Assembly: GCA_021780905.1 (NCBI GenBank)
Contig: JAJXXW010000018.1
Span: 82,847-146,846, forward strand
From: a bacterium
Lineage (GTDB): Bacteria; Verrucomicrobiota; Verrucomicrobiia; Limisphaerales; UBA11358
Direction: 5' to 3'
DNA: 64,000 bases
Position 1 is the stretch's first letter. Every line of letters begins with the position of its first letter. The position numbers were made by a program, and so were the translations under genes. This document shows, piece by piece, positions 1 to 64,000 of this stretch. A model generated the notes under the pieces. It was not told the DNA's origin, ran no database searches, and saw only the letters and a list, made by a program, of their open reading frames with translations.

Positions 1-1
1 T

Positions 2-2596
2 CAGACTCTGCGCGGCAAAAGCGCGCCCTACATCCCCGGCTGGGATTGCCACGGTCTGCCGATTGAGTTCAAAGTCTCCCAGGAAATGCACAAGGCCGGC
101 AAAACCGACGCCGACGCCGCGACTATCCGCAAAGCCTGCGAAGCCTACGCCCGCAAATATATTGATCTCCAGCGCGGTCAGTTTAAGCGCCTCGGCGTGC
201 TCGGCGATTGGGAAAATCCCTATCTCACGTTGAACAAGGAATACGAAGCCGATGAACTGCGCCTGTTCGCGGACATCGTTGCCAAGGGCTTTGTTTATCG
301 CGGCAAGAAGCCCGTCTATTGGAGCATTCCCTGCCGCACGGCGCTCGCCGAGGCCGAAGTCGAATACGCCGACCACGTCAGCCAGAGCGTCTTCGTGAAG
401 TTTAAGGTTTTTCAGCTTCCTGAATTTGTTCAAGGCTTGGAGCTTGCGGAAAAAGCCTCTCCGTCAAATTCATGTGTCGTAATTTGGACGACAACGCCGT
501 GGACATTGCCGGCAAACCTCGCAGTTGCTTTCAATCCGAAACTTCAATACTCACTGGTTTTGGTTGGCAGCGAGCAATATTTCATTCTCTCGGCTCTGGT
601 TTCTGCGGTTGCGGAAAAATGTAAATGGGGGAAATACGAAACGCTCACAACATTTCCGGGCAGCGACCTCGAAGGCTTGGAATATCAACATCCATTTTGC
701 AGCCGGCAAGGCGAAGCATTTCCTGCCGAGTTTGTCACCGCCGACACCGGCACTGGCTTCGTCCACATCGCGCCCGGCCACGGTCAGGACGACTACCATC
801 TCGGCCGCGCGCAGGGCTTGCCGGTTTATTCGCCGGTAGATGACGACGGGAAATTTGCTTACACGAACGATTTGCCAGTGGAACAGCAAATGCCGGCCGA
901 GTTAGTCGGCAAATCCATTCTGGAAAAGCACGGCAAGAGTGACGCCAATGAAGCTGTGCTGCACGAACTCCGCGTCCGCCACGCGCTGTTGCATCAGGAA
1001 AATTACCATCACAGCTACCCGCATTGCTGGCGCAGCAAGACGCCGATCATTTTCCGCGCGATGGACCAATGGTTCATCAAGATTGACCACCATCATTTCC
1101 GCGAACAGGCCGTTGCCGAGATTGACCGCGTGAGCTGGATTCCTGATTGGGGCGTGAATCGCATCAAAGGCGCGGTGCAATCGCGGCCCGACTGGTGCAT
1201 CAGCCGCCAGCGTTCGTGGGGCGTGCCGCTGCCCGCGTTTTATGACGCCAAAGGCGAAGCCATCCTGAACAAAGACGTCATCTGCAACGTCGCCAATTTA
1301 ATCGAGCAACACGGCTCAAACATCTGGTTCGAGAAATCTGCCGCCGAATTGTGGGCGCTGGTGAAGCCCGCGAACTGGTCCGGCGCGGATGCCGTGACCA
1401 AATCCAACGACACGCTGGATGTCTGGATTGATTCCGGCAGTTCCTCGCGCGCCGTCATTGCGCGTCGAAAGGAAATCGCCGGGAAAGAAAAACCGTTTCA
1501 GGCGGATATGTATTTGGAGGGTTCCGACCAGCATCGCGGCTGGTTTCAATCCTCGCTCCTGCTCTCACTCGCGGGCAACGGCGCGGCACCGTTCAAGACC
1601 GTATTGACGCACGGCTTCATGGTGGACGCCGACCGCGAGAAGATTTCAAAGAGCAAGCAGGGCGCTTACGAGAAACCGCAGACCGCCGAGGCCTACGTCA
1701 AAAAATACGGCGCGGACGTCGTGCGGCTGTGGGTGGCGTCGCAGGACTTCCGCAACGACATCGTCGTGAGCGAGGAACGCGTCAACAAAGTGGGCGAGAC
1801 CTATCGCGGCGTCCGCAACGCGCTGCGCTACCAGCTCTCAAATCTTTACGATTTCGATCCCGCGCAACACTCCGTGGCCGACGACAGATTGACCGGCCTC
1901 GACCGCTGGATTCTCGGCGAATTTTCCAAACTGGAAACCGACGTCGTCGCCGCCTACGACAAATACGATTTCCACGTCGTCTATCAAAAAGTCAGCCAGT
2001 TCATCGCCGTGGAACTCTCGTCCGTCTATCACGACGTCATCAAGGACCGGCTCTACACCGACGCCGCGAATTCGCCGCGCCGCCGCTCCACGCAGACCGC
2101 GCTGCACCGGCTGGTGAGCGGCCTGTGCCAGCTGCTCGCGCCGGTTTTGGCGTTCACGGCGGATGAAGCATGGGAATTTATTCCCGGCAAACCGACCGGC
2201 TCGGTGCATGAAAGCGAATTTAAGCAATGCACTCTGACGCTAGACCCTGATGAAATTGGAAAATGGGTCTGGCTCAAACAGTGGCGTGAAAAAATTCTTC
2301 CTGAATTGGAAAAAGCGCGCCAAGCCAAAACCATCGGCAAAGCTCTGGATGCAAAAATCGAATTCGTTGTTCCTCAAGTTCAGTGGCAATTGTCTGATTC
2401 TGAATTGCTCCGCGAACTCGTCAATGTTTCCGCGTTGAAAATTACGGTTGGCGAGACTGATTCACTTGTTGTTTCCAAAGCCGACGGCCAGAAATGCGAG
2501 CGCTGCTGGCATTGGGAAACGGACATTGGCAAGAACCCCGAACACCCGACGATTTGCGGACGCTGCACCGAAGCGGTGCTGCAATTCAAAGCCTGA
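2..2596 (+). CDS. ileS: Isoleucyl-tRNA synthetase, 5'-truncated by window edge
   Basis: Class I aminoacyl-tRNA synthetase that charges tRNA-Ile in the cytoplasm. The reading frame is open from base 2, before the first ATG at 86, and encodes GWDCHGLPIE, which contains the HIGH-type ATP motif, so the true start lies outside the window. The KMSKS-type motif appears as KISKSKQG near codon 540 of the ORF. The editing (CP1) domain lies between these motifs. The C-terminus has a zinc-knuckle pattern, CERCWHW followed by CGRC, typical of bacterial IleRS. About 864 residues are visible, so perhaps 50-60 N-terminal residues are missing. The next gene is convergent. Identification is secure. Confidence 0.97.
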   Translation, partial: QTLRGKSAPYIPGWDCHGLPIEFKVSQEMHKAGKTDADAATIRKACEAYARKYIDLQRGQFKRLGVLGDWENPYLTLNKEYEADELRLFADIVAKGFVYRGKKPVYWSIPCRTALAEAEVEYADHVSQSVFVKFKVFQLPEFVQGLELAEKASPSNSCVVIWTTTPWTLPANLAVAFNPKLQYSLVLVGSEQYFILSALVSAVAEKCKWGKYETLTTFPGSDLEGLEYQHPFCSRQGEAFPAEFVTADTGTGFVHIAPGHGQDDYHLGRAQGLPVYSPVDDDGKFAYTNDLPVEQQMPAELVGKSILEKHGKSDANEAVLHELRVRHALLHQENYHHSYPHCWRSKTPIIFRAMDQWFIKIDHHHFREQAVAEIDRVSWIPDWGVNRIKGAVQSRPDWCISRQRSWGVPLPAFYDAKGEAILNKDVICNVANLIEQHGSNIWFEKSAAELWALVKPANWSGADAVTKSNDTLDVWIDSGSSSRAVIARRKEIAGKEKPFQADMYLEGSDQHRGWFQSSLLLSLAGNGAAPFKTVLTHGFMVDADREKISKSKQGAYEKPQTAEAYVKKYGADVVRLWVASQDFRNDIVVSEERVNKVGETYRGVRNALRYQLSNLYDFDPAQHSVADDRLTGLDRWILGEFSKLETDVVAAYDKYDFHVVYQKVSQFIAVELSSVYHDVIKDRLYTDAANSPRRRSTQTALHRLVSGLCQLLAPVLAFTADEAWEFIPGKPTGSVHESEFKQCTLTLDPDEIGKWVWLKQWREKILPELEKARQAKTIGKALDAKIEFVVPQVQWQLSDSELLRELVNVSALKITVGETDSLVVSKADGQKCERCWHWETDIGKNPEHPTICGRCTEAVLQFKA

Positions 2597-2682
2597 TTTC
2601 AAGGTTGTGGTGCTGCCTCGTTTTTTCGAGGAACAAAAGCTGCCGCATTTTGTTTGGCTGTGCCTATTTGTTCCGGTCTATT

Positions 2683-5600
2683 TCACGCCACCGGCTTCGG
2701 CGTTTGTTGCCGCAGGAACCAGAGGTGCATTTGGATCAGCAAATAATACACCACCGGCGTGGCGATGAGCGACAGCACCACGGAAATGAACAGCGCCCCG
2801 ATGACGGCGACACCCAGCGGCTGGAGCATCTGCGCCCCCGTGCCCGCGCCCCAGGCCAGCGGCAACATGCCCAGCGCCGCCGCCAGCGAGGTCATCAGCA
2901 CCGGCCGCAACCGGCGATGGCCCGCCTGCACCAGCGCCTCGATCAGTTCCACGTCTTGCGCCCGCAATTGCTGGAAATAATCCAGCACCAAAATGCCGTT
3001 CTTGGCGACGATGCCGACCCCAATGATGATGCCGAGGAAAGAGATGATATTGAGCGAAATGTCGGAAAGCCACAGCGCCGCCAGGGAGCCGAACAAGGCC
3101 AGCACCGAGCCAAAGACAATCGCGATCGGCTCGTAAAACGAGCGGAATTCGATGAGCAGCACGGTGAACACCAGCAGAATCGCGGCGATGAGCACCGCGA
3201 GCAGGTTGCGGAAGGATTCCTGCTGTTGCTGATAAAGCCCGCCGTATTCCACGGAACCGGGCGGCAGCCACTGGTCATGGCTCAATGCGGCCTGGATTTC
3301 GCGCATGGCGGTGCCGAGGTCAACGCCTTCCAGCCGCGCGGAAACGATGTTGTCCTGCCGCAAATTGTCGCGGTTCAATTCCACTTCGGCGGGTGCGACG
3401 TTCAGATCGGCGACTTGATTCAATCGGACGACCGCGCCGGTCGTGGTGCGCATCGGCACGTCGCGCAGTTTGGAAATGGTGTTCACGCTGCCGGGCTCGG
3501 CCATCACTCGGATGTCCACCGTGCGGTCGCCTTGCAGCAAGTAGGACGAAACTTGGCCGAGCAGCGCGGTGTTGACGGCGTCGGCGATGTCCTGTGCAGA
3601 CAGGCCAAAGCGTTCGGCGTCGGCGGGCCGCACACGCAGATTGATGGACGGGCCGGTTTCGGTCAGGCCGCTGAACGTGTCCACCACGCCGGGAATGTCC
3701 TTGAGTTGTTTCTCCACGCGCGGCGCGGTTTTCTGCAGCCATTTCAAATCGGGCGAGAACAAATAAATTTCAACCGGTGTGGGCGCCAATTGCAAATCAC
3801 CGGTCAGATCCTCCAGGTAGCCGTGAAAATCCCAGCGCACCATCGGAAAGCGCCGGTTGAAGTCGCGGCGCATTTGGGCGAGCACCTCGTCGGTGGAATG
3901 GTTCCGGTTCGCCTTGAGTTTGATGAGATAATCACCCATGTATGGCTCGGTGATGAACGGGCCGAGCTGCGTGCCCAGCCGGCGGGAATAACCTTCCACG
4001 TCGGCGTTGGTGCGGATGATTTGTTCCGCCTCATCCAACACGCGCGCGGTTTCGGCGAGGCTGGTGCCCGGCTGCGCCGTGAAATCCATGACGAATCCTC
4101 CCTCGTCAAAATCCGGGAGAAAGCCGGTTTCCAACTGGCGGAAAATCAGGCTGCCGGCGGCCAGAATCACCGCGCAGCCGAGCAACGTCAGCCACGCGTG
4201 CCGCAACGACCAGCGGACGGAGGCTTCATAAATCCGCAGCACCGGCCGCAACACAAAACCGGCCCCGTCGCCAGACGAATCCGATTTGCCCCGTCCGCGA
4301 ATGAACCACGCGGCCAGCGACGGCGTCAGCGTGATGGCCAGAACCAGCGACACGAGCAGCGCCACCACCATCGTCAGGCCCAGCGCGCGAAAAAACACGC
4401 CGGCCATGCCGTTCAGATACGCCAGCGGCAGGAACACCACCACCGGCGTCAGCGTCGAGCCGACGAGCGCGGTCAGGATTTCTCCCATCGCCTCGTGAAT
4501 GCCTTCCAGCCGCGGCCGGCCCGCCGCCAGCTTGTGGCACATCGCTTCGACGACGATGATGGCGTTGTCAATGATGAGGCCGATGGACGCCGCGACCCCG
4601 CCGAGCGTCATCATGTTAAAACTCATTCCCGTCACTTTCAGGATGACGAATGTGATCAGCACGGAAATCGGAATGGTGACGATAGCCGTCCAGACGCTGC
4701 CCCAGTTTTTCAGGAAGAAAAAGAGAATGAACACCGACAGGATGAGGCCGAAAATGATGGCGTCCCGAACGCTGCCCACGGAATCCTCCACGAATTGGGA
4801 TTGATCATAAAAGAACGTCAGGTGCATGTCCGGCGGAAGCTCGTGACGCAACTGCGCGAGCTGGCTTTTCAATTCCGAGGCGATTGCCAGCACACTGGCG
4901 TCCGGCTGGCTTTCGATGTTGAACAAAACGGCCTGCCGCCCTTGCGCCGTGATGCTGGTGTAGGCCGGCGCCGGCCCGCGGGCCACCGCCGCCACGTCTT
5001 TGATTTGGACCGGATGGCCGCCGCGGACCGCGATCACCACGCTGCCGATGTCGTCTGGCGAATGGACGCGGCCGTCCACCGTCGTCAGGTAAAGGTGGTG
5101 GTTTTCGACGATCATGCCGGCGGCGGCGACGGGATTATTTTTTGTCAGCGCGTCGCTCACGTCCTGTAGGCCGAGATGCGCGGCCTGCAATTTTAGTGGG
5201 TCCACGACGACGTGATATTCCGGCACCTGGCCGCCTTCGATTTCCACCTTGGCCACGCCGGGAATTTGCAGGAAGAGCGGCTTGATTTGGTAATTGGCCG
5301 TGTCCCACAAGTCCATCAGGGTGCGGTTGGAACTCGTCAGGCTGATGCCGATGATCGGGTAGCTCAACGAAAACGCCACGCGCGAAACGTCGGTCTGCGC
5401 CGTGGTTGGCAGATCTCCGCGGATTTCCGAAAGCTGGCCCAGCACGTAAAGTTCCGCGCGCTGCATGTCCGCGCCCCAGTTGAAGATCACGTTGACGATG
5501 GCCGAGCCGCGCGCCGTGGAGGAGCGCACCGACACCACGCCGGGAATGCTCTTCATGGACTCCTCAATCGGGCGCGTGACGGCCGCCATCATTTCGTTGG

Positions 5601-5784
5601 CCGGCATGATGCCGTTGTTCACCAGGACGACGATGCGCGGAAAATCCGTCTGCGGAAAAACCGAGGACGGCGTCCGCATCGCGGAAAAGATTCCCGCCAG
5701 ACACAACACCACCGCGATGAAGGTGATGGAAACCGCGTGGTGGGTGGCGAATCTGCCCAAGCCTGATAAGGATTTGGCGTTCAT
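2683..5784 (-). CDS. RND efflux transporter permease (AcrB/MexB-like)
   Basis: Inner-membrane proton-driven pump of the resistance-nodulation-division superfamily, 1033 residues, the usual family length. The N-terminus has a transmembrane segment (SITFIAVVLCLAGIF) followed by the first periplasmic porter domain. A run of membrane helices spans about residues 340-500, including GLIIDNAIIVVEA with the conserved charged residue of TM4. A second porter domain and a second helix bundle follow, the latter containing GIIIGVGIVAKNGILV. The start codon overlaps the stop of the membrane-fusion gene (ATGA), so translation is probably coupled. It is the last gene of the TolC-MFP-RND operon. Substrate cannot be predicted; metal (HME) and drug (HAE) types are not cleanly separable by eye. 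Confidence 0.93.
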   Translation of the reverse strand: MNAKSLSGLGRFATHHAVSITFIAVVLCLAGIFSAMRTPSSVFPQTDFPRIVVLVNNGIMPANEMMAAVTRPIEESMKSIPGVVSVRSSTARGSAIVNVIFNWGADMQRAELYVLGQLSEIRGDLPTTAQTDVSRVAFSLSYPIIGISLTSSNRTLMDLWDTANYQIKPLFLQIPGVAKVEIEGGQVPEYHVVVDPLKLQAAHLGLQDVSDALTKNNPVAAAGMIVENHHLYLTTVDGRVHSPDDIGSVVIAVRGGHPVQIKDVAAVARGPAPAYTSITAQGRQAVLFNIESQPDASVLAIASELKSQLAQLRHELPPDMHLTFFYDQSQFVEDSVGSVRDAIIFGLILSVFILFFFLKNWGSVWTAIVTIPISVLITFVILKVTGMSFNMMTLGGVAASIGLIIDNAIIVVEAMCHKLAAGRPRLEGIHEAMGEILTALVGSTLTPVVVFLPLAYLNGMAGVFFRALGLTMVVALLVSLVLAITLTPSLAAWFIRGRGKSDSSGDGAGFVLRPVLRIYEASVRWSLRHAWLTLLGCAVILAAGSLIFRQLETGFLPDFDEGGFVMDFTAQPGTSLAETARVLDEAEQIIRTNADVEGYSRRLGTQLGPFITEPYMGDYLIKLKANRNHSTDEVLAQMRRDFNRRFPMVRWDFHGYLEDLTGDLQLAPTPVEIYLFSPDLKWLQKTAPRVEKQLKDIPGVVDTFSGLTETGPSINLRVRPADAERFGLSAQDIADAVNTALLGQVSSYLLQGDRTVDIRVMAEPGSVNTISKLRDVPMRTTTGAVVRLNQVADLNVAPAEVELNRDNLRQDNIVSARLEGVDLGTAMREIQAALSHDQWLPPGSVEYGGLYQQQQESFRNLLAVLIAAILLVFTVLLIEFRSFYEPIAIVFGSVLALFGSLAALWLSDISLNIISFLGIIIGVGIVAKNGILVLDYFQQLRAQDVELIEALVQAGHRRLRPVLMTSLAAALGMLPLAWGAGTGAQMLQPLGVAVIGALFISVVLSLIATPVVYYLLIQMHLWFLRQQTPKPVA

Positions 5785-6824
5785 TGCGCGGCAGCGGAGT
5801 GGGTCGCCGACGTTTCGTCCGCCGGATGGGCGATTTGAATTTTGGTTTTGTCCGGCAACCCGTAAGCGCCGACCGTCACCACGGAATCGCCAGTCTTGAG
5901 TCCCGGCGCGTTGATTTCGACCCAGCCGTCCTCGCGCAAACCGGTCTGCACCGGCGTTTGCGTCGCCGTGTCGCCGTGGATCAGCGAAATGACGCTCGCG
6001 CCGTTTTCATCCGTGACCACGCTTTCGGCCGGCGCGGCCAGGCAATTCGTGTGAACCGCCGTCACGATGCGCAGCGGGGAAAACTCTCCCGGCCGCAAGC
6101 CGCTGTTCGCCGGCAACAGCGCACGCACCCGCACCGTGCCGTTGTCCCGGCTCACCTCCGGGCTGACAAACGAAAGCTCCGTCGTCACCGGCGGCTCGCT
6201 TAGAACTTCGACCTGATCACCCGCCTTCAAATCTTTTGCTTCCGCCGCCGGGATTTGGGCGCTCACGACGAGCCGATTCAAATCCATCACTTCCGCGACC
6301 ACCGTGGTCAAATCCACCGCCTGGCCGGGTTTGACGTTGACGCGCACGGCGGTGCCGGACAACGGCGCGGTGACGCGCAGCAAGGCCAGTTGCACCTCGG
6401 CGTCCTGCAAATTTTTCAACGACGTGTTTTGTTGCGCGAATAATTGTTTTTGCCGCGCCACCTGCTGTTCCGCATAGGCAAAGGTCGCCGCGCCGGAATT
6501 CAATTCCATCAGCACGTCGCCCTTTTCAACGTGCTGGCCTTCGACCACGGAAATTTGGGCAACCACCCCGGCGACCGGCGCGGAAATCTGCGCCCCGGCC
6601 GGCGGCGTGTCACCCGTGGCCGGCGCAGTTTCCACCATGCCGTAGCCCTGAACGTAACGGTGGAGCGTGGCCAGCTTGAGCGCGCCGGTCTGCACGGTGA
6701 CGAGGGTCGGGATGGTTTCGTCGGTATTCGTTTCCGGCACCGCGCCCCGGGATTTCAGAAACGCGAGCAGACCCAGTCCAGCGCCCAACACAAGGAGGCC
6801 GACCACAATGATTTTTCTTTTCAT
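5781..6824 (-). CDS. RND efflux periplasmic adaptor (membrane-fusion protein, HlyD/MFP family)
   Basis: Periplasmic adaptor that links the inner-membrane RND pump to the outer-membrane channel. It has 347 residues. A single N-terminal hydrophobic segment (IIVVGLLVLGAGLGLLAFL) acts as anchor or signal. A lipoyl/barrel-sandwich half (PVAGVVAQISVVEGQHVEKGDVL), a short hairpin (EQQVARQKQLFAQQ), the returning lipoyl half (PLSGTAVRVNVKPGQAV) and a beta-barrel and membrane-proximal domain follow. The start overlaps the TolC-gene stop (ATGA), and its own stop overlaps the RND start in the same way, so all three are translationally coupled. Confidence 0.92.
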   Translation of the reverse strand: MKRKIIVVGLLVLGAGLGLLAFLKSRGAVPETNTDETIPTLVTVQTGALKLATLHRYVQGYGMVETAPATGDTPPAGAQISAPVAGVVAQISVVEGQHVEKGDVLMELNSGAATFAYAEQQVARQKQLFAQQNTSLKNLQDAEVQLALLRVTAPLSGTAVRVNVKPGQAVDLTTVVAEVMDLNRLVVSAQIPAAEAKDLKAGDQVEVLSEPPVTTELSFVSPEVSRDNGTVRVRALLPANSGLRPGEFSPLRIVTAVHTNCLAAPAESVVTDENGASVISLIHGDTATQTPVQTGLREDGWVEINAPGLKTGDSVVTVGAYGLPDKTKIQIAHPADETSATHSAAAQ

Positions 6825-8218
6825 TTTAAAGGTTCAGAATGAGTTTTTTGCGCCGCCTCCAGCGTGGCCACTGGCAGCGTCAGCGGACTTTGCACGGCGT
6901 CCTCCAGCGCGCCGAGCGCCCGCTGCAACTGCGCCGCGCTGTCGAGCCGGGTGAGCAGGGTATTGGTCAATTCCAGTTGCGAGTTGAGCACGTCCAGCCG
7001 GTCCGCCGCGCCGGTCTGGAGCTGCGCCTCGGCGGATTTTTGCTGCCGCTGTTCGGCGGTTAGCAGCTCGTCGCTGGTCTGCAATTGTTCCTGGGCCACG
7101 CGCCAGCCCGCCACCGCGCGGTCAATCTCGCCGATGATCTGCGCCTGCAACGCGATGAATTTCGCGGCGGCCAGTTTCCGCCGCGCTTCCGCCTCGGCAA
7201 TCGGCCCCTGGTTCTGGTCAAGGATGGGCAGCTCCAGCGTGACACCGAGGCTCCATTGATTGTCGCCGGCGTTGCCGGAATTCCACGCGTAGCCGGGGCC
7301 GAGGTGCAGGTCGGGATACTGCTTGGCGACCTGCAATTGCAAATCCGCCTCCGCCGCCGCGTAGTCGGCGAGCGCGGCCAGCACGTCCGGCCGCGACCGC
7401 AGCGCCACGCGCCGCGCTTCGGCGGAAGTCAGCGCCGGCACGTCGCGCGGGGAAAAATTGAAGTCAAATTTTTTGTCCGCCAGCGCGGCTTCACTCAGGC
7501 CGAGCGCCTCGGCCAGTCGCGAATGGGCATCCGCCCGCAGGGCCAGCGCCGCGCTCAAATCCGACTGGGTTTTGTTCAGCGCAATCTGCGCCACGGTGAG
7601 TTCCGGCCGGGAAATCTCGCCCGCGTCGAACCGCTGCTGGAGCCGCCGCACAATTTCGTTTTGCGTGGCGAATTGTTTTTGCAGCAGGCTCGCGCGCCGG
7701 CCGGCGGTTTGGAAATCGAGCAGGCTGGCGCGGACGCCGCTGCGGACCTGCCACACGGCGGACACAAAACTCCAGCGCGCGGATTCGGAGATTTTTTCCG
7801 CCTCGGCGAGCCGCTTGCCGCGCTTGCCGGCGGTCTCAATCGGCAGATCAAACGTCACCGGCACGAGCCACGGGCTGTAATTACCGGGGATTTGCGTGTC
7901 GTAGCCAGGCGCGACGGACACGGACGGATTCGGCCGCGCGCCCGCCGTTTTCAAGCCGGCCGAGGCGACGAGCCATTGCGCCCGGGCGACCTCGAGGCTG
8001 GGATGAAAATAAAATCCGGCGAGCGTAAGCTCCTGAAAATCCCAGTTCGTCTGGGGCCAGGTTTTGAATTCGCGGCCGAGGTTTTGTTCGAGGAATTTTT
8101 TCAGGCCGGCGTCGTCGAGCCGGCGCGATTCCAGGGCTGCCGCCGTTTTTTCCGGCGCAAGCGGCTGCGGACGGTAATGCGCGCAGCCGGCGGCAAAAAG
8201 GAGGATGGCGGCAAACAT
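6821..8218 (-). CDS. TolC-like outer-membrane efflux lipoprotein (OEP family)
   Basis: Outer-membrane channel subunit of the tripartite efflux system. I place the start at the ATG at 8218. It gives MFAAILLFAAGCAHYRP, a lipoprotein signal with lipobox AAGC, and 465 residues. The longer 531-residue ORF runs into the remnant kinase gene upstream and is unlikely. Two OEP repeats are visible, rich in coiled-coil helices (e.g. AEAEARRKLAAAKFIAL and ELTNTLLTRLDSAAQLQ). The sequence resembles CusC/OprM-like outer-membrane factors. It is the first intact gene of the efflux operon, lying about 100 bp downstream of the broken sensor kinase. Confidence 0.88.
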   Translation of the reverse strand: MFAAILLFAAGCAHYRPQPLAPEKTAAALESRRLDDAGLKKFLEQNLGREFKTWPQTNWDFQELTLAGFYFHPSLEVARAQWLVASAGLKTAGARPNPSVSVAPGYDTQIPGNYSPWLVPVTFDLPIETAGKRGKRLAEAEKISESARWSFVSAVWQVRSGVRASLLDFQTAGRRASLLQKQFATQNEIVRRLQQRFDAGEISRPELTVAQIALNKTQSDLSAALALRADAHSRLAEALGLSEAALADKKFDFNFSPRDVPALTSAEARRVALRSRPDVLAALADYAAAEADLQLQVAKQYPDLHLGPGYAWNSGNAGDNQWSLGVTLELPILDQNQGPIAEAEARRKLAAAKFIALQAQIIGEIDRAVAGWRVAQEQLQTSDELLTAEQRQQKSAEAQLQTGAADRLDVLNSQLELTNTLLTRLDSAAQLQRALGALEDAVQSPLTLPVATLEAAQKTHSEPLK

Positions 8219-8316
8219 CGAACCTTCAACCTTCAACGTCCAACGCCCGCGTGAAATCAGGAACGGCCCGCGCGGCCGATGGGGTGTTCGAGGTTCGAGG
8301 TTCGGTGTCGGAGGTT

Positions 8317-8873
8317 TCATGGTTTGGTTGCCAACGGCAGTTGCACGGTGACCATTGTCGGCTTCGACGGCTCGGAGGCAACCCGAATTTTTCCGCCGTG
8401 CGCGGAGACAATCCACTGCGCGATGCTCAGGCCGAGGCCGCAGCCGTCCCCGGCGGCATCGTGCGCCGGGTCGCCGCGAAAGAACGGCTCGAACACGCGC
8501 GGTAAAATTTCCGGCGGGATGTTTTTGCCGGTGTTGGTGATTGTCAGTTCGGCCAGCGCACCGTCGCGCCGCAGGGCTGGTTGTATTTGACGGCGTTGTC
8601 GGCCAGGTTCAGCAAAAGCTGGCGCAGCCGGTGCCGGTCGCCCCGGATTTGAATTTCTTCACAGACGGCCAGGTGGACGGAATGACCGGCGGGCTTGGCG
8701 AGAATCTGCGCGTCGGCAAAACGTCACGGACGATTTCATCGAGCGCAATGGTTTCAAACTTCAGCGCAATCTGGCCGGCATCAGCCTTGGTGAGCCGCTG
8801 GATTTCATCCAGTTGGCCGAGCAGTTTTTCCCGCTGGGCCGGCGGGAGCGTTTCCGCGCCGCTGGCCAAAAAA
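8317..8873 (-). pseudogene. Sensor histidine kinase remnant, N-terminally truncated and frameshifted
   Basis: Translation across three frames recovers the C-terminal half of a two-component sensor kinase. The first part is the second helix of the dimerisation domain (LGQLDEIQRLTKADAGQIAL). After a frame change near 8718-8721, in a run of four A, come the N box (LLLNLADNAVKYN) and its context. After another frame change near 8560-8575 come G1-like NTGKNIPPEILPRVFEPFF and G2 GCGLGLSIAQWIVSAHGGK, ending in TGA at 8317. The phospho-acceptor His region, sensor and membrane parts are absent. The coding homology begins directly at the stop of the adjacent beta-propeller gene. Such kinases usually control the neighbouring RND operon together with a response regulator, and none is present here. 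Two indels plus the truncation argue for decay over a sequencing error. Confidence 0.85.
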
Positions 8874-9884
8874 TCATTCCGGCCCGTAAACCAGAACCTT
8901 GAAGCTGCCGGGCACCATCCGGCCGCGCCGCTGGCCGGCGGCGGGTTCTTCAAACTTCGCCGCCGCGAGATAAATTTTGTGCGTCGCCGGATCAATCGTC
9001 ATGGTCCGTGCGCCCTTTTCCGTTTTCAACGTTTGCACCACCGTCAGCTTGTCGCCGTCCTCTTTCGCAATCGTGACCGTGCCATCGCCACAGGAGGCAA
9101 AGGCGAACTGCGTGGCCGGATCAAACGCGTTCGCGTCCACGCCATCGCCAATCGGCACGCGGGCCAGAACTTTTCCGCTGGTGCTGTCCAGCATCACCAT
9201 CAGTTTGTTGCCGCAGCCGAGGAAGAGCCGGTGGTTCTGCTCGTCGAACGCCAGGCCGCTCGCCTCTTCGCCCGGCGCAATCGGCCAGCGGTTCACGACT
9301 GCATGCTTCTTGGTGTCAATCGCGACGAGTTCGCTCTGGTCTTCGAGGTTGTTGAACACCAGGCCCGCCTTGGAATCGGCCTGCGCGAACTCCGGTTTGC
9401 CGCCGAGCGGAATCGTGGCGACGACCTTTTCCGTCTTCGCGTCAATCACCGTCGCGGAACTGCCACGCCCGTTGAACGTGTAAAATTCCTGCTGGCCCGG
9501 CTCAAAAATCATTCCATCCGGATTCGCGCCCGTGTCCACCTTGGAAAGAATCTGCAAGGTTTTCAGGTCCACAATCGCGCCCTTGTTTTCACGGCCGCAA
9601 GTGACCAGGCCGCGATTCAACTCCGGCGCGACGGCGATGCCGTGGACGCCGGGCGTGTTGGTGATTTCGCCGACGACCGCGTCCTTGGCGAGATCAATCA
9701 CCACGACCTTCGTGGCGTGGCTGACGTAAAGCCGCTGCGCCGCCGAATCCACCGACAGGTAATCCCAGCCGCCGTCACCGCCGACGGGGATTTCCTTGAT
9801 GAACTGATACGGTCCCACGGCGCGGCCGGGGATGGCGGCGGTTGCGGCCAGGGCAAACAGAAGGGGGAACAGGATTTTCTTCAT
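8874..9884 (-). CDS. Exported YncE-like beta-propeller protein
   Basis: 336 residues with a Sec-type signal (MKKILFPLLFALAATAAIPGRA). The mature part consists of repeated beta-propeller blades of the YncE/YVTN or NHL kind. Recurring units look like RLYVSHATKVVVIDLAKDAVVGEI, ATVIDAKTEKVVATIPLGG and LMVMLDSTSGKVLARVPIG, each roughly 40-45 residues apart, giving about seven blades. The protein should be periplasmic or surface exposed. No catalytic role can be read from it; family members act as binding or scaffold proteins. Its 3' end abuts the kinase remnant with no spacer, which suggests that a deletion joined them. Confidence 0.82.
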   Translation of the reverse strand: MKKILFPLLFALAATAAIPGRAVGPYQFIKEIPVGGDGGWDYLSVDSAAQRLYVSHATKVVVIDLAKDAVVGEITNTPGVHGIAVAPELNRGLVTCGRENKGAIVDLKTLQILSKVDTGANPDGMIFEPGQQEFYTFNGRGSSATVIDAKTEKVVATIPLGGKPEFAQADSKAGLVFNNLEDQSELVAIDTKKHAVVNRWPIAPGEEASGLAFDEQNHRLFLGCGNKLMVMLDSTSGKVLARVPIGDGVDANAFDPATQFAFASCGDGTVTIAKEDGDKLTVVQTLKTEKGARTMTIDPATHKIYLAAAKFEEPAAGQRRGRMVPGSFKVLVYGPE

Positions 9885-10119
9885 GGAAAAACGGTTTGAA
9901 TTGGACTACTCACCAAATGGTTGCCGCTTGGGGCGGCAACGTCAACCCACAACATCCACGCCGGCGGCGGCGCAAGCTTTTTGTTTCATGCGGCGGAGAT
10001 CGAATCGCGAGATGCCGGTGCCGGCGGGAAAATTTTGCGCGGCTGAAACGGCAGTAGTGGCCGGCACAGGCTGGCGGGGGCGATGAATCACCGGCGGGCG
10101 GAACAGCCGTCCATCGGTT

Positions 10120-13092
10120 TTATTTTCCGGTCTTGGCGGTGACGGTGACGTGGTCGAACAGCGTGGAATTCAGCACCGAGTTGTTGTGGCCGCTCAAGGC
10201 AAGACCAACGGAAACGGATTTTTTCATTGGCACGCTGATATGATCCACCGGCTGCCAGGTTTTGCCGTCCACGGAAATTTCGCCGGTGAACGTGTCGCCG
10301 GCGCGGGTCAGCCGCACCCAGCTCGCAATGATGGCGGCGTTGGCATCGGTGTTGTGGGTGCCGGTGTCCGGCGCGGGCCGCCATTGATAGACGGCGGTGT
10401 TGTGGGCGGTGACGGCCATCAGGGCGTATTGGGAGCCGGGCGTGTTATTTTCGCGGAACATCACGCCGGCCTTGGCCCACGGATCGGTGTATTCCAGCGA
10501 GCTGATGTGCGCGGTGATCTGGCCGTCGCCGCTCAAGGTCCGGCTGGCAAGGTGAAACGAATCGGCGATATCCCACAGGTCGCTGCCGGCGGCCAGCAGG
10601 TTGAAATTGCCATTGAGAAAATCCGCCTCGCCGCTGACGCCGACGTTGCCGATGTCGGCGCTGTTCCAGCCTTTGGGCAGCACGGGCGGTTTGGCGCGCT
10701 GCGTCAGGATCCAGTGGCCGATGACGGCGACGGCCTTTTCATCCACGACATTTTTGCCGATGGGCGGCATCTGGTTTTCGCCGACGCGGCTGACGCGGTA
10801 AAACAAAATGGATTTGTTCGTGTAGCCCGGCGTGATGACTTTCGCGCTGGCGATGCCGAGCTGGTTGGCGACCGGGCCGTTGATCAGATTTTGTTTCGGG
10901 AGCGGCGTGTCAAACCGTGCATCAAAGAAGGCGCCGGCGCCGCCCGGCCGATGACACATCGAGCAGTTGGCGTCCAGATAGGAGCGGACGCGAAGTTCGG
11001 GCGCGGCGGCGGCGTTGGTGAGGTTGGCGAGGCGCGGATAGCGGAAGATTTTCCGGTCGTCGAACGCGGCGTCGAACAAACCCAGATGGCCGAGGGTGTG
11101 GAGCTGGTTGGCGGCGACCGCGTTGGGATAGGTGAACGGGCCGTTGAGCTGGCGGGTATTCACGCCCAGCACGCCGCCGGACGCCGGGCTATGGCAGGTG
11201 AGGCAATCCTGCCGGCCGGGATAAAACCAGTTTTGCGTGCGCGTGCCGGTCGCGGTTTTGATTGCGATCGGCTCGGTCAGGCCGGCGGTGACGAGGTCGG
11301 CGTCGGAATTGTCCGCGCGCCATTTGTAGCTCGCGCCATAGACGTAGCCGTTGGTGTCGCGCACCAGGATGCGCGTCTCGAGGCGATGCAGGATTTTCGG
11401 ATTCGTATCGTCCACCGGCAGTTCAAAGTGCTTCACGAAAACGCTGCCGGCGGGAAACGTCCATTCGCCGTTCTGGCTGAAATGAATCGTTGTGTCCGTC
11501 GGGATCGTGAACCAGCGGGTTTTGACCGCGCCGTCCGACCACAGCGGCGAATTGACGGCGTAGGGAATGAGGAATCTGGCGGGCGCGAGGTTGGTGAGGT
11601 CAGCGAACACGCCGGTTTGGGAAACCAGCTTGGGCATCAGTTTGGTCGGGGGCGGCGGGCCGCCGCGTTGCAGCTTGAAAATGCGCCCGCCGAGGCTGCT
11701 CATCTGGCAGAAGTAAAGTTCGCCGGCGGCGTCCGTCCCGAACGACGACAGGCCGGTGTAATCCGTCCCGGAGTTCGGCCCGGTGCCGCGCGGCATGACG
11801 CAGAGCAGTGTTTTTTTCACCGGCGTCGTGGTTTCATCCAGCGCCCAGACGGTGCGGAAGACGTTGTCGCCGAAAATATATTTGCCGCCAAGGTCCTTGG
11901 CGAATTCCCGGCCGCGATACACATACCCGCCGATGACCGCGCGACCGTCGGTGTGCGGATAGTCCAGCAGCGGCCGGCGGCTGATGCCGATAAAGTTGGC
12001 GGGCATTTTGCCGAGGTTGCCCTCGCAGAAGTTCCACTGGAAATTCAGGCCGCTTTCGCCGGGTTCGATCACGTCAATTTCCTCGCGCGAGCTTTCGCCG
12101 ACGTCGCCGATGAAAATTTTTCCAGTCGGCGCATCGCAGGTCATGCGGTGCGGGCTGCGCAGGCCGAGGCAGAAAAATTCCTCCAGCACGTTCGACCGGC
12201 CGACGAAGGGATTGTCGTTGGGAATAAAATAGTTCGCCGTGTAGCCGCCGGTCGGCTGGCGCGGCGGCGGGTGGCTGACATTGCCGCCACGGCAATCCAC
12301 GTCAACGCGGAAGACGCCGGAGTAAAGGCTCTGGTCCAGGATCTGGTCGTTGTCGCCGACGGAATTGTCGCCGTCCGTCCAGTAGAGCAAGCCGTTCATG
12401 GGATGAAAGAACATACCGCCGCCGTGATGCCAGACGGTCTGGTTCGTGAGGTCCACGAAAATCTTCACCGAGTCGGGCATGGCCACGCCGCTCGCGTCGA
12501 GCGTGTAGCGTTCGAGCCGGTCGTGATATTTGTTGGGAATGATTGGATTGGGCCGCGTGAACGGGTCGCCCACAACCGTCCCGGGCGCGACCCAGGTGTA
12601 ATAGACGAACATGAAATGGTTGGTCGCGAACCCCGGATGAAACGCGATGCCGAGCAGGCCGGAATCGTCCCAGCCCTGGCATTGGCGGCTGAGGTCGAGC
12701 ACGAGTTTTTTCCGTGCCGCGCCGGGGGAGTTTGGAAACGACCAGAGGCGACCTTCGCGCTCCCAGACGCAAAGCTCGTCGGTGCCGGGAATCGAGGCGA
12801 GGCCAACGCTGTTGGTGAACAGCAGATTGGTGAACGCGTTGACCGCCGTCCAGTTGCCGGAAATGGCGGGGGCGATTTCCGGCAACCGGCCGTTGAGGAA
12901 CGCGCCGACGCACGGACGATGGGTAAGACCGTAGGCGGCGCGCTGGGTGATGACAGCCTGGGTGCCGGCGTTGCCGACGAGGCTGCCCAACAGGGCGAGA
13001 ACCAAGAGTCCCTGGCGTTGCGCGCGGAATTTCAGAGTGGAGATGTTCACCTCAAAACCCCTTAATTTTGGCTGGGCGGGGCGGTTCGTCAA
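10120..13092 (-). CDS. Exported PQQ-dependent sugar dehydrogenase-like protein with two cytochrome c CxxCH motifs
   Basis: About 990 residues. The N-terminal half (about 60-470) resembles the six-bladed PQQ glucose/sorbosone dehydrogenase (GSDH) fold, with GLLGIAFHPGF, WHHGGGMFFHP and FFCLGLRSPHRM as blade motifs. The middle region carries QDCLTCHSP and ANCSMCHRPGG, two CxxCH heme-attachment sites, and MPPIGKNVVDE with the Met typical of an axial ligand. The C-terminal 180 residues (FNLLAAGSDLWDIADSFH onward) look like a DUF1349-type concanavalin domain. The annotated ATG at 13092 gives a long N-terminus. A GTG at 13050 preceded by AAGGGG would start nearer the hydrophobic signal LLVLALLGSLVGNAG and may be the true start. 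It probably oxidises a sugar or alcohol in the periplasm and passes electrons through its own hemes. Substrate unknown. Confidence 0.83.
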   Translation of the reverse strand: MTNRPAQPKLRGFEVNISTLKFRAQRQGLLVLALLGSLVGNAGTQAVITQRAAYGLTHRPCVGAFLNGRLPEIAPAISGNWTAVNAFTNLLFTNSVGLASIPGTDELCVWEREGRLWSFPNSPGAARKKLVLDLSRQCQGWDDSGLLGIAFHPGFATNHFMFVYYTWVAPGTVVGDPFTRPNPIIPNKYHDRLERYTLDASGVAMPDSVKIFVDLTNQTVWHHGGGMFFHPMNGLLYWTDGDNSVGDNDQILDQSLYSGVFRVDVDCRGGNVSHPPPRQPTGGYTANYFIPNDNPFVGRSNVLEEFFCLGLRSPHRMTCDAPTGKIFIGDVGESSREEIDVIEPGESGLNFQWNFCEGNLGKMPANFIGISRRPLLDYPHTDGRAVIGGYVYRGREFAKDLGGKYIFGDNVFRTVWALDETTTPVKKTLLCVMPRGTGPNSGTDYTGLSSFGTDAAGELYFCQMSSLGGRIFKLQRGGPPPPTKLMPKLVSQTGVFADLTNLAPARFLIPYAVNSPLWSDGAVKTRWFTIPTDTTIHFSQNGEWTFPAGSVFVKHFELPVDDTNPKILHRLETRILVRDTNGYVYGASYKWRADNSDADLVTAGLTEPIAIKTATGTRTQNWFYPGRQDCLTCHSPASGGVLGVNTRQLNGPFTYPNAVAANQLHTLGHLGLFDAAFDDRKIFRYPRLANLTNAAAAPELRVRSYLDANCSMCHRPGGAGAFFDARFDTPLPKQNLINGPVANQLGIASAKVITPGYTNKSILFYRVSRVGENQMPPIGKNVVDEKAVAVIGHWILTQRAKPPVLPKGWNSADIGNVGVSGEADFLNGNFNLLAAGSDLWDIADSFHLASRTLSGDGQITAHISSLEYTDPWAKAGVMFRENNTPGSQYALMAVTAHNTAVYQWRPAPDTGTHNTDANAAIIASWVRLTRAGDTFTGEISVDGKTWQPVDHISVPMKKSVSVGLALSGHNNSVLNSTLFDHVTVTAKTGK

Positions 13093-13136
13093 ATTTTTTA
13101 GTGTGAATTCCGGCGGCGTGAAACTAGGCTGACGCC

Positions 13137-13910
13137 ATGTTTCGTCCGTGCATTGACCTGCATGAAGGCAAAGTGAAGCAAATCGTCGGCGGCACGCTCA
13201 GCGATGCCGGCACGCGCACGAATTTTGTCTCCGAAAAGCCGGCCGCCTGGTTCGCCGAACTTTATCGGCGCGACCACCTGCGCGGCGGTCACGTCATCCA
13301 ACTCGGCCCCGGCAACGAAGCGGAAGCTCGCGCCGCGCTGGCGGCGTATCCCGGCGGCTTGCACCTCGGCGGCGGGGTGAATGCAGCCAATGCGCACGAC
13401 TGGCTGGAGGCCGGCGCGTCGCACGTCATCGTCACAAGCTGGGTGTTCCGCGAAGGCCGCGTGGATTGGACGCGGCTCGATGAGTTGGTCAAAGCCATCG
13501 GCCCGGAAAAACTCGTCCTCGATTTGAGTTGTCGCAAACGCGGTGAAAAATATTTTGTCGTCACCGACCGCTGGCAGAAATTCACCGACTTGGAAGTGAA
13601 TGCAGAAACGCTCCAAAAGTTTTCCGCCGGCTGCGCCGAGTTTTTGATCCACGCGGTGGACGTGGAAGGTTTGTGCCGCGGCCTCGACCGCGAACTGGTT
13701 TCGCTGCTCGGCCAGTTCGCGCCGATTCCGGCGACTTACGCCGGTGGCGCGAATTCGATCGCGGATCTGGAGTTGGTCACGCAACTGGGGCAGGGGAGAG
13801 TGGACCTGACCATCGGCTCGGCGCTGGATATCTTCGGCGGCAGCGGCGTGAAATACGCCGACTGCGTAAAATTCAACCGCCGCAAACATTCCGGATGGGC
13901 GGTTCCATAA
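13137..13910 (+). CDS. hisA: Phosphoribosylformimino-5-aminoimidazole carboxamide ribotide isomerase, eukaryotic-type HisA
   Basis: 257-residue TIM barrel that catalyses the fourth step of histidine biosynthesis (ProFAR isomerisation). It starts FRPCIDLHEGKVKQIVGG, with the catalytic Asp of the first strand. It contains HLGGGVNAANAHDWLEAGASHVIVTSWVF and, late in the chain, TYAGGANSIADLELV with phosphate-binding glycines. The pattern (an RPCIDLH start, a VTSW segment and about 260 residues) matches the plant/yeast HIS6-type enzyme better than the common bacterial HisA of about 240 residues. It is divergent from the sugar-dehydrogenase gene and has no other his gene nearby. Confidence 0.9.
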   Translation: MFRPCIDLHEGKVKQIVGGTLSDAGTRTNFVSEKPAAWFAELYRRDHLRGGHVIQLGPGNEAEARAALAAYPGGLHLGGGVNAANAHDWLEAGASHVIVTSWVFREGRVDWTRLDELVKAIGPEKLVLDLSCRKRGEKYFVVTDRWQKFTDLEVNAETLQKFSAGCAEFLIHAVDVEGLCRGLDRELVSLLGQFAPIPATYAGGANSIADLELVTQLGQGRVDLTIGSALDIFGGSGVKYADCVKFNRRKHSGWAVP

Positions 13911-13918
13911 AAAGGTTC

Positions 13919-13947
13919 TTGACTCGCGGTGGTTAATTCCTTATTTT
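13919..13947 (+). promoter_or_regulatory. Putative sigma-70 promoter of the GbsR-like gene
   Basis: TTGACT, a 17-bp spacer and TATTTT, ending 15 bp before the ATG at 13963. Good spacing and near-consensus hexamers make it a reasonable housekeeping promoter; not demonstrated. Confidence 0.5.
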
Positions 13948-13962
13948 CCTGTCTGAACAGAA

Positions 13963-14484
13963 ATGGCATTGAATCCGGTCATCCAGAAAATGGTGCTCCA
14001 TTGGGGCGAGATGGGGGCGAGATGGGGCATTAGCCGCACGGTGGCCCAGATTCACGCGCTGCTATATTTTTCCCCCAAGCCGCTGACGGCGGATGATCTG
14101 GTCGAGGCGCTGGGCGTGGCGCGGTCGCACGTCAGCAACAGCCTCAAGGAGTTGCAGACCTGGGGCGTGGTCAAAGGCGTGCATATCATGGGCGACCGCC
14201 GGGAACATTTTGAATCCATCAAGGATGTGTGGCAGATGTTTGAAATCCTGCTGGACGAGCGCAAACGGCGCGAGATGGATCCCACACTCAAAATGCTGCG
14301 GGAAACCTCGGCGCAGTTGCGGGACGGCCCGCCGGTTGACCCGCACACCCGGCAACGGCTGGCGGAAATGCTGGCCTTCTTCGAGCTGATGGACGGCTGG
14401 TTTGGTGACATCCGCCGGCTGCCGCTGGCTTCACGCGTGAAACTGGTCAAACTCGGCGGACACGTTGCCCGGTGGCTGAAATAA
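13963..14484 (+). CDS. GbsR/MarR-family winged-helix transcriptional regulator
   Basis: 173 residues, cytoplasmic DNA-binding protein. The N-terminal winged helix-turn-helix reads ISRTVAQIHALLYFSPKPLTADDLVEALGVARSHVSNSLKELQTWGVVKGV, the typical arrangement of the GbsR branch of the MarR superfamily. A wing (GDRREHFE) and a helical dimerisation tail follow. It lies 45 bp upstream of the NmrA-like reductase in the same direction and is likely co-transcribed with it, so it may regulate that gene or itself. The effector is unknown. Confidence 0.85.
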   Translation: MALNPVIQKMVLHWGEMGARWGISRTVAQIHALLYFSPKPLTADDLVEALGVARSHVSNSLKELQTWGVVKGVHIMGDRREHFESIKDVWQMFEILLDERKRREMDPTLKMLRETSAQLRDGPPVDPHTRQRLAEMLAFFELMDGWFGDIRRLPLASRVKLVKLGGHVARWLK

Positions 14485-14529
14485 TGTTTTTTGACGTTGT
14501 ATTTCACAAATTACAGGAAAAACAAAAAC

Positions 14530-15471
14530 ATGAGAAATAACGCCATCCATGCCGTCACCGGAGCCTTTGGCTACTCCGGCCGTTACATCGCCACCCGTTT
14601 GCTGACGGAAGGTTGCTCGGTCATCACGCTCACCAATTCGCCCGCGCGCACCAATCCCTTTGGCGGACAGGTGAAGGCGCTCCCGCTGGCATTCGACCAG
14701 CCGGATCAACTGGCGGCGGCGCTCGCAGGAGTGGAGGTGCTTTACAACACCTACTGGGTGCGGTTCAACCATGCGACCTTCACGCATGAGCAGGCCGTGA
14801 AGAACACGCTGGTTTTGTTTGCGGCGGCCCGGCGGGCCGGGGTTCGAAAAATCGTCCACGTCAGCATCACCAATCCCAGCGAGGATTCGCCGCTGGAATA
14901 TTTTGCCGGCAAGGCCAAGCTGGAACGCGCCTTGCAGGAAAGCGGAATGAATCATGCCATCCTCCGACCGACGGTGCTGTTTGGCCGCGAAGACATTTTG
15001 ATCAACAACATCGCCTAGGCGCTGCGCCGGTTCCCCCTGTTTGCGGTGTTTGGCGACGGCGCGTATCGCCTCCAGCCGATTTACGTCGAGGACTTGGCGG
15101 CGCTGGCGGTGGTCGAGGGCAAAAATCAAACAGACCGGATCATCAATGCCATTGGCCCGGAAACGTTCACCTACCGCAAACTGGTTGAAGTCGTCGGTGA
15201 CGCCATCGGCAAAAAGTGTCGTATGGTAAAAGTTTCGCCGGGCTTCGGCTATGTCGCCGGCAAAGTCATCGGCTGGCTGGTGCGCGACACCTTCATCACG
15301 CGGGAAGAAATCAAGGGGTTGATGGACGGCTTGCTCTGGGTGGACTCGCCGCCGACCGGCACGACCCGACTGACCGACTGGATGCGCGCCAATGCAAATT
15401 TACTGGGTCGACATTATGCCAGCGAACTGGCGCGTCGGCGAGATCGCCTGTCGCCTTATTTATCGGCTTGA
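14530..15471 (+). pseudogene. NmrA-like / atypical SDR NAD(P)H-binding protein gene interrupted by an in-frame TAG
   Basis: The ATG at 14530, preceded by AGGAAA, is preferred to the TTG at 14491. The N-terminus has a Rossmann motif, AVTGAFGYSGRYIATRLL (GxxGxxG-like). Reading continues with VHVSITNPSEDSPLEYFAGKAKLER and TVLFGREDILINNIA, then hits TAG at 15016-15018, and resumes in the same frame with ALRRFPLFAVFGDGAYRLQPIYVEDLA to 15471. Without the stop the product would be about 313 residues, the normal family length. TAG differs by one base from TGG, and a Trp at that site would fit. Either the gene carries a nonsense mutation, or this is a sequencing error, or (less likely) the stop is read through. 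Family members are NAD(P)-binding reductases or epimerase-like proteins of uncertain substrate. Confidence 0.8.
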
Positions 15472-15483
15472 TTTGAAATGGCG

Positions 15484-15518
15484 AAAAAATGCGCCGCCGG
15501 AAATAAATCCGGCGGCGC
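15484..15518 (-). terminator. Rho-independent terminator of the small exported cysteine protein gene
   Basis: On the minus strand an 11-bp GC-rich stem (GCGCCGCCGGA with its complement) and a 6-nt loop are followed by ATTTTTT. It lies about 20 bp after the stop at 15540. It may also act on the convergent NmrA-like gene. Confidence 0.8.
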
Positions 15519-15539
15519 GCGCTGCGAGATTTTGGTTTC

Positions 15540-15878
15540 TTACTTCGCCACGTCAATCTTGCTTGCCGTCATCATTTTCTTGCCGTCCTCTTCGGTGACG
15601 GTGCCGGTGACGGTGACTTTTTCACTGTCGCCGTGGCAAACGGCCGCATGTTCGGCCTTGCTGACGCCATTTTGCCTGAGGAAGTAATTAACAGTGGCGC
15701 CGTTTTCCATGACCTGAACGACGTTCTGGCATTTGTCGGTGATATGCAGTGTGCATTTGCCGCACACCATGTTGCCGGTGATGGTGGTTTCCTTGGCATC
15801 GTCCGCCCGCGTGGTCATGGTGGCACTGGCCAGGGCCAGCCCGGCGAGCAACGCCAGCGTGAGTTTGAATTGTTTCAT
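15540..15878 (-). CDS. Small exported cysteine-containing protein (DUF6370-like)
   Basis: 112 residues from the ATG at 15878; the longer ORF start lacks support. The signal peptide is MKQFKLTLALLAGLALASATMTTRA. The mature part has MVCGKCTLHITDKCQNVVQV and a later AAVCHGDSEKVTVTGTV. The CxxC plus Cys-Gln-Asn pattern resembles small Planctomycetes/Verrucomicrobiota proteins assigned to DUF6370, and the C-terminus has an OB-like TGTVTEEDGKKMMTASKIDV ending. The cysteines could bind metal or form disulfides. Function unknown. A TTGAAC-17-TATCGT promoter lies upstream. Confidence 0.72.
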   Translation of the reverse strand: MKQFKLTLALLAGLALASATMTTRADDAKETTITGNMVCGKCTLHITDKCQNVVQVMENGATVNYFLRQNGVSKAEHAAVCHGDSEKVTVTGTVTEEDGKKMMTASKIDVAK

Positions 15879-15919
15879 GAGCTTGTTGTTTCGTTGGTTG
15901 TTGTTTTTGCTACGGGCCA

Positions 15920-15948
15920 ACGATAGTGCAATTAATGGTTTTGTTCAA
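15920..15948 (-). promoter_or_regulatory. Putative sigma-70 promoter of the small exported cysteine protein gene
   Basis: On the minus strand, TTGAAC (15948-15943), 17 bp and TATCGT (15925-15920) lie about 42 bp upstream of the ATG at 15878. Only the fit to consensus supports it. Confidence 0.4.
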
Positions 15949-15962
15949 CCAAAATGATGCCA

Positions 15963-16433
15963 TCACGCGGCGAACAGCTCTTTCATCGTGATCTTGAACT
16001 GCGGCACCAGCTTTTCCCGGAGGCTTTCGCCGCCGGCAAGAATGCCTTGCAATTTCAAGCCGAACTCGAAGCTGTGGTAAATCTCCACGTTGTCGTAGCG
16101 CGGGTCCACCATCCACAGCCGCGGCACGCGGAACTGCTCGTAGATTTCCTTTTTGATGACCGTGTCGGCGTGGTGATCGTCACGGCTGACAATCTCCACG
16201 GCGAGAAACAGCTTGCCGGTGGCGGCCGTCACCAGCGCGAGATCCGGACAAAACGCCGTGGTGCGTGAAAGTTGAATTTTGGTGCGCGGGGCCAGCAGTT
16301 GCGTGCTGCCCAAGCCGGCAATGCCAACCGCCATTTCGCGATGCAGCCGGGCGCAAATGATTTCGTGCCGGTCGCCGGGCGCGGAACGCGGCAGCGTCCC
16401 ACCGTTCAAAATTTCTTCGTAAGGCCGGCTCAT
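15963..16433 (-). CDS. Uma2-family (DUF820) putative endonuclease-fold protein
   Basis: 156 residues from the ATG at 16433 (MSRPYEEILNGG). The family has a restriction-endonuclease-like fold. Visible motifs are the entry segment RHEIICARLHREM, then CPDLALV with the conserved Pro-Asp, then LFLAVEIVSRDD with the E-x-S-like active-site region, and KKEIYEQFRVPRLWMVDPRYDNVEIY. Uma2 proteins occur in many copies in cyanobacteria and PVC bacteria; their role is unproven, and some may be transposon-linked nucleases. Here it stands alone between a small exported protein gene and a repeat-rich region. Confidence 0.82.
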   Translation of the reverse strand: MSRPYEEILNGGTLPRSAPGDRHEIICARLHREMAVGIAGLGSTQLLAPRTKIQLSRTTAFCPDLALVTAATGKLFLAVEIVSRDDHHADTVIKKEIYEQFRVPRLWMVDPRYDNVEIYHSFEFGLKLQGILAGGESLREKLVPQFKITMKELFAA

Positions 16434-17235
16434 TGCGTGAGTTTCGAGTTGAAGGCGGAAAGTTTCAAGTGCGGAATTAATCGCGAAAGACGCGAGCCAC
16501 GCGACAAAGTTTTGACACGGATTACACGGATTCAATTCAGTCACCCATGCCGCCGTTTCCAATCCGTGCAAATCCGTGAAATCCGTGTCTAATAAACCAG
16601 CACCGGCACCGCCGCCTCCTGCGCCGACTTCACCGCCTCCTCAAACGCTTCATCCTTCGTGTTGGGTTCTTTCAGTTTGGCATCCACCTCCGGCACTGAT
16701 TCGAGGAAGCTCAAGCGCACCCGGCGTAGCTCGTTCCTCGCAACGCCGGGCTGAATGCTGAAATCCTTTCAGGATTTTCAACCGTCCATTGCCCCGTTCG
16801 TCCACCCCAAACTGCCCTTGGTCGCCCGGCTGGGACTTGGCTGTCTGGGTGGAACGGGCGACCTGCCCGTTGCGGTCGGCAACTTGCCGACCGACAGCCC
16901 GCCACAAACTTGTCCGGCAGGTTGCCGGACAACACAGGCCAGTGGCCTGTGCCACCCACCACCCCAAACTGCCATTGGCCGCGCGGCTGGAATATGGCAT
17001 TGGGCACCCGTCCCGGTGTCCGTTTTCGCCGTCGCGCCATGCGCGTCGTCCCCCAGCGCCGTAGGCGCGGCATCTTTGTAGAATCCAAAACCAAAATGAA
17101 TTCCAGCACCGTCGGGGCGGCATATTCCCTCCGCACACCCGCGGATATCGCTCCTGACGGAGCTTTGTCCGTTGGTGGATGTCGGACTACAAATATTTCA
17201 GCCCTGACGGGCTTCAAATAATCTGTGTTTCATCT
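16434..17235. repeat. Repeat-rich intergenic region with several interspersed GC-rich hairpin families
   Basis: No convincing gene. It holds several recognisable repeat types. Two 'CGGATTACACGGATT / AATCCGTGAAATCCGTG' units lie at about 16510-16590. Hairpins of the type TGTCCGGCAGGTTGCCGGACA and CACAGGCCAGTGGCCTGTG lie at about 16860-16970. 'CCTGACGGAGCTTTGTCCG' and 'CCCTGACGGGCTTCAAAT' lie at about 17150-17220, followed by an ATCTGTGTTTCATCTG segment shared with 33180-33265. On the minus strand, 16738-16592 reads like the last 45 or so codons of a lost gene (DAKLKEPNTKDEAFEEAVKS then a stop), which is not attributable. The ORFs listed here are repeat translations. Confidence 0.7.
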
Positions 17236-17333
17236 GCGGTTCATCTGTGGCTAAAAAATCAATCGCCCTTTGCCCCGTTCGGCCAATCAAAACTTTGACG
17301 CGACGGACAAACCGTTTTTCCCAAAACAAAGGC

Positions 17334-17362
17334 TTGCAAAGGCACCCCGGCTTCGGTAGTTT
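17334..17362 (+). promoter_or_regulatory. Putative promoter of the rpsP-khpA-trmD-rplS operon
   Basis: TTGCAA, a 17-bp spacer and TAGTTT, 21 bp before the rpsP ATG at 17384. It is the only well-spaced candidate upstream of the ribosomal protein operon. Confidence 0.45.
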
Positions 17363-17383
17363 CCATGCTCTTTTGATAAATTT

Positions 17384-17644
17384 ATGTCTGTAAAAATCCG
17401 CATGAAACGCATCGGCACGAAAAACACGCCGGTGTTCCGCATCGTCGTCGCTGACAGCCGCAGTCCGCGGGATGGCAAGTGCATCGAGGAAATCGGCACC
17501 TACCAACCGCTCAAGCAGGGTGAGAATTTCACCCTCAAGCTTGACCGCGCCCAATACTGGGTCAGCAAGGGCGCGCAGCCGAGCGACACCGTGGCCAGCT
17601 TTATCAAAAAGGCGGTCAAGGCGGCTCCGGCGGCAGCCAGCTAG
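17384..17644 (+). CDS. rpsP: 30S ribosomal protein S16
   Basis: 86 residues, standard S16 length. It begins [42 protein letters not shown], an unmistakable S16 N-terminus, and has [19 protein letters not shown]. It binds 16S rRNA in the 30S body and is needed for subunit assembly. It is the first gene of the rpsP-khpA-trmD-rplS operon. Confidence 0.97.
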
Positions 17645-17710
17645 TCTTGAATTTTTTTATTTTGAGTTTTTAGCCGGGTCAACTAAAAATTAAGAACTCA
17701 AAACTGTTTT

Positions 17711-17956
17711 ATGCAGGAGTTCCTCGAATACGTCGTCAAAGGGCTCGTGCAACACCCGGACGCCGTGAGCGTCACGGCGGTGGAGCGCGGCGGGGCGACC
17801 GTTTACGAACTGCGCCTCGAACCGTCCGATGTCGGCAAGATCATCGGGCGCCAGGGCGTGACGATCAACGCCATCCGGTCGCTGCTGCAAGCCGGCAGCG
17901 CGATAAAAGGGCTTCGTTGCTCGGTGGAAATCGTCGAAGACAAGCCGGCACGCTGA
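17711..17956 (+). CDS. khpA: KH-domain RNA-binding protein KhpA
   Basis: 81 residues, a single type II KH domain. The GxxG loop is in [19 protein letters not shown]. KhpA proteins bind RNA, often with KhpB/Jag, and are typically encoded between rpsP and rimM/trmD. The gene sits exactly there, 66 bp after rpsP and 17 bp before trmD. Confidence 0.93.
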
Positions 17957-17973
17957 CGAAAATTTTGGCACGC

Positions 17974-18639
17974 ATGAGAATTGACGTGCTGACCCTGTTC
18001 CCGGCGATGTTCGCCGGGCCGCTGGATGAAAGCATCATCATGCGGGCGCGCAAGAAGGGTCTGCTGGATTTGAACATCCACCAGCTGCGCGACTGGACGC
18101 ATGACCGGCACAAGACTGTGGACGACAAACCGTTTGGCGGCGGGCCGGGAATGCTGATGAAGTGCGAACCGCTGTTTGAAGCGGTGGAGAGTTTGCAGCG
18201 TGCGGAAACAAAAGTGATTTTGCTTTCGCCGAGCGGAAGAAAATTTACGCAGGAAATTGCGCGCGAACTTGCGGCGGAAAAGGATTTGCTGCTCGTCACC
18301 GGCCATTACGAAGGTTTCGACGAGCGGGTGCGGGAAGCGCTGGCGGACGACGAGTTGTCCATCGGCGATTACGTGCTGACGAACGGCGCGCTGCCGGCGA
18401 TGGTGGTGATTGACGCGGTGACGCGGCTGCTGCCCGGAGTTTTGGGCGATGACGCGAGTTCGAGCGACGAGTCGTTCAGCCACGGATTGCTGGAATATCC
18501 GCACTACACGCGGCCGGCGGAATTTCGCGGGATGAAAGTCCCGAAAGTGTTGCTGAACGGCAACCACGCCGAGATCGAGAAATGGCGGCGCGAGCAGGCA
18601 AAGGCGCGAACAAAAGAATCGAGACCGGATTTATTGTGA
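17974..18639 (+). CDS. trmD: tRNA (guanine-37-N1)-methyltransferase
   Basis: 221 residues from the ATG at 17974 ([13 protein letters not shown]), the normal TrmD start; the longer ORF start at 17917 overlaps khpA. SPOUT-class enzyme that methylates G37 using S-adenosylmethionine. Motifs are [54 protein letters not shown] and [12 protein letters not shown]. rimM, usually just upstream, is missing. Confidence 0.96.
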
Positions 18640-18699
18640 GTCTTAAGGTGAAAAATCAGAAGGCTCAGCAGTTGAAAATTAAAATTACGAACTATTTTT

Positions 18700-19074
18700 A
18701 TGAACCAGGCATTACAACACAAAATTGAATCGGCACAGTTTCGCAAAGACGCCGCGAAGTTCAACGTGGGGGACAGCGTCCGCGTCCACACCAAGGTTGT
18801 CGAAGGCGACAAGGAACGCATCCAGATTTTCTCCGGTGTCGTCATCGGCAAACGCGGCACCGGATTGAACGAGACGTTCACCGTTCGCCGCATCAGCTAC
18901 GGCGAAGGCGTGGAGCGCATCTTCCCATTCCACTCGCCGCGCGTGGACAAGATCGAAGTCGAGCGCCAGGGCGATGTCCGCCGCGCCAAGCTCACCTACC
19001 TGCGCAAGCGTCTCGGCAAGGGCGCGACGCTGGTCAAGGAACGGGAAGAAAAGACCGTTGCGTCCGCGAAGTGA
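18700..19074 (+). CDS. rplS: 50S ribosomal protein L19
   Basis: 124 residues. It contains [33 protein letters not shown], then [45 protein letters not shown], fully typical of L19, which sits at the 30S-50S interface. Last gene of the operon, followed at once by a strong terminator. Confidence 0.97.
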
Positions 19075-19097
19075 ACGGTGGCGCTGGCGAATTTCAA

Positions 19098-19126
19098 GGC
19101 GAGGCTCCGGCCTCGCCGTTTTTTTT
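19098..19126 (+). terminator. Rho-independent terminator after rplS
   Basis: Stem GGCGAGG / CCTCGCC with loop CTCCGG followed by G and eight T. It lies 24 bp after the rplS stop. Confidence 0.9.
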
Positions 19127-19216
19127 GCTTGAGCCGGCGGCAGCATCAGGGCGGCAAAATATATTTGCTGCCCCGGCTGAACGGTTCAGGCAGCATGATG
19201 TCTCAATATTTCCGAG

Positions 19217-22200
19217 ATGAAGACCTTTAAATCGATACTAATTTTAGCGGCGGTCCTGGCGGTTCTGCCGGCGCGCGGCGGCACGAATGATTATGCCGGC
19301 CCGCTCTGGGCGTTGGACGACGCCCAAACCGTTTTGTCGGCGGCGGCGGACATTACGCGTGCGAAATATCCCGACTGCGACACGGCGACGGTCGAGCAGA
19401 AAAGCGTGCGCCTTTTCCGCCGGGACGGCACCGGTGAAAGCCAGGATGAAACCTTCACCAAGGTGCTGACCGAAAAGGGCCGGCGCGACAGCCGGACGTT
19501 GTCGCTGGGATTTCAACTGCCCTATACAACGGTGGTCGTCGCGAAACTGGAGGTGTTGAAGCCCGACGGCACGGCGCAGCCGGTGGACGTGGCGGCCAAT
19601 TCTCAGGAGAGCATTGACGACAGCCAGATGGCGATGAACATCTACGACCCGAACACCAAGGTGCTGGTGGTCAACCTGCCCGAGGTGGACATTGGCGATG
19701 TCGTGCATTCGGTGGTGCGGCAGACGACCGAGCGACCCTATATTCCGGGGCAGTTCACGGATGAAAATATTTTTGAAGGGACCGGCTACATCCGGCACAT
19801 CAGTTACGAGGTTCACGCGCCGGCGGAACGGCCGCTGCTCAACCTCCGGCTGCGCGATGCCATTCCCGGCACGGTGACATCCACCAACGCGACCAACGCC
19901 GACGGCTCCATCACCTATCACTGGGAGGTCGCCAACGTGCCGCGAATGTTTGATGAGCCGGGCATGCCGCCGGACGACATGGTGCTGCAACGTCTGCTGG
20001 TCAGCACACTGCCGGACTGGCCGGCGGTGTCCAAGTGGTATTGGCATTTGAGCGAGCCGCACCTCGACGCGACCGTGCCGGAAATGCAGCAAACCAACAA
20101 TATTCTTACCGCCGGGTTGACGGACAAAATGGACAAGATCAAAGCCATTTTCTATTACGTCTCCAAAAAGGTCCGTTACATGGGGCTCACGCCGGAAAAA
20201 GACCGGCCCGGTTTCGAGCCGCACGACGTGAAGCTGACGTTTGAAAAAAATTACGGCGTCTGCCGCGACAAGGCCGCGCTGCTCGTGTCGCTGTTGCGCG
20301 CGGCCGGCCTCGACGCCTATCCGGTGCTCATCAATGTTGGCAGCAAGCTCGATCCCGACGTGCCCGGCCCGAATTTCAACCACGCCATCGTTGGTGTGGA
20401 ACTGAAGCCGGGCGATTACCAGTTGATGGATCCGACCGACGAAAACACGCGCGAACTCCTGCCGCAGTATGACTGCAACCGCAGCTATCTGGTCTGCCGG
20501 CCGGCCGGCGAGACACTGCTGACCAGCCCCGTCCAGCCGCCGGACCAAAACCTGATGCGGGTAACGACCACCGGCACGCTCACCGCCGCCGGCCGGCTCG
20601 AGGCGAAGTCCGAGCTGGCCTTCGAGGGCGTGAACGACGACGACTATCGCAATGCGTTCGTGAAGATGAAGCCCGACGATCTGCGCCGTTTTTTTGAGCG
20701 CGACCTCAAGCTGGCGGTGCCCGGTGCCCGGTTGAAATCCCTGAAGCTGCTGCCGGCCAACCTGCTCGATATGTCCTCCGGCCTGCGCGCCGAGCTGGAA
20801 TTTTCCGCCGCCGGCATGACCGCCGCCGGCCACGGCAAGTCGGTCGTCACCGTGCCGTGGATCGGCTCCGGCCTTGGCGTGGTGAATTTCATCCTGCACG
20901 ACACCGGGCTGGAAAAACGAAAGTATCCGTTACAGACCGACGCGACCTGCGGGCTGGCGGAAACGGTTTCGCTCAAGCTGGACAAGGGATTTGCCGGCGT
21001 GGTCTCGCTGCCGGAATGCGCGCCGCAGGACGACGCCGGATTGAGCCGCCGGGAAACCTTCACCTGCACGAACGGCACGCTGAACTGCGCGCGGGAATTG
21101 AAATTGAAAACCGTCGAGTTTTCGCCGGCGCAGTATTTGCAACTCAAGCAGACTCTCAAGGATATGCAATACGACGGCCGCAAATTGCCGCTGCTGGCGC
21201 TGGCGAAATCCGCGCCGGAAAATGTGGCGGCGACCGTGGACGCAGGCGCGGAACCCCCGGTCAATTCCGACGCCAAAATCCTTGACGTCCGCAAGGAACT
21301 CTCCGTGAACGACGCGCATTCCGCGGTTTACCGCGTGAGATACTCCAAGCAAATCTTGAGCTATCAGGGCAAGAAGCGGGAGGCGGAGCTGAAAATCAGC
21401 TTCAACCCCGCGACGCAGTCGGCAAAGCTTGTCCGCGCGGTCGTGGTTTCCAAGGCCGGGGCGCGCGCGGAGATTTCCCCTGGCGAAATCAACGTCATGG
21501 ACGCGGGCTGGAACGCCTCCGCCAAGCGCTACACCGGCGGCAAGGTGCTGGTCGCCAACCTGCCGAACGTGGAAATCGGCTCGACCATCGAGGTGGAATA
21601 TGAAATCGCCATGACCAACCAGGCGTATTTGTCCGGCTTTGAATCCTTCCAGTTGCCCGATGAGCTGGCGCAAAAAACCTTTGAACTCTCCGCGCCGGCG
21701 AATCTCACCGTCCGGCAACTGACCACCGGCAGCGGCGGCATTCAGGAGACGCGCACGCGCCGCGACGGGCGGCAGGTGTTTGCTTGGCGGGCGGAAAACG
21801 CCCCGGCGCTGCCGGCCGAAAATAGCTTGCCGCCGGAGTGGACTTACAATTCCGGCGTCGGTTATTTCCTCGGGAACGCCGATGATTATTACCAAAACCT
21901 CAACGCCATCCTGCGGGATCGCGCGGCGAAAAATTCCCTCGCCGCCGCCCGCGCGCGGGAGTTGACGGCGACGGCCACCAGCCGCGCCGCCGCCGTGGCC
22001 GCCATCCGCGATTTTGTCGCCAAATCCATCCGGGTCGCGGGGCCGTCATTCACGGAACTGCCGTTGAGCGAGCTTTCCGCCGCCGACACGACGCTGACGG
22101 ACGGCTACGGGCACCTGGCTGACCGCGCGATTTTGCTGCACGCGATGCTGGCCGCCGCCGGCTTCAAGCCGGAATTTGTGCTGGCCTCGGACTTGCCGCC

Positions 22201-23035
22201 GATCCAGCCAATGGCCGGCGTCCTCAAAAAATTTCCCATGCCGCAGGTGTTTGCCACGCCGCTGGTCCGCGTGGTCGTGGACGGCGAAACCGATTACTTG
22301 AATGACACCGACCAGTATGCGCGCCTGGGCGCGACCGCGCACGATGGCAAGCTGGGGATTGTCCTAGCCCGCCGCGCCAGCGAGGAAATCCGGGCGGCCA
22401 AAGGCTGCGCGAACGAGATGAAAACGTTCTATCATTTGTCGCTGGCCGACGACGGCCGGGCGCGGATCAATGTGCGCCACTCTTATTATGGTCTGAACTA
22501 CGGCCAGCAGCACCGTTTTTTTGCCGAGTTGCCGCCCGAAGAACGCCGCCGGTATTTCCAGGAGATCGTCTCCCGGGTGTCGCAGGGCGCGCGGTCCGTG
22601 GGCGGGCTGGTCACGCAGTTTGACAATTATCCCGGCACCGAGGAATTCACCGTTGAAGTGGACAACTATGCCGTGGTGGACGGCCGATATGCCTACTTTG
22701 ATCTGCCGTTCACGCCGTCGCTGTTTCCCGTCGGCGCCGACCGCCGCGCGTTGCCGCTGTTCATCTCGCAGGCCGGCGCGCAGAGCGTGAAGGCGGACAT
22801 TGACCCGCCACCCGGATTTCGCCGGACGATCATCGCGCCCAAGAGCAAGACGCTCGCGGCCACCGGCGGCACGGCGCACATCACCGCGAGCGGACGCGGT
22901 GGCGACTACTTCATCACGGATCAACTGGTGATCCAGCCCAGCATCGTCAGCCCCAAGGATTATCCCGAACTGCTAAAAGTCGAATCGGCTCTGCATCAGG
23001 AATCTGCGCGGCTTTTCCTGCTGGAAAAGGAGTGA
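19217..23035 (+). CDS. Large exported protein with duplicated DUF3857 and transglutaminase-like domains
   Basis: 1272 residues with a Sec signal (SILILAAVLAVLPARGG). It is built as a tandem repeat, each half having a DUF3857 beta-rich domain then a transglutaminase-like domain. In the first half the core is NYGVCRDKAALLVSLLRAAGL with the Cys, FNHAIVGVEL with the His and MDPTDEN with the Asp, a full triad. In the second half the equivalent segment is GYGHLADRAILLHAMLAAAGF; the Cys position is not Cys, so that domain is probably inactive. DUF3857-transglutaminase proteins are common in Bacteroidetes and PVC genomes. Their substrates are unknown, possibly periplasmic or surface proteins. It is monocistronic, downstream of the rplS terminator. 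Confidence 0.87.
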   Translation: MKTFKSILILAAVLAVLPARGGTNDYAGPLWALDDAQTVLSAAADITRAKYPDCDTATVEQKSVRLFRRDGTGESQDETFTKVLTEKGRRDSRTLSLGFQLPYTTVVVAKLEVLKPDGTAQPVDVAANSQESIDDSQMAMNIYDPNTKVLVVNLPEVDIGDVVHSVVRQTTERPYIPGQFTDENIFEGTGYIRHISYEVHAPAERPLLNLRLRDAIPGTVTSTNATNADGSITYHWEVANVPRMFDEPGMPPDDMVLQRLLVSTLPDWPAVSKWYWHLSEPHLDATVPEMQQTNNILTAGLTDKMDKIKAIFYYVSKKVRYMGLTPEKDRPGFEPHDVKLTFEKNYGVCRDKAALLVSLLRAAGLDAYPVLINVGSKLDPDVPGPNFNHAIVGVELKPGDYQLMDPTDENTRELLPQYDCNRSYLVCRPAGETLLTSPVQPPDQNLMRVTTTGTLTAAGRLEAKSELAFEGVNDDDYRNAFVKMKPDDLRRFFERDLKLAVPGARLKSLKLLPANLLDMSSGLRAELEFSAAGMTAAGHGKSVVTVPWIGSGLGVVNFILHDTGLEKRKYPLQTDATCGLAETVSLKLDKGFAGVVSLPECAPQDDAGLSRRETFTCTNGTLNCARELKLKTVEFSPAQYLQLKQTLKDMQYDGRKLPLLALAKSAPENVAATVDAGAEPPVNSDAKILDVRKELSVNDAHSAVYRVRYSKQILSYQGKKREAELKISFNPATQSAKLVRAVVVSKAGARAEISPGEINVMDAGWNASAKRYTGGKVLVANLPNVEIGSTIEVEYEIAMTNQAYLSGFESFQLPDELAQKTFELSAPANLTVRQLTTGSGGIQETRTRRDGRQVFAWRAENAPALPAENSLPPEWTYNSGVGYFLGNADDYYQNLNAILRDRAAKNSLAAARARELTATATSRAAAVAAIRDFVAKSIRVAGPSFTELPLSELSAADTTLTDGYGHLADRAILLHAMLAAAGFKPEFVLASDLPPIQPMAGVLKKFPMPQVFATPLVRVVVDGETDYLNDTDQYARLGATAHDGKLGIVLARRASEEIRAAKGCANEMKTFYHLSLADDGRARINVRHSYYGLNYGQQHRFFAELPPEERRRYFQEIVSRVSQGARSVGGLVTQFDNYPGTEEFTVEVDNYAVVDGRYAYFDLPFTPSLFPVGADRRALPLFISQAGAQSVKADIDPPPGFRRTIIAPKSKTLAATGGTAHITASGRGGDYFITDQLVIQPSIVSPKDYPELLKVESALHQESARLFLLEKE

Positions 23036-23100
23036 CGTCGCGTGGCCGGCGCGTTTTTTTCCCGTTGCGAAGCAAGGGCGGGGCTGGCGTGGAAAGGGCG

Positions 23101-23129
23101 TTGACACGTTTGGTTGCGGGGTTTAGTCT
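23101..23129 (+). promoter_or_regulatory. Putative sigma-70 promoter of the coiled-coil protein gene
   Basis: Perfect TTGACA, a 17-bp spacer, then TAGTCT, ending 20 bp before the ATG at 23149. It supports the 23149 start over the upstream ORF start. Confidence 0.55.
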
Positions 23130-23148
23130 CTTCAAAAACGGCAATACC

Positions 23149-23916
23149 ATGTTACTTCGCATCAGTTTAATCATCGCCATCCTGGCCGGAATCGGCGCCG
23201 GCGTGGTTTCCTACCTCGAAGTGTCCGACAAAGTCCCCGCGTTGGCCAAGCAGCGCGACGATGAAAAAAGCGCCAAACTCGCCAAAATTGACGAGTTGAA
23301 AAAGACCAACGAAGTGCTCGCCAAAACCAAAAGCCAGTTGGCCCAGACCCAGCAGGATTTGGAGGACACCAAATCCGACCGCGACAAACAACTGGCCCGC
23401 GCCGACGCCCAGACCAAACGCGCCGATGAATTGACGGACAAACTCGCCAAGGTCACGCAGGCGCGCGACGACGCCCTGAATTCCCTTGCCGCCTACAAGA
23501 ACACGGATTTGACTCCCGAACAAATTTTGAAATTAAGCAAGGATCTCAAGGGCGCGCTCCAGGAAATTGCCGTGGTCAACGGCGAGAAGTTGGTCATGCT
23601 GCGCACCATCGGCCGGTTGACGAACGAGCTCGCCAAATTCACCGACCCGGACCGGTTCGTCAAACTGCCGGCCGGGTTGCATGGCAAAATTCTCGTCGTG
23701 GATCCCAAGTGGGACTTTGTGGTGCTCAACATCGGCGAGGATCAGGGCTTGATCACCGATGGCGAGCTGCTGGTCAGCCGCCAAGGCAAGCTGGTCGCCA
23801 AAGTCATTGTCCGCAGCGTCGAAAAAGACCGGAGCATCGCCAACCTTGTTCCCGGCTGGCAACTGGGCGACATGATCGAGGGCGACGAAGTTTCCCCGGC
23901 GCATCCCTCCACCTGA
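23149..23916 (+). CDS. Membrane-anchored coiled-coil protein of unknown function
   Basis: 255 residues from the ATG at 23149, which follows a near-consensus promoter. One N-terminal transmembrane helix (MLLRISLIIAILAGIGAGVVSYL) is followed by about 110 residues of charged coiled coil (KAKL-type heptads such as LAKTKSQLAQTQQDLEDTKSDRDKQLARADAQT). A compact C-terminal domain (PAGLHGKILVVDPKWDFVVLNIGEDQGLITDGELLVSR) resembles a small beta-barrel of the MreC-like or OB kind. Such proteins are frequent in Verrucomicrobiota. A structural role at the envelope is possible, but I do not recognise a defined family. Confidence 0.72.
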   Translation: MLLRISLIIAILAGIGAGVVSYLEVSDKVPALAKQRDDEKSAKLAKIDELKKTNEVLAKTKSQLAQTQQDLEDTKSDRDKQLARADAQTKRADELTDKLAKVTQARDDALNSLAAYKNTDLTPEQILKLSKDLKGALQEIAVVNGEKLVMLRTIGRLTNELAKFTDPDRFVKLPAGLHGKILVVDPKWDFVVLNIGEDQGLITDGELLVSRQGKLVAKVIVRSVEKDRSIANLVPGWQLGDMIEGDEVSPAHPST

Positions 23917-23917
23917 C

Positions 23918-24091
23918 ATGAAATTCCGCGCCACCCACTGCTTCTGGCTGCTGCTGCTTGCCATCGTGGTGTTGTTTGTTTCCGGTTGCGCTACCAACGA
24001 GTCTGACAACGTCTCCGTCCGACCGTGGAACTCGCCGACCGACTGGCAACAGGGCGGCGCGCTGGGCGCGATGGACACCCAGCACCGCTAA
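23918..24091 (+). CDS. Small lipoprotein
   Basis: 57 residues, absent from the ORF track. It reads MKFRATHCFWLLLLAIVVLFVSGC followed by ATNESDNVSVRPWNSPTDW. The signal peptide and lipobox VSGC are clear; the mature peptide is only about 34 residues. The ATG follows the coiled-coil gene's stop by one base, so the two are likely co-translated. Its TAA overlaps the TAG of the convergent fthC-like gene (24088-24091). Similar tiny lipoproteins ending in a 'PWNSPTDWQ' type motif may be common in this lineage, but function is unknown. Confidence 0.7.
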   Translation: MKFRATHCFWLLLLAIVVLFVSGCATNESDNVSVRPWNSPTDWQQGGALGAMDTQHR

Positions 24092-24672
24092 TCCCGCTTC
24101 CTGCACACGCACCGCGCCGGCGTCAGGATGAAGTTCACCCTCGCATCGTGCGGCTCCGCCGGGATGGTTTCCAGCAGTTGAAAATCATAGGCCACGCCGC
24201 ATTTCACGCCGCTCGCCGCCGCCAGCAGGCGATCGTAAAAACCCCGTCCGCGTCCGAGCCGGCGGCCGCTTGAATCAAACGCCACCCCCGGCGCCAGAAC
24301 CAAATCCAATTGGTCCAGCGGAATTTCCGCGCAGCCTGTCGCCGGCTCCCGGATGCCGAATTTTCCGATGCTGAGGTCCGTCGCCAGGGTTGTTAACCGC
24401 TTCGCGCCGTAAATGCCCCTGGGCGCGTCAAAAAACGGCAGCGCGCAATGCACGCCCAAGGCCAGCGACGTTTCCACCACCGGCCAGATGTCCGGCTCAT
24501 CCTGCAGCGGCGCGAAAAACAAAATCGAACGGGCGCTGGAAATCTGCGCCTGCAGCCGCTCGCACAGCGCGCTGGATTCCACCGCCCGCACCGCCGGGGA
24601 AATGTTTCCCAGCGCCGCGCGGATTTTCTGGCGCAGTTCGGATTTGGAATGGGCGGCGGTGGAGGCGGTCAT
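24088..24672 (-). CDS. 5-formyltetrahydrofolate cyclo-ligase
   Basis: 194 residues. It converts 5-formyl-THF to 5,10-methenyl-THF with ATP hydrolysis in one-carbon metabolism. Visible are the N-terminal KSELRQKIRAAL, ILFFAPLQDEPD, the substrate-binding DLVLAPGVAFDSSGRRLGRGRGFYDRLL and the final basic segment of the family. It is first of a minus-strand run but separated by about 90 bp from the next gene. The stop overlaps the convergent lipoprotein gene. Confidence 0.92.
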   Translation of the reverse strand: MTASTAAHSKSELRQKIRAALGNISPAVRAVESSALCERLQAQISSARSILFFAPLQDEPDIWPVVETSLALGVHCALPFFDAPRGIYGAKRLTTLATDLSIGKFGIREPATGCAEIPLDQLDLVLAPGVAFDSSGRRLGRGRGFYDRLLAAASGVKCGVAYDFQLLETIPAEPHDARVNFILTPARCVCRKRD

Positions 24673-24764
24673 TGTTCAGTCGCGGAGAAAACCCCCATCA
24701 AGAAAAAGTCCAATGCCGGTGGGAATTCCCATTTTTGTTTCTTGCGCGCCGATCGGGAATTCAT

Positions 24765-25025
24765 TCATTTTGGAAACGCGCCGCAGGCACCTTTGCCGGC
24801 GGCTTTGGCGATTGGCTTTATCGTCGGATCGCTGAAGGCAAGCAGGACACTTTGTGCGCGGTTCTTCCTTTTGCCGTCCAGTTTCGCCAGCGCGGCGCGG
24901 AAATGCTTCAGCCGGAAATCTTCCGGCCCGGTCGCGCGCTCCACGCGGTCGAGAAAGGCGGCCAGTTCGACGAGCCTGTGCCGCGCGTCGAGAAAATACA
25001 GGTCGAGGATTTGCTGTTTGGTCAT
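24765..25025 (-). CDS. Small conserved protein of unknown function, coupled to tatD
   Basis: 86 residues from the ATG at 25025, whose first bases overlap the tatD stop (ATGA), a strong sign of coupling; the longer ORF start lies inside tatD. Sequence MTKQQILDLYFLDARHRLVELAAFLDRVERATG is helical, followed by a basic stretch and AQSVLLAFSDPTIKPIAKAAGKGACGAFPK. No signal or membrane segment. I do not recognise a named domain. The operon arrangement suggests it is expressed together with the TatD nuclease. Confidence 0.72.
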   Translation of the reverse strand: MTKQQILDLYFLDARHRLVELAAFLDRVERATGPEDFRLKHFRAALAKLDGKRKNRAQSVLLAFSDPTIKPIAKAAGKGACGAFPK

Positions 25026-25828
25026 GCGAGTTTGGGAAAAAAGTCGTGCGCCGTCCGGCAGGTCGCCGCGCTGAGTTCGTCCAGCGAAATCCGTTTCACT
25101 TGCGCCACCGTCTCGGCGATCTCCATCACGAACGCCGGTTCGCACCGCCGGCCGCGATGCGGCACCGGCGCGAGATAGGGGCAGTCCGTCTCCAGCATGA
25201 ATTTGTCCGGCGGCGTGGCGGCCACGGCGTCGCGGATGTTCTGGCCGTTCTTAAAAGTCACAATGCCAGTATAGCTCACGAGGGAGCCGATGGCCAAAAC
25301 CGCTTTCAACCGCGCCACGCTTTCGCCGAAGCAGTGGAACACGCCGCGCACTTTGCCGGCGAACGGTTTCAATTGCGCCAGCGTGTCATCAAACGACGCG
25401 CGCTGGTGGATGATGGCATTCAGGCCGAACTCTGCCGCCACCTCAAGCTGCTGCCGGAAAATCTCCGCCTGCCGCTGTTTGTAATGCGCGTCGTCCGCCG
25501 GGCTGCCGCCTTGGGAACTGGGCAGTCGGAAATAATCCAGCCCGGTCTCGCCGATGGCGACGACCTTGGGATGCCGCGCCAGTTCACGCAGGGCCGGACG
25601 GAGGTCGGCCGGTGCAGCCAACGCCTCGGACGGATGCCAGCCGGCGGCGGCGTAGAGGGCCGGATGCCGTTCCGCCAGCGCCACCGCGCGGCGGCTGCTG
25701 TCCAGGCTGGTGCCGATGGAGATGATCTTGGCGATGCCCGCCGCCTCCGCGCGGGCGAGCACCTCGGCAAAATCCTTCTCATAATCGGGATAATCCAGAT
25801 GCGCGTGCGTGTCGTAGAAGATGGGCAT
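25022..25828 (-). CDS. tatD: TatD-family metal-dependent hydrolase / DNase
   Basis: 268 residues, TIM-barrel amidohydrolase superfamily. Metal ligands are in order: DTHAHLD (HxH), GETGLDY (Glu), IIHQR (His), FHCFG (His) and ETDCPYLAP (Asp). Family members are 3'-5' DNases or D-aminoacyl-tRNA/unknown hydrolases. Start MPIFYDTHAHLD is canonical. Upstream is a chimeric pseudogene; downstream a small ORF overlaps by 4 bp. Confidence 0.93.
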   Translation of the reverse strand: MPIFYDTHAHLDYPDYEKDFAEVLARAEAAGIAKIISIGTSLDSSRRAVALAERHPALYAAAGWHPSEALAAPADLRPALRELARHPKVVAIGETGLDYFRLPSSQGGSPADDAHYKQRQAEIFRQQLEVAAEFGLNAIIHQRASFDDTLAQLKPFAGKVRGVFHCFGESVARLKAVLAIGSLVSYTGIVTFKNGQNIRDAVAATPPDKFMLETDCPYLAPVPHRGRRCEPAFVMEIAETVAQVKRISLDELSAATCRTAHDFFPKLA

Positions 25829-25840
25829 ATTCGGCTGGTG

Positions 25841-26140
25841 TCAAAACAACGGCCTCTGCGCCGCGTTGCTTTCGGCCTTGGCCCGTGTAGCAATCAAAGA
25901 TCTGTCCCGACTCGGAGCGCGGGGCGTATTCGATTGGTGGCCGTGCGCAAGCACCTTGCCGATGAATTGCGCGAATTCTTTCGGGCTGATTTCGCCGAGG
26001 CCTTTGAAATGTGTGATTTCCGGTTCGCCGACGCCGAGCGAGATGGCGTCCTTCATCTTGGCGACGATGTCAAAAAAATCGCGGATGCCCGACTTGGGCA
26101 GGCCGGCCATGTGCGTCGCAATGTAGCGAGATTGACCCAT
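25841..26140 (-). pseudogene. Chimeric ORF: aminotransferase 5' end joined to a parE-like 3' end
   Basis: 99-residue ORF whose first 41 residues ([20 protein letters not shown]... SLGVGEPE) are the start of a class I/II PLP-dependent aminotransferase of the aspartate aminotransferase type. The next 25 or so ([21 protein letters not shown]) are the near-terminal GyrB/ParE motif. The same segment occurs in the intact ParE at 30428-32275 ([21 protein letters not shown]). DNA similarity extends from about 26017 down to about 25880 with a frameshift, matching plus-strand 30510-30650. The ORF lacks all catalytic parts of both enzymes, so a functional product is unlikely. Confidence 0.85.
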
Positions 26141-26523
26141 TTAAGCTGTGAAGAATAATTAAATCATGCCGCGTTCGCAAACGAATAGACGGGCGCGGAA
26201 AATTTTTTTAACGCAAAGACGCAAAGGCGCGGAGTTGCGAGCCGAACGGGCCAAGGAATTAACCGCGAAACACACGAACGACACGAATGAATGGCTGCCA
26301 AGCTCCGGCTGCGCTGAAGGCGCTACGGAAATTAACCCGGTGTTGACCGATGCAATCGGACTGCGCCGGGAAAACGTCCCACAAAATAATTCTCCCACTC
26401 CTCGCCGTCCTTCGTTCGCGGGAGCGGAAAAATCCTTCGCCCATCGGATGGGAGAAGGTGGCGAAGCCGGATGAGGGATTGAATTTTGGCCGGATGAGGG
26501 TCGTCGGGAGAAACACATTTTAA
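26141..26523. repeat. Intergenic region made of interspersed repeat fragments
   Basis: Contains 'ACGCAAAGACGCAAAGGCGC' (about 26210), 'GCGAAACACACGAACGACACG' type (about 26265) and several 'GGATGGGAGAAGGTGGCGAAGCCGG' type segments. All look like dispersed intergenic repeats; fragments of the first type recur inverted at about 36870-36895. No gene seen. Confidence 0.6.
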
Positions 26524-26550
26524 CGAGGAGAGGGCCGGGGTGAGGAGTTC
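26524..26550 (+). repeat. Left arm of a perfect 27-bp inverted repeat around the methyltransferase gene
   Basis: Begins CGAGGAGAGGGCCGGGG. The exact reverse complement is at 29966-29992. It belongs to the 'CCTCACCCCGGCCCTCTCC' GC-rich repeat family found several more times in this window. Confidence 0.9.
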
Positions 26551-26622
26551 GATGAAAACGAATTGGTGTTGACAAACTCCCCGCTTTGCAACCGCCGCCC
26601 GCCGCGTTATTCTGCGCCGCAC

Positions 26623-29600
26623 ATGGCAAACCTTGGCTCCATCCACACCTACCGCTCGGAAGTGGACCACATCATCCGCTTCGGCGGCAGCACCAAGGAA
26701 ACCTCCATCCGCCGCGCCGTCTTCAATCTCATCAACGCCTACGCCCGCCCGCGCGATTTGCTGCTCGTCGAGGAACTCGATTATTTCAATCCCCGCCGCG
26801 ACAAAACCGTCCGGCCCGACGGCACGCTGAAAAACATTCTCCGCATTGACCAGGGCTTTTGGGAAAGCAAAGACACCGCCGACGACCTGACCGAGGAGAT
26901 CAAAAAGAAATTTGATCGTGGCTATCCCGATTCCAACATTCTCTTCGAGGATTCCCAGACCGCCATTCTCTATCAGGACGGCGCGCGGCTGCTCACCGCG
27001 CCGTTTGCCTCGGCCGAGAGCCTCGACGAACTTCTCACCGCCTACGTCTCGTTCGAGAATCAGGACGTTAAGGAATTCCGCAAGGCCGTCGAGCGGTTCA
27101 AGGACGACATTCCCAACATCGTCATCGCCCTGCGCAGCATGATCCTCAAGCAGGGCAAGGCCAACGCCCCGTTCCGCACGCGCCGCCAGACTTTTCTGGA
27201 ACTCTGCCGCAGCGCCATCAATCCCGCCGTCACGCCCGACGACGTGGATGAAATGCTCATCCAGCACATCCTCACCGAGGAAATTTTTCTCTCCATCTTC
27301 AGCGACACCCAGCTCCTCGATGAAAACAACATCGCGCGCGAATTGAAGCAGGTGGAAAACACCTTCTTCACCGGCGCGACCAAGCGCGACACCCTTGGCC
27401 AGATCAAACACTACTACGAATGTATCAAGGCCCACGCCACCAGCATCGTCAGCCCGCGCGAGAAGCAGACCTTCCTCAAGGTCATCTACGAAAATTTTTA
27501 CAAGGCGTATAATCCCAAGGGCGCTGACCGGCTCGGCATCGTTTATACGCCCGGCGAAGTCATTGATTTCATGATCCGCTCCACCGACACGCTGCTCAAC
27601 CGCCATTTCGGGCGCGGGCTGGCGGATCAGGCCGTGGAAATCCTCGACCCCGCCACCGGCACCGGCAGCTATGTGTGCGACCTCATTGAATATCTTCCGC
27701 GCGCAGTCCTCGCCCGGAAATACAAGCACGAGCTGCACGCCAACGAAGTCGCCATCCTGCCTTACTACATTGCCAACCTGAACATCGAGACCGCCTACGC
27801 CGCCAAGATGGGCAGCTACGCGCCGTTTGAAAACATCTGCTTCGTGGACACGCTCGACAACACCGAGGGGCTGCGCGTGGAGAACCAGTGGGAACTCGGC
27901 GCGATGAGCGCGGAAAACACCCGCCGCATCAAGGCGCAGAATCTGCGCAAGATCAGCGTCATCATTGGCAACCCGCCTTACAACGCCAACCAGCAGAACG
28001 AAAACGACAACAACAAGAACCGCACCTACGAACACATAGACCAGCGCATCAAGGCCACCTACATCGCCGCCAGCACCGCGCAGAAAACGAAAGCCTATGA
28101 CATGTATGCCCGCTTCATCCGCTGGGCGAGTGACCGGCTTGGCGATCAAGGCATCGTTGCTTACATCTGCAATCGCTCGTTTATTGACCAGCGCACGTTC
28201 GATGGCTTCCGCAAAACCGTCGCGCAGGAGTTTGACCATATTTACATCATGGATACGAAGAGCGACGTGCGGGCGAACCCCAAAATCTCCGGCACCAAGA
28301 ATAACGTCTTCGGCATTCAGACCGGCGTTGCCATTGTCTTCTTCGTCAAAGACCAAAGCCACCTGCGGTCATTCGATGAGGCGGGCAGCGCGAATGTCCT
28401 GAACCGGCGCACGGCCCTCCCTCACCCCGGCCCTCTCCCGCTGGGAGAGGGGGAACCGTGCGCCGCGCCTGGCGCAGGCGCAGCGACCGCTATATCCGGC
28501 GGCGGCCGAACTGGCTCCCTCTCCCAGCGGGAGAGGGCCGGGGTGAGGGAGAACGCCCCCGAACGTGCCGCCGACGCGCTGACACCGGGAACCCGTCCGT
28601 CGCATCCCTGCCGGATCTACTACGCCTCCATGGCGGATGAGGTTCCACGCGAAGAAAAGCTCGAGATTCTAAGTGCCGCCAAGATTGAGATGTTGGACAT
28701 GGAGCGAATTGAGCCGGATGCCGATGGTAACTGGCTGGATATGGATACCAGTGATTTCAAGAGCTTGCTGCCACTGGTCGGTGAGTTGGAGAAGGCGGTG
28801 TTTGGCCTCGATAGCAACGGCGTCGTCAGCAATCGCGATGAATGGGTTTATGATGTGGATGCCGACGCGCTGGCAAAGAAGGCCAAGTATCTCAGTGACG
28901 AATACAATCGGTTGCTCAAAGCGAAAGATTTATCTTTCCCCGATACCGTCAAGTGGAGCGAGAGTCTTAAATCCAAATTCAAAGCCGATCTAAAGTCGAA
29001 GTTCACGCGTAAGTTAATCATTGCGGCGATGTATCGCCCATTTACCAAGCTGCATTTCTATTCCGAGAAAGTCTTCAACGACCGGCTCACTGAAAACCAT
29101 TACCAGATGTTCGGCCCGGAATTGGACAAGGAGAACATTGTCATCCTTCACACCGCGCCGGATTCGCAGAAGCCTTTTCTCGCCTATGTCGGCAACTGCA
29201 TTCCCGATTTGCATTTTGTCGGAGCCGCCGCCGGAACAACGTGCCTTCCACTCTACCGTTACGATGAAGACGGCCACCGGCAGGACAACCTGACCGACTG
29301 GGGCCTGCGGCAGTTTCAGCAACACTACGGCGATGCCGCCATCACCAAGCGCGACCTATTCCACTACACCTACGCCGTGCTGCATCAACCGGCCTACCGG
29401 ACGAAATACGAGATCAACCTCAAGCGGGAATTCCCCCGGCTGCCCTTTTACGCGGACTTCCGCCAATGGGCCAAGTGGGGCCAGTCGCTCATGGAATTGC
29501 ATTTGAATTATGAGCAAGCCGCGCCCTTCAAATTGAAGCGCCACGACGCGCCCGATGAATCCGGGCGTCCCCTCACCCCGTCCCTCTCCCCTCCGAGGGG

Positions 29601-29967
29601 AGAGGGTGCCCGCAGGGCGGGTGAGGGGTCCGACATGGCTCGTGGACGCGTCACCGCCCCCGACGACAAACCAAAACTAAAACCCAAACTAAAAGCCGTG
29701 AAGGAAACCGGCACCATCGAGATTGACGCCACCACCACGCTCGCCGGCATCCCCGCCGCCGCGTGGGATTACAAGCTCGGTAACCGCAGCGGCCTGGAAT
29801 GGGTGCTGGATCAATGGAAGGAACACAAAATCAGCGACCCCACCGTGGCCGCCAAATTCAACACCTACCATTTCGCCGACCACAAAGAGCCAGTCATCGA
29901 ACTGCTCCAGCGCGTCTGCACCGTGAGCGTAGAGACGATGAAAATCGTCCGGGCTTTTCCAAATTGA
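26623..29967 (+). CDS. Orphan N6-adenine DNA methyltransferase, type ISP restriction-enzyme-like
   Basis: 1114 residues from the ATG at 26623. It resembles the methyltransferase plus target-recognition part of single-chain type ISP (LlaBIII-like) restriction enzymes. Motif I is EILDPATGTGSYVCDLIEYL and motif IV is VIIGNPPYNANQ, the NPPY of N6-adenine methylases. A helical region precedes them, and a long target-recognition segment with PFTKLHFYSEKVFNDRL follows. No SF2 helicase or Mrr-type nuclease precedes it, so it is a methylase-only form. Two segments look foreign: about residues 595-665, rich in Pro/Gly/Ala (PHPGPLPLGEGEP), and about 980-1005 (PLTPSLSPPRGEGARRAGEG). Both are encoded by interspersed palindromes inserted in frame. 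The whole gene is bracketed by a 27-bp inverted repeat. Confidence 0.85.
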   Translation: MANLGSIHTYRSEVDHIIRFGGSTKETSIRRAVFNLINAYARPRDLLLVEELDYFNPRRDKTVRPDGTLKNILRIDQGFWESKDTADDLTEEIKKKFDRGYPDSNILFEDSQTAILYQDGARLLTAPFASAESLDELLTAYVSFENQDVKEFRKAVERFKDDIPNIVIALRSMILKQGKANAPFRTRRQTFLELCRSAINPAVTPDDVDEMLIQHILTEEIFLSIFSDTQLLDENNIARELKQVENTFFTGATKRDTLGQIKHYYECIKAHATSIVSPREKQTFLKVIYENFYKAYNPKGADRLGIVYTPGEVIDFMIRSTDTLLNRHFGRGLADQAVEILDPATGTGSYVCDLIEYLPRAVLARKYKHELHANEVAILPYYIANLNIETAYAAKMGSYAPFENICFVDTLDNTEGLRVENQWELGAMSAENTRRIKAQNLRKISVIIGNPPYNANQQNENDNNKNRTYEHIDQRIKATYIAASTAQKTKAYDMYARFIRWASDRLGDQGIVAYICNRSFIDQRTFDGFRKTVAQEFDHIYIMDTKSDVRANPKISGTKNNVFGIQTGVAIVFFVKDQSHLRSFDEAGSANVLNRRTALPHPGPLPLGEGEPCAAPGAGAATAISGGGRTGSLSQRERAGVRENAPERAADALTPGTRPSHPCRIYYASMADEVPREEKLEILSAAKIEMLDMERIEPDADGNWLDMDTSDFKSLLPLVGELEKAVFGLDSNGVVSNRDEWVYDVDADALAKKAKYLSDEYNRLLKAKDLSFPDTVKWSESLKSKFKADLKSKFTRKLIIAAMYRPFTKLHFYSEKVFNDRLTENHYQMFGPELDKENIVILHTAPDSQKPFLAYVGNCIPDLHFVGAAAGTTCLPLYRYDEDGHRQDNLTDWGLRQFQQHYGDAAITKRDLFHYTYAVLHQPAYRTKYEINLKREFPRLPFYADFRQWAKWGQSLMELHLNYEQAAPFKLKRHDAPDESGRPLTPSLSPPRGEGARRAGEGSDMARGRVTAPDDKPKLKPKLKAVKETGTIEIDATTTLAGIPAAAWDYKLGNRSGLEWVLDQWKEHKISDPTVAAKFNTYHFADHKEPVIELLQRVCTVSVETMKIVRAFPN
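28419..28549. repeat. GC-rich palindromic repeat inserted in frame in the methyltransferase gene
   Basis: 33-bp arms at 28419-28451 and 28517-28549 are exact reverse complements (CCCTCACCCCGGCCCTCTCC...). They enclose a 65-bp loop. The ORF stays open across it, adding about 60 Pro/Gly/Ala/Arg-rich residues. Confidence 0.9.
29569..29627. repeat. Second GC-rich palindrome inserted in frame in the methyltransferase gene
   Basis: CCCCTCACCC on the left and GGGTGAGGGG on the right enclose inner arms CCCTCTCCCCTC / GAGGGGAGAGGG. It adds PLTPSLSPPRGEGARRAGEG to the protein without a frameshift. Confidence 0.85.
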
Positions 29968-29992
29968 ACTCCTCACCCCGGCCCTCTCCTCG
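29966..29992 (-). repeat. Right arm of the 27-bp inverted repeat
   Basis: Exact reverse complement of 26524-26550; it begins one base before the end of the methyltransferase stop codon. Confidence 0.9.
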
Positions 29993-30076
29993 GTCGGCGA
30001 ACCGGCTGGACCGGCTTGCTCACCAAAGATTGCCATTTTCGGGGTGAAAATTGGCAAAATCAGGTTTTTTTGGCGG

Positions 30077-30412
30077 ATTTGGCGACTTTCAGCGGTCATC
30101 AACCAAGTTGCAGCACCAATAAACCAACTTGCGATGGTCAAAAGGCGACAGCACGAAGGCATTTGGCGACTGGCAGATGCCATCCGGCGACCGCACATGG
30201 TCATAAGTCAACAGCACGAGGCGATAATCCAACTGGAAGATGGCGTTTGGCAACCGACAGATGGCATTTTCCAACTGGCAGCGGTCATTTGGCGACCGGC
30301 AGCAGTCATTTTTCAACCGGCAGATGCGATCCGGCGACTGACAGACGCGATCTTTTGACCGGCAGATTGCATCCGTCCACCGGCAGTTTCAATCCAACGA
30401 ACGGCAAAAGGA
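30077..30412. repeat. Array of 16 degenerate tandem units of exactly 21 bp (array A)
   Basis: The 336 bp split into 16 units of 21 bp with no indel. A working consensus is ATTTGGCGACCGGCAGATGGC. Position 9 is A in all 16 units. Positions 1 and 2 are A and T in 15 each, and position 10 is C in 14. Positions 3-6, 11-12 and 17-21 vary. Units can differ at half their positions, yet length is constant. Because 21 is a multiple of 3, translations show heptads (e.g. IFQLAAV IWRPAAV IFQPADA), and several frames are open on both strands, so no single frame is favoured as a gene. It lies between the methyltransferase gene and the 3' end of parE. Confidence 0.85.
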
Positions 30413-30427
30413 GTCTTGAGGAAACTT

Positions 30428-32275
30428 TTATTCTTCGACCGGCACCACGAGGCTGTCCATGATGTAATCCTTCCGCTCCGGCGTGTTCTTGCCCATGTAG
30501 AAATTGAAGATCGGCCCGGATTCGGCACGCGGGGCGTATTCCACTTTGCTCAAGCGCATTTCCTTGCCGATGAATTGTGCGAATTCTTTCGGGCTGATTT
30601 CACCGAGACCTTTGAAGCGCGTGATCTCCGGTTTGCCGCCCAGTTTCGTGGCCGCCGTGTCGCGTTCGGCTTCGCTGTAGCAGTAAATCGTCTCCTGCTT
30701 GTTGCGGACGCGGAACAGCGGCGTTTCCAAAACGTAAACGTGGCCGTCGTGGACGAGCTGTTCGAAGAACTTGAAGAAATACGTGATCATCAAATTGCGG
30801 ATGTGCATGCCGTCCACGTCCGCGTCGGTGGCGAGAATGACCTTCTCGTAGCGCAGGCCCTCGGTGTTGTCCTCCACGTTGAGCGCCTGCATGAGGTTAT
30901 ACATCTCGTCGTTTTTATACATCACGTCGCGCTTGAGATCCCAGACGTTGAGCGGCTTGCCCTTGAGCACGAACACGGCCTGATTGTTCACGTCGCGGCA
31001 GCTCGTGATCGAGCCGGCGGCGGACTGGCCTTCGCAGATGAAGACCATCGTGCCTTTGCCTTTTTCCTTCTTCTTGTCGAAATGATTTTTGCAGTCCTTC
31101 AATTGTGGAATGCGCAGCGTGATGGCCTTCGCCCGCTCGCGCGCGAGCTTCTTCACGTTCTGCAATTCTTTCCGCAATTCCTGTGTGTCCTTGACCTTCG
31201 CCATGATGGTCTCGGCGATCTGCTTGTTGCGCTGGAAAAAGTGCAGCAGCTCCTCGCGCACGTTGTTGACGAGTTCGGTGCGGATTTCCGTGTTGCCGAG
31301 CTTGTTTTTCGTCTGCGACTCGAACACCGGGTCTTTCAGACGGATCGCCACCGCGCCGACCATGCACTCGCGCACGTCGTCGCCTTCGTATTTGGTGTTG
31401 CCATATTCGTTGACCGCCTTGAGCAAACCTTCGCGGAACGCGCTCAAATGCGTGCCGCCGTCGCTGGTGTATTGGCCGTTGACGAACGAATAAAACGTCT
31501 CGCCGTAGCGCGAATTGCTGTGCGTGAAACAAAACTCCAGCGTCTTGCCCGCGTAATGCAGCGGCGAATAAATTGGTTCGCTGCCGTCGCTCGCCAAATC
31601 TTCCATCACCAGGTCCATTAGGCCGTGGCGCGACTGGAAAACCTTCGGCTCCGGCAGCTCCGGCGTTTTCAAAATCAGCTTCAGACCGGTGTTGAGATAG
31701 CTGTAATGCCGCAGCCGGCGCTCGATGTGTTCCAGCCGGAAAGCGCTTTCCTTGAAAATGCTTTCATCCGGTTCAAACTCAATGAGCGTGCCATTCGGCT
31801 CTTTCGTCTTGCCGGAATCCTCCTTCTTCAGCTTGCCAATCTTAAAACTCGCCTCGGCGAATTCGCCATCGCGATGGCTGCGGACAAAAAAGTTTTTCGA
31901 CAGGGCGTTGACGGCTTTCGTGCCGACGCCGTTGAGGCCGACACTAAATTGAAACACCTCGTCGTTGTATTTCGCGCCGGTATTAATTTTTGAAACGCAG
32001 TCCACCACCTTGCCGAGCGGAATGCCGCGCCCGTAATCGCGCACGGACACATTGTTGCCATCAATCGTGATGGCGACCTCCTTGCCGTGGCCCATGATGT
32101 ATTCGTCAATCGCGTTGTCCACGACCTCCTTGAGCAGCACGTAGCAGCCGTCGTCCGGATGCGCGCCCGTGCCGATGCGCCCGATATACATGCCCGTGCG
32201 CAGCCGGATGTGCTCCAGCGAGGACAGCGTCTTGATCTTGCTCTCGTCGTAAATCGGCGTCGGTTTTTCAGCCAT
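30428..32275 (-). CDS. parE: DNA topoisomerase IV subunit B-like (ParE/GyrB family)
   Basis: 615 residues from the ATG at 32275 (MAEKPTPIYDESKIKTLSSLEHIRLRTGMYIGRIG). ATPase and TOPRIM subunit of a type IIA topoisomerase. The GHKL ATPase has LLKEVVDNAIDEYI and DYGRGIPLG; the transducer has FVNGQYTSDGGTHLSAF. The TOPRIM domain has FICEGQSAAGSITSCRDVNNQAVFVLKGKPLN and ATDADVDGMHIRNL. The C-terminal GyrB signature [20 protein letters not shown] is present. The sequence resembles the Bacteroidetes-type ParE. The usual EGDSA is EGQSA here: the catalytic Glu is kept but the Asp is changed. The partner ParC/GyrA gene is not in the window. Confidence 0.93.
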   Translation of the reverse strand: MAEKPTPIYDESKIKTLSSLEHIRLRTGMYIGRIGTGAHPDDGCYVLLKEVVDNAIDEYIMGHGKEVAITIDGNNVSVRDYGRGIPLGKVVDCVSKINTGAKYNDEVFQFSVGLNGVGTKAVNALSKNFFVRSHRDGEFAEASFKIGKLKKEDSGKTKEPNGTLIEFEPDESIFKESAFRLEHIERRLRHYSYLNTGLKLILKTPELPEPKVFQSRHGLMDLVMEDLASDGSEPIYSPLHYAGKTLEFCFTHSNSRYGETFYSFVNGQYTSDGGTHLSAFREGLLKAVNEYGNTKYEGDDVRECMVGAVAIRLKDPVFESQTKNKLGNTEIRTELVNNVREELLHFFQRNKQIAETIMAKVKDTQELRKELQNVKKLARERAKAITLRIPQLKDCKNHFDKKKEKGKGTMVFICEGQSAAGSITSCRDVNNQAVFVLKGKPLNVWDLKRDVMYKNDEMYNLMQALNVEDNTEGLRYEKVILATDADVDGMHIRNLMITYFFKFFEQLVHDGHVYVLETPLFRVRNKQETIYCYSEAERDTAATKLGGKPEITRFKGLGEISPKEFAQFIGKEMRLSKVEYAPRAESGPIFNFYMGKNTPERKDYIMDSLVVPVEE

Positions 32276-32361
32276 AGAAAATAGTGCGGCGAGGAAATTA
32301 GTCGAAACGGCGAAAATGAAAATGCGAAAGTGCGGGCCACCGGCATTATTCGTCGGCTCAA

Positions 32362-32403
32362 AAAGCAAACCGGCGTTCCCGTTAGTGACAGAAACGCCGG
32401 TTT
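32362..32403 (-). terminator. Probable terminator downstream of sufC
   Basis: Inverted repeat AAACCGGCGTT ... AACGCCGGTTT around a 14-nt loop, followed on the minus strand by GCTTTTT. It starts 14 bp after the sufC stop. Confidence 0.7.
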
Positions 32404-32416
32404 TACGAGGTGAAGA

Positions 32417-33175
32417 TTACTGCTTCAAAATGGCTTCGTAGCCGTTGGCTTCAAGTTCCAACGCCAGCTCCTTGCCGCCGGATTTCACGATGCGGCCGTC
32501 CGCCATGACGTGGACGAAATCTGGCACGATGTAATTCAGCAAACGCTGATAATGCGTGATGACGAGCTGCGCGGAGTCGGCGCGCTTCAATTTGTTCACG
32601 CCGCTGGAAACGATTTTCAGCGCATCAATGTCCAAACCGGAATCTGTTTCGTCGAGAATGGCGAGTTTCGGTTCCAGCACGGCCATCTGGAAAATCTCGT
32701 TGCGCTTCTTTTCGCCGCCGGAAAAACCCTCGTTAACCGAGCGCTTGAGCAGATCGTCCTTGAGTTCGAGCAGCTTGATTTTGTCCTTCACCAGATCCAG
32801 AAATTCAATTGCGTCGAGCTCCGGCTGGCCTTTGGACTTGCGGATTTCGTTCAGCGCGGCCTTGAGAAAATAGGTGCTGTTCACGCCGGGAATCTCCACC
32901 GGATACTGGAACGCGAGGAACACGCCTTCGCGGGCGCGTTCTTCGGGATCAAGTTCCAGCAAATCCTTGCCGAGATAATTCACCGTGCCCTCGGTCACTT
33001 CGTAGCCGTCGCGCCCGGCGAGAATGGCGGCGAGCGTGCTCTTGCCGGAACCGTTCAGTCCCATCAACGCATGGACTTCGCCGGCGTTGATCGTCAGGCT
33101 GAAGCCCTTGAGGATTGGTTTGTTCTCCACGCCGGCGTGGAGGTTTTTGATTTCAAGAATAGGTTGCTTGCTCAT
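32417..33175 (-). CDS. sufC: Fe-S cluster assembly ATPase SufC
   Basis: 252 residues, ABC-type ATPase that partners SufB (and SufD) in scaffold-dependent Fe-S cluster assembly. Walker A is GLNGSGKSTLAAILAG, the signature motif is NEGFSGGEKKRNEI, Walker B is PKLAILDETDSGLDIDAL, and VITHYQRLL holds the switch His. It lies 98 bp after sufB in the fur-sufB-sufC operon. sufD and sufS are not present here. Confidence 0.96.
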   Translation of the reverse strand: MSKQPILEIKNLHAGVENKPILKGFSLTINAGEVHALMGLNGSGKSTLAAILAGRDGYEVTEGTVNYLGKDLLELDPEERAREGVFLAFQYPVEIPGVNSTYFLKAALNEIRKSKGQPELDAIEFLDLVKDKIKLLELKDDLLKRSVNEGFSGGEKKRNEIFQMAVLEPKLAILDETDSGLDIDALKIVSSGVNKLKRADSAQLVITHYQRLLNYIVPDFVHVMADGRIVKSGGKELALELEANGYEAILKQ

Positions 33176-33179
33176 TTTC

Positions 33180-33266
33180 TAAATTCATTTTAGCCACAGA
33201 TAAACACAGATGAAACACAGATTCTGACGGCGAAAACGAAATTTTTTATCTGTGTGCATCTGTGGC
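33180..33266. repeat. Inverted repeat between sufB and sufC ('CAGATGAACACAGAT' family)
   Basis: TAGCCACAGATAAACACAGATG on one side and CATCTGTGTGCATCTGTGGCT-type sequence on the other can form a long hairpin in the 98-bp sufB-sufC gap. The same repeat family ends the region at 17221-17262. It may affect the sufB:sufC ratio by processing or pausing, which is untested. Confidence 0.65.
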
Positions 33267-33273
33267 TTTTTGA

Positions 33274-34722
<1,449 letters not shown>

Positions 34723-34729
34723 CAATAAA

Positions 34730-35164
34730 TCATTTCTTTTTCGCGCAGTCGGCGCAGAGGCCGTGGATGGTCACATCGTAGCCTTGCGGCTTGAAACCAC
34801 GGGGCACGGTCACGCACGGCAGTTCGTGCGGCAGATTGACATCATAAATCGTTCCGCACATCTCGCAATGAAAATGCCCGTGTTCGGTCATGTTCGGGCA
34901 AAAGCGGGTCGCGCCGCGCTCGAGTTGCACCTGCCGGGCGAGGCCGCTCTTCACCAATGCGTCGAGGCAGTTGTAAACCGTGGCGTGGGAGATTTCGGGC
35001 ATCGCCTGCTTGGCGCGGAGGAAAACCTCCTCGGCGGTCGGATGATCGCGCTTCTGGAGCAGCACGTCATAGACCTGCTGGCGCTGCGGCGTCAGGCGCA
35101 GGCCGGTGGCGCCCAACTGTTCGGTCAGGTGCTGTTCGTCCTGCGGATGGCTGCGCGCCTTCAT
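34730..35164 (-). CDS. Fur/PerR-family metalloregulator
   Basis: 144 residues. Winged helix with [16 protein letters not shown] and [36 protein letters not shown], then metal sites [11 protein letters not shown] and the C-terminal CADC, giving two CxxC pairs for structural zinc. It heads the sufB-sufC operon. A near-perfect PerR/Fur-like palindrome adjoins its promoter, which suggests autoregulation by iron or peroxide. PerR versus Fur cannot be decided by sequence reading alone; the operator half-site TTAGAAC/ATTCTAA favours PerR-like. Confidence 0.9.
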
Positions 35165-35173
35165 TACCGGGGG

Positions 35174-35201
35174 AATTTAGCGCAGCGAAGCCGCAAGTCA
35201 A
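35174..35201 (-). promoter_or_regulatory. Promoter of the fur/perR-sufB-sufC operon
   Basis: On the minus strand TTGACT (35201-35196), a 16-bp spacer and TAAATT (35179-35174). The predicted transcription start is about 3 bp before the ATG at 35164, so the mRNA would be almost leaderless, in line with the lack of a Shine-Dalgarno sequence. Confidence 0.6.
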
Positions 35202-35202
35202 G

Positions 35203-35221
35203 ATTTAGAACAATTCTAAAT
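35203..35221. promoter_or_regulatory. PerR/Fur-like operator
   Basis: ATTTAGAACAATTCTAAAT, two perfect 8-bp arms around CAA. It fits a 7-1-7 Fur-family box (TTAGAAC-A-ATTCTAA, compare TTATAATnATTATAA). It lies one base upstream of the -35 hexamer of the regulator's own promoter. Confidence 0.7.
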
Positions 35222-35611
35222 TGGTGGTTTTGCGTGTGGTGATAAGTATGGCGATCATTTTCCATCCAAATCCGGTGCCTCCGTTGTCTATTTGGTGGCA
35301 GCGTAAATAAACCCTTGGAGTGCGTCTGAATAATCCGTTTTTTGGGGGCGTTACAGTGAAGTGGAACGATGTGTTGACATCCGACTTGGAGTTTGCGGCT
35401 CATTTTAAGCGCCGCTTCAGTCGGGGCGTGAAAACACTACCAGCGGAGCACTTGTCCGGCGCGCAGCGATTGTCGCCGACTCCAACCCGCCCGCCGACAA
35501 CTTGAAACGACGTCGCTCATTTCTGTTTCAGCAAAAGGCTGCCGCCCTGGCAGCCATGAAATTCACGGAATATCCGATCAATGAATTCCAGGTGAAGCAC
35601 GGGAATGTGTT
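35222..35611. other. 390-bp intergenic region without a recognisable gene
   Basis: Between the divergent side of the fur/perR operon and the end of the epimerase gene. Only short, unsupported ORFs (61 codons or fewer); no hairpin, repeat or RNA gene recognised. Confidence 0.5.
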
Positions 35612-36667
35612 TCATCTGCGGCAGGCGGCGTGGATTTCCGTCAAAATTTCCCGGAGGCCGTAGCGGAATTTCCAGTTCGGATAGTGCGACTGGAATTTCC
35701 GCACATCACTCACCCACCAGATGTGGTCGCCGATGCGGTTGTCCTCGACATAGCTCCAGGCAAGCTTTTGGCCGCTGATCCGCTCGCATTCGTCAATCGC
35801 CTCGAGCATGGAGCAGTTTGCGTGGCGGCTGCCGCCAAGGTTGTAAACCTCGCCCGCCCGCGGTGCCTGGAAGAATTCCCAGAAGGCGGCGACCAGATCA
35901 TGACTGTGGATGTTGTCGCGAACCTGCTTGCCTTTGTAGCCGAAAACGCGATACGGATGGCCCGTCACCGTGCAGCGCATGAGATAGGCGAGAAAGCCGT
36001 GCAGTTCCGTGCCGGCGTGCGATGGCCCCGTGAGGCAGCCGCCGCGAAACACCCCCGTTTTCAGGCCAAAATATTTTCCGTATTCTTGCACCAAAATATC
36101 CGCCGCCACCTTGCTCGCGCCAAACAGGGAATGTTTGGTCTGGTCAATGCTCATCGTCTCGGAAATGCCCGGCTCGTATTCGTGCCCGGACTTGATTTCC
36201 CAGCGCTTCTCCAGTTCGACCAAGGGCAGCCGGTTGGGGGTGTCGCCATACACCTTGTTCGTGGAGGTGAAAATGAAGACCGCTGCGGGACAGAATTGGC
36301 GCGTAGCTTCGAGCAGGTTCAGGGTGCCGACAGCGTTGACGCCGAAGTCCGCGTGCGGATCGCGCGCCGCCCAGTCGTGCGAGGGCTGGGCGGCGGTGTG
36401 AATCACCAGCGCCAGTTCGGAGCCAAGTTTTTGGAACAGGCTTTCCACGGCGACCCGATCGCGAATGTCGAAGTCATGGTGCTCGTAATCAGGAATGGTG
36501 GCGATGAGTTTTTGCCGGTTGCCGAGGGTGGAGGCTTCCCGGCCGAAAAACCACTGGCGCAAATCATTGTCCACGCCCACAATTCTAAAGCCCCGGCCGG
36601 CAAAATGCTTCACACTCTCGGAGCCAATCAGCCCCGCCGCGCCGGTGACCAGAACCGTGGATTTCAT
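35612..36667 (-). CDS. NAD-dependent sugar-nucleotide epimerase (CDP-paratose 2-epimerase-like SDR)
   Basis: 351 residues from the ATG at 36667 ([22 protein letters not shown]); an in-frame ATG at 36679 is an alternative. Extended SDR: the GxxGxxG motif is TGAAGLIG, the catalytic Thr/Ser region is [15 protein letters not shown], and the proton-relay Tyr/Lys is atypical or displaced ([21 protein letters not shown]). The order SKVYGD / SLFGASK / FRGGCLTGP matches CDP-paratose 2-epimerase (RfbE)-type enzymes that act on the nucleotide sugar of surface polysaccharides. No other LPS or capsule genes are adjacent. The region upstream (36668-36897) holds a CGCAAAGACGCAG-type repeat. Confidence 0.8.
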
Positions 36668-36897
36668 CTGCGCAATCATAGCAAAGTGACGTGGCTGGTC
36701 GATATATTTTGGACGACCGCATCCAGCGTGCTTGCCAACCGGCGTTGGCACACTGGCGCTGATCGGTGACTGGCGCGGCGTCTGGGTCTGGCACCATCGC
36801 CCACCCAGATTGAAGAAATTGCGGTTGCCTACGGAGCAAATTTGCTGAAGCAATAATCAGCATCTTCGCTGCGTCTTTGCGCCTCTGCGGTTAAAAC

Positions 36898-38047
36898 TTA
36901 TTCGTCCTCATCCTTCACGCCCTGCATCCGCTTGAGCGGACAGCCGGCGCGGAGCCAGGCGTTCACGAACGGGTCGAGCGCGCCGTCCATCACCGCCTGC
37001 ACGTCGCTGGATTGCGCGCCGGTGCGCAAATCTTTGACCATGCGATACGGCTGGAAAACGTAGCTGCGAATCTGGTTGCCCCACGAGATGCTGCCCTTGT
37101 CGCCGTAAAAACGTTCCATCTCGCTTTTCGCCTGATCCAGTTTCAATGCGTAAAGCTTGGAAATGAGCATCGCCATCGCCGTGGCTTCGTTTTGCACCTG
37201 GCTGCGCTGTGCCTGCGACGCGGCGACGAGGCCGGTCGGAAGGTGCGTCAGACGCACGGCGGTTTCCACCTTGTTCACGTTCTGGCCGCCTTTGCCGCCG
37301 GAGCGGAACGTGGCGCGCAAGATTTCCGTCTTGGGAATGACGATGTCCGTCTCCAGCAAGTCACTCAATTCCGCGACGGTGTCCACGCTGGAAAAACTCG
37401 TGTGCCGGCGCTTGTTGGAATCGAACGGCGAAATGCGCACGAGCCGATGCACACCGCGTTCGGCCTTGCAAAAACCGTAGGCGTTTTCGCCCTCGACACG
37501 GAAGGTGACGGTCTTGAGTCCGGCGGTATCGCCTTGGAGCGCGTCGGTGACTTCCCATTTCCAGCCGCGCGAATCGAACCAGCGGCTATACATGCGCGAG
37601 AGCATTTCCGCCCAATCCTGTGCTTCGGTGCCACCCGCGCCGGCGTTGATGGTGAAAATGCAGTTGCACTTGTCGTGCGGGCCGCTCAAAAAGGTTTTCA
37701 GCTCGAAGGTGTCAAGTTCTGCCAGCAGTTTGTTCGCGTCGCGCGCCATCTCGGCTTCGTGCTGCGCGTGGGTCGGTTCCGGCTCGGCGGCGGCGAGTTC
37801 GAGCATGACCTGCAAGTCCTCGACCTGCTTGCCGAAGCGGGCGAGCGGTTCGAGCTTGCCGCGGATGTCGTTGGTCTCATTGATGACTTTCTGCGCGGCC
37901 TCCTGATTGTTCCAGAAAGTTTCGCCGGTCATCAAGGCTTCCAGTTCGGCGAGACGTTGGTTCAATTTGGCGACGTCAAAGAAACCTCCGCAGGTGAGTG
38001 ACTTTGTCGGTGGCGGTCGAGATTTGCGGGCGGACGATGTCGAACAT
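36898..38047 (-). CDS. prfB: Peptide chain release factor 2, expressed by programmed +1 frameshift
   Basis: RF2 terminates at UGA and UAA. The true product starts at the ATG at 38047 (MFDIVRPQISTATDKVTHLRRFL), reaches an in-frame TGA at 37978-37976, and continues in the +1 frame (DVAKLNQRLAELEALMTG...) to 36898, giving about 382 residues. The slip site is CTTTGAC preceded by CGGAGG, the classic SD-like sequence and CUU-UGA-C arrangement of bacterial prfB autoregulation. The 460-residue ORF in the track is an artefact of reading frame +1 upstream. Diagnostic motifs are SPF (VRISPFDSNKRRHTSF) and GGQ (RSGGKGGQNVNKVETAVRL). Confidence 0.95.
37973..37991 (-). promoter_or_regulatory. prfB programmed frameshift site
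   Basis: On the minus strand CGGAGGTTTCTTTGACG: an SD-like GGAGG, then CTT-TGA-C. When RF2 is scarce the ribosome pauses at UGA and slips +1, so RF2 controls its own synthesis. The stop TGA is 37978-37976. Confidence 0.93.
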
Positions 38048-38299
38048 CGGCGGAGCATACCGGAGCCGGAGGGTGGAATCCAGCCGGGAACGCCAAAAAA
38101 TCCAGCGGGCCGCACGGCAAATTCGACCGGAGGACGCGTGACTGAGAATGCGGGAGTCAAGCCGCTGCGGGAGTTTGCCCTGATCCACGAGCTGAAACTT
38201 CCGAAAGAAGTTGAGGATAAGATTTGCCGGGGGAATGCGGAAAAACTATTTTGGCAAGAATCCGCTACCAACCAATCCATAATAAAATTTCGTTGCCGT

Positions 38300-40702
38300 A
38301 TGAACGCACGTCCAATCCGCCAAATTCCGGCAAGGTCAATTTTTCGCCGAGGACATTCGTTAGTAATTTTTGCCTGCTGGTTTATTCAGGCCGTCAATGT
38401 GAATGCGGCCCCGGATGCGCCGCTGGGGGTTGAGCGCGTCGCCCGGCCGGCCGTGCGGAACTACGTCACGCCGGCGGTAACGAACAGTGATACCGTATGC
38501 TGGGTGCAGGTGGATTTGCAGCGTTCGCTGCCCGTCGAAAAAGTCAAATTGTTTCCCATCGTCGATTGGAACTGGCTGGGGCCGATCAAAACGCAGAATT
38601 TTCCCGCCCGCTTCAAAATCGAGACGTCCGACGATCCGGAATTTCGAACCGCCAGTGTGATTGCCGATCAGACTGGGGCCGATTTTTCCAACACGGAAGA
38701 CGCCGTTCTTATATTCCCCGGCAACCAAACGGCCGGGCGTTATGTGCGGCTGACCGCCACCCGCCTGAACGGCCAGAAACTTTGCTTGATGCGGTTCGAA
38801 GTCTGGTCGGGCGGCACAAATGTTGCCGAAAGCTGCCCGATTGCCGATTCGTTCAAGGGAAATCTGGGCGTGACCGATCTTACCCGCAAAAGTCGGCCGC
38901 AGGATGAAGTGGTGACGGATAATCCCGGCAACATCCTGCCGGTCGAGCAATGGCACCCGGTGGCTTATCAAGCGCAAGCTCCGCTTGGCGGCGTGCATCT
39001 GGGCGACGGCTTGTTCAAGACGGCGATGCAAAACAATATTACCTATCTGATGACCACGGCCACGGCGGACGAAATGGTGCGCTATTTCCGCGAGTGCGCC
39101 GGCCAGCCGAATCCGCCCGGCCTGCGCAAGCCCAGCCATTTTTGGGATACCATGCTGGCCGGCCAGAGCGCCGGACGCTTTCTGATGGGTGCCGGCAACA
39201 CGCTGCGCTGGATGGACGATGCCGCTTTGCGTCAGCGCATGAATCAAATTGTGGATGTAATCGCCGAGTGCCGCCGGCCCGATGGCTACCTCATGGCCTT
39301 TCCGACCAATGAAATTTTCCTCTCGGAACGCGCGGCCTACACCCGGGCGTGGGTGACGCATGGTTTGATCGAAGCGGGCTACGCCGGCAATCCCAAGGCG
39401 TTCCCCTTGTTGCGCGGATTTTACGATTGGTTCGACCACTGCCCCTATTTATCCGAACTCTTACGCCGACCAATCCAGGGAGAGCAGGGAACGATCGCCG
39501 ATACGCGGGTCTATTTCACGCCCATCGGCAAGCCGGAGGATCTGCAGGTGGTGCAACGCTATTTTCAAGAAGATTATTGGCTGGACCAGTTGGCGAAACG
39601 GAATCCTGACGCAATCTGGAAATATCCGTATGACCGGCCACACTGTTACCTGCTCACAGCGCTGGAACCTTATCTGGATTTGTATCGGGCAACCGGCGAA
39701 CATAAATATCTGGAGGCCGCAAAAGGCGGCTGGGAATTGTTTCGCGATGACTGGGAACAAATTGGTGGCTGCATCTCCATCATCGAAGGCAAAGTTTGTC
39801 CCCCGAAGTCGTATCTCTATCATGGCACCGGCGAACTGTGCGGGAGCGTCTTCATGGCGCGTCTCAGCCAGCGATTTCATCTGCTCTATCCGGATGAGGA
39901 CAAGTATGTCGAAGAGATCGAAAAAGCCATTTACAACGTCGCGCTGGCGAATCAGCTCGGGGATAAAGGCATTCTTTACCACGCCAATCTGGTCGGCCGC
40001 AAAGACGACAAGATTCCTCATGACATCGGCACTTGTTGCGAAGGCCAAGGCACGCGGATGATCGGATCGCTGCCGGAATACATTTACTCGATTGCCCCGG
40101 ACGGCCTCTATGTGGATTTATTCGCCGCTTCAGAAATTATCTGGCAGCAAGATCAAAAGACCCTCAAGTTGCAGATGACAACCCGTTTTCCGTTCGATAA
40201 CCAAGTGGTCTTGCGCTTCTCGCTGGCTGCCGCCACCGCGTCAAAAATTCATGTGCGCGTGCCGGCGTGGGTGGCCCTACCGATGCCGATTCTGATCAAC
40301 GACCATTTGGCTGCGACCGGCGTGCCCGGCAGCTATGTCACTCTGGAACGCACTTGGAAAGATGGCGACACCATCACGTTCACGCTGCCGGCCGAGCTTC
40401 ATCTAACCAAATACACCGGTGCGGAAGCCACCGCCGAAAACCCGCGCTATGCCTTGCAATACGGCCCCATCCTGCTGGCGGCGGTCGGCACCGGTGCGGA
40501 CGGCCCGGAGGCGCGATTCGCCGGTGACAGCATCGGTTTCCTGACCCGCATCAAACCCATGGCGGGGCAGCCACTGCACTTCTCCGTCGCGGGCGAACCC
40601 CACTACAGTTACATCCCTTACTGGGAAGTTCCACTGAAGCATAATTTCACCTGTTTCCCAACCTTCGCCGCCAACAGGGAGGATCAACCTGTTCGCCAAT
40701 GA
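38300..40702 (+). CDS. Exported GH127-like glycosidase (DUF1680; beta-L-arabinofuranosidase family)
   Basis: 800 residues from the ATG at 38300; the ORF's first 131 codons overlap prfB antisense and are unlikely. The signal region is SLVIFACWFIQAVNVNA. A discoidin-like carbohydrate-binding stretch (about 40-170; YVRLTATRLNGQKLCLMRFEVWSGG) comes first. A GH127 helical barrel follows, with FWDTMLAGQSAGRFL, RPDGYLMAF, YLYHGTGELCGSVFMARLSQRF and PHDIGTCCEGQGTRMIGSLPEYIYSI. In GH127 the CC-containing segment carries the catalytic cysteine; here CCEGQGTR replaces the usual CCPPN, so specificity may differ. It begins a plus-strand glycan-degradation cluster. Confidence 0.8.
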   Translation: MNARPIRQIPARSIFRRGHSLVIFACWFIQAVNVNAAPDAPLGVERVARPAVRNYVTPAVTNSDTVCWVQVDLQRSLPVEKVKLFPIVDWNWLGPIKTQNFPARFKIETSDDPEFRTASVIADQTGADFSNTEDAVLIFPGNQTAGRYVRLTATRLNGQKLCLMRFEVWSGGTNVAESCPIADSFKGNLGVTDLTRKSRPQDEVVTDNPGNILPVEQWHPVAYQAQAPLGGVHLGDGLFKTAMQNNITYLMTTATADEMVRYFRECAGQPNPPGLRKPSHFWDTMLAGQSAGRFLMGAGNTLRWMDDAALRQRMNQIVDVIAECRRPDGYLMAFPTNEIFLSERAAYTRAWVTHGLIEAGYAGNPKAFPLLRGFYDWFDHCPYLSELLRRPIQGEQGTIADTRVYFTPIGKPEDLQVVQRYFQEDYWLDQLAKRNPDAIWKYPYDRPHCYLLTALEPYLDLYRATGEHKYLEAAKGGWELFRDDWEQIGGCISIIEGKVCPPKSYLYHGTGELCGSVFMARLSQRFHLLYPDEDKYVEEIEKAIYNVALANQLGDKGILYHANLVGRKDDKIPHDIGTCCEGQGTRMIGSLPEYIYSIAPDGLYVDLFAASEIIWQQDQKTLKLQMTTRFPFDNQVVLRFSLAAATASKIHVRVPAWVALPMPILINDHLAATGVPGSYVTLERTWKDGDTITFTLPAELHLTKYTGAEATAENPRYALQYGPILLAAVGTGADGPEARFAGDSIGFLTRIKPMAGQPLHFSVAGEPHYSYIPYWEVPLKHNFTCFPTFAANREDQPVRQ

Positions 40703-40727
40703 ATCGTTGCCCTACGTGCAAACGCGC

Positions 40728-42164
40728 ATGACTAAACTAAAATCCTTCCCGATACTTTGCCTGCTAGGGTTGCTGCCGACGGCAGCGTTTGCGTTTGAGA
40801 AAGACCGGCCGGCGAATCCGGCGGTGCTGCCGCCGAATCCCAATCACCTGCCCCGGAGCATTCTGGCCGCGCTGGAGGGAAATAAGATTGCCACCACTAA
40901 CGGCTTTGTCTGGCCGTCGGCCATTCCCGCCGATTGTCCGTTTCCGCATTCGCCGACGTTGAAGGGAATTTATTTCACCGGGCGCAATCATGCTTATTGT
41001 GGTTGTGACACCTGGTATCCCAGTTGGGCGGCTGACGGGAATCTCTATTCGCCGTGGGCGGATGGCGGCGTGGACGGGATGGTTTGCAGCGCCGGTCGTG
41101 GTGCCAATTCTGCCACCGGCCAGGCCGAGATGATCGGGGATGACCCGATACAACTCCAGCTTCACAACACCTCGCCGCCGAAGATTGCCAGCGCGCTGCC
41201 CTACGGCGGACGCTATCCCTGTGGCTCGTTGGTTTACAATGGCGTCTGGTATTACGGCACCTATTGTCTCGGGCCGAGTGGCGGCTATATGCACAACGGC
41301 ATCAAATGGAACTGGCCGAACCTCGGCCCGATGCCCGGTTTCCAGATTTCTCGCGACGACGGCAAGACGTGGGAAGCCTCGCCGCACACGCCGGATAACC
41401 CGTTGTTTCCCGAGCCGGCAAAATACCTTGGGCCGGTCAAGATGGGTGCGCCGCATTTCGTGGATTTCGGTAAAAACATGGAATACTCGCCTGACGGCAA
41501 GGCGTATCTCCTTGGCATGGGCGCGGAGGAAAATGATCCGCAACCGCGGCCGTGTCTCCGGCTTGATGCTTCGGGCAACCTGGTCGAAGTGGACCCTTCG
41601 CACTGCACCAATGATTTCGCCCACGCCAACCTGAGCTGGATTTCCGCCGATCAGGTTTACCTGGCGCGCGTCCAGCCGTCGCCGGAGACCATCAACGACG
41701 CGAAGGCTTATGAATTTTTCGCCGGCCGCGACGCGGATGGCCGGCCGGTTTGGACGGCGGATTTCGCGAAAATCAAGCCGTTGCTGGAATGGAACAACCA
41801 CATGGGCTGCGTGACGGCCACTTACAATCCGGGGTTGAAGAAATACCTGATGTGCGTCACCGACGGCTGGCCGACGTTCGCCAAAATGGACTCTTATATT
41901 TTGGAGGCGGACGAAATCACCGGGCCGTGGCGCATCGTGACCTATATGAAGGATTTTGGTGAGCAGGCTTACTTCCTCAATTTCCCGAGCAAGTTCATCA
42001 GTCCGGACGGCCGGACGCTCTGGCTCTGTTACTCCGCCAACTTCAGTCCGGGGTGGAACGGCGTAAAAATGAAACTCAATCCGCCGGGCGGCCGCGGTGG
42101 CTTGCGTTTGCATGAGATCCAATTGCTGGGGCCGGGCGAAAATCCGCCCGCCAATTTCCAATGA
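40728..42164 (+). CDS. Exported beta-propeller-like protein of the glycan cluster (DUF4185/GH43-like fold, function unknown)
   Basis: 478 residues from the ATG at 40728 (MTKLKSFPILCLLGLLPTAAFA, a signal peptide). Mature sequence has GRNHAYCGCDTWYPSWAADGNLYSPWADGG, then FQISRDDGKTWEASP, then DSYILEADEITGPWRIVTYMKDF and FPSKFISPDGRTLWLCYSANF. Asp-box-like and 'ADEITGPW' motifs resemble five-bladed propellers of the DUF4185 or GH43/GH32 type. Its TGA overlaps the ATG of the GH2 gene (ATGA), so the two are coupled, and it begins 25 bp after the GH127-like gene. Catalytic residues are not identified. Confidence 0.68.
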   Translation: MTKLKSFPILCLLGLLPTAAFAFEKDRPANPAVLPPNPNHLPRSILAALEGNKIATTNGFVWPSAIPADCPFPHSPTLKGIYFTGRNHAYCGCDTWYPSWAADGNLYSPWADGGVDGMVCSAGRGANSATGQAEMIGDDPIQLQLHNTSPPKIASALPYGGRYPCGSLVYNGVWYYGTYCLGPSGGYMHNGIKWNWPNLGPMPGFQISRDDGKTWEASPHTPDNPLFPEPAKYLGPVKMGAPHFVDFGKNMEYSPDGKAYLLGMGAEENDPQPRPCLRLDASGNLVEVDPSHCTNDFAHANLSWISADQVYLARVQPSPETINDAKAYEFFAGRDADGRPVWTADFAKIKPLLEWNNHMGCVTATYNPGLKKYLMCVTDGWPTFAKMDSYILEADEITGPWRIVTYMKDFGEQAYFLNFPSKFISPDGRTLWLCYSANFSPGWNGVKMKLNPPGGRGGLRLHEIQLLGPGENPPANFQ

Positions 42165-44779
42165 AGACACGGATTCAAAACAACAAACGCTGGGCCGCCG
42201 TCTGGCTCCTCGCGTTGGGCGGCGTCCAGGCCGCGTGCGCGGCGGAGACGCGAGTGCAACCAGACCTTGACACCCAATGGCGCTTTCATCTCGGCGATAT
42301 CGCGGAAGCCAGCAACGCCGCCTTCGATGTCTCCGGCTGGCGAACACTGGATGTGCCGCATGATTGGAGCATTGAAGGGGATTATTGCCGAACCAATCCG
42401 GCGAATGTTCTGGGTGGCTGGCTGCCCGGCGGCGTCGGCTGGTATCGGCGCGAAATTGAAATGCCGGCGGCGTGGCAGGGGAAAATCGTCACGGCGGCGT
42501 TTGATGGCGTTTACATGAACAGCGACGTCTGGCTCAACGGCGAGCGCGTCGGCGGGCGGCCTTACGGTTACCTGGGCTTCACCTGCGATTTGACCGCGCA
42601 GTTGAAACCGGGTCGCAATGTTCTGGCCGTGCGCGTGGACGATGCGCTTGAACCCAGCGCCCGCTGGTATCACGGCTGCGGCATTTATGGTCATGTGCGG
42701 CTGCGGGTTACTGATCCGGTGTCCGTGCCGGTGGACGGCGTGTTCGTGCAGACACCGGAAGTGAGCGCCGCCGCCGCCACGGTCAGCGCCGCCGTCGAGG
42801 TGAAAAACCAGTCCGCCGGGGCGGCGGCGGTCGTGGTGGAGGTCGAAATATTTTCGGCCGATGGCAAAAGTGTCGCTGCGAAATCAGCGCCGGCCAGCCT
42901 GGCGCCGGACCAATTGCAGACGGTGGCACAGGTTTTGACCGTGCCGCTGCCCGCACTTTGGTCCGTCGAAACGCCAACGCTCTACACGTTGAAAACGCGC
43001 ATCCTGCGCGGCGGAAAAATGATTGACGAAGTGGCCACTCCGTTCGGCATCCGCAGCCTGAAGTTTGATCCGGACCAAGGATTTTTTCTGAATGGAAAAC
43101 CGGTGAAACTCAAGGGCGTCTGCGAGCATCAGGGCGGCAGTCCGGTCGGCGCAGCGATGCCCGAGGCGTTGCTGGAGCGCCGGCTGCGGCAACTCAAGGA
43201 CATGGGCTGCAACGCGATTCGCACCGCCCACAATCCGCAACTGCCGGCGTTTTACGACCTGTGCGACCGGTTGGGCATTCTGGTGATGAACGAGGCTTTT
43301 GACGGCTGGCACCAGAAGGCCCCGAAGGATTACGGCGGGCGGTTTTTCGCCGACTGGTGGCGGCGCGACGTGACCGCTTGGGTGCGGCGCGACCGGAATC
43401 ATCCATGCGTTATTTTCTGGAGCATCGGTAACGAGACCGGATTGACGGACACGAATGGAATCACGACGTTGATTCACACGCTGGATGCCACCCGGCCCAC
43501 GACGGGCGGCGCGGTCATCTACGGCGTAGATGTGGCGGGTTTCAATGGCGGCATCGTCGGCAAAGATTCGGTTCTGCTGGATTATCATCGCGATCATCCC
43601 GCCACGGCAATCGTCATGACCGAGGAACCGCACACGTTCCAGACACGCGGATTTTACCACACAGTGAACGCCATTTTCCGGCCGCTTGAAAAGCTGCCCG
43701 ACTATGCCGCGCCTGAAGTTTTCACCGGCGGCCCGGCGGCTTACCGTTCCGCCTACGACAACTGCGGCCGCCGGCTCGTGGCCCGCAATTGCTGGCAACG
43801 CACCGCGTCGCGGCCGTGGGTGATGGGCGAATTCCGCTGGACCGGTTTCGATTACCTGGGCGAAGCCGGGTGGTCAGGCCATGAACGCCTCGCGCGGGAA
43901 TTCAACTTTGGCGTGCTCGACCTTGCCGGTTTTCCCAAGGACGAATACTACTTCTACCAAAGCATCTGGACCGAAACCCCGATGGTGCATCTGTTGCCGC
44001 ACTGGACGCATCCCGGTTTGGATGGAAAAATCATTCCCGTCGTCGCCTACGCCAACGCGGACGCGGTGGAACTGTTTCAAGACGGCAAATCCTTGGGCCG
44101 CCAACCGCGTTCGCAACTTTTCGAATGCGTGTGGCAGGTGCCTTACCACCCGAGCGAACTCAAGGCGGTCGCCTATCGCGGCGGCCGCGCCGTGGCGGAA
44201 ACCGTCCAGCGCACCGCCGGCGTTCCGGCGGAGCTCGAACTCACCACCGACAACGCCAGCTTGAAACCCGACCGCGCCGACTTGTCCCTCGTTTCGCTGG
44301 CCGTGCACGACGCCAACGGGACGCTCGTGCCCGACGCGGATCACCTCGTTGCGCTGTCCGTCACCGGCCCGGCGCGGTGGCTGGGTGGGGAAAACGGCGA
44401 TCCCGTGGACCTCACGCCGCAGCGCGAGACCGTCCGCCGGGTGTTCAACGGATTGGCGCGTGGATTCTACGCCGGTCGGGAGGGTGAAACCGGCCCGATC
44501 GAAGTGACGGCGCTGACCATTCTCGGTTCGTTGCATTTTGAAGGTCAGGCGGAAATCCGCATCGTCTGTGAGCGCGTGGCGTTGCGGGGCGTGTTGTCGG
44601 AGGCCGCGCCGGAAGTGCGCTACACCACTGACGGTTCCGAGCCGGACGCCCGTTCGCCGCTTTACCATAAGCCGCTGTCACTGGCTGGCACGACCACCCT
44701 CAAGGCGGCAGTCTTTCGCCAAGGCCGCTTGCTGGCGGTGGTTGCTGGCACCTTCACTCGGGATGCCAAACCCGAATAG
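42161..44779 (+). CDS. Exported GH2 beta-galactosidase with C-terminal chitobiase-type domain
   Basis: 872 residues with a signal peptide (AAVWLLALGGVQAACAA). Domains in order: the GH2 sugar-binding jelly roll (about 25-200; PHDWSIEGDYCRTNP, VYMNSDVWLNGERVGGRPYGY), the Ig-like domain, then the TIM barrel with KGVCEHQGGSPVGAAMP, WSIGNETGLTD (acid/base Glu) and PWVMGEFRWTGFDYLGE (nucleophile Glu). DUF4982- and Ig-like domains follow, and the C-terminus (PEVRYTTDGSEPDARSPLYHKPL) is a CHB_HEX_C-type module. It hydrolyses terminal beta-galactosides or related sugars. Third gene of the cluster, coupled to the gene before it. Confidence 0.9.
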   Translation: MKTRIQNNKRWAAVWLLALGGVQAACAAETRVQPDLDTQWRFHLGDIAEASNAAFDVSGWRTLDVPHDWSIEGDYCRTNPANVLGGWLPGGVGWYRREIEMPAAWQGKIVTAAFDGVYMNSDVWLNGERVGGRPYGYLGFTCDLTAQLKPGRNVLAVRVDDALEPSARWYHGCGIYGHVRLRVTDPVSVPVDGVFVQTPEVSAAAATVSAAVEVKNQSAGAAAVVVEVEIFSADGKSVAAKSAPASLAPDQLQTVAQVLTVPLPALWSVETPTLYTLKTRILRGGKMIDEVATPFGIRSLKFDPDQGFFLNGKPVKLKGVCEHQGGSPVGAAMPEALLERRLRQLKDMGCNAIRTAHNPQLPAFYDLCDRLGILVMNEAFDGWHQKAPKDYGGRFFADWWRRDVTAWVRRDRNHPCVIFWSIGNETGLTDTNGITTLIHTLDATRPTTGGAVIYGVDVAGFNGGIVGKDSVLLDYHRDHPATAIVMTEEPHTFQTRGFYHTVNAIFRPLEKLPDYAAPEVFTGGPAAYRSAYDNCGRRLVARNCWQRTASRPWVMGEFRWTGFDYLGEAGWSGHERLAREFNFGVLDLAGFPKDEYYFYQSIWTETPMVHLLPHWTHPGLDGKIIPVVAYANADAVELFQDGKSLGRQPRSQLFECVWQVPYHPSELKAVAYRGGRAVAETVQRTAGVPAELELTTDNASLKPDRADLSLVSLAVHDANGTLVPDADHLVALSVTGPARWLGGENGDPVDLTPQRETVRRVFNGLARGFYAGREGETGPIEVTALTILGSLHFEGQAEIRIVCERVALRGVLSEAAPEVRYTTDGSEPDARSPLYHKPLSLAGTTTLKAAVFRQGRLLAVVAGTFTRDAKPE

Positions 44780-44939
44780 GTCAGCGCACGACCGGCCGAT
44801 GAAATAATTTTCCCGCGCAGCCGGCTGAAAAATTTCCGACGCAGAATTTCCGACGCAGAATCATCCGCCGGGAGAGGTGAACCAAAAAACCGGAACAAAT
44901 TGCTTGCATGGGATAAAAAACTGTCCAAGTCTGGCCAAT

Positions 44940-47096
44940 ATGAACCAGCTAAATTTCCGCCCGGTGAACCGGGCCGGCACGCGCCGGGGACTGTTCCCCG
45001 TTGCCTTGTGCCTGTTGTTGGCGTTGGTCATCGGCAGCGATTCGGCCACGGCGGCCGGGAAGAAAAAAGCCGCGCCGCCCGTGCCGCCATTGACCGAGGC
45101 CGGCAATAGACTGAATGCCCAATATGCCGCGATGCTCGCCACCCTCCGGGCGGAGATCATCCAAGCCCTGCCGGGCGTGTCCGAAGCCAAGAAAGCCGCG
45201 CTGCAAAAAGCCCGGGAAGCGACCAAGGCGGCCGAGCAGGCGGCGCAGACGGCGAGTATCTCCGCCGACCAGGCCAAAGGCATCGAAGCTAAAATCGCCA
45301 ACTGGAAAAAATTTTGGATTGGCCGCGCCACGAAGAACATCGCCGAAGCCCAGGCCAATCTCAACGCCGCGACGACGGACGCGGCCCGCGCAGCGGCCAA
45401 GCAGGACCTCGCGAAATGGCAGGCGAACAAGGCCGACGGCGAGGCGAAAATCAAGGAGGCGCAGGCCGATCTGGCCAAGGCCAAAGCCGGCGAACAGTCC
45501 CAGGTCGCGGTGAATCAGGCCGCCCAGGCGGCGCTGGCCCGGGCGCGTGCGAACGAAATGAGCGCCGCCCAGGGGATCCTGGCGGACGTGGAGCCGTTTT
45601 TGGCGGGCGACCAACTGGATGCGAAGCTCGTCAAATACACCGTGCTGACGGAGGCGACGCCCCACGGCCTGGCGGAGTTCGCCCAGCAGGACCCGGCGAA
45701 GGAAACCTTGGTGGCGAAACTGCTGGCCGATGACCGGTTGATGAAGGAAATGCTCATCGCCGGCGGCGCGAAGTTTGGCAAATATGGGCGGGCGATGGAA
45801 ATTTACACGGCGATTCAGCAGGCCAGCCCGAAGGCGGCGGAAGGCATGTTTCAACGGCTGGCGCTGGCCACCAGCCTGGAACACGCCGTGCCGATCAGGC
45901 AAAACAACGCCGAAGACGACAAGAATGCGTCGGCCACCGTGGACCCGGTCAAACGCTATCTGGATTATGAGAAAGCCGATCTGGCTGGCGAGCTGGATCC
46001 GGCGTTCAAAAACTTTTCCGTGTGGGAATACCGGCTGGTCATTGACTGCGACGCGCCGGATCAAATTCTTGATTGGGGCCGCGAGATGCTCCGGACCTAC
46101 CGGCCCGACCATGTTTATAATCCGAACTACGGCTGGCGCTATTCCATGGCGGTCCGGACGGAAGTCCCCTACGGCTCCCAAAACGTCGCGAACGACCTGC
46201 CTTCCTTGAACGAATACCAGAACATCCCCAGGGATGGCGGGGTGTGCGGCCGGCGGGCGTTCTTCGGTCGGTTCATGCTGCGCGCTTTTGGCATCCCGAC
46301 CTGGGGCGTGACGCAGCACGCGCACGCCGCGTTGAGCCACTGGACGCCGAACGGCTGGGTGGTCAATCTTGGTGCCGGCTTCAACGCCAGTTGGTGGGAC
46401 AAGGATGAGGCTTCGCGCAGCGGGACGGACTTCCTGCTGGAAACCCAGGCGCGGGCGCATCCGCAGGATTACCTGAAGGTGTTGCGCGCGCAGTGGGTCA
46501 GCCGCATCCTCGGCGAGGAGGCCTACAACGATCGCCGGCAAATTCCTGGCGGCTTGTGGAGCAGCCTGGCGCATTATGAAGCCATGGTCATCGCGGCCCA
46601 TGCCGTCGAGTTGGGGCCGCTCGGCCAGGAACTGGCCGAGGCGAACGAGTCGCTAGATAAAATGAACGCGGACCAGGCGGCGGTCAAAATGGCGGACCAG
46701 CAAGTGACGACCGGGCCGGACGGTGCCATCAGCATTTCGGCGGTGATGCACTGCAAGGCGACGGGGCCGGCCATGATCCTGAAGTGTTTCACCGGCGGCC
46801 AGCAGATGAATTGCAGCGGGGGTTTCAAGACCCAATATGTGTTCACGGCCCCGCAGGCCGGTAGGTATGCGCTGACCGCGCGGGTGGCGACGTTGCAGGA
46901 AGGGCAGAAGTTTCTGTTCGCGGCGAACGCCAAGCCGGCGGTTGAATTCGCGGTTCCCTACACCGTCGGTTTATGGCAGACGACCCGGCCGGTCGAGGTT
47001 TCCCTGGTCAAGGGGCAGAACGTCCTCAACTTTGAAGTGCAGGCCGGCAGTCGCGGGGTGGCCATCAAACAGTTCACGCTGACCCCGGCAAAATAG
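44940..47096 (+). CDS. Exported coiled-coil protein with transglutaminase-like domain
   Basis: 718 residues from the ATG at 44940 (MNQLNFRPVNRAGTRRGLF). Signal segment LFPVALCLLLALVIGSDSATAA. Residues about 45-220 are Ala/Lys/Glu-rich coiled coil (AALQKAREATKAAEQAAQTA; KADGEAKIKEAQADLAKAKAG). About 330-520 is a transglutaminase-like core: DGGVCGRRAFFGRFMLRAFGIPTWG with the Cys, VTQHAHAALSHWTPNGWVVNLG with the His, and DDKN-type context. The last 180 residues are beta-rich (FKTQYVFTAPQAGRYALTARV). Function unknown; the family occurs in secreted PVC proteins, perhaps handling crosslinked polymers. Two 14-bp direct repeats (AATTTCCGACGCAG) lie in the 160-bp leader. Confidence 0.72.
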   Translation: MNQLNFRPVNRAGTRRGLFPVALCLLLALVIGSDSATAAGKKKAAPPVPPLTEAGNRLNAQYAAMLATLRAEIIQALPGVSEAKKAALQKAREATKAAEQAAQTASISADQAKGIEAKIANWKKFWIGRATKNIAEAQANLNAATTDAARAAAKQDLAKWQANKADGEAKIKEAQADLAKAKAGEQSQVAVNQAAQAALARARANEMSAAQGILADVEPFLAGDQLDAKLVKYTVLTEATPHGLAEFAQQDPAKETLVAKLLADDRLMKEMLIAGGAKFGKYGRAMEIYTAIQQASPKAAEGMFQRLALATSLEHAVPIRQNNAEDDKNASATVDPVKRYLDYEKADLAGELDPAFKNFSVWEYRLVIDCDAPDQILDWGREMLRTYRPDHVYNPNYGWRYSMAVRTEVPYGSQNVANDLPSLNEYQNIPRDGGVCGRRAFFGRFMLRAFGIPTWGVTQHAHAALSHWTPNGWVVNLGAGFNASWWDKDEASRSGTDFLLETQARAHPQDYLKVLRAQWVSRILGEEAYNDRRQIPGGLWSSLAHYEAMVIAAHAVELGPLGQELAEANESLDKMNADQAAVKMADQQVTTGPDGAISISAVMHCKATGPAMILKCFTGGQQMNCSGGFKTQYVFTAPQAGRYALTARVATLQEGQKFLFAANAKPAVEFAVPYTVGLWQTTRPVEVSLVKGQNVLNFEVQAGSRGVAIKQFTLTPAK

Positions 47097-47143
47097 CCGC
47101 CGGTTTTTGAACAACAACCAACACAACAAGGAAAGGAACAAAA

Positions 47144-48196
47144 TTGAAAAATAAATCTATCCTGCGGCTCGGCTGTCTGACTGCTGCCTTCGGTATCGGA
47201 CTCGCCAGCCTCGTCTCAGCGGCGGACGTCAACCAGCCGGTCCAGGTTTTCATCCTGCTCGGCCAGTCCAACATGGTGGGCATGGGCCACATCGCCGGCG
47301 ATCATCCCGGCACGCTGGAGAATGCCGTCAAGGTGGAGAAAAAATACCCCTATCTGATGGACAACGACGGCAACTGGACGGTGTGGAACGATGTCCGCTA
47401 CGTCCGCGTCATGGATGGCCGGGGCGGCGGAATGCAGGTGTTCAACAACGAACCGATGACGGTCAAAACCTGCCGCACCATCGGTCCGGAATTCGGCATC
47501 GCGCAATACATCAGACATGACCCTGCGGGGCCGGTGATGATCCTGAAAAGCTGCATCGGCAACCGGAGCTTGGGCTGGGACCTCCTCCCGCCCGGCAGCA
47601 AGGAATACGACTTCACGGAAAAGGATCGGAGCGGCAAGGAAGTGACCTATACCTACGCCGGCTACAAGGAATCCCCGATGAAGTGGGTGAAGGGCACCGC
47701 GCCGCAGAAAATCGGCTGGTATGCCGGCAAGCAGTGGGATGATGACATTGCCAATGCCAAGAAGGTCCTGTCCGATCTCGCCAAGTATTATCCCGGGGCG
47801 AAGAGTTACAAGGTCGCGGGCTTCTTCTTCTGGCAGGGTGAAAAGGACTGCGGGGACGCAGGTCTTTCCGCTCACTATGAGGAAAACCTCGTGAATCTGA
47901 TCAAGGCGCTGCGCAAAGAATTCGATGCCCCAAACGCGAAATTCGTCATGGCCACCCTGGGCGAAGCCAAAAAGGGCGTCGGCGGCAATGAGGAAAAGGT
48001 GCTCGAGGCCCAGCTCGCTGTTGCCGGCGATAGCGGCAAGTATCCGGAGTTCAAGGGCAATGTGGCCACGGTCTATTCCAATCCCATGGCTCAAGGCGGC
48101 AGCGGTAATGGCCACTACGGTGGCAAAGCGGAGGTCTACATGGATGTCGGCGAAGCCATGGGCAAGGCCATGGCGGATCTGTTGAAGAACAACTAG
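47144..48196 (+). CDS. SASA-domain carbohydrate acetylesterase (sialate O-acetylesterase/CE6-like), TTG start
   Basis: 350 residues. The start is TTG at 47144, preceded by a strong AAGGAAAGGA. Signal peptide LRLGCLTAAFGIGLASLVSAA. The SGNH-type catalytic motif is VFILLGQSNMVGMG with the nucleophile Ser, followed by VAGFFFWQGEKDCGD (the family's WxQGE) and, late, HYGGKAEVYMDVGEAMGKAM. Family enzymes remove O-acetyl groups from sugars of glycans. It lies 47 bp after the transglutaminase-like gene and is transcribed with the glycosidase cluster. Confidence 0.85.
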   Translation: MKNKSILRLGCLTAAFGIGLASLVSAADVNQPVQVFILLGQSNMVGMGHIAGDHPGTLENAVKVEKKYPYLMDNDGNWTVWNDVRYVRVMDGRGGGMQVFNNEPMTVKTCRTIGPEFGIAQYIRHDPAGPVMILKSCIGNRSLGWDLLPPGSKEYDFTEKDRSGKEVTYTYAGYKESPMKWVKGTAPQKIGWYAGKQWDDDIANAKKVLSDLAKYYPGAKSYKVAGFFFWQGEKDCGDAGLSAHYEENLVNLIKALRKEFDAPNAKFVMATLGEAKKGVGGNEEKVLEAQLAVAGDSGKYPEFKGNVATVYSNPMAQGGSGNGHYGGKAEVYMDVGEAMGKAMADLLKNN

Positions 48197-48472
48197 ACCG
48201 TGGGCCGCCCGGCGCCGACTCCCTGGCACGGGGCGGTCGGCCAAACGCACCCGGCCGGATAAACAAAATCCCGCACTGGTAAAATTGGCCGTGACGGCCT
48301 CGAAGCGGCGCAGCAAAACAGCCCGCAGTTCCAATTGTGGGCTGCCGGCTGGAAAGAAATCAAATAATAAACCAACCCCGTCCCGAAACTGACTCGGGAT
48401 CGGGACCAGAAAAGTGGTCTGACCGGAGCCGGAAGATGGCCGCCGGCAAATCCAGCACCCGCGATTTAACAA

Positions 48473-49309
48473 ATGAACTACTCCCCAATGCTCAACTGTC
48501 TGGCGGTTTGCAGTTGGTCGCTGCAACCGGCGGATCCGCAGGACCTGGCCCGGAAACTTCAGGCGGCCGGCGCGAACCGCGTTCAGCTTGCCCTCGATCC
48601 GCTTCGCGAAAACCCGGTGCGCTGGCGCGAGGTGCCGCAGGTGCTGCGCGTGGCCGGCTGCGCGATCGTCTCCGGCATGTTTGGCTGCGTCGGCGAGGAT
48701 TACTCGACGCTGGACTCCATTCGCGCCACCGGCGGCATCGTGCCCGACGCGACGTGGGAACAAAATTTGAAAAACATCCAGGCCACCACCGCCATCGCGG
48801 CCGGCCTGGGATTGAAGCTGGTCACTTTCCACGCCGGTTTTGTGCCGCATGAATCGGCCGATGCCGGCTACATCAAAATGCTCCGGCGGCTGGGTGTGGT
48901 GGCAGAGACTTTTGCCGCCGAAAAAATTGTCGTCGGCCTGGAGACCGGCCAGGAGACGGCGGCCGATCTCGCCGCGCTGCTCGGCGCGCTCCAGTATCCG
49001 AACGTGGGCGTCAATTTTGACCCGGCCAACATGCTGCTCTACGGCAAGGGCGACCCGGTCCAAGCGGTGCGGTTGCTGGGGCCGTGGATCCGGCAGGTGC
49101 ACATCAAGGACGCGACGCGCACAAAAGTGCCGGGAACGTGGGGCGCGGAAGTCCCCGTCGGCACCGGCGAAGTGGACTGGCCCGCCTTTTTTGCCGTGCT
49201 GAAGGAGATGAATTTTGCCGGCGACCTCGTGATTGAGCGCGAAGCCGGCACACAACGCGTCGCAGACATCCGCACGGCGCGGGAAGTGGTTTTGAAGTCG
49301 GTTGCTTGA
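48473..49309 (+). CDS. Sugar phosphate isomerase/epimerase family protein (xylose isomerase-like TIM barrel)
   Basis: 278 residues. AP-endonuclease family 2 fold, as in IolE/IolH and D-tagatose 3-epimerase. It shows LAVCSWSLQPADPQDLARKLQAAGANRVQLAL, VTFHAGFVP, VVGLETGQET (metal Glu), VGVNFDPANMLLYG (metal Asp region), QVHIKDAT (His) and GTGEVDWPAFFAVL, ending with DLVIEREAG (second Glu). No signal peptide, so it acts on sugars or sugar derivatives in the cytoplasm. It is last in the plus-strand sugar cluster, 276 bp after the esterase; that gap has no recognisable feature. Confidence 0.85.
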   Translation: MNYSPMLNCLAVCSWSLQPADPQDLARKLQAAGANRVQLALDPLRENPVRWREVPQVLRVAGCAIVSGMFGCVGEDYSTLDSIRATGGIVPDATWEQNLKNIQATTAIAAGLGLKLVTFHAGFVPHESADAGYIKMLRRLGVVAETFAAEKIVVGLETGQETAADLAALLGALQYPNVGVNFDPANMLLYGKGDPVQAVRLLGPWIRQVHIKDATRTKVPGTWGAEVPVGTGEVDWPAFFAVLKEMNFAGDLVIEREAGTQRVADIRTAREVVLKSVA

Positions 49310-49381
49310 AATGATTTTCTGACCTTGCCACGATTTGGTAGACAAGGATTGGATGATTATGCAACGGCGTTGGTAAATTGC

Positions 49382-49410
49382 TTGAATTGAAAACGACGAT
49401 AAATGATAAG
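49382..49410 (+). promoter_or_regulatory. Possible sigma-70 promoter
   Basis: TTGAAT, 17 bp and GATAAG, about 75 bp upstream of a small exported ORF. Weak; supported only by the hexamers and spacing. Confidence 0.3.
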
Positions 49411-49483
49411 ACGTGCTGTAACAAAGAGCAGGAATTTCAAACGCGTGAGCAAAAAAGTAATGAACAACACGGGCAAGTAGCCG

Positions 49484-49669
49484 ATGCCGCCGGCATTTCT
49501 CGTCATGGCAACCCTGACCCTTGGCCTGATGTTTTCCGGATGGCTGACGCCCACGCCAATCCAAGCGCAGGGACAGGGTGGCGGAAATCCGACTAACAAC
49601 GCCGGGGTTATGGACGTGCCCGGCAGCCCGTATTGGCAAATACATCCTAACCCCTATCCTGCCCCTTGA
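49484..49669 (+). CDS. Small predicted exported peptide (uncertain)
   Basis: 61 codons: MPPAFLVMATLTLGLMFSGWLTPTPIQAQ, a plausible signal peptide with an A-x-A-like end, then GQGGGNPTNNAGVMDVPGSPYWQIHPNPYPAP. It stops 2 bp before the start of the next exported protein gene. A frame-matched ATG at 49460 is separated from it by a TAG. It could be a real leader/secreted peptide or a broken start of a larger gene. Confidence 0.4.
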   Translation: MPPAFLVMATLTLGLMFSGWLTPTPIQAQGQGGGNPTNNAGVMDVPGSPYWQIHPNPYPAP

Positions 49670-49671
49670 TT

Positions 49672-50202
49672 ATGAAAAAACACATTGTCTGCATTATTAC
49701 GTTTGTCCTGTTGGTCAATTTGGTTGCTTTACGCGCGGCCGAAACGTGGACAAACTTTAACTGGGTTGCGCTTGGCTTGAGGATGCCCAAAACCAACCTG
49801 CTGGTGGGAGAACCGATTCCAACTAGCATCTCCTGTTCTAACACTTTTGAATCCGGCCGCTATATTTATGGTAAAAATTCTATTTGTGGCCCATGGTTTG
49901 CCTCATATCGAGTTACCGAATTGGCATCGAGCAAATTGATCGAATGTATATATACACCCAATCCAAGTGCGAGTGGCAGATTGGACATACTTTACCCGCA
50001 TAAAAACATTTCATTCCAATTGGATTTGGCGCCAATTTATCACCTGACCAATGCTGGCACTTATACTGTGCAAGCCATGGGGATTTTTACTACCAATGAA
50101 ATAGGCAAAACTCTCAGCCAACAATTTATCCTCACTACGCCGCCGATCATCGTCAAACTTCTGTCAAAACCGGAAACCAATAAGCCATCCCAGACACGAT
50201 AA
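49672..50202 (+). CDS. Exported protein of unknown function
   Basis: 176 residues from the ATG at 49672. Signal peptide MKKHIVCIITFVLLVNLVALRAA. The mature chain (WTNFNWVALGLRMPKTNLLVGEPIPTSISCSNTF ... NAGTYTVQAMGIFTTNEIG) looks like a single Ig/CARDB-type beta-sandwich with the family 'LTNAGTYTVQA' motif. Lower GC than its neighbours, which hints at acquired DNA. No homologous name recognised. Confidence 0.6.
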   Translation: MKKHIVCIITFVLLVNLVALRAAETWTNFNWVALGLRMPKTNLLVGEPIPTSISCSNTFESGRYIYGKNSICGPWFASYRVTELASSKLIECIYTPNPSASGRLDILYPHKNISFQLDLAPIYHLTNAGTYTVQAMGIFTTNEIGKTLSQQFILTTPPIIVKLLSKPETNKPSQTR

Positions 50203-50279
50203 ATGGCTGTGGCAGGGTGATTTTCCGTCACCGATGTGTTCTTTTGCCTTGATTTAGTGAATAATCACACGGTGATCTA

Positions 50280-51161
50280 ATGAAGCGATATTTCGGCATT
50301 ATTTACCTCGTGATATTAGTTTTTGCGGTGGGGACCGCCACCAATGCGGTTCCCAAAATGCCGCTGGTTTCAGTTCCATTCGTTTCTTCCCCGGCCAAGG
50401 AGCCGGTAAAGACCGGCTGGCAAGGTTTCAAGCAGCCAGGCGGTTTTGTCATGGCCTTGGCGCGGGATGCGGCGGGTAATCTTTGGGTCGCGACGGAAGG
50501 TGGTGGCGTGTGGCGCTATGCGCCGAAGGCAGAAACGGGGCAAAACGAAAAGCAGAAAGCAGAAGGCGGAAATTTCCTCGCGGCGTCCCCCTCATCCGGC
50601 CTCCGGCCACCTTCTCCCCCAGTGAGGGAGAAGACAGAATGGAAGCGGTTCACCACCAAGGACGGGCTGGGGGATGATTACGGCTATGACGTGGCGGTGG
50701 ATCAGCAGGGGCGGGTGTGGGTGGGGCATTTGAACCACGGCGTCTCGGTGTATAACGGCTATATCTGGAAAAATTATGACATTCCCTATGGTCCCATCGG
50801 CGAGCGGGTTTTCAAAATCGCGGTCTGTCCCACGGACGGGGATGTGTGGATGGCCACCAGTGCGGGGCTGACAGGATATTCAGTCAGCAAGGACACCTGG
50901 ACGCACTATACCAAAGGTCAGGGACTGCCTTCGGATCAGATCAGCACGATTGCCTTTGATGATTGGGGAAATCTCTACCTTGGCACGCAATGCGACGGGG
51001 TGGCCATCGCGAGCCGGTCATCGGATTATGAGGACTGGCGGCGGGCACCGCTGGGCGCACCCAGCGGCCTGCCCTCGCGCCTGATCAATGAGGTGTTGGT
51101 GGCGGATGGCAGCCGAAGCCCAGCCTACCGTTACGGTTTTGGCTGGATTTGGTCGCTTTAG
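50280..51161 (+). pseudogene. Truncated beta-propeller (two-component-regulator-propeller type) with an in-frame repeat insertion
   Basis: 293 codons with a signal segment (YLVILVFAVGTATNA). Blades follow the reg_prop pattern: ALARDAAGNLWVATEGGGVWRYAPK, DVAVDQQGRVWVGHLNHGVSVYNG, KIAVCPTDGDVWMATSAGLTGYSV and TIAFDDWGNLYLGTQCDGVAIA. Between blades 1 and 2, FLAASPSSGLRPPSPPVREK is encoded by a GC-rich 'CCCTCATCCGGCCTCCGGCC' repeat, inserted in frame. After LPSRLINEVLVAD the sequence becomes GSRSPAYRYGFGWIWSL and stops, so at least one blade and any downstream domains are lost. Probably a decayed gene; a short propeller fragment could still be exported. Confidence 0.7.
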
Positions 51162-51211
51162 GGCAAAAGTGCCATTTTTCAAGGGTTTTTACACAAATCC
51201 ATGACGAATGA

Positions 51212-51520
51212 AGATCAATTCATCATGGTCGAATGTTCTTTCGTCATAAATGGACGCTCTTTCGTCAAGGTTGAATGTTCTCCCAGCGTGGAGACGGCTG
51301 GTTTGTCTTGGGAGAATGTTAATCCGTCTTGGCTGAATATCCTTTTAAGGCGAAAACCGCTGCTTTGTCACGGATGGATGTTCTCCCCTGTCGGTTGGAT
51401 GTCCGACTATGGCAAATCAATGTTTGTTTATGAAGGCTGGATGTTCTTTCATGGTGAACGGTTATTCATTTTTTGCGGTTAAATGCCCTGCCGCCATGGA
51501 CGGTTATGCTTTCGCCATAG
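51212..51520. repeat. Degenerate tandem array with 21-bp period (array B)
   Basis: The core GGATGTTCTTTCATGG (variants GAATGTTCTTTCGT, GGATGTTCTCCC, GTTATGCTTTCGCC) recurs with successive core positions at about 51233, 51275, 51316, 51337, 51378, 51399, 51420, 51441, 51462, 51483 and 51504. Spacings are 42, 41, 21, 41 and then repeatedly 21 bp, so about 14 units with one or two single-base slips. Translation shows heptads (WMFSPVG WMSDYGK SMFVYEG WMFFHGE RLFIFCG), but the 93-codon ORF has no other sign of being a gene. Consensus differs from array A although the period is the same. Confidence 0.75.
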
Positions 51521-51652
51521 ATTAGTATATATGCTTTTTATTTTAACGTATAATTAAATCATCTTTTGACCCATTGACGGGTGGCGGCAATTTGGATTTA
51601 TTGGCCGCGTTAGTTTTAACGCAATAACCTCAACCAAAAATCAAATAAAGTT

Positions 51653-52066
51653 ATGGCCAGAAAAACGGTTCGCGTAGATATACCCACCAGCAGCCCGGAT
51701 ACGCTCATGGCTTTGAGCCTGTCCATCCTGAAAAAACACGCGGCGGATGGCAATGCCAGCCCGCTGGACAATGACAAGATGACCAAGCTGCAAGCGGCGC
51801 TGAATATTGCCGTGCCGCAAAATCAAGCGGCCTTGGACGCGGATGCCGTGGCGCAAAAGGCGCGGCAGACGCGCGATCAGGCGCTCGGCACGGCGGACGG
51901 CCAGACGGTTTACACCAAAGACACAGCCATGAACATCGTCACTTATACCCGCGATTTGTTGCTGGTGGAAAATGAAGGCACGGAGGAGGCGCTCACGGCC
52001 TACGGCTTCAACGTCGTGGTCGGCTCGGCCAAAAATCCCACGCCCGCGCCCGCCAAGCCGAAATAA
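51653..52066 (+). CDS. Small conserved protein of unknown function (MARKTVRVDIP type)
   Basis: 137 residues: MARKTVRVDIPTSSPDTLMALSLSILKKHAADGNASPLDNDKMTKLQAALN, mostly helical and soluble, with GTADGQTVYTKDTAMNIVTYTRDLLLV and YGFNVVVGSAKNP at the end and a Pro/Ala/Lys tail. No signal peptide. It resembles uncharacterised proteins I associate with Verrucomicrobiota and Planctomycetes; no domain name is known to me. It is preceded by the 21-bp array B at about 130 bp and followed by a strong terminator, so it is a separate transcription unit. Confidence 0.75.
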   Translation: MARKTVRVDIPTSSPDTLMALSLSILKKHAADGNASPLDNDKMTKLQAALNIAVPQNQAALDADAVAQKARQTRDQALGTADGQTVYTKDTAMNIVTYTRDLLLVENEGTEEALTAYGFNVVVGSAKNPTPAPAKPK

Positions 52067-52084
52067 TTTTAGCGGCAGAAATTT

Positions 52085-52117
52085 CAAGCCCGGCCATTTC
52101 TGGCCGGGCTTTTTTTA
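52085..52117 (+). terminator. Rho-independent terminator after the MARKTVRVDIP-type gene
   Basis: AAGCCCGGCCA / TGGCCGGGCTT stem with a TTTC-type loop and a following run of seven T. It lies about 20 bp after the stop at 52066. Confidence 0.88.
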
Positions 52118-52155
52118 TGCGAGCGCGCTTGCGCCGCCGAAATCTGGATTTGAAA

Positions 52156-53082
52156 TCAGGCTTTGCGCCGCCCTTCAGCCGATTGCCGCAACGCCTGGCG
52201 CAAGGTAGCACACTCGGCCTTCGTCGCCGCTGCGAGTGGTTGACGCGGCGCGCCGCAGTCGTGCCCCATCAAGCCGTAGCCGGCCTTGACCCATTGCGTG
52301 TATTTGCCGCCGCCTTCAATCAGTTCGATGGCGGGCAACATTTCGAAGAACAGTTTGCGGGCGCGGACATAATCTTTTTTCACAACCGCCAGCTCGTAAA
52401 GCTGCGCGTGCGATTGCGGCAAAACATTCGCGATGCCGCCGACCCAGCCGGTCACGCCGACCATGAACGCCTCCAGCGCGATGGCATCCGCGCCGCAGAA
52501 AACGGCGAGACGGTCGCCGCACAAACGCATAAGCGTCGTCATGCGCGCCATTTCGCCGGTGCTTTCCTTGACGTAGCGGACGTTCTTCAACGCCGCGAGC
52601 CGCGCGATGAATTCCGGTTTCATATCCACGCCGGTGCGGCCGGGATAATTGTAGAGCATGATCGGCAAACCGACGGCGTTGTTCACGGCGCGGAAGTGCG
52701 CGAACAATTCCTCCGGCGTCGGCAATGAATAATACGGCGCGGCAAGCATGACGCCATCGCAGCCGAGCTGCTCGGCCTGGCGCGCAAACATCACCACGTC
52801 GCGCGTGGAACTGGCGTTCGCACCCGCAACCACCGGCACGCGGCCGGCAGCGGCGGATAACGTGGTCTTGATGACCTGTTCACGTTCGGCAGACGAGAGC
52901 GCGTAAAATTCGCCGGTGCTGCCCAGCGGAATCAAGCCGTGGATGCCCGAACGGATCTGGTGATTGACCACCGCGCCGAGTTTGGCGTGGTCAACGTCGC
53001 CGTTCGCCTTCATCGGCGTGACAAGCGCGGAGAAAACGCCGCGGAAGTTTGTGGGATTTGATTTAGAAACTTTGTTTTTCAT
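52156..53082 (-). CDS. DapA/NanA-family Schiff-base lyase or dehydratase
   Basis: 308 residues from the ATG at 53082 (MKNKVSKSNPTNFRG). TIM-barrel class I aldolase family: GVFSALVTPMKANGDVD, PLGSTGEFYALSSAERE, VPVVAGANASSTRDVV, IMLYNYPGRTGVDM (Tyr) and NVRYVKESTGEMARM (Schiff-base Lys). The GSTGE motif differs from the GTTGE expected of true dihydrodipicolinate synthase, so a sugar-acid role is more likely, such as a 2-keto-3-deoxy-acid aldolase or dehydratase. It lies just downstream of the aldehyde dehydrogenase gene, separated by a hairpin repeat. Confidence 0.82.
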   Translation of the reverse strand: MKNKVSKSNPTNFRGVFSALVTPMKANGDVDHAKLGAVVNHQIRSGIHGLIPLGSTGEFYALSSAEREQVIKTTLSAAAGRVPVVAGANASSTRDVVMFARQAEQLGCDGVMLAAPYYSLPTPEELFAHFRAVNNAVGLPIMLYNYPGRTGVDMKPEFIARLAALKNVRYVKESTGEMARMTTLMRLCGDRLAVFCGADAIALEAFMVGVTGWVGGIANVLPQSHAQLYELAVVKKDYVRARKLFFEMLPAIELIEGGGKYTQWVKAGYGLMGHDCGAPRQPLAAATKAECATLRQALRQSAEGRRKA

Positions 53083-53133
53083 ATTTTTGTTAATTCCTAC
53101 TGTCAATGAGGTTCGTTTGGATTGAATGATGTC

Positions 53134-53212
53134 GGTAGGGCGCGTCACTCCGTGCGCGCCGTTCCCATTTTCTCCCGCTACGGCGCGCACGGAGTGACGC
53201 GCGCTACCAGCC
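53134..53212. repeat. Large GC-rich inverted repeat between the aldehyde dehydrogenase and DapA-like genes
   Basis: GGGCGCGTCACTCCGTGCGCGCCG on the left and CGGCGCGCACGGAGTGACGCGCG on the right, nearly perfect arms of about 24 bp around a 20-bp loop. It looks like a dispersed palindromic element. It could attenuate or stabilise the mRNA between the two genes. Confidence 0.8.
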
Positions 53213-53253
53213 AACGGGATTCACCGACATTTGTTGTAAAAGTCATTTTCAAA

Positions 53254-54756
53254 TCAGGCGAGCTGCATCCAGATGGTCTTGAGTTCCGAGTATTGCTCGT
53301 GCGCCCAGATGGACTTGTCGCGACCGCCGAAGCCCGATTGTTTGTAGCCGCCGAACGGCGTGGTGATGTCGCCTTCGGAGAAACAGTTCACCGAGACCGT
53401 GCCGGCGCGGATGCCGCGGGCAACGCGGTGGGCGCGGTTGAGGTCTTGCGTGTAGAGAGACGCCGCGAGACCGTAATTCGTGTCGTTGGCGATGACCACG
53501 GCTTCCGCTTCGGTGGAGAACGAAATCACCGAGAGCACCGGGCCGAAGATTTCTTCGCGCGCAATCTTCATCTTGTTCGTCACTTCGTCGAAGATTGTTA
53601 CCTCGACGAAATAACCGCCGGACTTTTGGAGAATCTGTTTGCCGCCCATGATCAGGCGCGCGCCTTCCGCCTTGCCGGCGGCGATGTAGCCGAGAACTTT
53701 TTCTAGATGCGGCTTTTCAATCATTGAGCCGAGGCGATTGCTCGGGTCGAGCGGATCGCCGGTCTTCCACGTCTTCGCGACCTTGGCGATTTTCGCGACG
53801 AGTTTGTCCTTGATGCTCTTGTGGACGATGAGGCGCGAACCGCAACTGCAATTCTCGCCCATGTTCCAGAAACCGGCGCTGACGGCGTTCGCCGCCACAA
53901 TGTCGAGGTCGGGCGCGTCGGCGAAAACGACTTGCGGGCTCTTGCCGCCGCATTCGAGGACGACGCGCTTGAGATTCGATTCGGCGGCGTATTTCAAGAA
54001 GTAACGGCCCACTTCGGTCGAACCGGTGAAGGCCACCATGTCCACGTCCATGTGGCGGCCGATGGCTTGGCCGGCGGTTTCGCCGAGACCGGGCACGACG
54101 TTGAACACGCCGGCGGGCAGACCGGCTTCGACGGCGAGTTCCGCCATGCGGATGGCGCTGAGCGACGTCAGTTCTGCGGGCTTGAGCACGATGCTGTTGC
54201 CGGCGGCGAGCGCCGGACCGATTTTCCACGCGACCATTTGCGCCGGAAAATTCCACGGCACGACGCAGCCGACGACGCCGACGGGTTCGCGCAAAATCAA
54301 CGCGAGATTGTCCGGACCGGTCGGCGAGACGTGGTTGTAAATCTTGTCAATCGCCTCCGCGTGCCAGCGGATGCAGGTGATCGTGTCGGGAATATCCATC
54401 GTGGCACAGTCGCCGATGGGCTTGCCGGCTTCGAGCGTGTCCAGCAGCGCGAGTTCGCCGGCATTGGCTTCGAGCCGGTCGGCAAACTTGAGCAACACGG
54501 CCTTGCGGTCGGACGGCTTCATGCGCGACCACACGCCGCTGTCGAACGCCTTGCGCGCGGCCTTGACGGCGCGATCCACATCGGCGGCGGCGCACGCGGT
54601 GATTTCCGCGAGCGGCTGGCCGGTGGCGGGATTTTCGGTGATGAAGGTTTCGCCGCTTTGGGCCTTGACGAACTTGCCGTCAATGAAGGCCGAGGTGCGG
54701 AATTTGAGTTTGGCCACCGCCGCGCGGATGGCTTTGGATTCAAGTTTGAGGCTCAT
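53254..54756 (-). CDS. NAD(P)-dependent aldehyde dehydrogenase
   Basis: 500 residues, cytoplasmic. Cofactor and active-site motifs are EPVGVVGCVVPWNFPAQMVAWKIGPALAAGNSIVLKPAE, FTGSTEVG, VLECGGKSPQVVF (general-base Glu) and NMGENCSCGSRLIV (catalytic Cys), with REEIFGPVLSV near the end. It resembles PuuC-type and ketoglutarate-semialdehyde dehydrogenases. With the DapA-like partner it could oxidise the semialdehyde of a non-phosphorylated sugar-acid pathway (as for L-arabonate), an inference from gene order only. A tandem GntR-like operator lies upstream. Confidence 0.9.
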   Translation of the reverse strand: MSLKLESKAIRAAVAKLKFRTSAFIDGKFVKAQSGETFITENPATGQPLAEITACAAADVDRAVKAARKAFDSGVWSRMKPSDRKAVLLKFADRLEANAGELALLDTLEAGKPIGDCATMDIPDTITCIRWHAEAIDKIYNHVSPTGPDNLALILREPVGVVGCVVPWNFPAQMVAWKIGPALAAGNSIVLKPAELTSLSAIRMAELAVEAGLPAGVFNVVPGLGETAGQAIGRHMDVDMVAFTGSTEVGRYFLKYAAESNLKRVVLECGGKSPQVVFADAPDLDIVAANAVSAGFWNMGENCSCGSRLIVHKSIKDKLVAKIAKVAKTWKTGDPLDPSNRLGSMIEKPHLEKVLGYIAAGKAEGARLIMGGKQILQKSGGYFVEVTIFDEVTNKMKIAREEIFGPVLSVISFSTEAEAVVIANDTNYGLAASLYTQDLNRAHRVARGIRAGTVSVNCFSEGDITTPFGGYKQSGFGGRDKSIWAHEQYSELKTIWMQLA

Positions 54757-54909
54757 ACTGCAGATGTCGTGTTGGTTAATTTTGTGTTTGGTTCAAATTG
54801 GCAACTCCTAAATTGCGGCAACAACTATGACAGAGCCGCCGCCGTAACGCACGAAAACATTGTCGGCACCGGCGCGGTCGCCCGCGCCCACCCGAACCAT
54901 CCAGAGTTA

Positions 54910-54938
54910 CAATGGCCAGACCTACTTGATAAGACCAA
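54910..54938 (-). promoter_or_regulatory. Possible tandem GntR/FadR-type operator upstream of the aldehyde dehydrogenase gene
   Basis: On the minus strand TTGGTCTTATCAA, then GTAGGTCTGGCCATTG. Both are imperfect copies of the TTGGTNNNACCAA palindrome bound by many FadR-subfamily GntR regulators of sugar-acid genes. It lies about 155 bp upstream of the 54756 start. Motif likeness only; no such regulator is in the window. Confidence 0.3.
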
Positions 54939-54970
54939 CGTCGTGAATTCGTTAAAAATCCAAATCCGCG

Positions 54971-57900
54971 TCACGGATTGGCCGGCGTCAAAATATAGAC
55001 GCCGCCCACGGTGGTCGGGAAACGCACCAGCGTCGTTTCCGGTTTTTCTGCCGGCACCAGACTGCCGTTTTGACTGACTGCCAACGGTGTGGCTGATCGC
55101 ACGGAACACGTTCCGCCGAGAACTGAATGGATGGTGGCCGAAACGAGCCGGCCTTTCGCCCAGACTTCATCCACCGTGAAACCACCGCGCGCCTTCAGGC
55201 CAGTCACTTCGCCGTCAGCCCAGGCTTTCGGCAACGCAGGCAGGAGTTGGAGTTCGCCGGTCTGGCTTTGCAACAGCATTTCCGCAATCGCCGCCGTGGC
55301 ACCGAACGAGCCGTCCACCTGGGGCGAGGAGAAGCAGATGGAAAACAGGTTCGGACAAGTCTGGCGCGCGACGAGATTGGCGAGGCAGACATTCGCGTGG
55401 TCGCCGTCCAGCAACCGCGCCCAGCAGGCCGCTTTCCACGCCATGCCGAAACCGGTGCCGGCATCGCCGCGTTCGGCGAGCGTCACCTTGCAAGCATTGG
55501 CGAGCGCGGGCGTGGCCGTCGGCGAAATCTGCGCGCTGGGATACAAGTTGTATAAGTGCGAGAGGTGCCGGTGGTGCGACTCGACGATGCCGGTATAATC
55601 TTCAATCCATTCCTGCAAGTTGCCCATTTTCCCAATCTGCATCGGCGCGAGGCGTGCCCGCGCCGCAGCCACCTGCTGGCAGAATTTTTCGTCGGTTCCC
55701 AAAATTTTTCCAGCGCTGACCACCGCGTCGAACAGATCGCGCAGGATGCCCATGTCAATCGTCGAACCGGCGGTGATGGTGGTGCCGGGCATGTTCATCT
55801 GGGTGTAGTCATCGTAAAACCGGTGGTTGCCGGGCCAGGCCGGAAAATTTTCCGGCGAGGTGGACGGACAGGTGACCAGCCAGTTGGTGTTCTTGGGATA
55901 CGCCACGAGCGTGTCCAGGAAAAATTGCGCGGAGCCTTTGAACAATGGATAAACTTGCCGGAGAAAAATTTTGTCGCCGGTGAACTGATAATGTTCCCAC
56001 AGGTGCGTGCACAGCCACGCGCCGCCCACGGAGAACGTGCCCCACGTCGCGCCGTCCATCGGCGCCGCCGCGCGCCAAAGGTCGGTGTTCTGATGGAACA
56101 CCCAGCCGCGCGCGCCGTAGTGGACTCTGGCCACCTTTGCGCCGGTTTCGGAAAGATCCCGGACCATCTGCGTCAACGGCTCGACCAATTCCGGCAACGC
56201 GGTGGTTTCCGCCGGCCAGTAGTTCATCTCCAAATTGATGTTCGCCGTGTATTTGCTGTCCCAGGCCGGGTTCATGTCCTCATTCCAAATGCCCTGGAGA
56301 TTGGCGGGTTCGCCGCCGGGCTGGCTGCTGCCGATCAGCAGATAGCGCCCGTATTGGAACATCAGCGCCATCAACTGCGGATCATTTTTGGGATCGTAAG
56401 TGCGCAGACGCTTATCCGTCGGCTGCGTGGACGCCTCGGTCGCCGGCAAATTCAAGCTGACCCGTTGAAATAAATTCTGGTAGCTGTCCAGGTGCCGGGT
56501 GAACAGCCGGTCATAGTCCCGATTGGCCACGCAGTCCAGATATTCGGCGGACAACTTTTCCGGGTCGCCGCTGATATCGTCGTAATGTTTGACGTTGGTC
56601 GCCGCGACATACATGAGCATCACCGAATTGGCGCCGGCCACCGTCACCGTGTCCTTGGAAACCGTCAGCCGGCCGCCGTCGTTGATCACCTTGACGCGGC
56701 CCACATATTTCACCCGGCCTTTGATGTCGCAGTAAGTTGCCGTGGTGCCGCGCAGCACCAACTGGCCGTCCTTGAGCGCTTCGGTGGAAAATTTTTCATC
56801 GCCGGGCGGATTGGTGTTGGCGATGCCCGCGAGTTTGGCGGTAAATGAAATCGCCCCCGGATGATCGGCCGTCAGCCGGAAAACGATGACGTGATCCTCC
56901 AGGCTGGCAAAGGTTTCGCGACGAAAAGTCACGCCGCCGGACCGGTAGGTGACCTCGGCGATGGCGGTGTTCAAATCCAACGAGCGGCGATAGTCGCAGA
57001 CGTTGGTGTGGTCGGGAAATTCCAGGAACAGATTGCCCAGCGGCTGGTATTTCATCTGGTCCGGCTTGCCCATCATTTTTTGGTTGAACAGTTTTTCGGC
57101 TTCAAAATATTTGCCCGCGAAGACGAGCTGGCGGACTTCCGGCAACGCCGCCGCGCCGCCCGGCCGCGTCGGGTCATACGGCCCGCCGGTCCAGACGGTT
57201 TGTTCGTTCAGCGGAATCCGCTCCTGCGCCACACCGCCAAAAATCATCGCCCCCAACCGGCCGTTGCCGACCGGCAACGCTTCGCGCCAGATGCTGGCCG
57301 GCTGGTCATACCACAAGGTTGTGGACGCATCGGCCGGGCGAATGGGTTTGAGCTGGGTTTCGCCGGGATGTTTCACCGGGCGGCTGCCGACAATCGGCCC
57401 CCAGATGGCTTGCATCAATTCATAAATCTGCGGCTCGGCCGTCATCAGCTCGGCGCGGTTGAAGGGGAAAAAATCATTTTCGCCGAAATACGATTCGGTC
57501 ATTTCCGCAAAGAACTCCTTGTGATCCGTCAGCGCGTAATGCCGCACGCGGGTGCCGTCGTAAAGCAGGGTGGCGTCGCCGTGGCCGCTTTTCTTGTAAT
57601 GCTCGTAGGCCACCCTGATGCGCGGGTCGTCAAAACCCAAAACCTGGTCGTGATAGGCGTGCGCCAGCTCGTGCAAGACGAACCACGGTTGCTCATTGAT
57701 GTTGCGGGTGGAGATCAGATATTTCGCGTTGGATAGATGCACGCACTTGGCAAGATTCGTGTCGTAGCCGTTTTGCGCCAACCAGTCGGCGTCCGGGTGA
57801 TATTGCGCGGCGGAAAGACTGCCGTTGTTCAAGTCGAGCACAATCGTCACGGCGTGCAGATGGGCGAGCGGTTCCGGCGACACCACGGCGTTGATGTCCG

Positions 57901-58123
57901 AAAGTTTACTTTCCAAAAAGCGCAATGCCCGTGCGCCCAGTTCCACATTTGGCGGCGACAATAACCGGTCATCCACGCGGACCGTCCAGCCTTCCATCTG
58001 GCGATCGGTGTGCGAAGTGGGTTTGGCGGACTCCGGCGCGTCAGCGGCGCGAACAGGAACGGTGTTTTGCATGAGCAGAACCGCCGCCAGCGCGGCGCAC
58101 AGGGGATGGGTTGACGTTATCAT
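54971..58123 (-). CDS. GH95 alpha-L-fucosidase with an N-terminal gluzincin-like metallopeptidase domain
   Basis: 1050 residues with signal peptide PLCAALAAVLLMQNTVPVRAA. Residues about 35-265 form an anthrax-lethal-factor/gluzincin-type domain: PWFVLHELAHAYHDQVLG (HExxH) and DHKEFFAEMTESYFG (third ligand Glu). From about 280 it is a full GH95 enzyme: LWYDQPASIWREALPVGNGRLGAMIFGGVAQERIPLNEQTVWTG, the (alpha/alpha)6 barrel with GIWNEDMNPAWDSKYTANINLEMNYWPAE, and LLDGDHANVCLANLV later. GH95 cleaves alpha-1,2-L-fucosides by inversion. The combination in one polypeptide is unusual. It follows a Gfo/Idh gene by 2 bp, so one operon is likely. Confidence 0.88.
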   Translation of the reverse strand: MITSTHPLCAALAAVLLMQNTVPVRAADAPESAKPTSHTDRQMEGWTVRVDDRLLSPPNVELGARALRFLESKLSDINAVVSPEPLAHLHAVTIVLDLNNGSLSAAQYHPDADWLAQNGYDTNLAKCVHLSNAKYLISTRNINEQPWFVLHELAHAYHDQVLGFDDPRIRVAYEHYKKSGHGDATLLYDGTRVRHYALTDHKEFFAEMTESYFGENDFFPFNRAELMTAEPQIYELMQAIWGPIVGSRPVKHPGETQLKPIRPADASTTLWYDQPASIWREALPVGNGRLGAMIFGGVAQERIPLNEQTVWTGGPYDPTRPGGAAALPEVRQLVFAGKYFEAEKLFNQKMMGKPDQMKYQPLGNLFLEFPDHTNVCDYRRSLDLNTAIAEVTYRSGGVTFRRETFASLEDHVIVFRLTADHPGAISFTAKLAGIANTNPPGDEKFSTEALKDGQLVLRGTTATYCDIKGRVKYVGRVKVINDGGRLTVSKDTVTVAGANSVMLMYVAATNVKHYDDISGDPEKLSAEYLDCVANRDYDRLFTRHLDSYQNLFQRVSLNLPATEASTQPTDKRLRTYDPKNDPQLMALMFQYGRYLLIGSSQPGGEPANLQGIWNEDMNPAWDSKYTANINLEMNYWPAETTALPELVEPLTQMVRDLSETGAKVARVHYGARGWVFHQNTDLWRAAAPMDGATWGTFSVGGAWLCTHLWEHYQFTGDKIFLRQVYPLFKGSAQFFLDTLVAYPKNTNWLVTCPSTSPENFPAWPGNHRFYDDYTQMNMPGTTITAGSTIDMGILRDLFDAVVSAGKILGTDEKFCQQVAAARARLAPMQIGKMGNLQEWIEDYTGIVESHHRHLSHLYNLYPSAQISPTATPALANACKVTLAERGDAGTGFGMAWKAACWARLLDGDHANVCLANLVARQTCPNLFSICFSSPQVDGSFGATAAIAEMLLQSQTGELQLLPALPKAWADGEVTGLKARGGFTVDEVWAKGRLVSATIHSVLGGTCSVRSATPLAVSQNGSLVPAEKPETTLVRFPTTVGGVYILTPANP

Positions 58124-58125
58124 AT

Positions 58126-59460
58126 TCAGGAAAGTCCCTTCACAGACCAGCCGCGGCGGTATTCGCGCCGCACCAGATGCGTGGCGGCCGCGAGATCAAA
58201 TTTTTGATGCGCCGCGCTCCACTTCAAGGTCGTCTGCGGAAAATGCGACGCCACGCCGCCGAGCAAGACCGATTCCGTGAGCGGCCCGGCATAAGCGAAA
58301 TCCGCCGTGGTCTTGTCCTTGCCCATGCACGCGTTCGCAAACTGGTGCCAGTGGTTCGCACTCTCGATTTCCGGCGCGACGTAATCATGATACTTCTCGA
58401 CCGGATACAGTTGCGGGCGGCCCACATGCGGCAGCACCATCACCCCGGCGGTGCCGAGGAAAACGGAGCCTTGGTCGGGCAGCCGCCGGCCGCCAGCCAG
58501 CGCGGTGATTTCCGGCGGCGGTTTCTGCGCGCCGTCATACCAGGTCACCGGCAGGGTTTTTTCCGCCGTGTAATCCGTGCCGGGGAAAAGATAATGGATT
58601 TTCGCGTCCATGGCCCAGTTCCATTCGTTCGGCGCCGGGCCTTCCGACCGGACCGTCAGCGGTGCCGTCAATTTGATCGAAGAAAACACCGGATCAAAAA
58701 TATGGCAGCCCATGTCGCCAAACGTGCCGGTGCCGAAATCAAGGCGCTTCCGCCAGTTTTCTGGATGATAATATTCATTGCCGATGAACGGCCGTTCCGC
58801 GCAGACGCCGAGCCACAGGTTCCAGTCGAAACCGGCAGGCACGGGATCCGTCCGGTCCGGCCGGGCGGTGGTGTCGCCCCAGGTTTTGTTGCTCCAGGTA
58901 TGCACCTCCCGGACCTTGCCGATGACCCCGTCCTGAATCACGCGAACCGCCTTGCGGTATTGCGAGGTGGAGTGGATTTGAATGCCCATCTGGGTGACGA
59001 CTTTCTGCTTCCGCGCAATTTCCGCCATCCGGCGCACCTCGTAGAGATCGTGCGCGAGCGGTTTCTCGCCATAAACATTTTTGCCCAGTTGCATCGCCGA
59101 AACGCCAATGGGCGCGTGCATGTGGTCCGGCACGGACACATTCACGGAATCAATGTTCTTCGCCTCCTTGTCCAGCAGTTCGCGCCAGTCCTGATAAATC
59201 CGCGCCTGCGGAAACCGGTTGCGAACGTCGGCGGTGTGGGTCAAGTCCACGTCGCACACGGCGACAATTTCGACGCCCGGACAACTCGCGATGGAGGAAA
59301 GATCCTCCCACGCCTGGTTGCTGGCGCCGAAACTGGCGTGGCGCAGGACGCTGTTGGGCGATTGCGCCATCAGGCCGCGCGTGACGAACGGCGCGCCGGC
59401 GGCGGCGAATCCGAGGGCCTTCAGGAACGAACGGCGCGAGGTGTGACGGGAGTGGTTCAC
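58126..59460 (-). CDS. Tat-exported Gfo/Idh/MocA-family oxidoreductase
   Basis: 444 residues. The N-terminus HTSRRSFLKALGFAAAGAP is a twin-arginine signal (RRSFLK), so the enzyme is folded before export. The Rossmann region is displaced (GVEIVAVCDVDLTHTADVRNRFP) and the conserved EKP motif is VYGEKPLAHDLYEV. The C-terminal half is the alpha/beta substrate domain (LDFGTGTFGDMGCHIFDPVFSSIKL). Exported Gfo/Idh proteins are very abundant in Verrucomicrobiota and Planctomycetes. Substrate unknown, probably a sugar or derivative. Placed between the DUF1080 lipoprotein and GH95 genes. Confidence 0.88.
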   Translation of the reverse strand: MNHSRHTSRRSFLKALGFAAAGAPFVTRGLMAQSPNSVLRHASFGASNQAWEDLSSIASCPGVEIVAVCDVDLTHTADVRNRFPQARIYQDWRELLDKEAKNIDSVNVSVPDHMHAPIGVSAMQLGKNVYGEKPLAHDLYEVRRMAEIARKQKVVTQMGIQIHSTSQYRKAVRVIQDGVIGKVREVHTWSNKTWGDTTARPDRTDPVPAGFDWNLWLGVCAERPFIGNEYYHPENWRKRLDFGTGTFGDMGCHIFDPVFSSIKLTAPLTVRSEGPAPNEWNWAMDAKIHYLFPGTDYTAEKTLPVTWYDGAQKPPPEITALAGGRRLPDQGSVFLGTAGVMVLPHVGRPQLYPVEKYHDYVAPEIESANHWHQFANACMGKDKTTADFAYAGPLTESVLLGGVASHFPQTTLKWSAAHQKFDLAAATHLVRREYRRGWSVKGLS

Positions 59461-59475
59461 AATTGGCAGTGCAGC

Positions 59476-60837
59476 TTAATTCAGAGGTTTGATGGAGATG
59501 TTGCGGAACATATCGGGGTCATTATGGCCGGCGAATCCGAAATGGCCGCTGGCGCGGTCCCTGCCCGGATGCGCCTGGTTGTGCATAAATTCGGTGACCT
59601 TGCTCAAATCGGCGTCGAGAATCACCGTGCCGTTCAGCTCCACCTTGATGGTCGGGCCGATGACGGTGACCTCCTCGTAATTCCAGTCGCCGATGGGATG
59701 CTGATAGCCGCGCAACGCCGCGACCATGCCGTAAGCCGAGCCGTGCGCCTGGCGCGGATCAATGGTCTGGCCCGTTTCATTTTCGTAATCGTCATCCAGC
59801 ACCTGGCATTCGCACATGCCGACGTAGGCGGTGTCGCCGCTGCCCGGATAGCGGATGGCCAGGCCGTTGTTGCCGCCGCCGGGCGCCAGTTTGAATTCCA
59901 GGCGCACGACAAAATTCGTGTATTCGGCCTGCGTGTAAATCGTGCCGCCCTTGCGCCGCTGCCAGCGGATGGCGGAGTTGGTCACCTGACAGCAGTCCAG
60001 CGGCCCGGCCCAGCCGGTGAAATCCTTGCCGTTGAAGACGGAGTTGAATCCCGCCGGATCGGTTCCGCGCAACAGCCGATCCGCCTCGTCGCTGCCGATT
60101 TCGCGGATGAACAGGTGGCGCCAGCGGATTTCGCCGCCGTGCGTCTGGAGTTGGATCGGGCCGCGCGGCGGCGGCGGCAGCTGGCGGTTGTAATCATTTT
60201 CCAGCGTCGCGCCGTTGACGGTTTGCTGGCCGTTCAACCAGACCCAGACGCGCGCGCCGACCATGACAATGCGGAAATGATTCCATTCGCCGAACGGCCG
60301 GTCCGCCTTCACCAGCGGGTCTTTTCCCGGCGCGCCGGGGGAATTGTTCCACAATCCGCCCGAACCTTTGTCCGCACCGAGTTTGAAATTGTCCCGTTCG
60401 GTCGAATCCCAAATCTGAACCTGCGGACAGCCGCGCAGATAAATCCCGCTGTCCGCGAGCGGCACCGTCCGGTAATCCACCAGCAGTTCAAAGTCGCCGT
60501 AGTTCTTGTCGGTGGTGAGGAACAGGCCGTGGCCGTCGTTGACCAGTTCGCCGTTCTCGACGCGCCAGTGTTTCTGGATGTCGGCGAGCGACGCGTCGTG
60601 CTTGCATTGAAATTCGGCTGGCGGCAGCGCGAGATATTGGCGGGGATCTTCGGTGGCCGCGCCCCACCAGCCAGCCAGATTGGTGCCATTGAAGAGGGCG
60701 GTGAAACCGGGCGGCGGTTGGTTGCCGGCTCCGGCCCGCCCGGAGGAAGACTGGCAGCCCGTCAGGAGCAGCAAGCCCGCAACGGTCGCCGCCAGCCGGC
60801 AAAACCAATTTTTCGCGGGTCGCAGACGTTCAAACAT
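59476..60837 (-). CDS. Lipoprotein with two DUF1080 (3-keto-disaccharide hydrolase) domains
   Basis: 453 residues from the ATG at 60837; the 675-codon ORF overlaps the MFS gene antisense-frame and is rejected. Signal and lipobox LAATVAGLLLLTGC. Two concanavalin-like DUF1080 units: residues about 40-240 (PGFTALFNGTNLAGWWG ... GGEIRWRHLFIREI) and about 255-450 (FNSVFNGKDFTGWAG ... GHFGFAGHNDPDMFRNISIKPL). Some DUF1080 members hydrolyse 3-keto-disaccharides made by Gfo/Idh-type dehydrogenases, which fits the adjoining Gfo/Idh gene; carbohydrate binding alone is also possible. Confidence 0.85.
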   Translation of the reverse strand: MFERLRPAKNWFCRLAATVAGLLLLTGCQSSSGRAGAGNQPPPGFTALFNGTNLAGWWGAATEDPRQYLALPPAEFQCKHDASLADIQKHWRVENGELVNDGHGLFLTTDKNYGDFELLVDYRTVPLADSGIYLRGCPQVQIWDSTERDNFKLGADKGSGGLWNNSPGAPGKDPLVKADRPFGEWNHFRIVMVGARVWVWLNGQQTVNGATLENDYNRQLPPPPRGPIQLQTHGGEIRWRHLFIREIGSDEADRLLRGTDPAGFNSVFNGKDFTGWAGPLDCCQVTNSAIRWQRRKGGTIYTQAEYTNFVVRLEFKLAPGGGNNGLAIRYPGSGDTAYVGMCECQVLDDDYENETGQTIDPRQAHGSAYGMVAALRGYQHPIGDWNYEEVTVIGPTIKVELNGTVILDADLSKVTEFMHNQAHPGRDRASGHFGFAGHNDPDMFRNISIKPLN

Positions 60838-60869
60838 GGCGGCAAGTATAGATTTGCCCGGCCGCAAGT

Positions 60870-62171
60870 TCAAGCGGCGGGCGCGGATTTCGGCGGATGG
60901 AAAAACAGCGCGAGCGCCGCTGCCGCCGCCAGCGAGCAAATCATCGGCACGAGGAACAAGCCGTGAAAATTCACGCTGCCGCCGCAGGTGAACACCTGCT
61001 GGCTGAGATAGGGGCAGATGGAATTCGCCAGCAGCGCACCGGCGCCCAAAATCATCACGTTGAACAGACCCTGCGCGCTGGCGCGGGCGTCCTTGGGAAA
61101 ATAGGCGTCCACAAAAATATAGACCGCGGCGAAAAAGAACGCGTAGCAGACGCCGTGAACCAGTTGCACCGCGACGATCCCGAGCGGATGCTGCGGAAAA
61201 TACGCATAGACCGCAAACCGCGCCGCGTGACCGAGGACGCCCACGATCATGGTCGCGCGCCAGCCCAGCCGTTTGAGCGTCACGCCGAGCACGAACATGG
61301 TGAGGATTTCCGCGATCTGCCCGACACTCATCACCGGCATGATCCAGTTGCCGGCGATGCCCACGCCGCCGGCGTCGCGCGCCGTGCCCAGAAACAGGCC
61401 GGTCCAGTTGAAATAAGCGTTCTGCACAAATGAATCCGCCAGGGCGACGAGCCAGAGCACGAGGACGAACGGATGCTTGAGCAGCTTGAACGCCTCCAGC
61501 CACGCGAGTTTTTCCGTGCCATTGCCCGCCCGTTTCGGCGGCGTGTGCGGCAAAACGAAACTAAAAGCCGCCAGCAATAAGGAGGCGATGCCCGCCACGA
61601 TATAAGTCGAACGTGCGCCGGCTTTCGCCGCGTCGCCCGTCAGCGGATTGGCCAGAATCGCACCGATCCATGCCGCGATGCCCTGGGGATGGCTAGCGTG
61701 GACCTTGTCGTAGTCCACGAGGATGAACACGAACGGCCAGGCCGCCAGAATCCAGCCGATCGTGCCGCCCATGCGCACGAGGCCGAATTCCTTTTGCGGA
61801 TCTTTCATGCTGGCGAAGGCGATGGAGTTGACGATCGACATGGTCGGCACATAGAGCAGGCAGTGGACGAGCATCAAGCCAAAGAACGGCCAGAACGCTT
61901 TTGTGAACGCCAGCCCGATCATTGCCACGCCGCCGATGAAATGGCTGAAGGCGAGAAATTTCTCCGCCGCAAAATTCCGGTCAGCGAACTGGTTGCTGAA
62001 AAACATACCGACGATGGCGGCGAGGGGAAATGCGTTAAGGATCCAAGCCTGTTGCGCCGGCGAAAATCCGAGGCTCGGCAGGTAGCCGAAAATCAGCGGC
62101 AGCCACGCGCCCCAGATGAAAAATTCCAGCGCCATCATGACGAACAATTTGAAACGCGGCGATTTTTGCAT
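60870..62171 (-). CDS. MFS permease of the nucleoside/sugar:H+ symporter type
   Basis: 433 residues with 12 predicted membrane helices. N-terminus FKLFVMMALEFFIWGAWLPLIFGYL and VPTMSIVNSIAFASMKDPQKEFGLVRMGGTIGWILAAW are characteristic of the NupG/XapB-like nucleoside:H+ symporter branch. In Verrucomicrobiota, such genes typically accompany Gfo/Idh and sugar-isomerase genes, so the cargo here may be a sugar or its derivative instead of a nucleoside. It is 24 bp downstream of a Gfo/Idh gene and 32 bp upstream of the DUF1080 lipoprotein gene. Confidence 0.88.
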   Translation of the reverse strand: MQKSPRFKLFVMMALEFFIWGAWLPLIFGYLPSLGFSPAQQAWILNAFPLAAIVGMFFSNQFADRNFAAEKFLAFSHFIGGVAMIGLAFTKAFWPFFGLMLVHCLLYVPTMSIVNSIAFASMKDPQKEFGLVRMGGTIGWILAAWPFVFILVDYDKVHASHPQGIAAWIGAILANPLTGDAAKAGARSTYIVAGIASLLLAAFSFVLPHTPPKRAGNGTEKLAWLEAFKLLKHPFVLVLWLVALADSFVQNAYFNWTGLFLGTARDAGGVGIAGNWIMPVMSVGQIAEILTMFVLGVTLKRLGWRATMIVGVLGHAARFAVYAYFPQHPLGIVAVQLVHGVCYAFFFAAVYIFVDAYFPKDARASAQGLFNVMILGAGALLANSICPYLSQQVFTCGGSVNFHGLFLVPMICSLAAAAALALFFHPPKSAPAA

Positions 62172-62195
62172 GGATGTGGAATGTGTAATGTTAGT

Positions 62196-63248
62196 TCAAA
62201 GCTTCACTGGCTGGCTAGTGCGGACGGATTTTTCCTCGGCCTCGCAAATTTCCAGAGCGATTAAACCGTCCTGGCCGGTGACCACTTGCGGCGGACGACC
62301 GTTCGCCACGCATTCCAGCACATAATTGATCTCGGCACCATAGCCATCCAATCCGGCACATGGCATTGTGCGCGGCGACTGGCCAAACTCCGTCACCCGC
62401 AGCGCGTCAGCGCCGCGCGCCAGATCAAAATCCAGCGTGGCCCGCTCGCAGTGCAGCGTGTAGGCCATGTTGAATCCCTGCGCCAGCAGCCAGCTGCCCT
62501 CGGCGTGAACCGCCGGACCGTTGGGGAAATGATATTGCGTCACGACGTGGTTGATCGAATGGTTCACGCCGGTCACTCCGGAGGAAAACACGCTGGCCGG
62601 TTTGCCGAAAAGAAAGTTCACGAAGTCCGTGTCGTGGATGTGCAGGTCAAACAACGCGCCGCCCAAATCAAGCCCGCCCGCATAGGTGCCCTGGCTGCTC
62701 CAGCCAGGCATCTGGGAAACCCGGCGGAAATTCGCCGCCAGAATTTTCCCGTAAGTCTGCTCCGCCACGACCGGCTTGAGCCAGCTCCAGCCGGGCCAGA
62801 ACCGCATGCACATCGCGGGCATCAAAAATCCCGGCGCGCTTTTCGCCGCCTGCAAAATCTCCCGCGCCGCCGCCGAGGTCCGGGCGAGCGGTTTTTCACA
62901 GAGGACATGTTTGCCGGATTTCAACGCGGCGATGGCCTGCTCCGGGTGCAGCGGCGTGGGCGTGCAAATGTCCACGAGTTGAACATCTGGATCAGCCAGC
63001 AGTTCCGCCAGTTGGCGAAACACCTTCACGCCGGCGCCGAGGTGGATGTCGTCAGACTTCTTGATGTTGCCGGAAACACCCGTCAGCACGCCGTTCACCG
63101 GCACGCGCACGGCGTCGCACACGGCCACGACCCGCGCCAGCGGATTCGCCAGATAGGCGCGCAGATGCGTCACCCCCATGAAACCGAGGCCGACCACGGC
63201 CACGTTCACCGGCTTTGAAGAAATTGCGTCAGCCATATTTGCATTCAT
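62196..63248 (-). CDS. Cytoplasmic Gfo/Idh/MocA-family oxidoreductase
   Basis: About 350 residues from the ATG at 63248 (MNANMADAISSKPVN); the ATG at 63236 is an alternative. NAD(P)-binding motif VAVVGLGFMGVTHLRAYL (GxGxxG) and the conserved VLCEKPLARTSAAAREIL. The substrate half has GGALFDLHIHDTDFVNFLFG with the catalytic His/Asp. No signal peptide. It heads a minus-strand operon with MFS, DUF1080, exported Gfo/Idh and GH95 genes, so it probably oxidises the sugar brought in by the permease. Confidence 0.9.
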   Translation of the reverse strand: MNANMADAISSKPVNVAVVGLGFMGVTHLRAYLANPLARVVAVCDAVRVPVNGVLTGVSGNIKKSDDIHLGAGVKVFRQLAELLADPDVQLVDICTPTPLHPEQAIAALKSGKHVLCEKPLARTSAAAREILQAAKSAPGFLMPAMCMRFWPGWSWLKPVVAEQTYGKILAANFRRVSQMPGWSSQGTYAGGLDLGGALFDLHIHDTDFVNFLFGKPASVFSSGVTGVNHSINHVVTQYHFPNGPAVHAEGSWLLAQGFNMAYTLHCERATLDFDLARGADALRVTEFGQSPRTMPCAGLDGYGAEINYVLECVANGRPPQVVTGQDGLIALEICEAEEKSVRTSQPVKL

Positions 63249-63278
63249 TTTGCTTTTAAAATTTTGCGTTTTCACACT

Positions 63279-64000
63279 AGCAGGCCGTTGAAAAACGGGT
63301 GATTTTTCAGCGCCACGATTTTTCATGGGTGATTTTTTCAAAATTCAGTGTGCGAACCGTGGTAACGGCTGTCCCCACCGCAGCCGCAAGTCGGCGGTTG
63401 GCCTGTCGGCACCGAGGGTTTTGATGTTCACGCCCTCATGCAGTTCCCGATGCGCGTCCACTTGCGCCAGCGCCACCGCCGGTTCGCTTTCGGCAATCGG
63501 ATTATGCAGCGTGAAGCCAGCGCACAGGCCGTTCCGGTTTTCCATCAGCGCGTGCGCCCCAAAACACAGCCGCGCTTCCTTCCCGCTGGCTTTCCGATAC
63601 AGCACGCTGTCAGGGTCGGTGCTGCTCTGGTGCGTGTCGTTGCGCCGGGGTTCCCCGCGAAAGTGGATCGTCGGATTGCCCGGGTCTTCGTCCTTGGCCG
63701 ACTGCACTTTCGCCGCGTCGCCCCCGTCCTTGCGCACAAAGCTTTTCAGGCTCGCCCACGCTTCGATCAGCGTGCCGTCGGCGGTGAAATGTTCGTTGCT
63801 GGTCCAGCCCTCCTGCCGGCTCAGGTCATACACTTCGACAAAGAACAGCCGGGCCACGTCGGCGGAAAGCACCCGGTCGTAGTTCTTGGCAAAGATGCTG
63901 TGGTCGAAGCTGCCTTCGCTGAACTCCCGGTCCAGGAACCACAGCCAGAGCAGATTGTAACCCAGTTGTTCGCAGAACAGGCGTTCGCTGCGCACGCTGT
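63279..64000 (-). mobile_element. IS5/IS1182-like insertion sequence, 3' end, running off the window
   Basis: The inner end carries AGCAGGCCGTTGAAAAAC, a typical terminal inverted repeat of this IS group, next to CTAG. Short repeats of GGGTGATTTTT lie just inside. The other end is beyond 64000. It inserted upstream of the Gfo/Idh-MFS operon, about 30 bp before the 63248 start, and may have replaced its promoter. Confidence 0.75.
63345..64000 (-). pseudogene. DDE transposase, C-terminally truncated, 5' end beyond window
   Basis: About 218 codons visible. Sequence RSERLFCEQLGYNLLWLWFLDREFSEGSFDHSIFAKNYDRVL and HFTADGTLIEAWASLKSFV (first catalytic Asp region) identify an IS5-superfamily transposase. 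After VNIKTLGAD (second Asp region) the frame becomes RPTADLRLRWGQPLPRFAH and stops 66 bp from the IS end. The C-terminal part with the catalytic Glu is therefore missing, leaving an internally deleted, probably inactive element. Confidence 0.8.

Follow-up and report, generated by a model that had tools for sequence, protein, structure and literature searches.

Tandem arrays with a 21-bp pitch and locus-specific sequence precede small orphan genes in Verrucomicrobiota and Bacteroidota

Array B, located at positions 51212-51520 of the DNA analysed here (a stretch of 64,000 nucleotides from a Verrucomicrobiota genome, referred to as the window), is a genuine period-21 repeat. It belongs to a class of arrays for which the data presented below establish the 21-bp pitch, the association with small orphan genes, the dyad symmetry of the unit with a recurring central triplet, and evolution by whole units and by substitutions. 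The bolder interpretation, to which we lean by a small margin, is that the class is an undescribed bacterial element: arrays of two-helix-turn units (N9-YCA-N9), sequence-free but self-complementary, that serve a guild of small orphan proteins in Verrucomicrobiota and Bacteroidota as a near-obligatory partner in cis. As for mechanism, our preferred but tentative reading (probability about 0.38) is that array B is the cis-acting 5' RNA-structural part of a cassette which it forms with the orphan gene; that it is transcribed, folds in the cell and has a regulatory role is inferred. The relevant features of the window are the following.

51165..51211, plus strand: outer flank of array B, common to the relative G029 (BLAST, and alignment with L070)
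51201..51482, plus strand: open frame of 93 aa across array B, not a gene
51212..51520, plus strand: array B, about 15 units of 21 bp with the consensus GTTCTTTCgTCaTGGaTGAAT (autocorrelation, repeat HMM)
51521..51652, plus strand: interval of about 130 bp between array B and F1 (alignment with G029; distance 133 nt)
51653..52066, plus strand: orphan gene F1, 137 aa, product predicted to be helical with a proline-rich tail
30075..30395, minus strand: array A, an A-type array of the same class as array B
30020..30075, minus strand: leader of array A, homologous to the sequence that separates array and F2 in L060, L087 and L157

In array B the identity at lag 21 was 0.448 (z 7.1 against 1000 dinucleotide shuffles), whereas the highest value at any lag between 2 and 129 in any of the 1000 shuffles was 0.390; lags 42 and 62 were also above the shuffles (z 5.3 and 5.4). 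TRF independently reported period 21 at 51219-51281, within the array. With a 21-state repeat HMM two single-base slips were found, at 51293 and 51355, each corresponding to a unit of 20. The preliminary description, made from the sequence alone, had called this region a 21-bp-period array with one or two single-base slips, and had named the absence of a 21-bp autocorrelation peak relative to shuffled controls as the result that would refute it; the peak is present over the whole of 51212-51520, and both claims held. If the outer flank shared with the relative is counted, the recognisable extent of array B is approximately 51165-51525. Synteny with G029 ends at this flank, 4 bp past the stop codon of the upstream gene. 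Rfam gave no match at gathering score anywhere in the 64-kb window.

A protein-coding (heptad) repeat was considered as an explanation of the period and rejected. The G029 ortholog of array B has stops in the same frame, and the substitutions between the two are spread evenly over the codon positions (18/26/21), with no codon-phase bias, thus the 93-aa open frame cannot be regarded as a gene.

Array B ends 133 nt before F1, and the sequence between them (51521..51652) may be a leader or promoter region. No Pfam, PADLOC, NCBIfam or PHROGs family scored over threshold with F1, and its structure model, which is helical, had no match in the PDB. In the genus, a period-21 array lies upstream of each of the ten full-length F1 copies, and the consensi mostly differ; array B and its G029 ortholog do have a common consensus, and the arrays of L071 and L077, two F1 genes of one genome, differ in sequence. 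With the further copies, which come mostly from other families of the order (array present in five of six), 15 of the 16 F1 loci carry an upstream 21-bp array. A possible relative of array B in G034 (L162) proved to be a chance match.

The same genome contains many such arrays. A scan of 1.55 Mb detected 14 arrays at period 21 and 12 at period 42, and 0-6 arrays at each of the other periods from 8 to 59, the highest of these being small multiples of 7. It must be noted that the scan measured local periodicity above codon background in sampled stretches amounting to about 40% of the genome, and that the figure of tens of arrays per genome is an extrapolation from the scanned part. The arrays of this genome appear to be intergenic; a typical array has about 10-18 units, and arrays were found in two phyla, Verrucomicrobiota and Bacteroidota. 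When unit profiles were compared in all rotations and on both strands, clear agreement was seen only among array A, L060, L087 and L015a, and the mean similarity of the remaining 114 array pairs was z 0.34; outside the A-type copies the unit consensi are mutually unrelated. One sequence common to all arrays was rejected as an explanation, the A-type copies alone having a common consensus, and so was a common 40-nt leader, which is clear among A-type loci only (other resemblances were without statistical test). A search of the open-access literature for 21-bp repeats returned nothing relevant, which does not rule out a description elsewhere.

Some minor repeat features were also seen. Periods 14, 28, 35, 49 and 56 were in slight excess in the genome scan, perhaps as separate heptamer repeats, and array A has a weak 7-bp sub-periodicity as well. 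In L181 (580-760) and in L193 the 21-bp array is immediately preceded by an 8-bp microsatellite (GCAACCGC), and a GCGCGTT-type run is found just beyond the array of L017.

Array A is stronger than array B (lag-21 identity 0.572, z 12.9). A-type arrays precede orphan gene F2 (MNTKQQNKLAMYLA...) in relatives and in two other places in this genome; beside array A in the window F2 is missing. The A-type copies have different neighbours, and the two flanks of a single arrangement seen in G013 are divided between arrays A and L060, one at each. The possibility that an array after gyrB is a fixed site was dropped, G013 being the only one of the relatives compared to have it. At 26563-30400 of the window, array A adjoins a type ISP restriction-modification gene in the place where a relative has F2, and this rearrangement has its end in or at the array. 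At L060, from 16079 onward, the F2 downstream of the array is broken, its frame stopping after 32 aa; more intact F2 copies are those of L157 and relatives.

The preliminary description had also claimed that array A shares the period of array B with an unrelated consensus, and had inferred a class with fixed pitch and changeable sequence, unlike minisatellites. The first claim held, the A-B pair not being among the similar unit profiles. The second is supported by the genome scan and the consensus comparison, and needs two refinements: the pitch is not absolute, one array (L198) having a pitch of 22 bp, and the sequence is not wholly free, the units being self-complementary about a YCA/TGR centre. 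The check for fixed neighbours which it had proposed yielded the main result, that the arrays precede small orphan genes.

Arrays elsewhere in this genome are followed by small orphan genes other than F1, designated F2, F3, F4, F5 and F6. The F3 protein (MAKSYYLPSDD) consists of helices plus fn3, as does F4. Each of the ten full-length members of F1-F6 in the sampled stretches had an array within 700 bp upstream (the F2 members in this count include partly cut or broken genes), a 66-aa fragment of F1 and a weak frame resembling F5 being the exceptions to the rule. Of 320 genomes of the order, 49 contain F3, with up to nine copies each. Among the 26 F3 loci of the order with at least 300 bp of upstream sequence, 21 had a period-21 array, one (L198) a period-22 array and four none. 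Arrays were present in 4/4 testable F3 loci of Bacteroidota (Chitinophagaceae and others), some of them very AT-rich, and in 4/4 loci of F7 relatives elsewhere in the class. For comparison, random 730-bp windows of this genome set off the same detector in 1.3% of cases, a background figure which includes the true arrays. These statistics have weaknesses: the F1 and F3 loci are not phylogenetically independent, and gene starts were taken from open frames.

The position of the array relative to the gene is variable. In L182, L186 and L197 the array stops about 30-55 nt before the start codon, several others leave a gap of more than 150 bp to the gene, and L015b follows immediately 3' of an orphan gene. 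In L118 and L224 the array is between F7 and an apparent further orphan gene, 3' of one and 5' of the other, and no orphan gene is in view at L111, L142 and L015a. The single 22-bp-pitch array found before an F3 gene (L198:975-1120) has about seven units. The array-less F3 genes (L211, L212, L213 and L216) are all from one genus, and constitute a natural control for the role of the array.

The property which most of the unrelated arrays have in common, apart from the pitch, is self-complementarity. In 27 of 33 arrays (p<0.02, column shuffles) there was a phase about which the 21-bp consensus is self-complementary, and the unit of array B had a dyad symmetry of z 4.0. By a stricter yardstick, unrelated array pairs score at most about 10, and the self-dyads of most arrays score 10-17. 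About six arrays have no clear dyad symmetry. The triplet at the dyad centre was TCA, CCA, TGA or TGG (YCA/TGR) in 17 of 26 dyadic arrays, where 1.6 would be expected from other phases; a few of the 17 are orthologs, so the p-value is overstated. Predicted folding was stronger than that of shuffles (mean z -3.0, p 6e-8), with no strand bias over all arrays (paired p 0.99). Two arrays fold strongly on one strand only, L183 (sense -5.5, antisense +0.55) and L172 (-7.1 vs -2.0). For both the dyad test and the folding, the arrays were cut by hand or by an automatic rule.

Within units we could not detect covariation: the left half of a unit is no closer a match to the right half of that unit than to neighbouring units, and this rules against single-unit hairpins. 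Pairing with neighbouring units was slightly better than pairing with self, which similarity between neighbours could explain. The excess of G-U over A-C in the gene sense was not significant (p 0.095). A mixture of unit orientations was also considered, and cross-validation does not need such a mixture. Between array and gene an inverted repeat resembling a terminator (AAAATGGTTTA...TAAACCATTTTT) is present in L071 and L077; L182, L186 and L197 leave no room for a terminator there.

The fixed pitch, the free letters, the self-complementarity and the gene which is nearly always close together suggest a cis-acting element that works through structure. According to our preferred reading it would be one part of a two-part cassette, consisting of a locus-specific array (about 10-18 units at 21-bp pitch), a short leader and one small orphan gene. 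What matters in the array would most likely be that its units are self-complementary, the pitch serving to keep them in register, and not any fixed sequence. If transcribed, the array may form the 5' leader of the orphan gene, wholly or in part, or else an independent RNA that stops at a terminator-like hairpin, and the transcript may fold into long imperfect hairpins in which units pair with neighbouring units, with a mismatch at each central YCA. In this folded form it would regulate expression of the orphan gene or bind the protein which that gene encodes. Our preference for an RNA leader rests on the arrays that stop 30-55 nt short of the start codon and on those that fold on a single strand; L182, L186 and L197 are so near the start codon that little or no room is left for a promoter in between. 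Several observations speak against the RNA reading: the lack of overall strand bias, which is expected of DNA palindromes, the lack of covariation within units, the six or so non-dyadic arrays, the arrays more than 150 bp from the gene, and those without an orphan gene.

It is possible, and nearly as likely, that the array acts at the DNA level, as a row of quasi-palindromes, all facing the same side of the helix, to which a dimeric protein binds. A nucleoprotein filament would then control the orphan gene, and the binder would be locus-specific, perhaps the orphan product itself. Two turns of B-DNA at 10.5 bp make 21.0 bp. This correspondence, the overall symmetry of the strands and the lack of covariation between half-sites bring this explanation close to the RNA leader. 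It also fits the dyad symmetry, the equal fold energies of the two strands, and the gain and loss of whole units with few slips. On the other hand, homologous genes have unrelated array sequences, even L071 and L077 of one genome, the orphan proteins match no DNA-binding family, and the pitch of one array is 22 bp. Plasmid centromere and iteron arrays (parC, tubC, ori iterons) are ~20-bp tandem sites upstream of a small gene, and their sequences differ between systems, as in the arrays described here. Unlike them, the present arrays lie on the chromosome and by extrapolation number tens per genome, no motor or Rep gene was recognised beside them, and the orphan proteins have no match to a DNA-binding family. 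The ideas of a CsrA sponge and of a partition site were also considered.

A third explanation, which we regard as unlikely but cannot exclude, is a mobile cassette, with the array as a recombination or transposition end recognised by structure, similarly to attC. In favour of this are the patchy multi-copy families (F3 in 49/320 genomes, up to nine copies), the synteny break at the outer end of array B, the varied neighbours of the A-type copies, and the single flanks of the G013 arrangement held by arrays A and L060. Against it, no transposase or integrase was consistently beside the cassettes in a non-systematic look, no boundary or target duplication could be defined, and local hairpins are not favoured. 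Integron attC sites keep structure and not sequence, and go with single small genes of unknown function. The arrays differ from them in consisting of many tandem 21-bp units upstream of the gene, with no integrase seen and no favoured single-unit hairpin. Relatives of F3 or F5 were not found on viral contigs, nor relatives of F1, F3 or F5 on plasmids; a Thiodictyon plasmid has one distant F7 relative, without a clear array.

The arrays diverge faster than the adjoining gene. Array B and its G029 ortholog are ~80% identical, with 65 differences in 326 bp and no indels, whereas the neighbouring gene product is 96% identical to its counterpart. Between L157 and L156, two F2 loci, the gene aligns at 77% over 684 bp and the array does not align. 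The gaps between array A and G013 are of 42 and 21 bp, i.e. whole units, except at the alignment ends and for one 6-bp gap. Gains and losses of whole units do happen, and off-pitch indels are rare. Young arrays must exist, since L169, which belongs to another family, contains several nearly identical units.

The substitutions that separate array B from its ortholog follow a pattern expected if a more uniform ancestor had decayed, and taken alone they do not show selection. In line with this, the arrays could be fossil minisatellites, i.e. old tandem expansions from different seeds, functionless and decaying by substitution; the faster change of arrays than of the gene and the variation in unit number would also agree. 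We consider this very unlikely in view of almost a single period across two phyla, the dyad symmetry and central triplet common to the arrays, and the near-obligate link to particular gene families against a background of 1.3%. Minisatellites (VNTR) do resemble the arrays in having tandem units with whole-unit gain and loss, but here period 21 dominates dozens of unrelated units across phyla and is tied to gene families.

Among the described families that could be tested, none matches the 21-bp arrays. Rfam, Pfam, NCBIfam, PADLOC and PHROGs name nothing in the arrays or orphan proteins beyond the fn3 domain. ToxIN has a tandem repeat array upstream of one small gene, with ~3-6 repeats in ToxI (PMC8860590). 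The type III toxin-antitoxin systems (ToxIN, CptIN, TenpIN), whose RNA repeats are few, closely similar and folded as pseudoknots, share with our loci a repeat array before one small gene and repeats differing between loci. The terminator which these systems have between array and gene has a look-alike hairpin in some of our loci (L071, L077), and L182, L186 and L197 have no room for one. They differ in that here there are 10-18 diverged 21-bp units (lag-21 identity 0.45-0.57 in B and A) and several unrelated helical or helix-plus-fn3 families instead of the ToxN endoribonuclease; no Pfam or PADLOC match to a ToxN-like endoribonuclease was found among the orphan proteins. In TIGR arrays two repeats of 8-12 nt alternate, separated by 9-nt spacers, and the partner protein is Tas, which has a Nop domain (PMC12045711). 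Like the present arrays they are long, lie by a protein gene, have a repeat which is constant within a locus and varies between loci, and include palindromic variants (PMC12045711). Unlike TIGR, only 2/33 arrays here have a 9-nt low-information block, and there is no general even/odd (42-bp) alternation (p 0.28). The Nop domain PF01798 was absent from the genome of the window (90.6% complete), and the control search found it in four archaea.

Repeat elements are normally known by their sequence, whereas here pitch and self-complementarity are kept and the letters change, therefore searches by sequence similarity miss the arrays, which is perhaps why the class seems undescribed. The arrays connect several small orphan protein families that previously had no visible link, and provide a direct handle on their role. 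The pitch raises a physical question that can be tested, namely whether the spacing is set by two turns of DNA or by roughly two turns of an RNA helix. At L050 a gene for a Cas9-like protein (HNH_4, RuvC_III, 1211 aa; L050:2715-6347, minus strand) starts ~190 bp from the array, with orphan gene F4 on the other side of the array.
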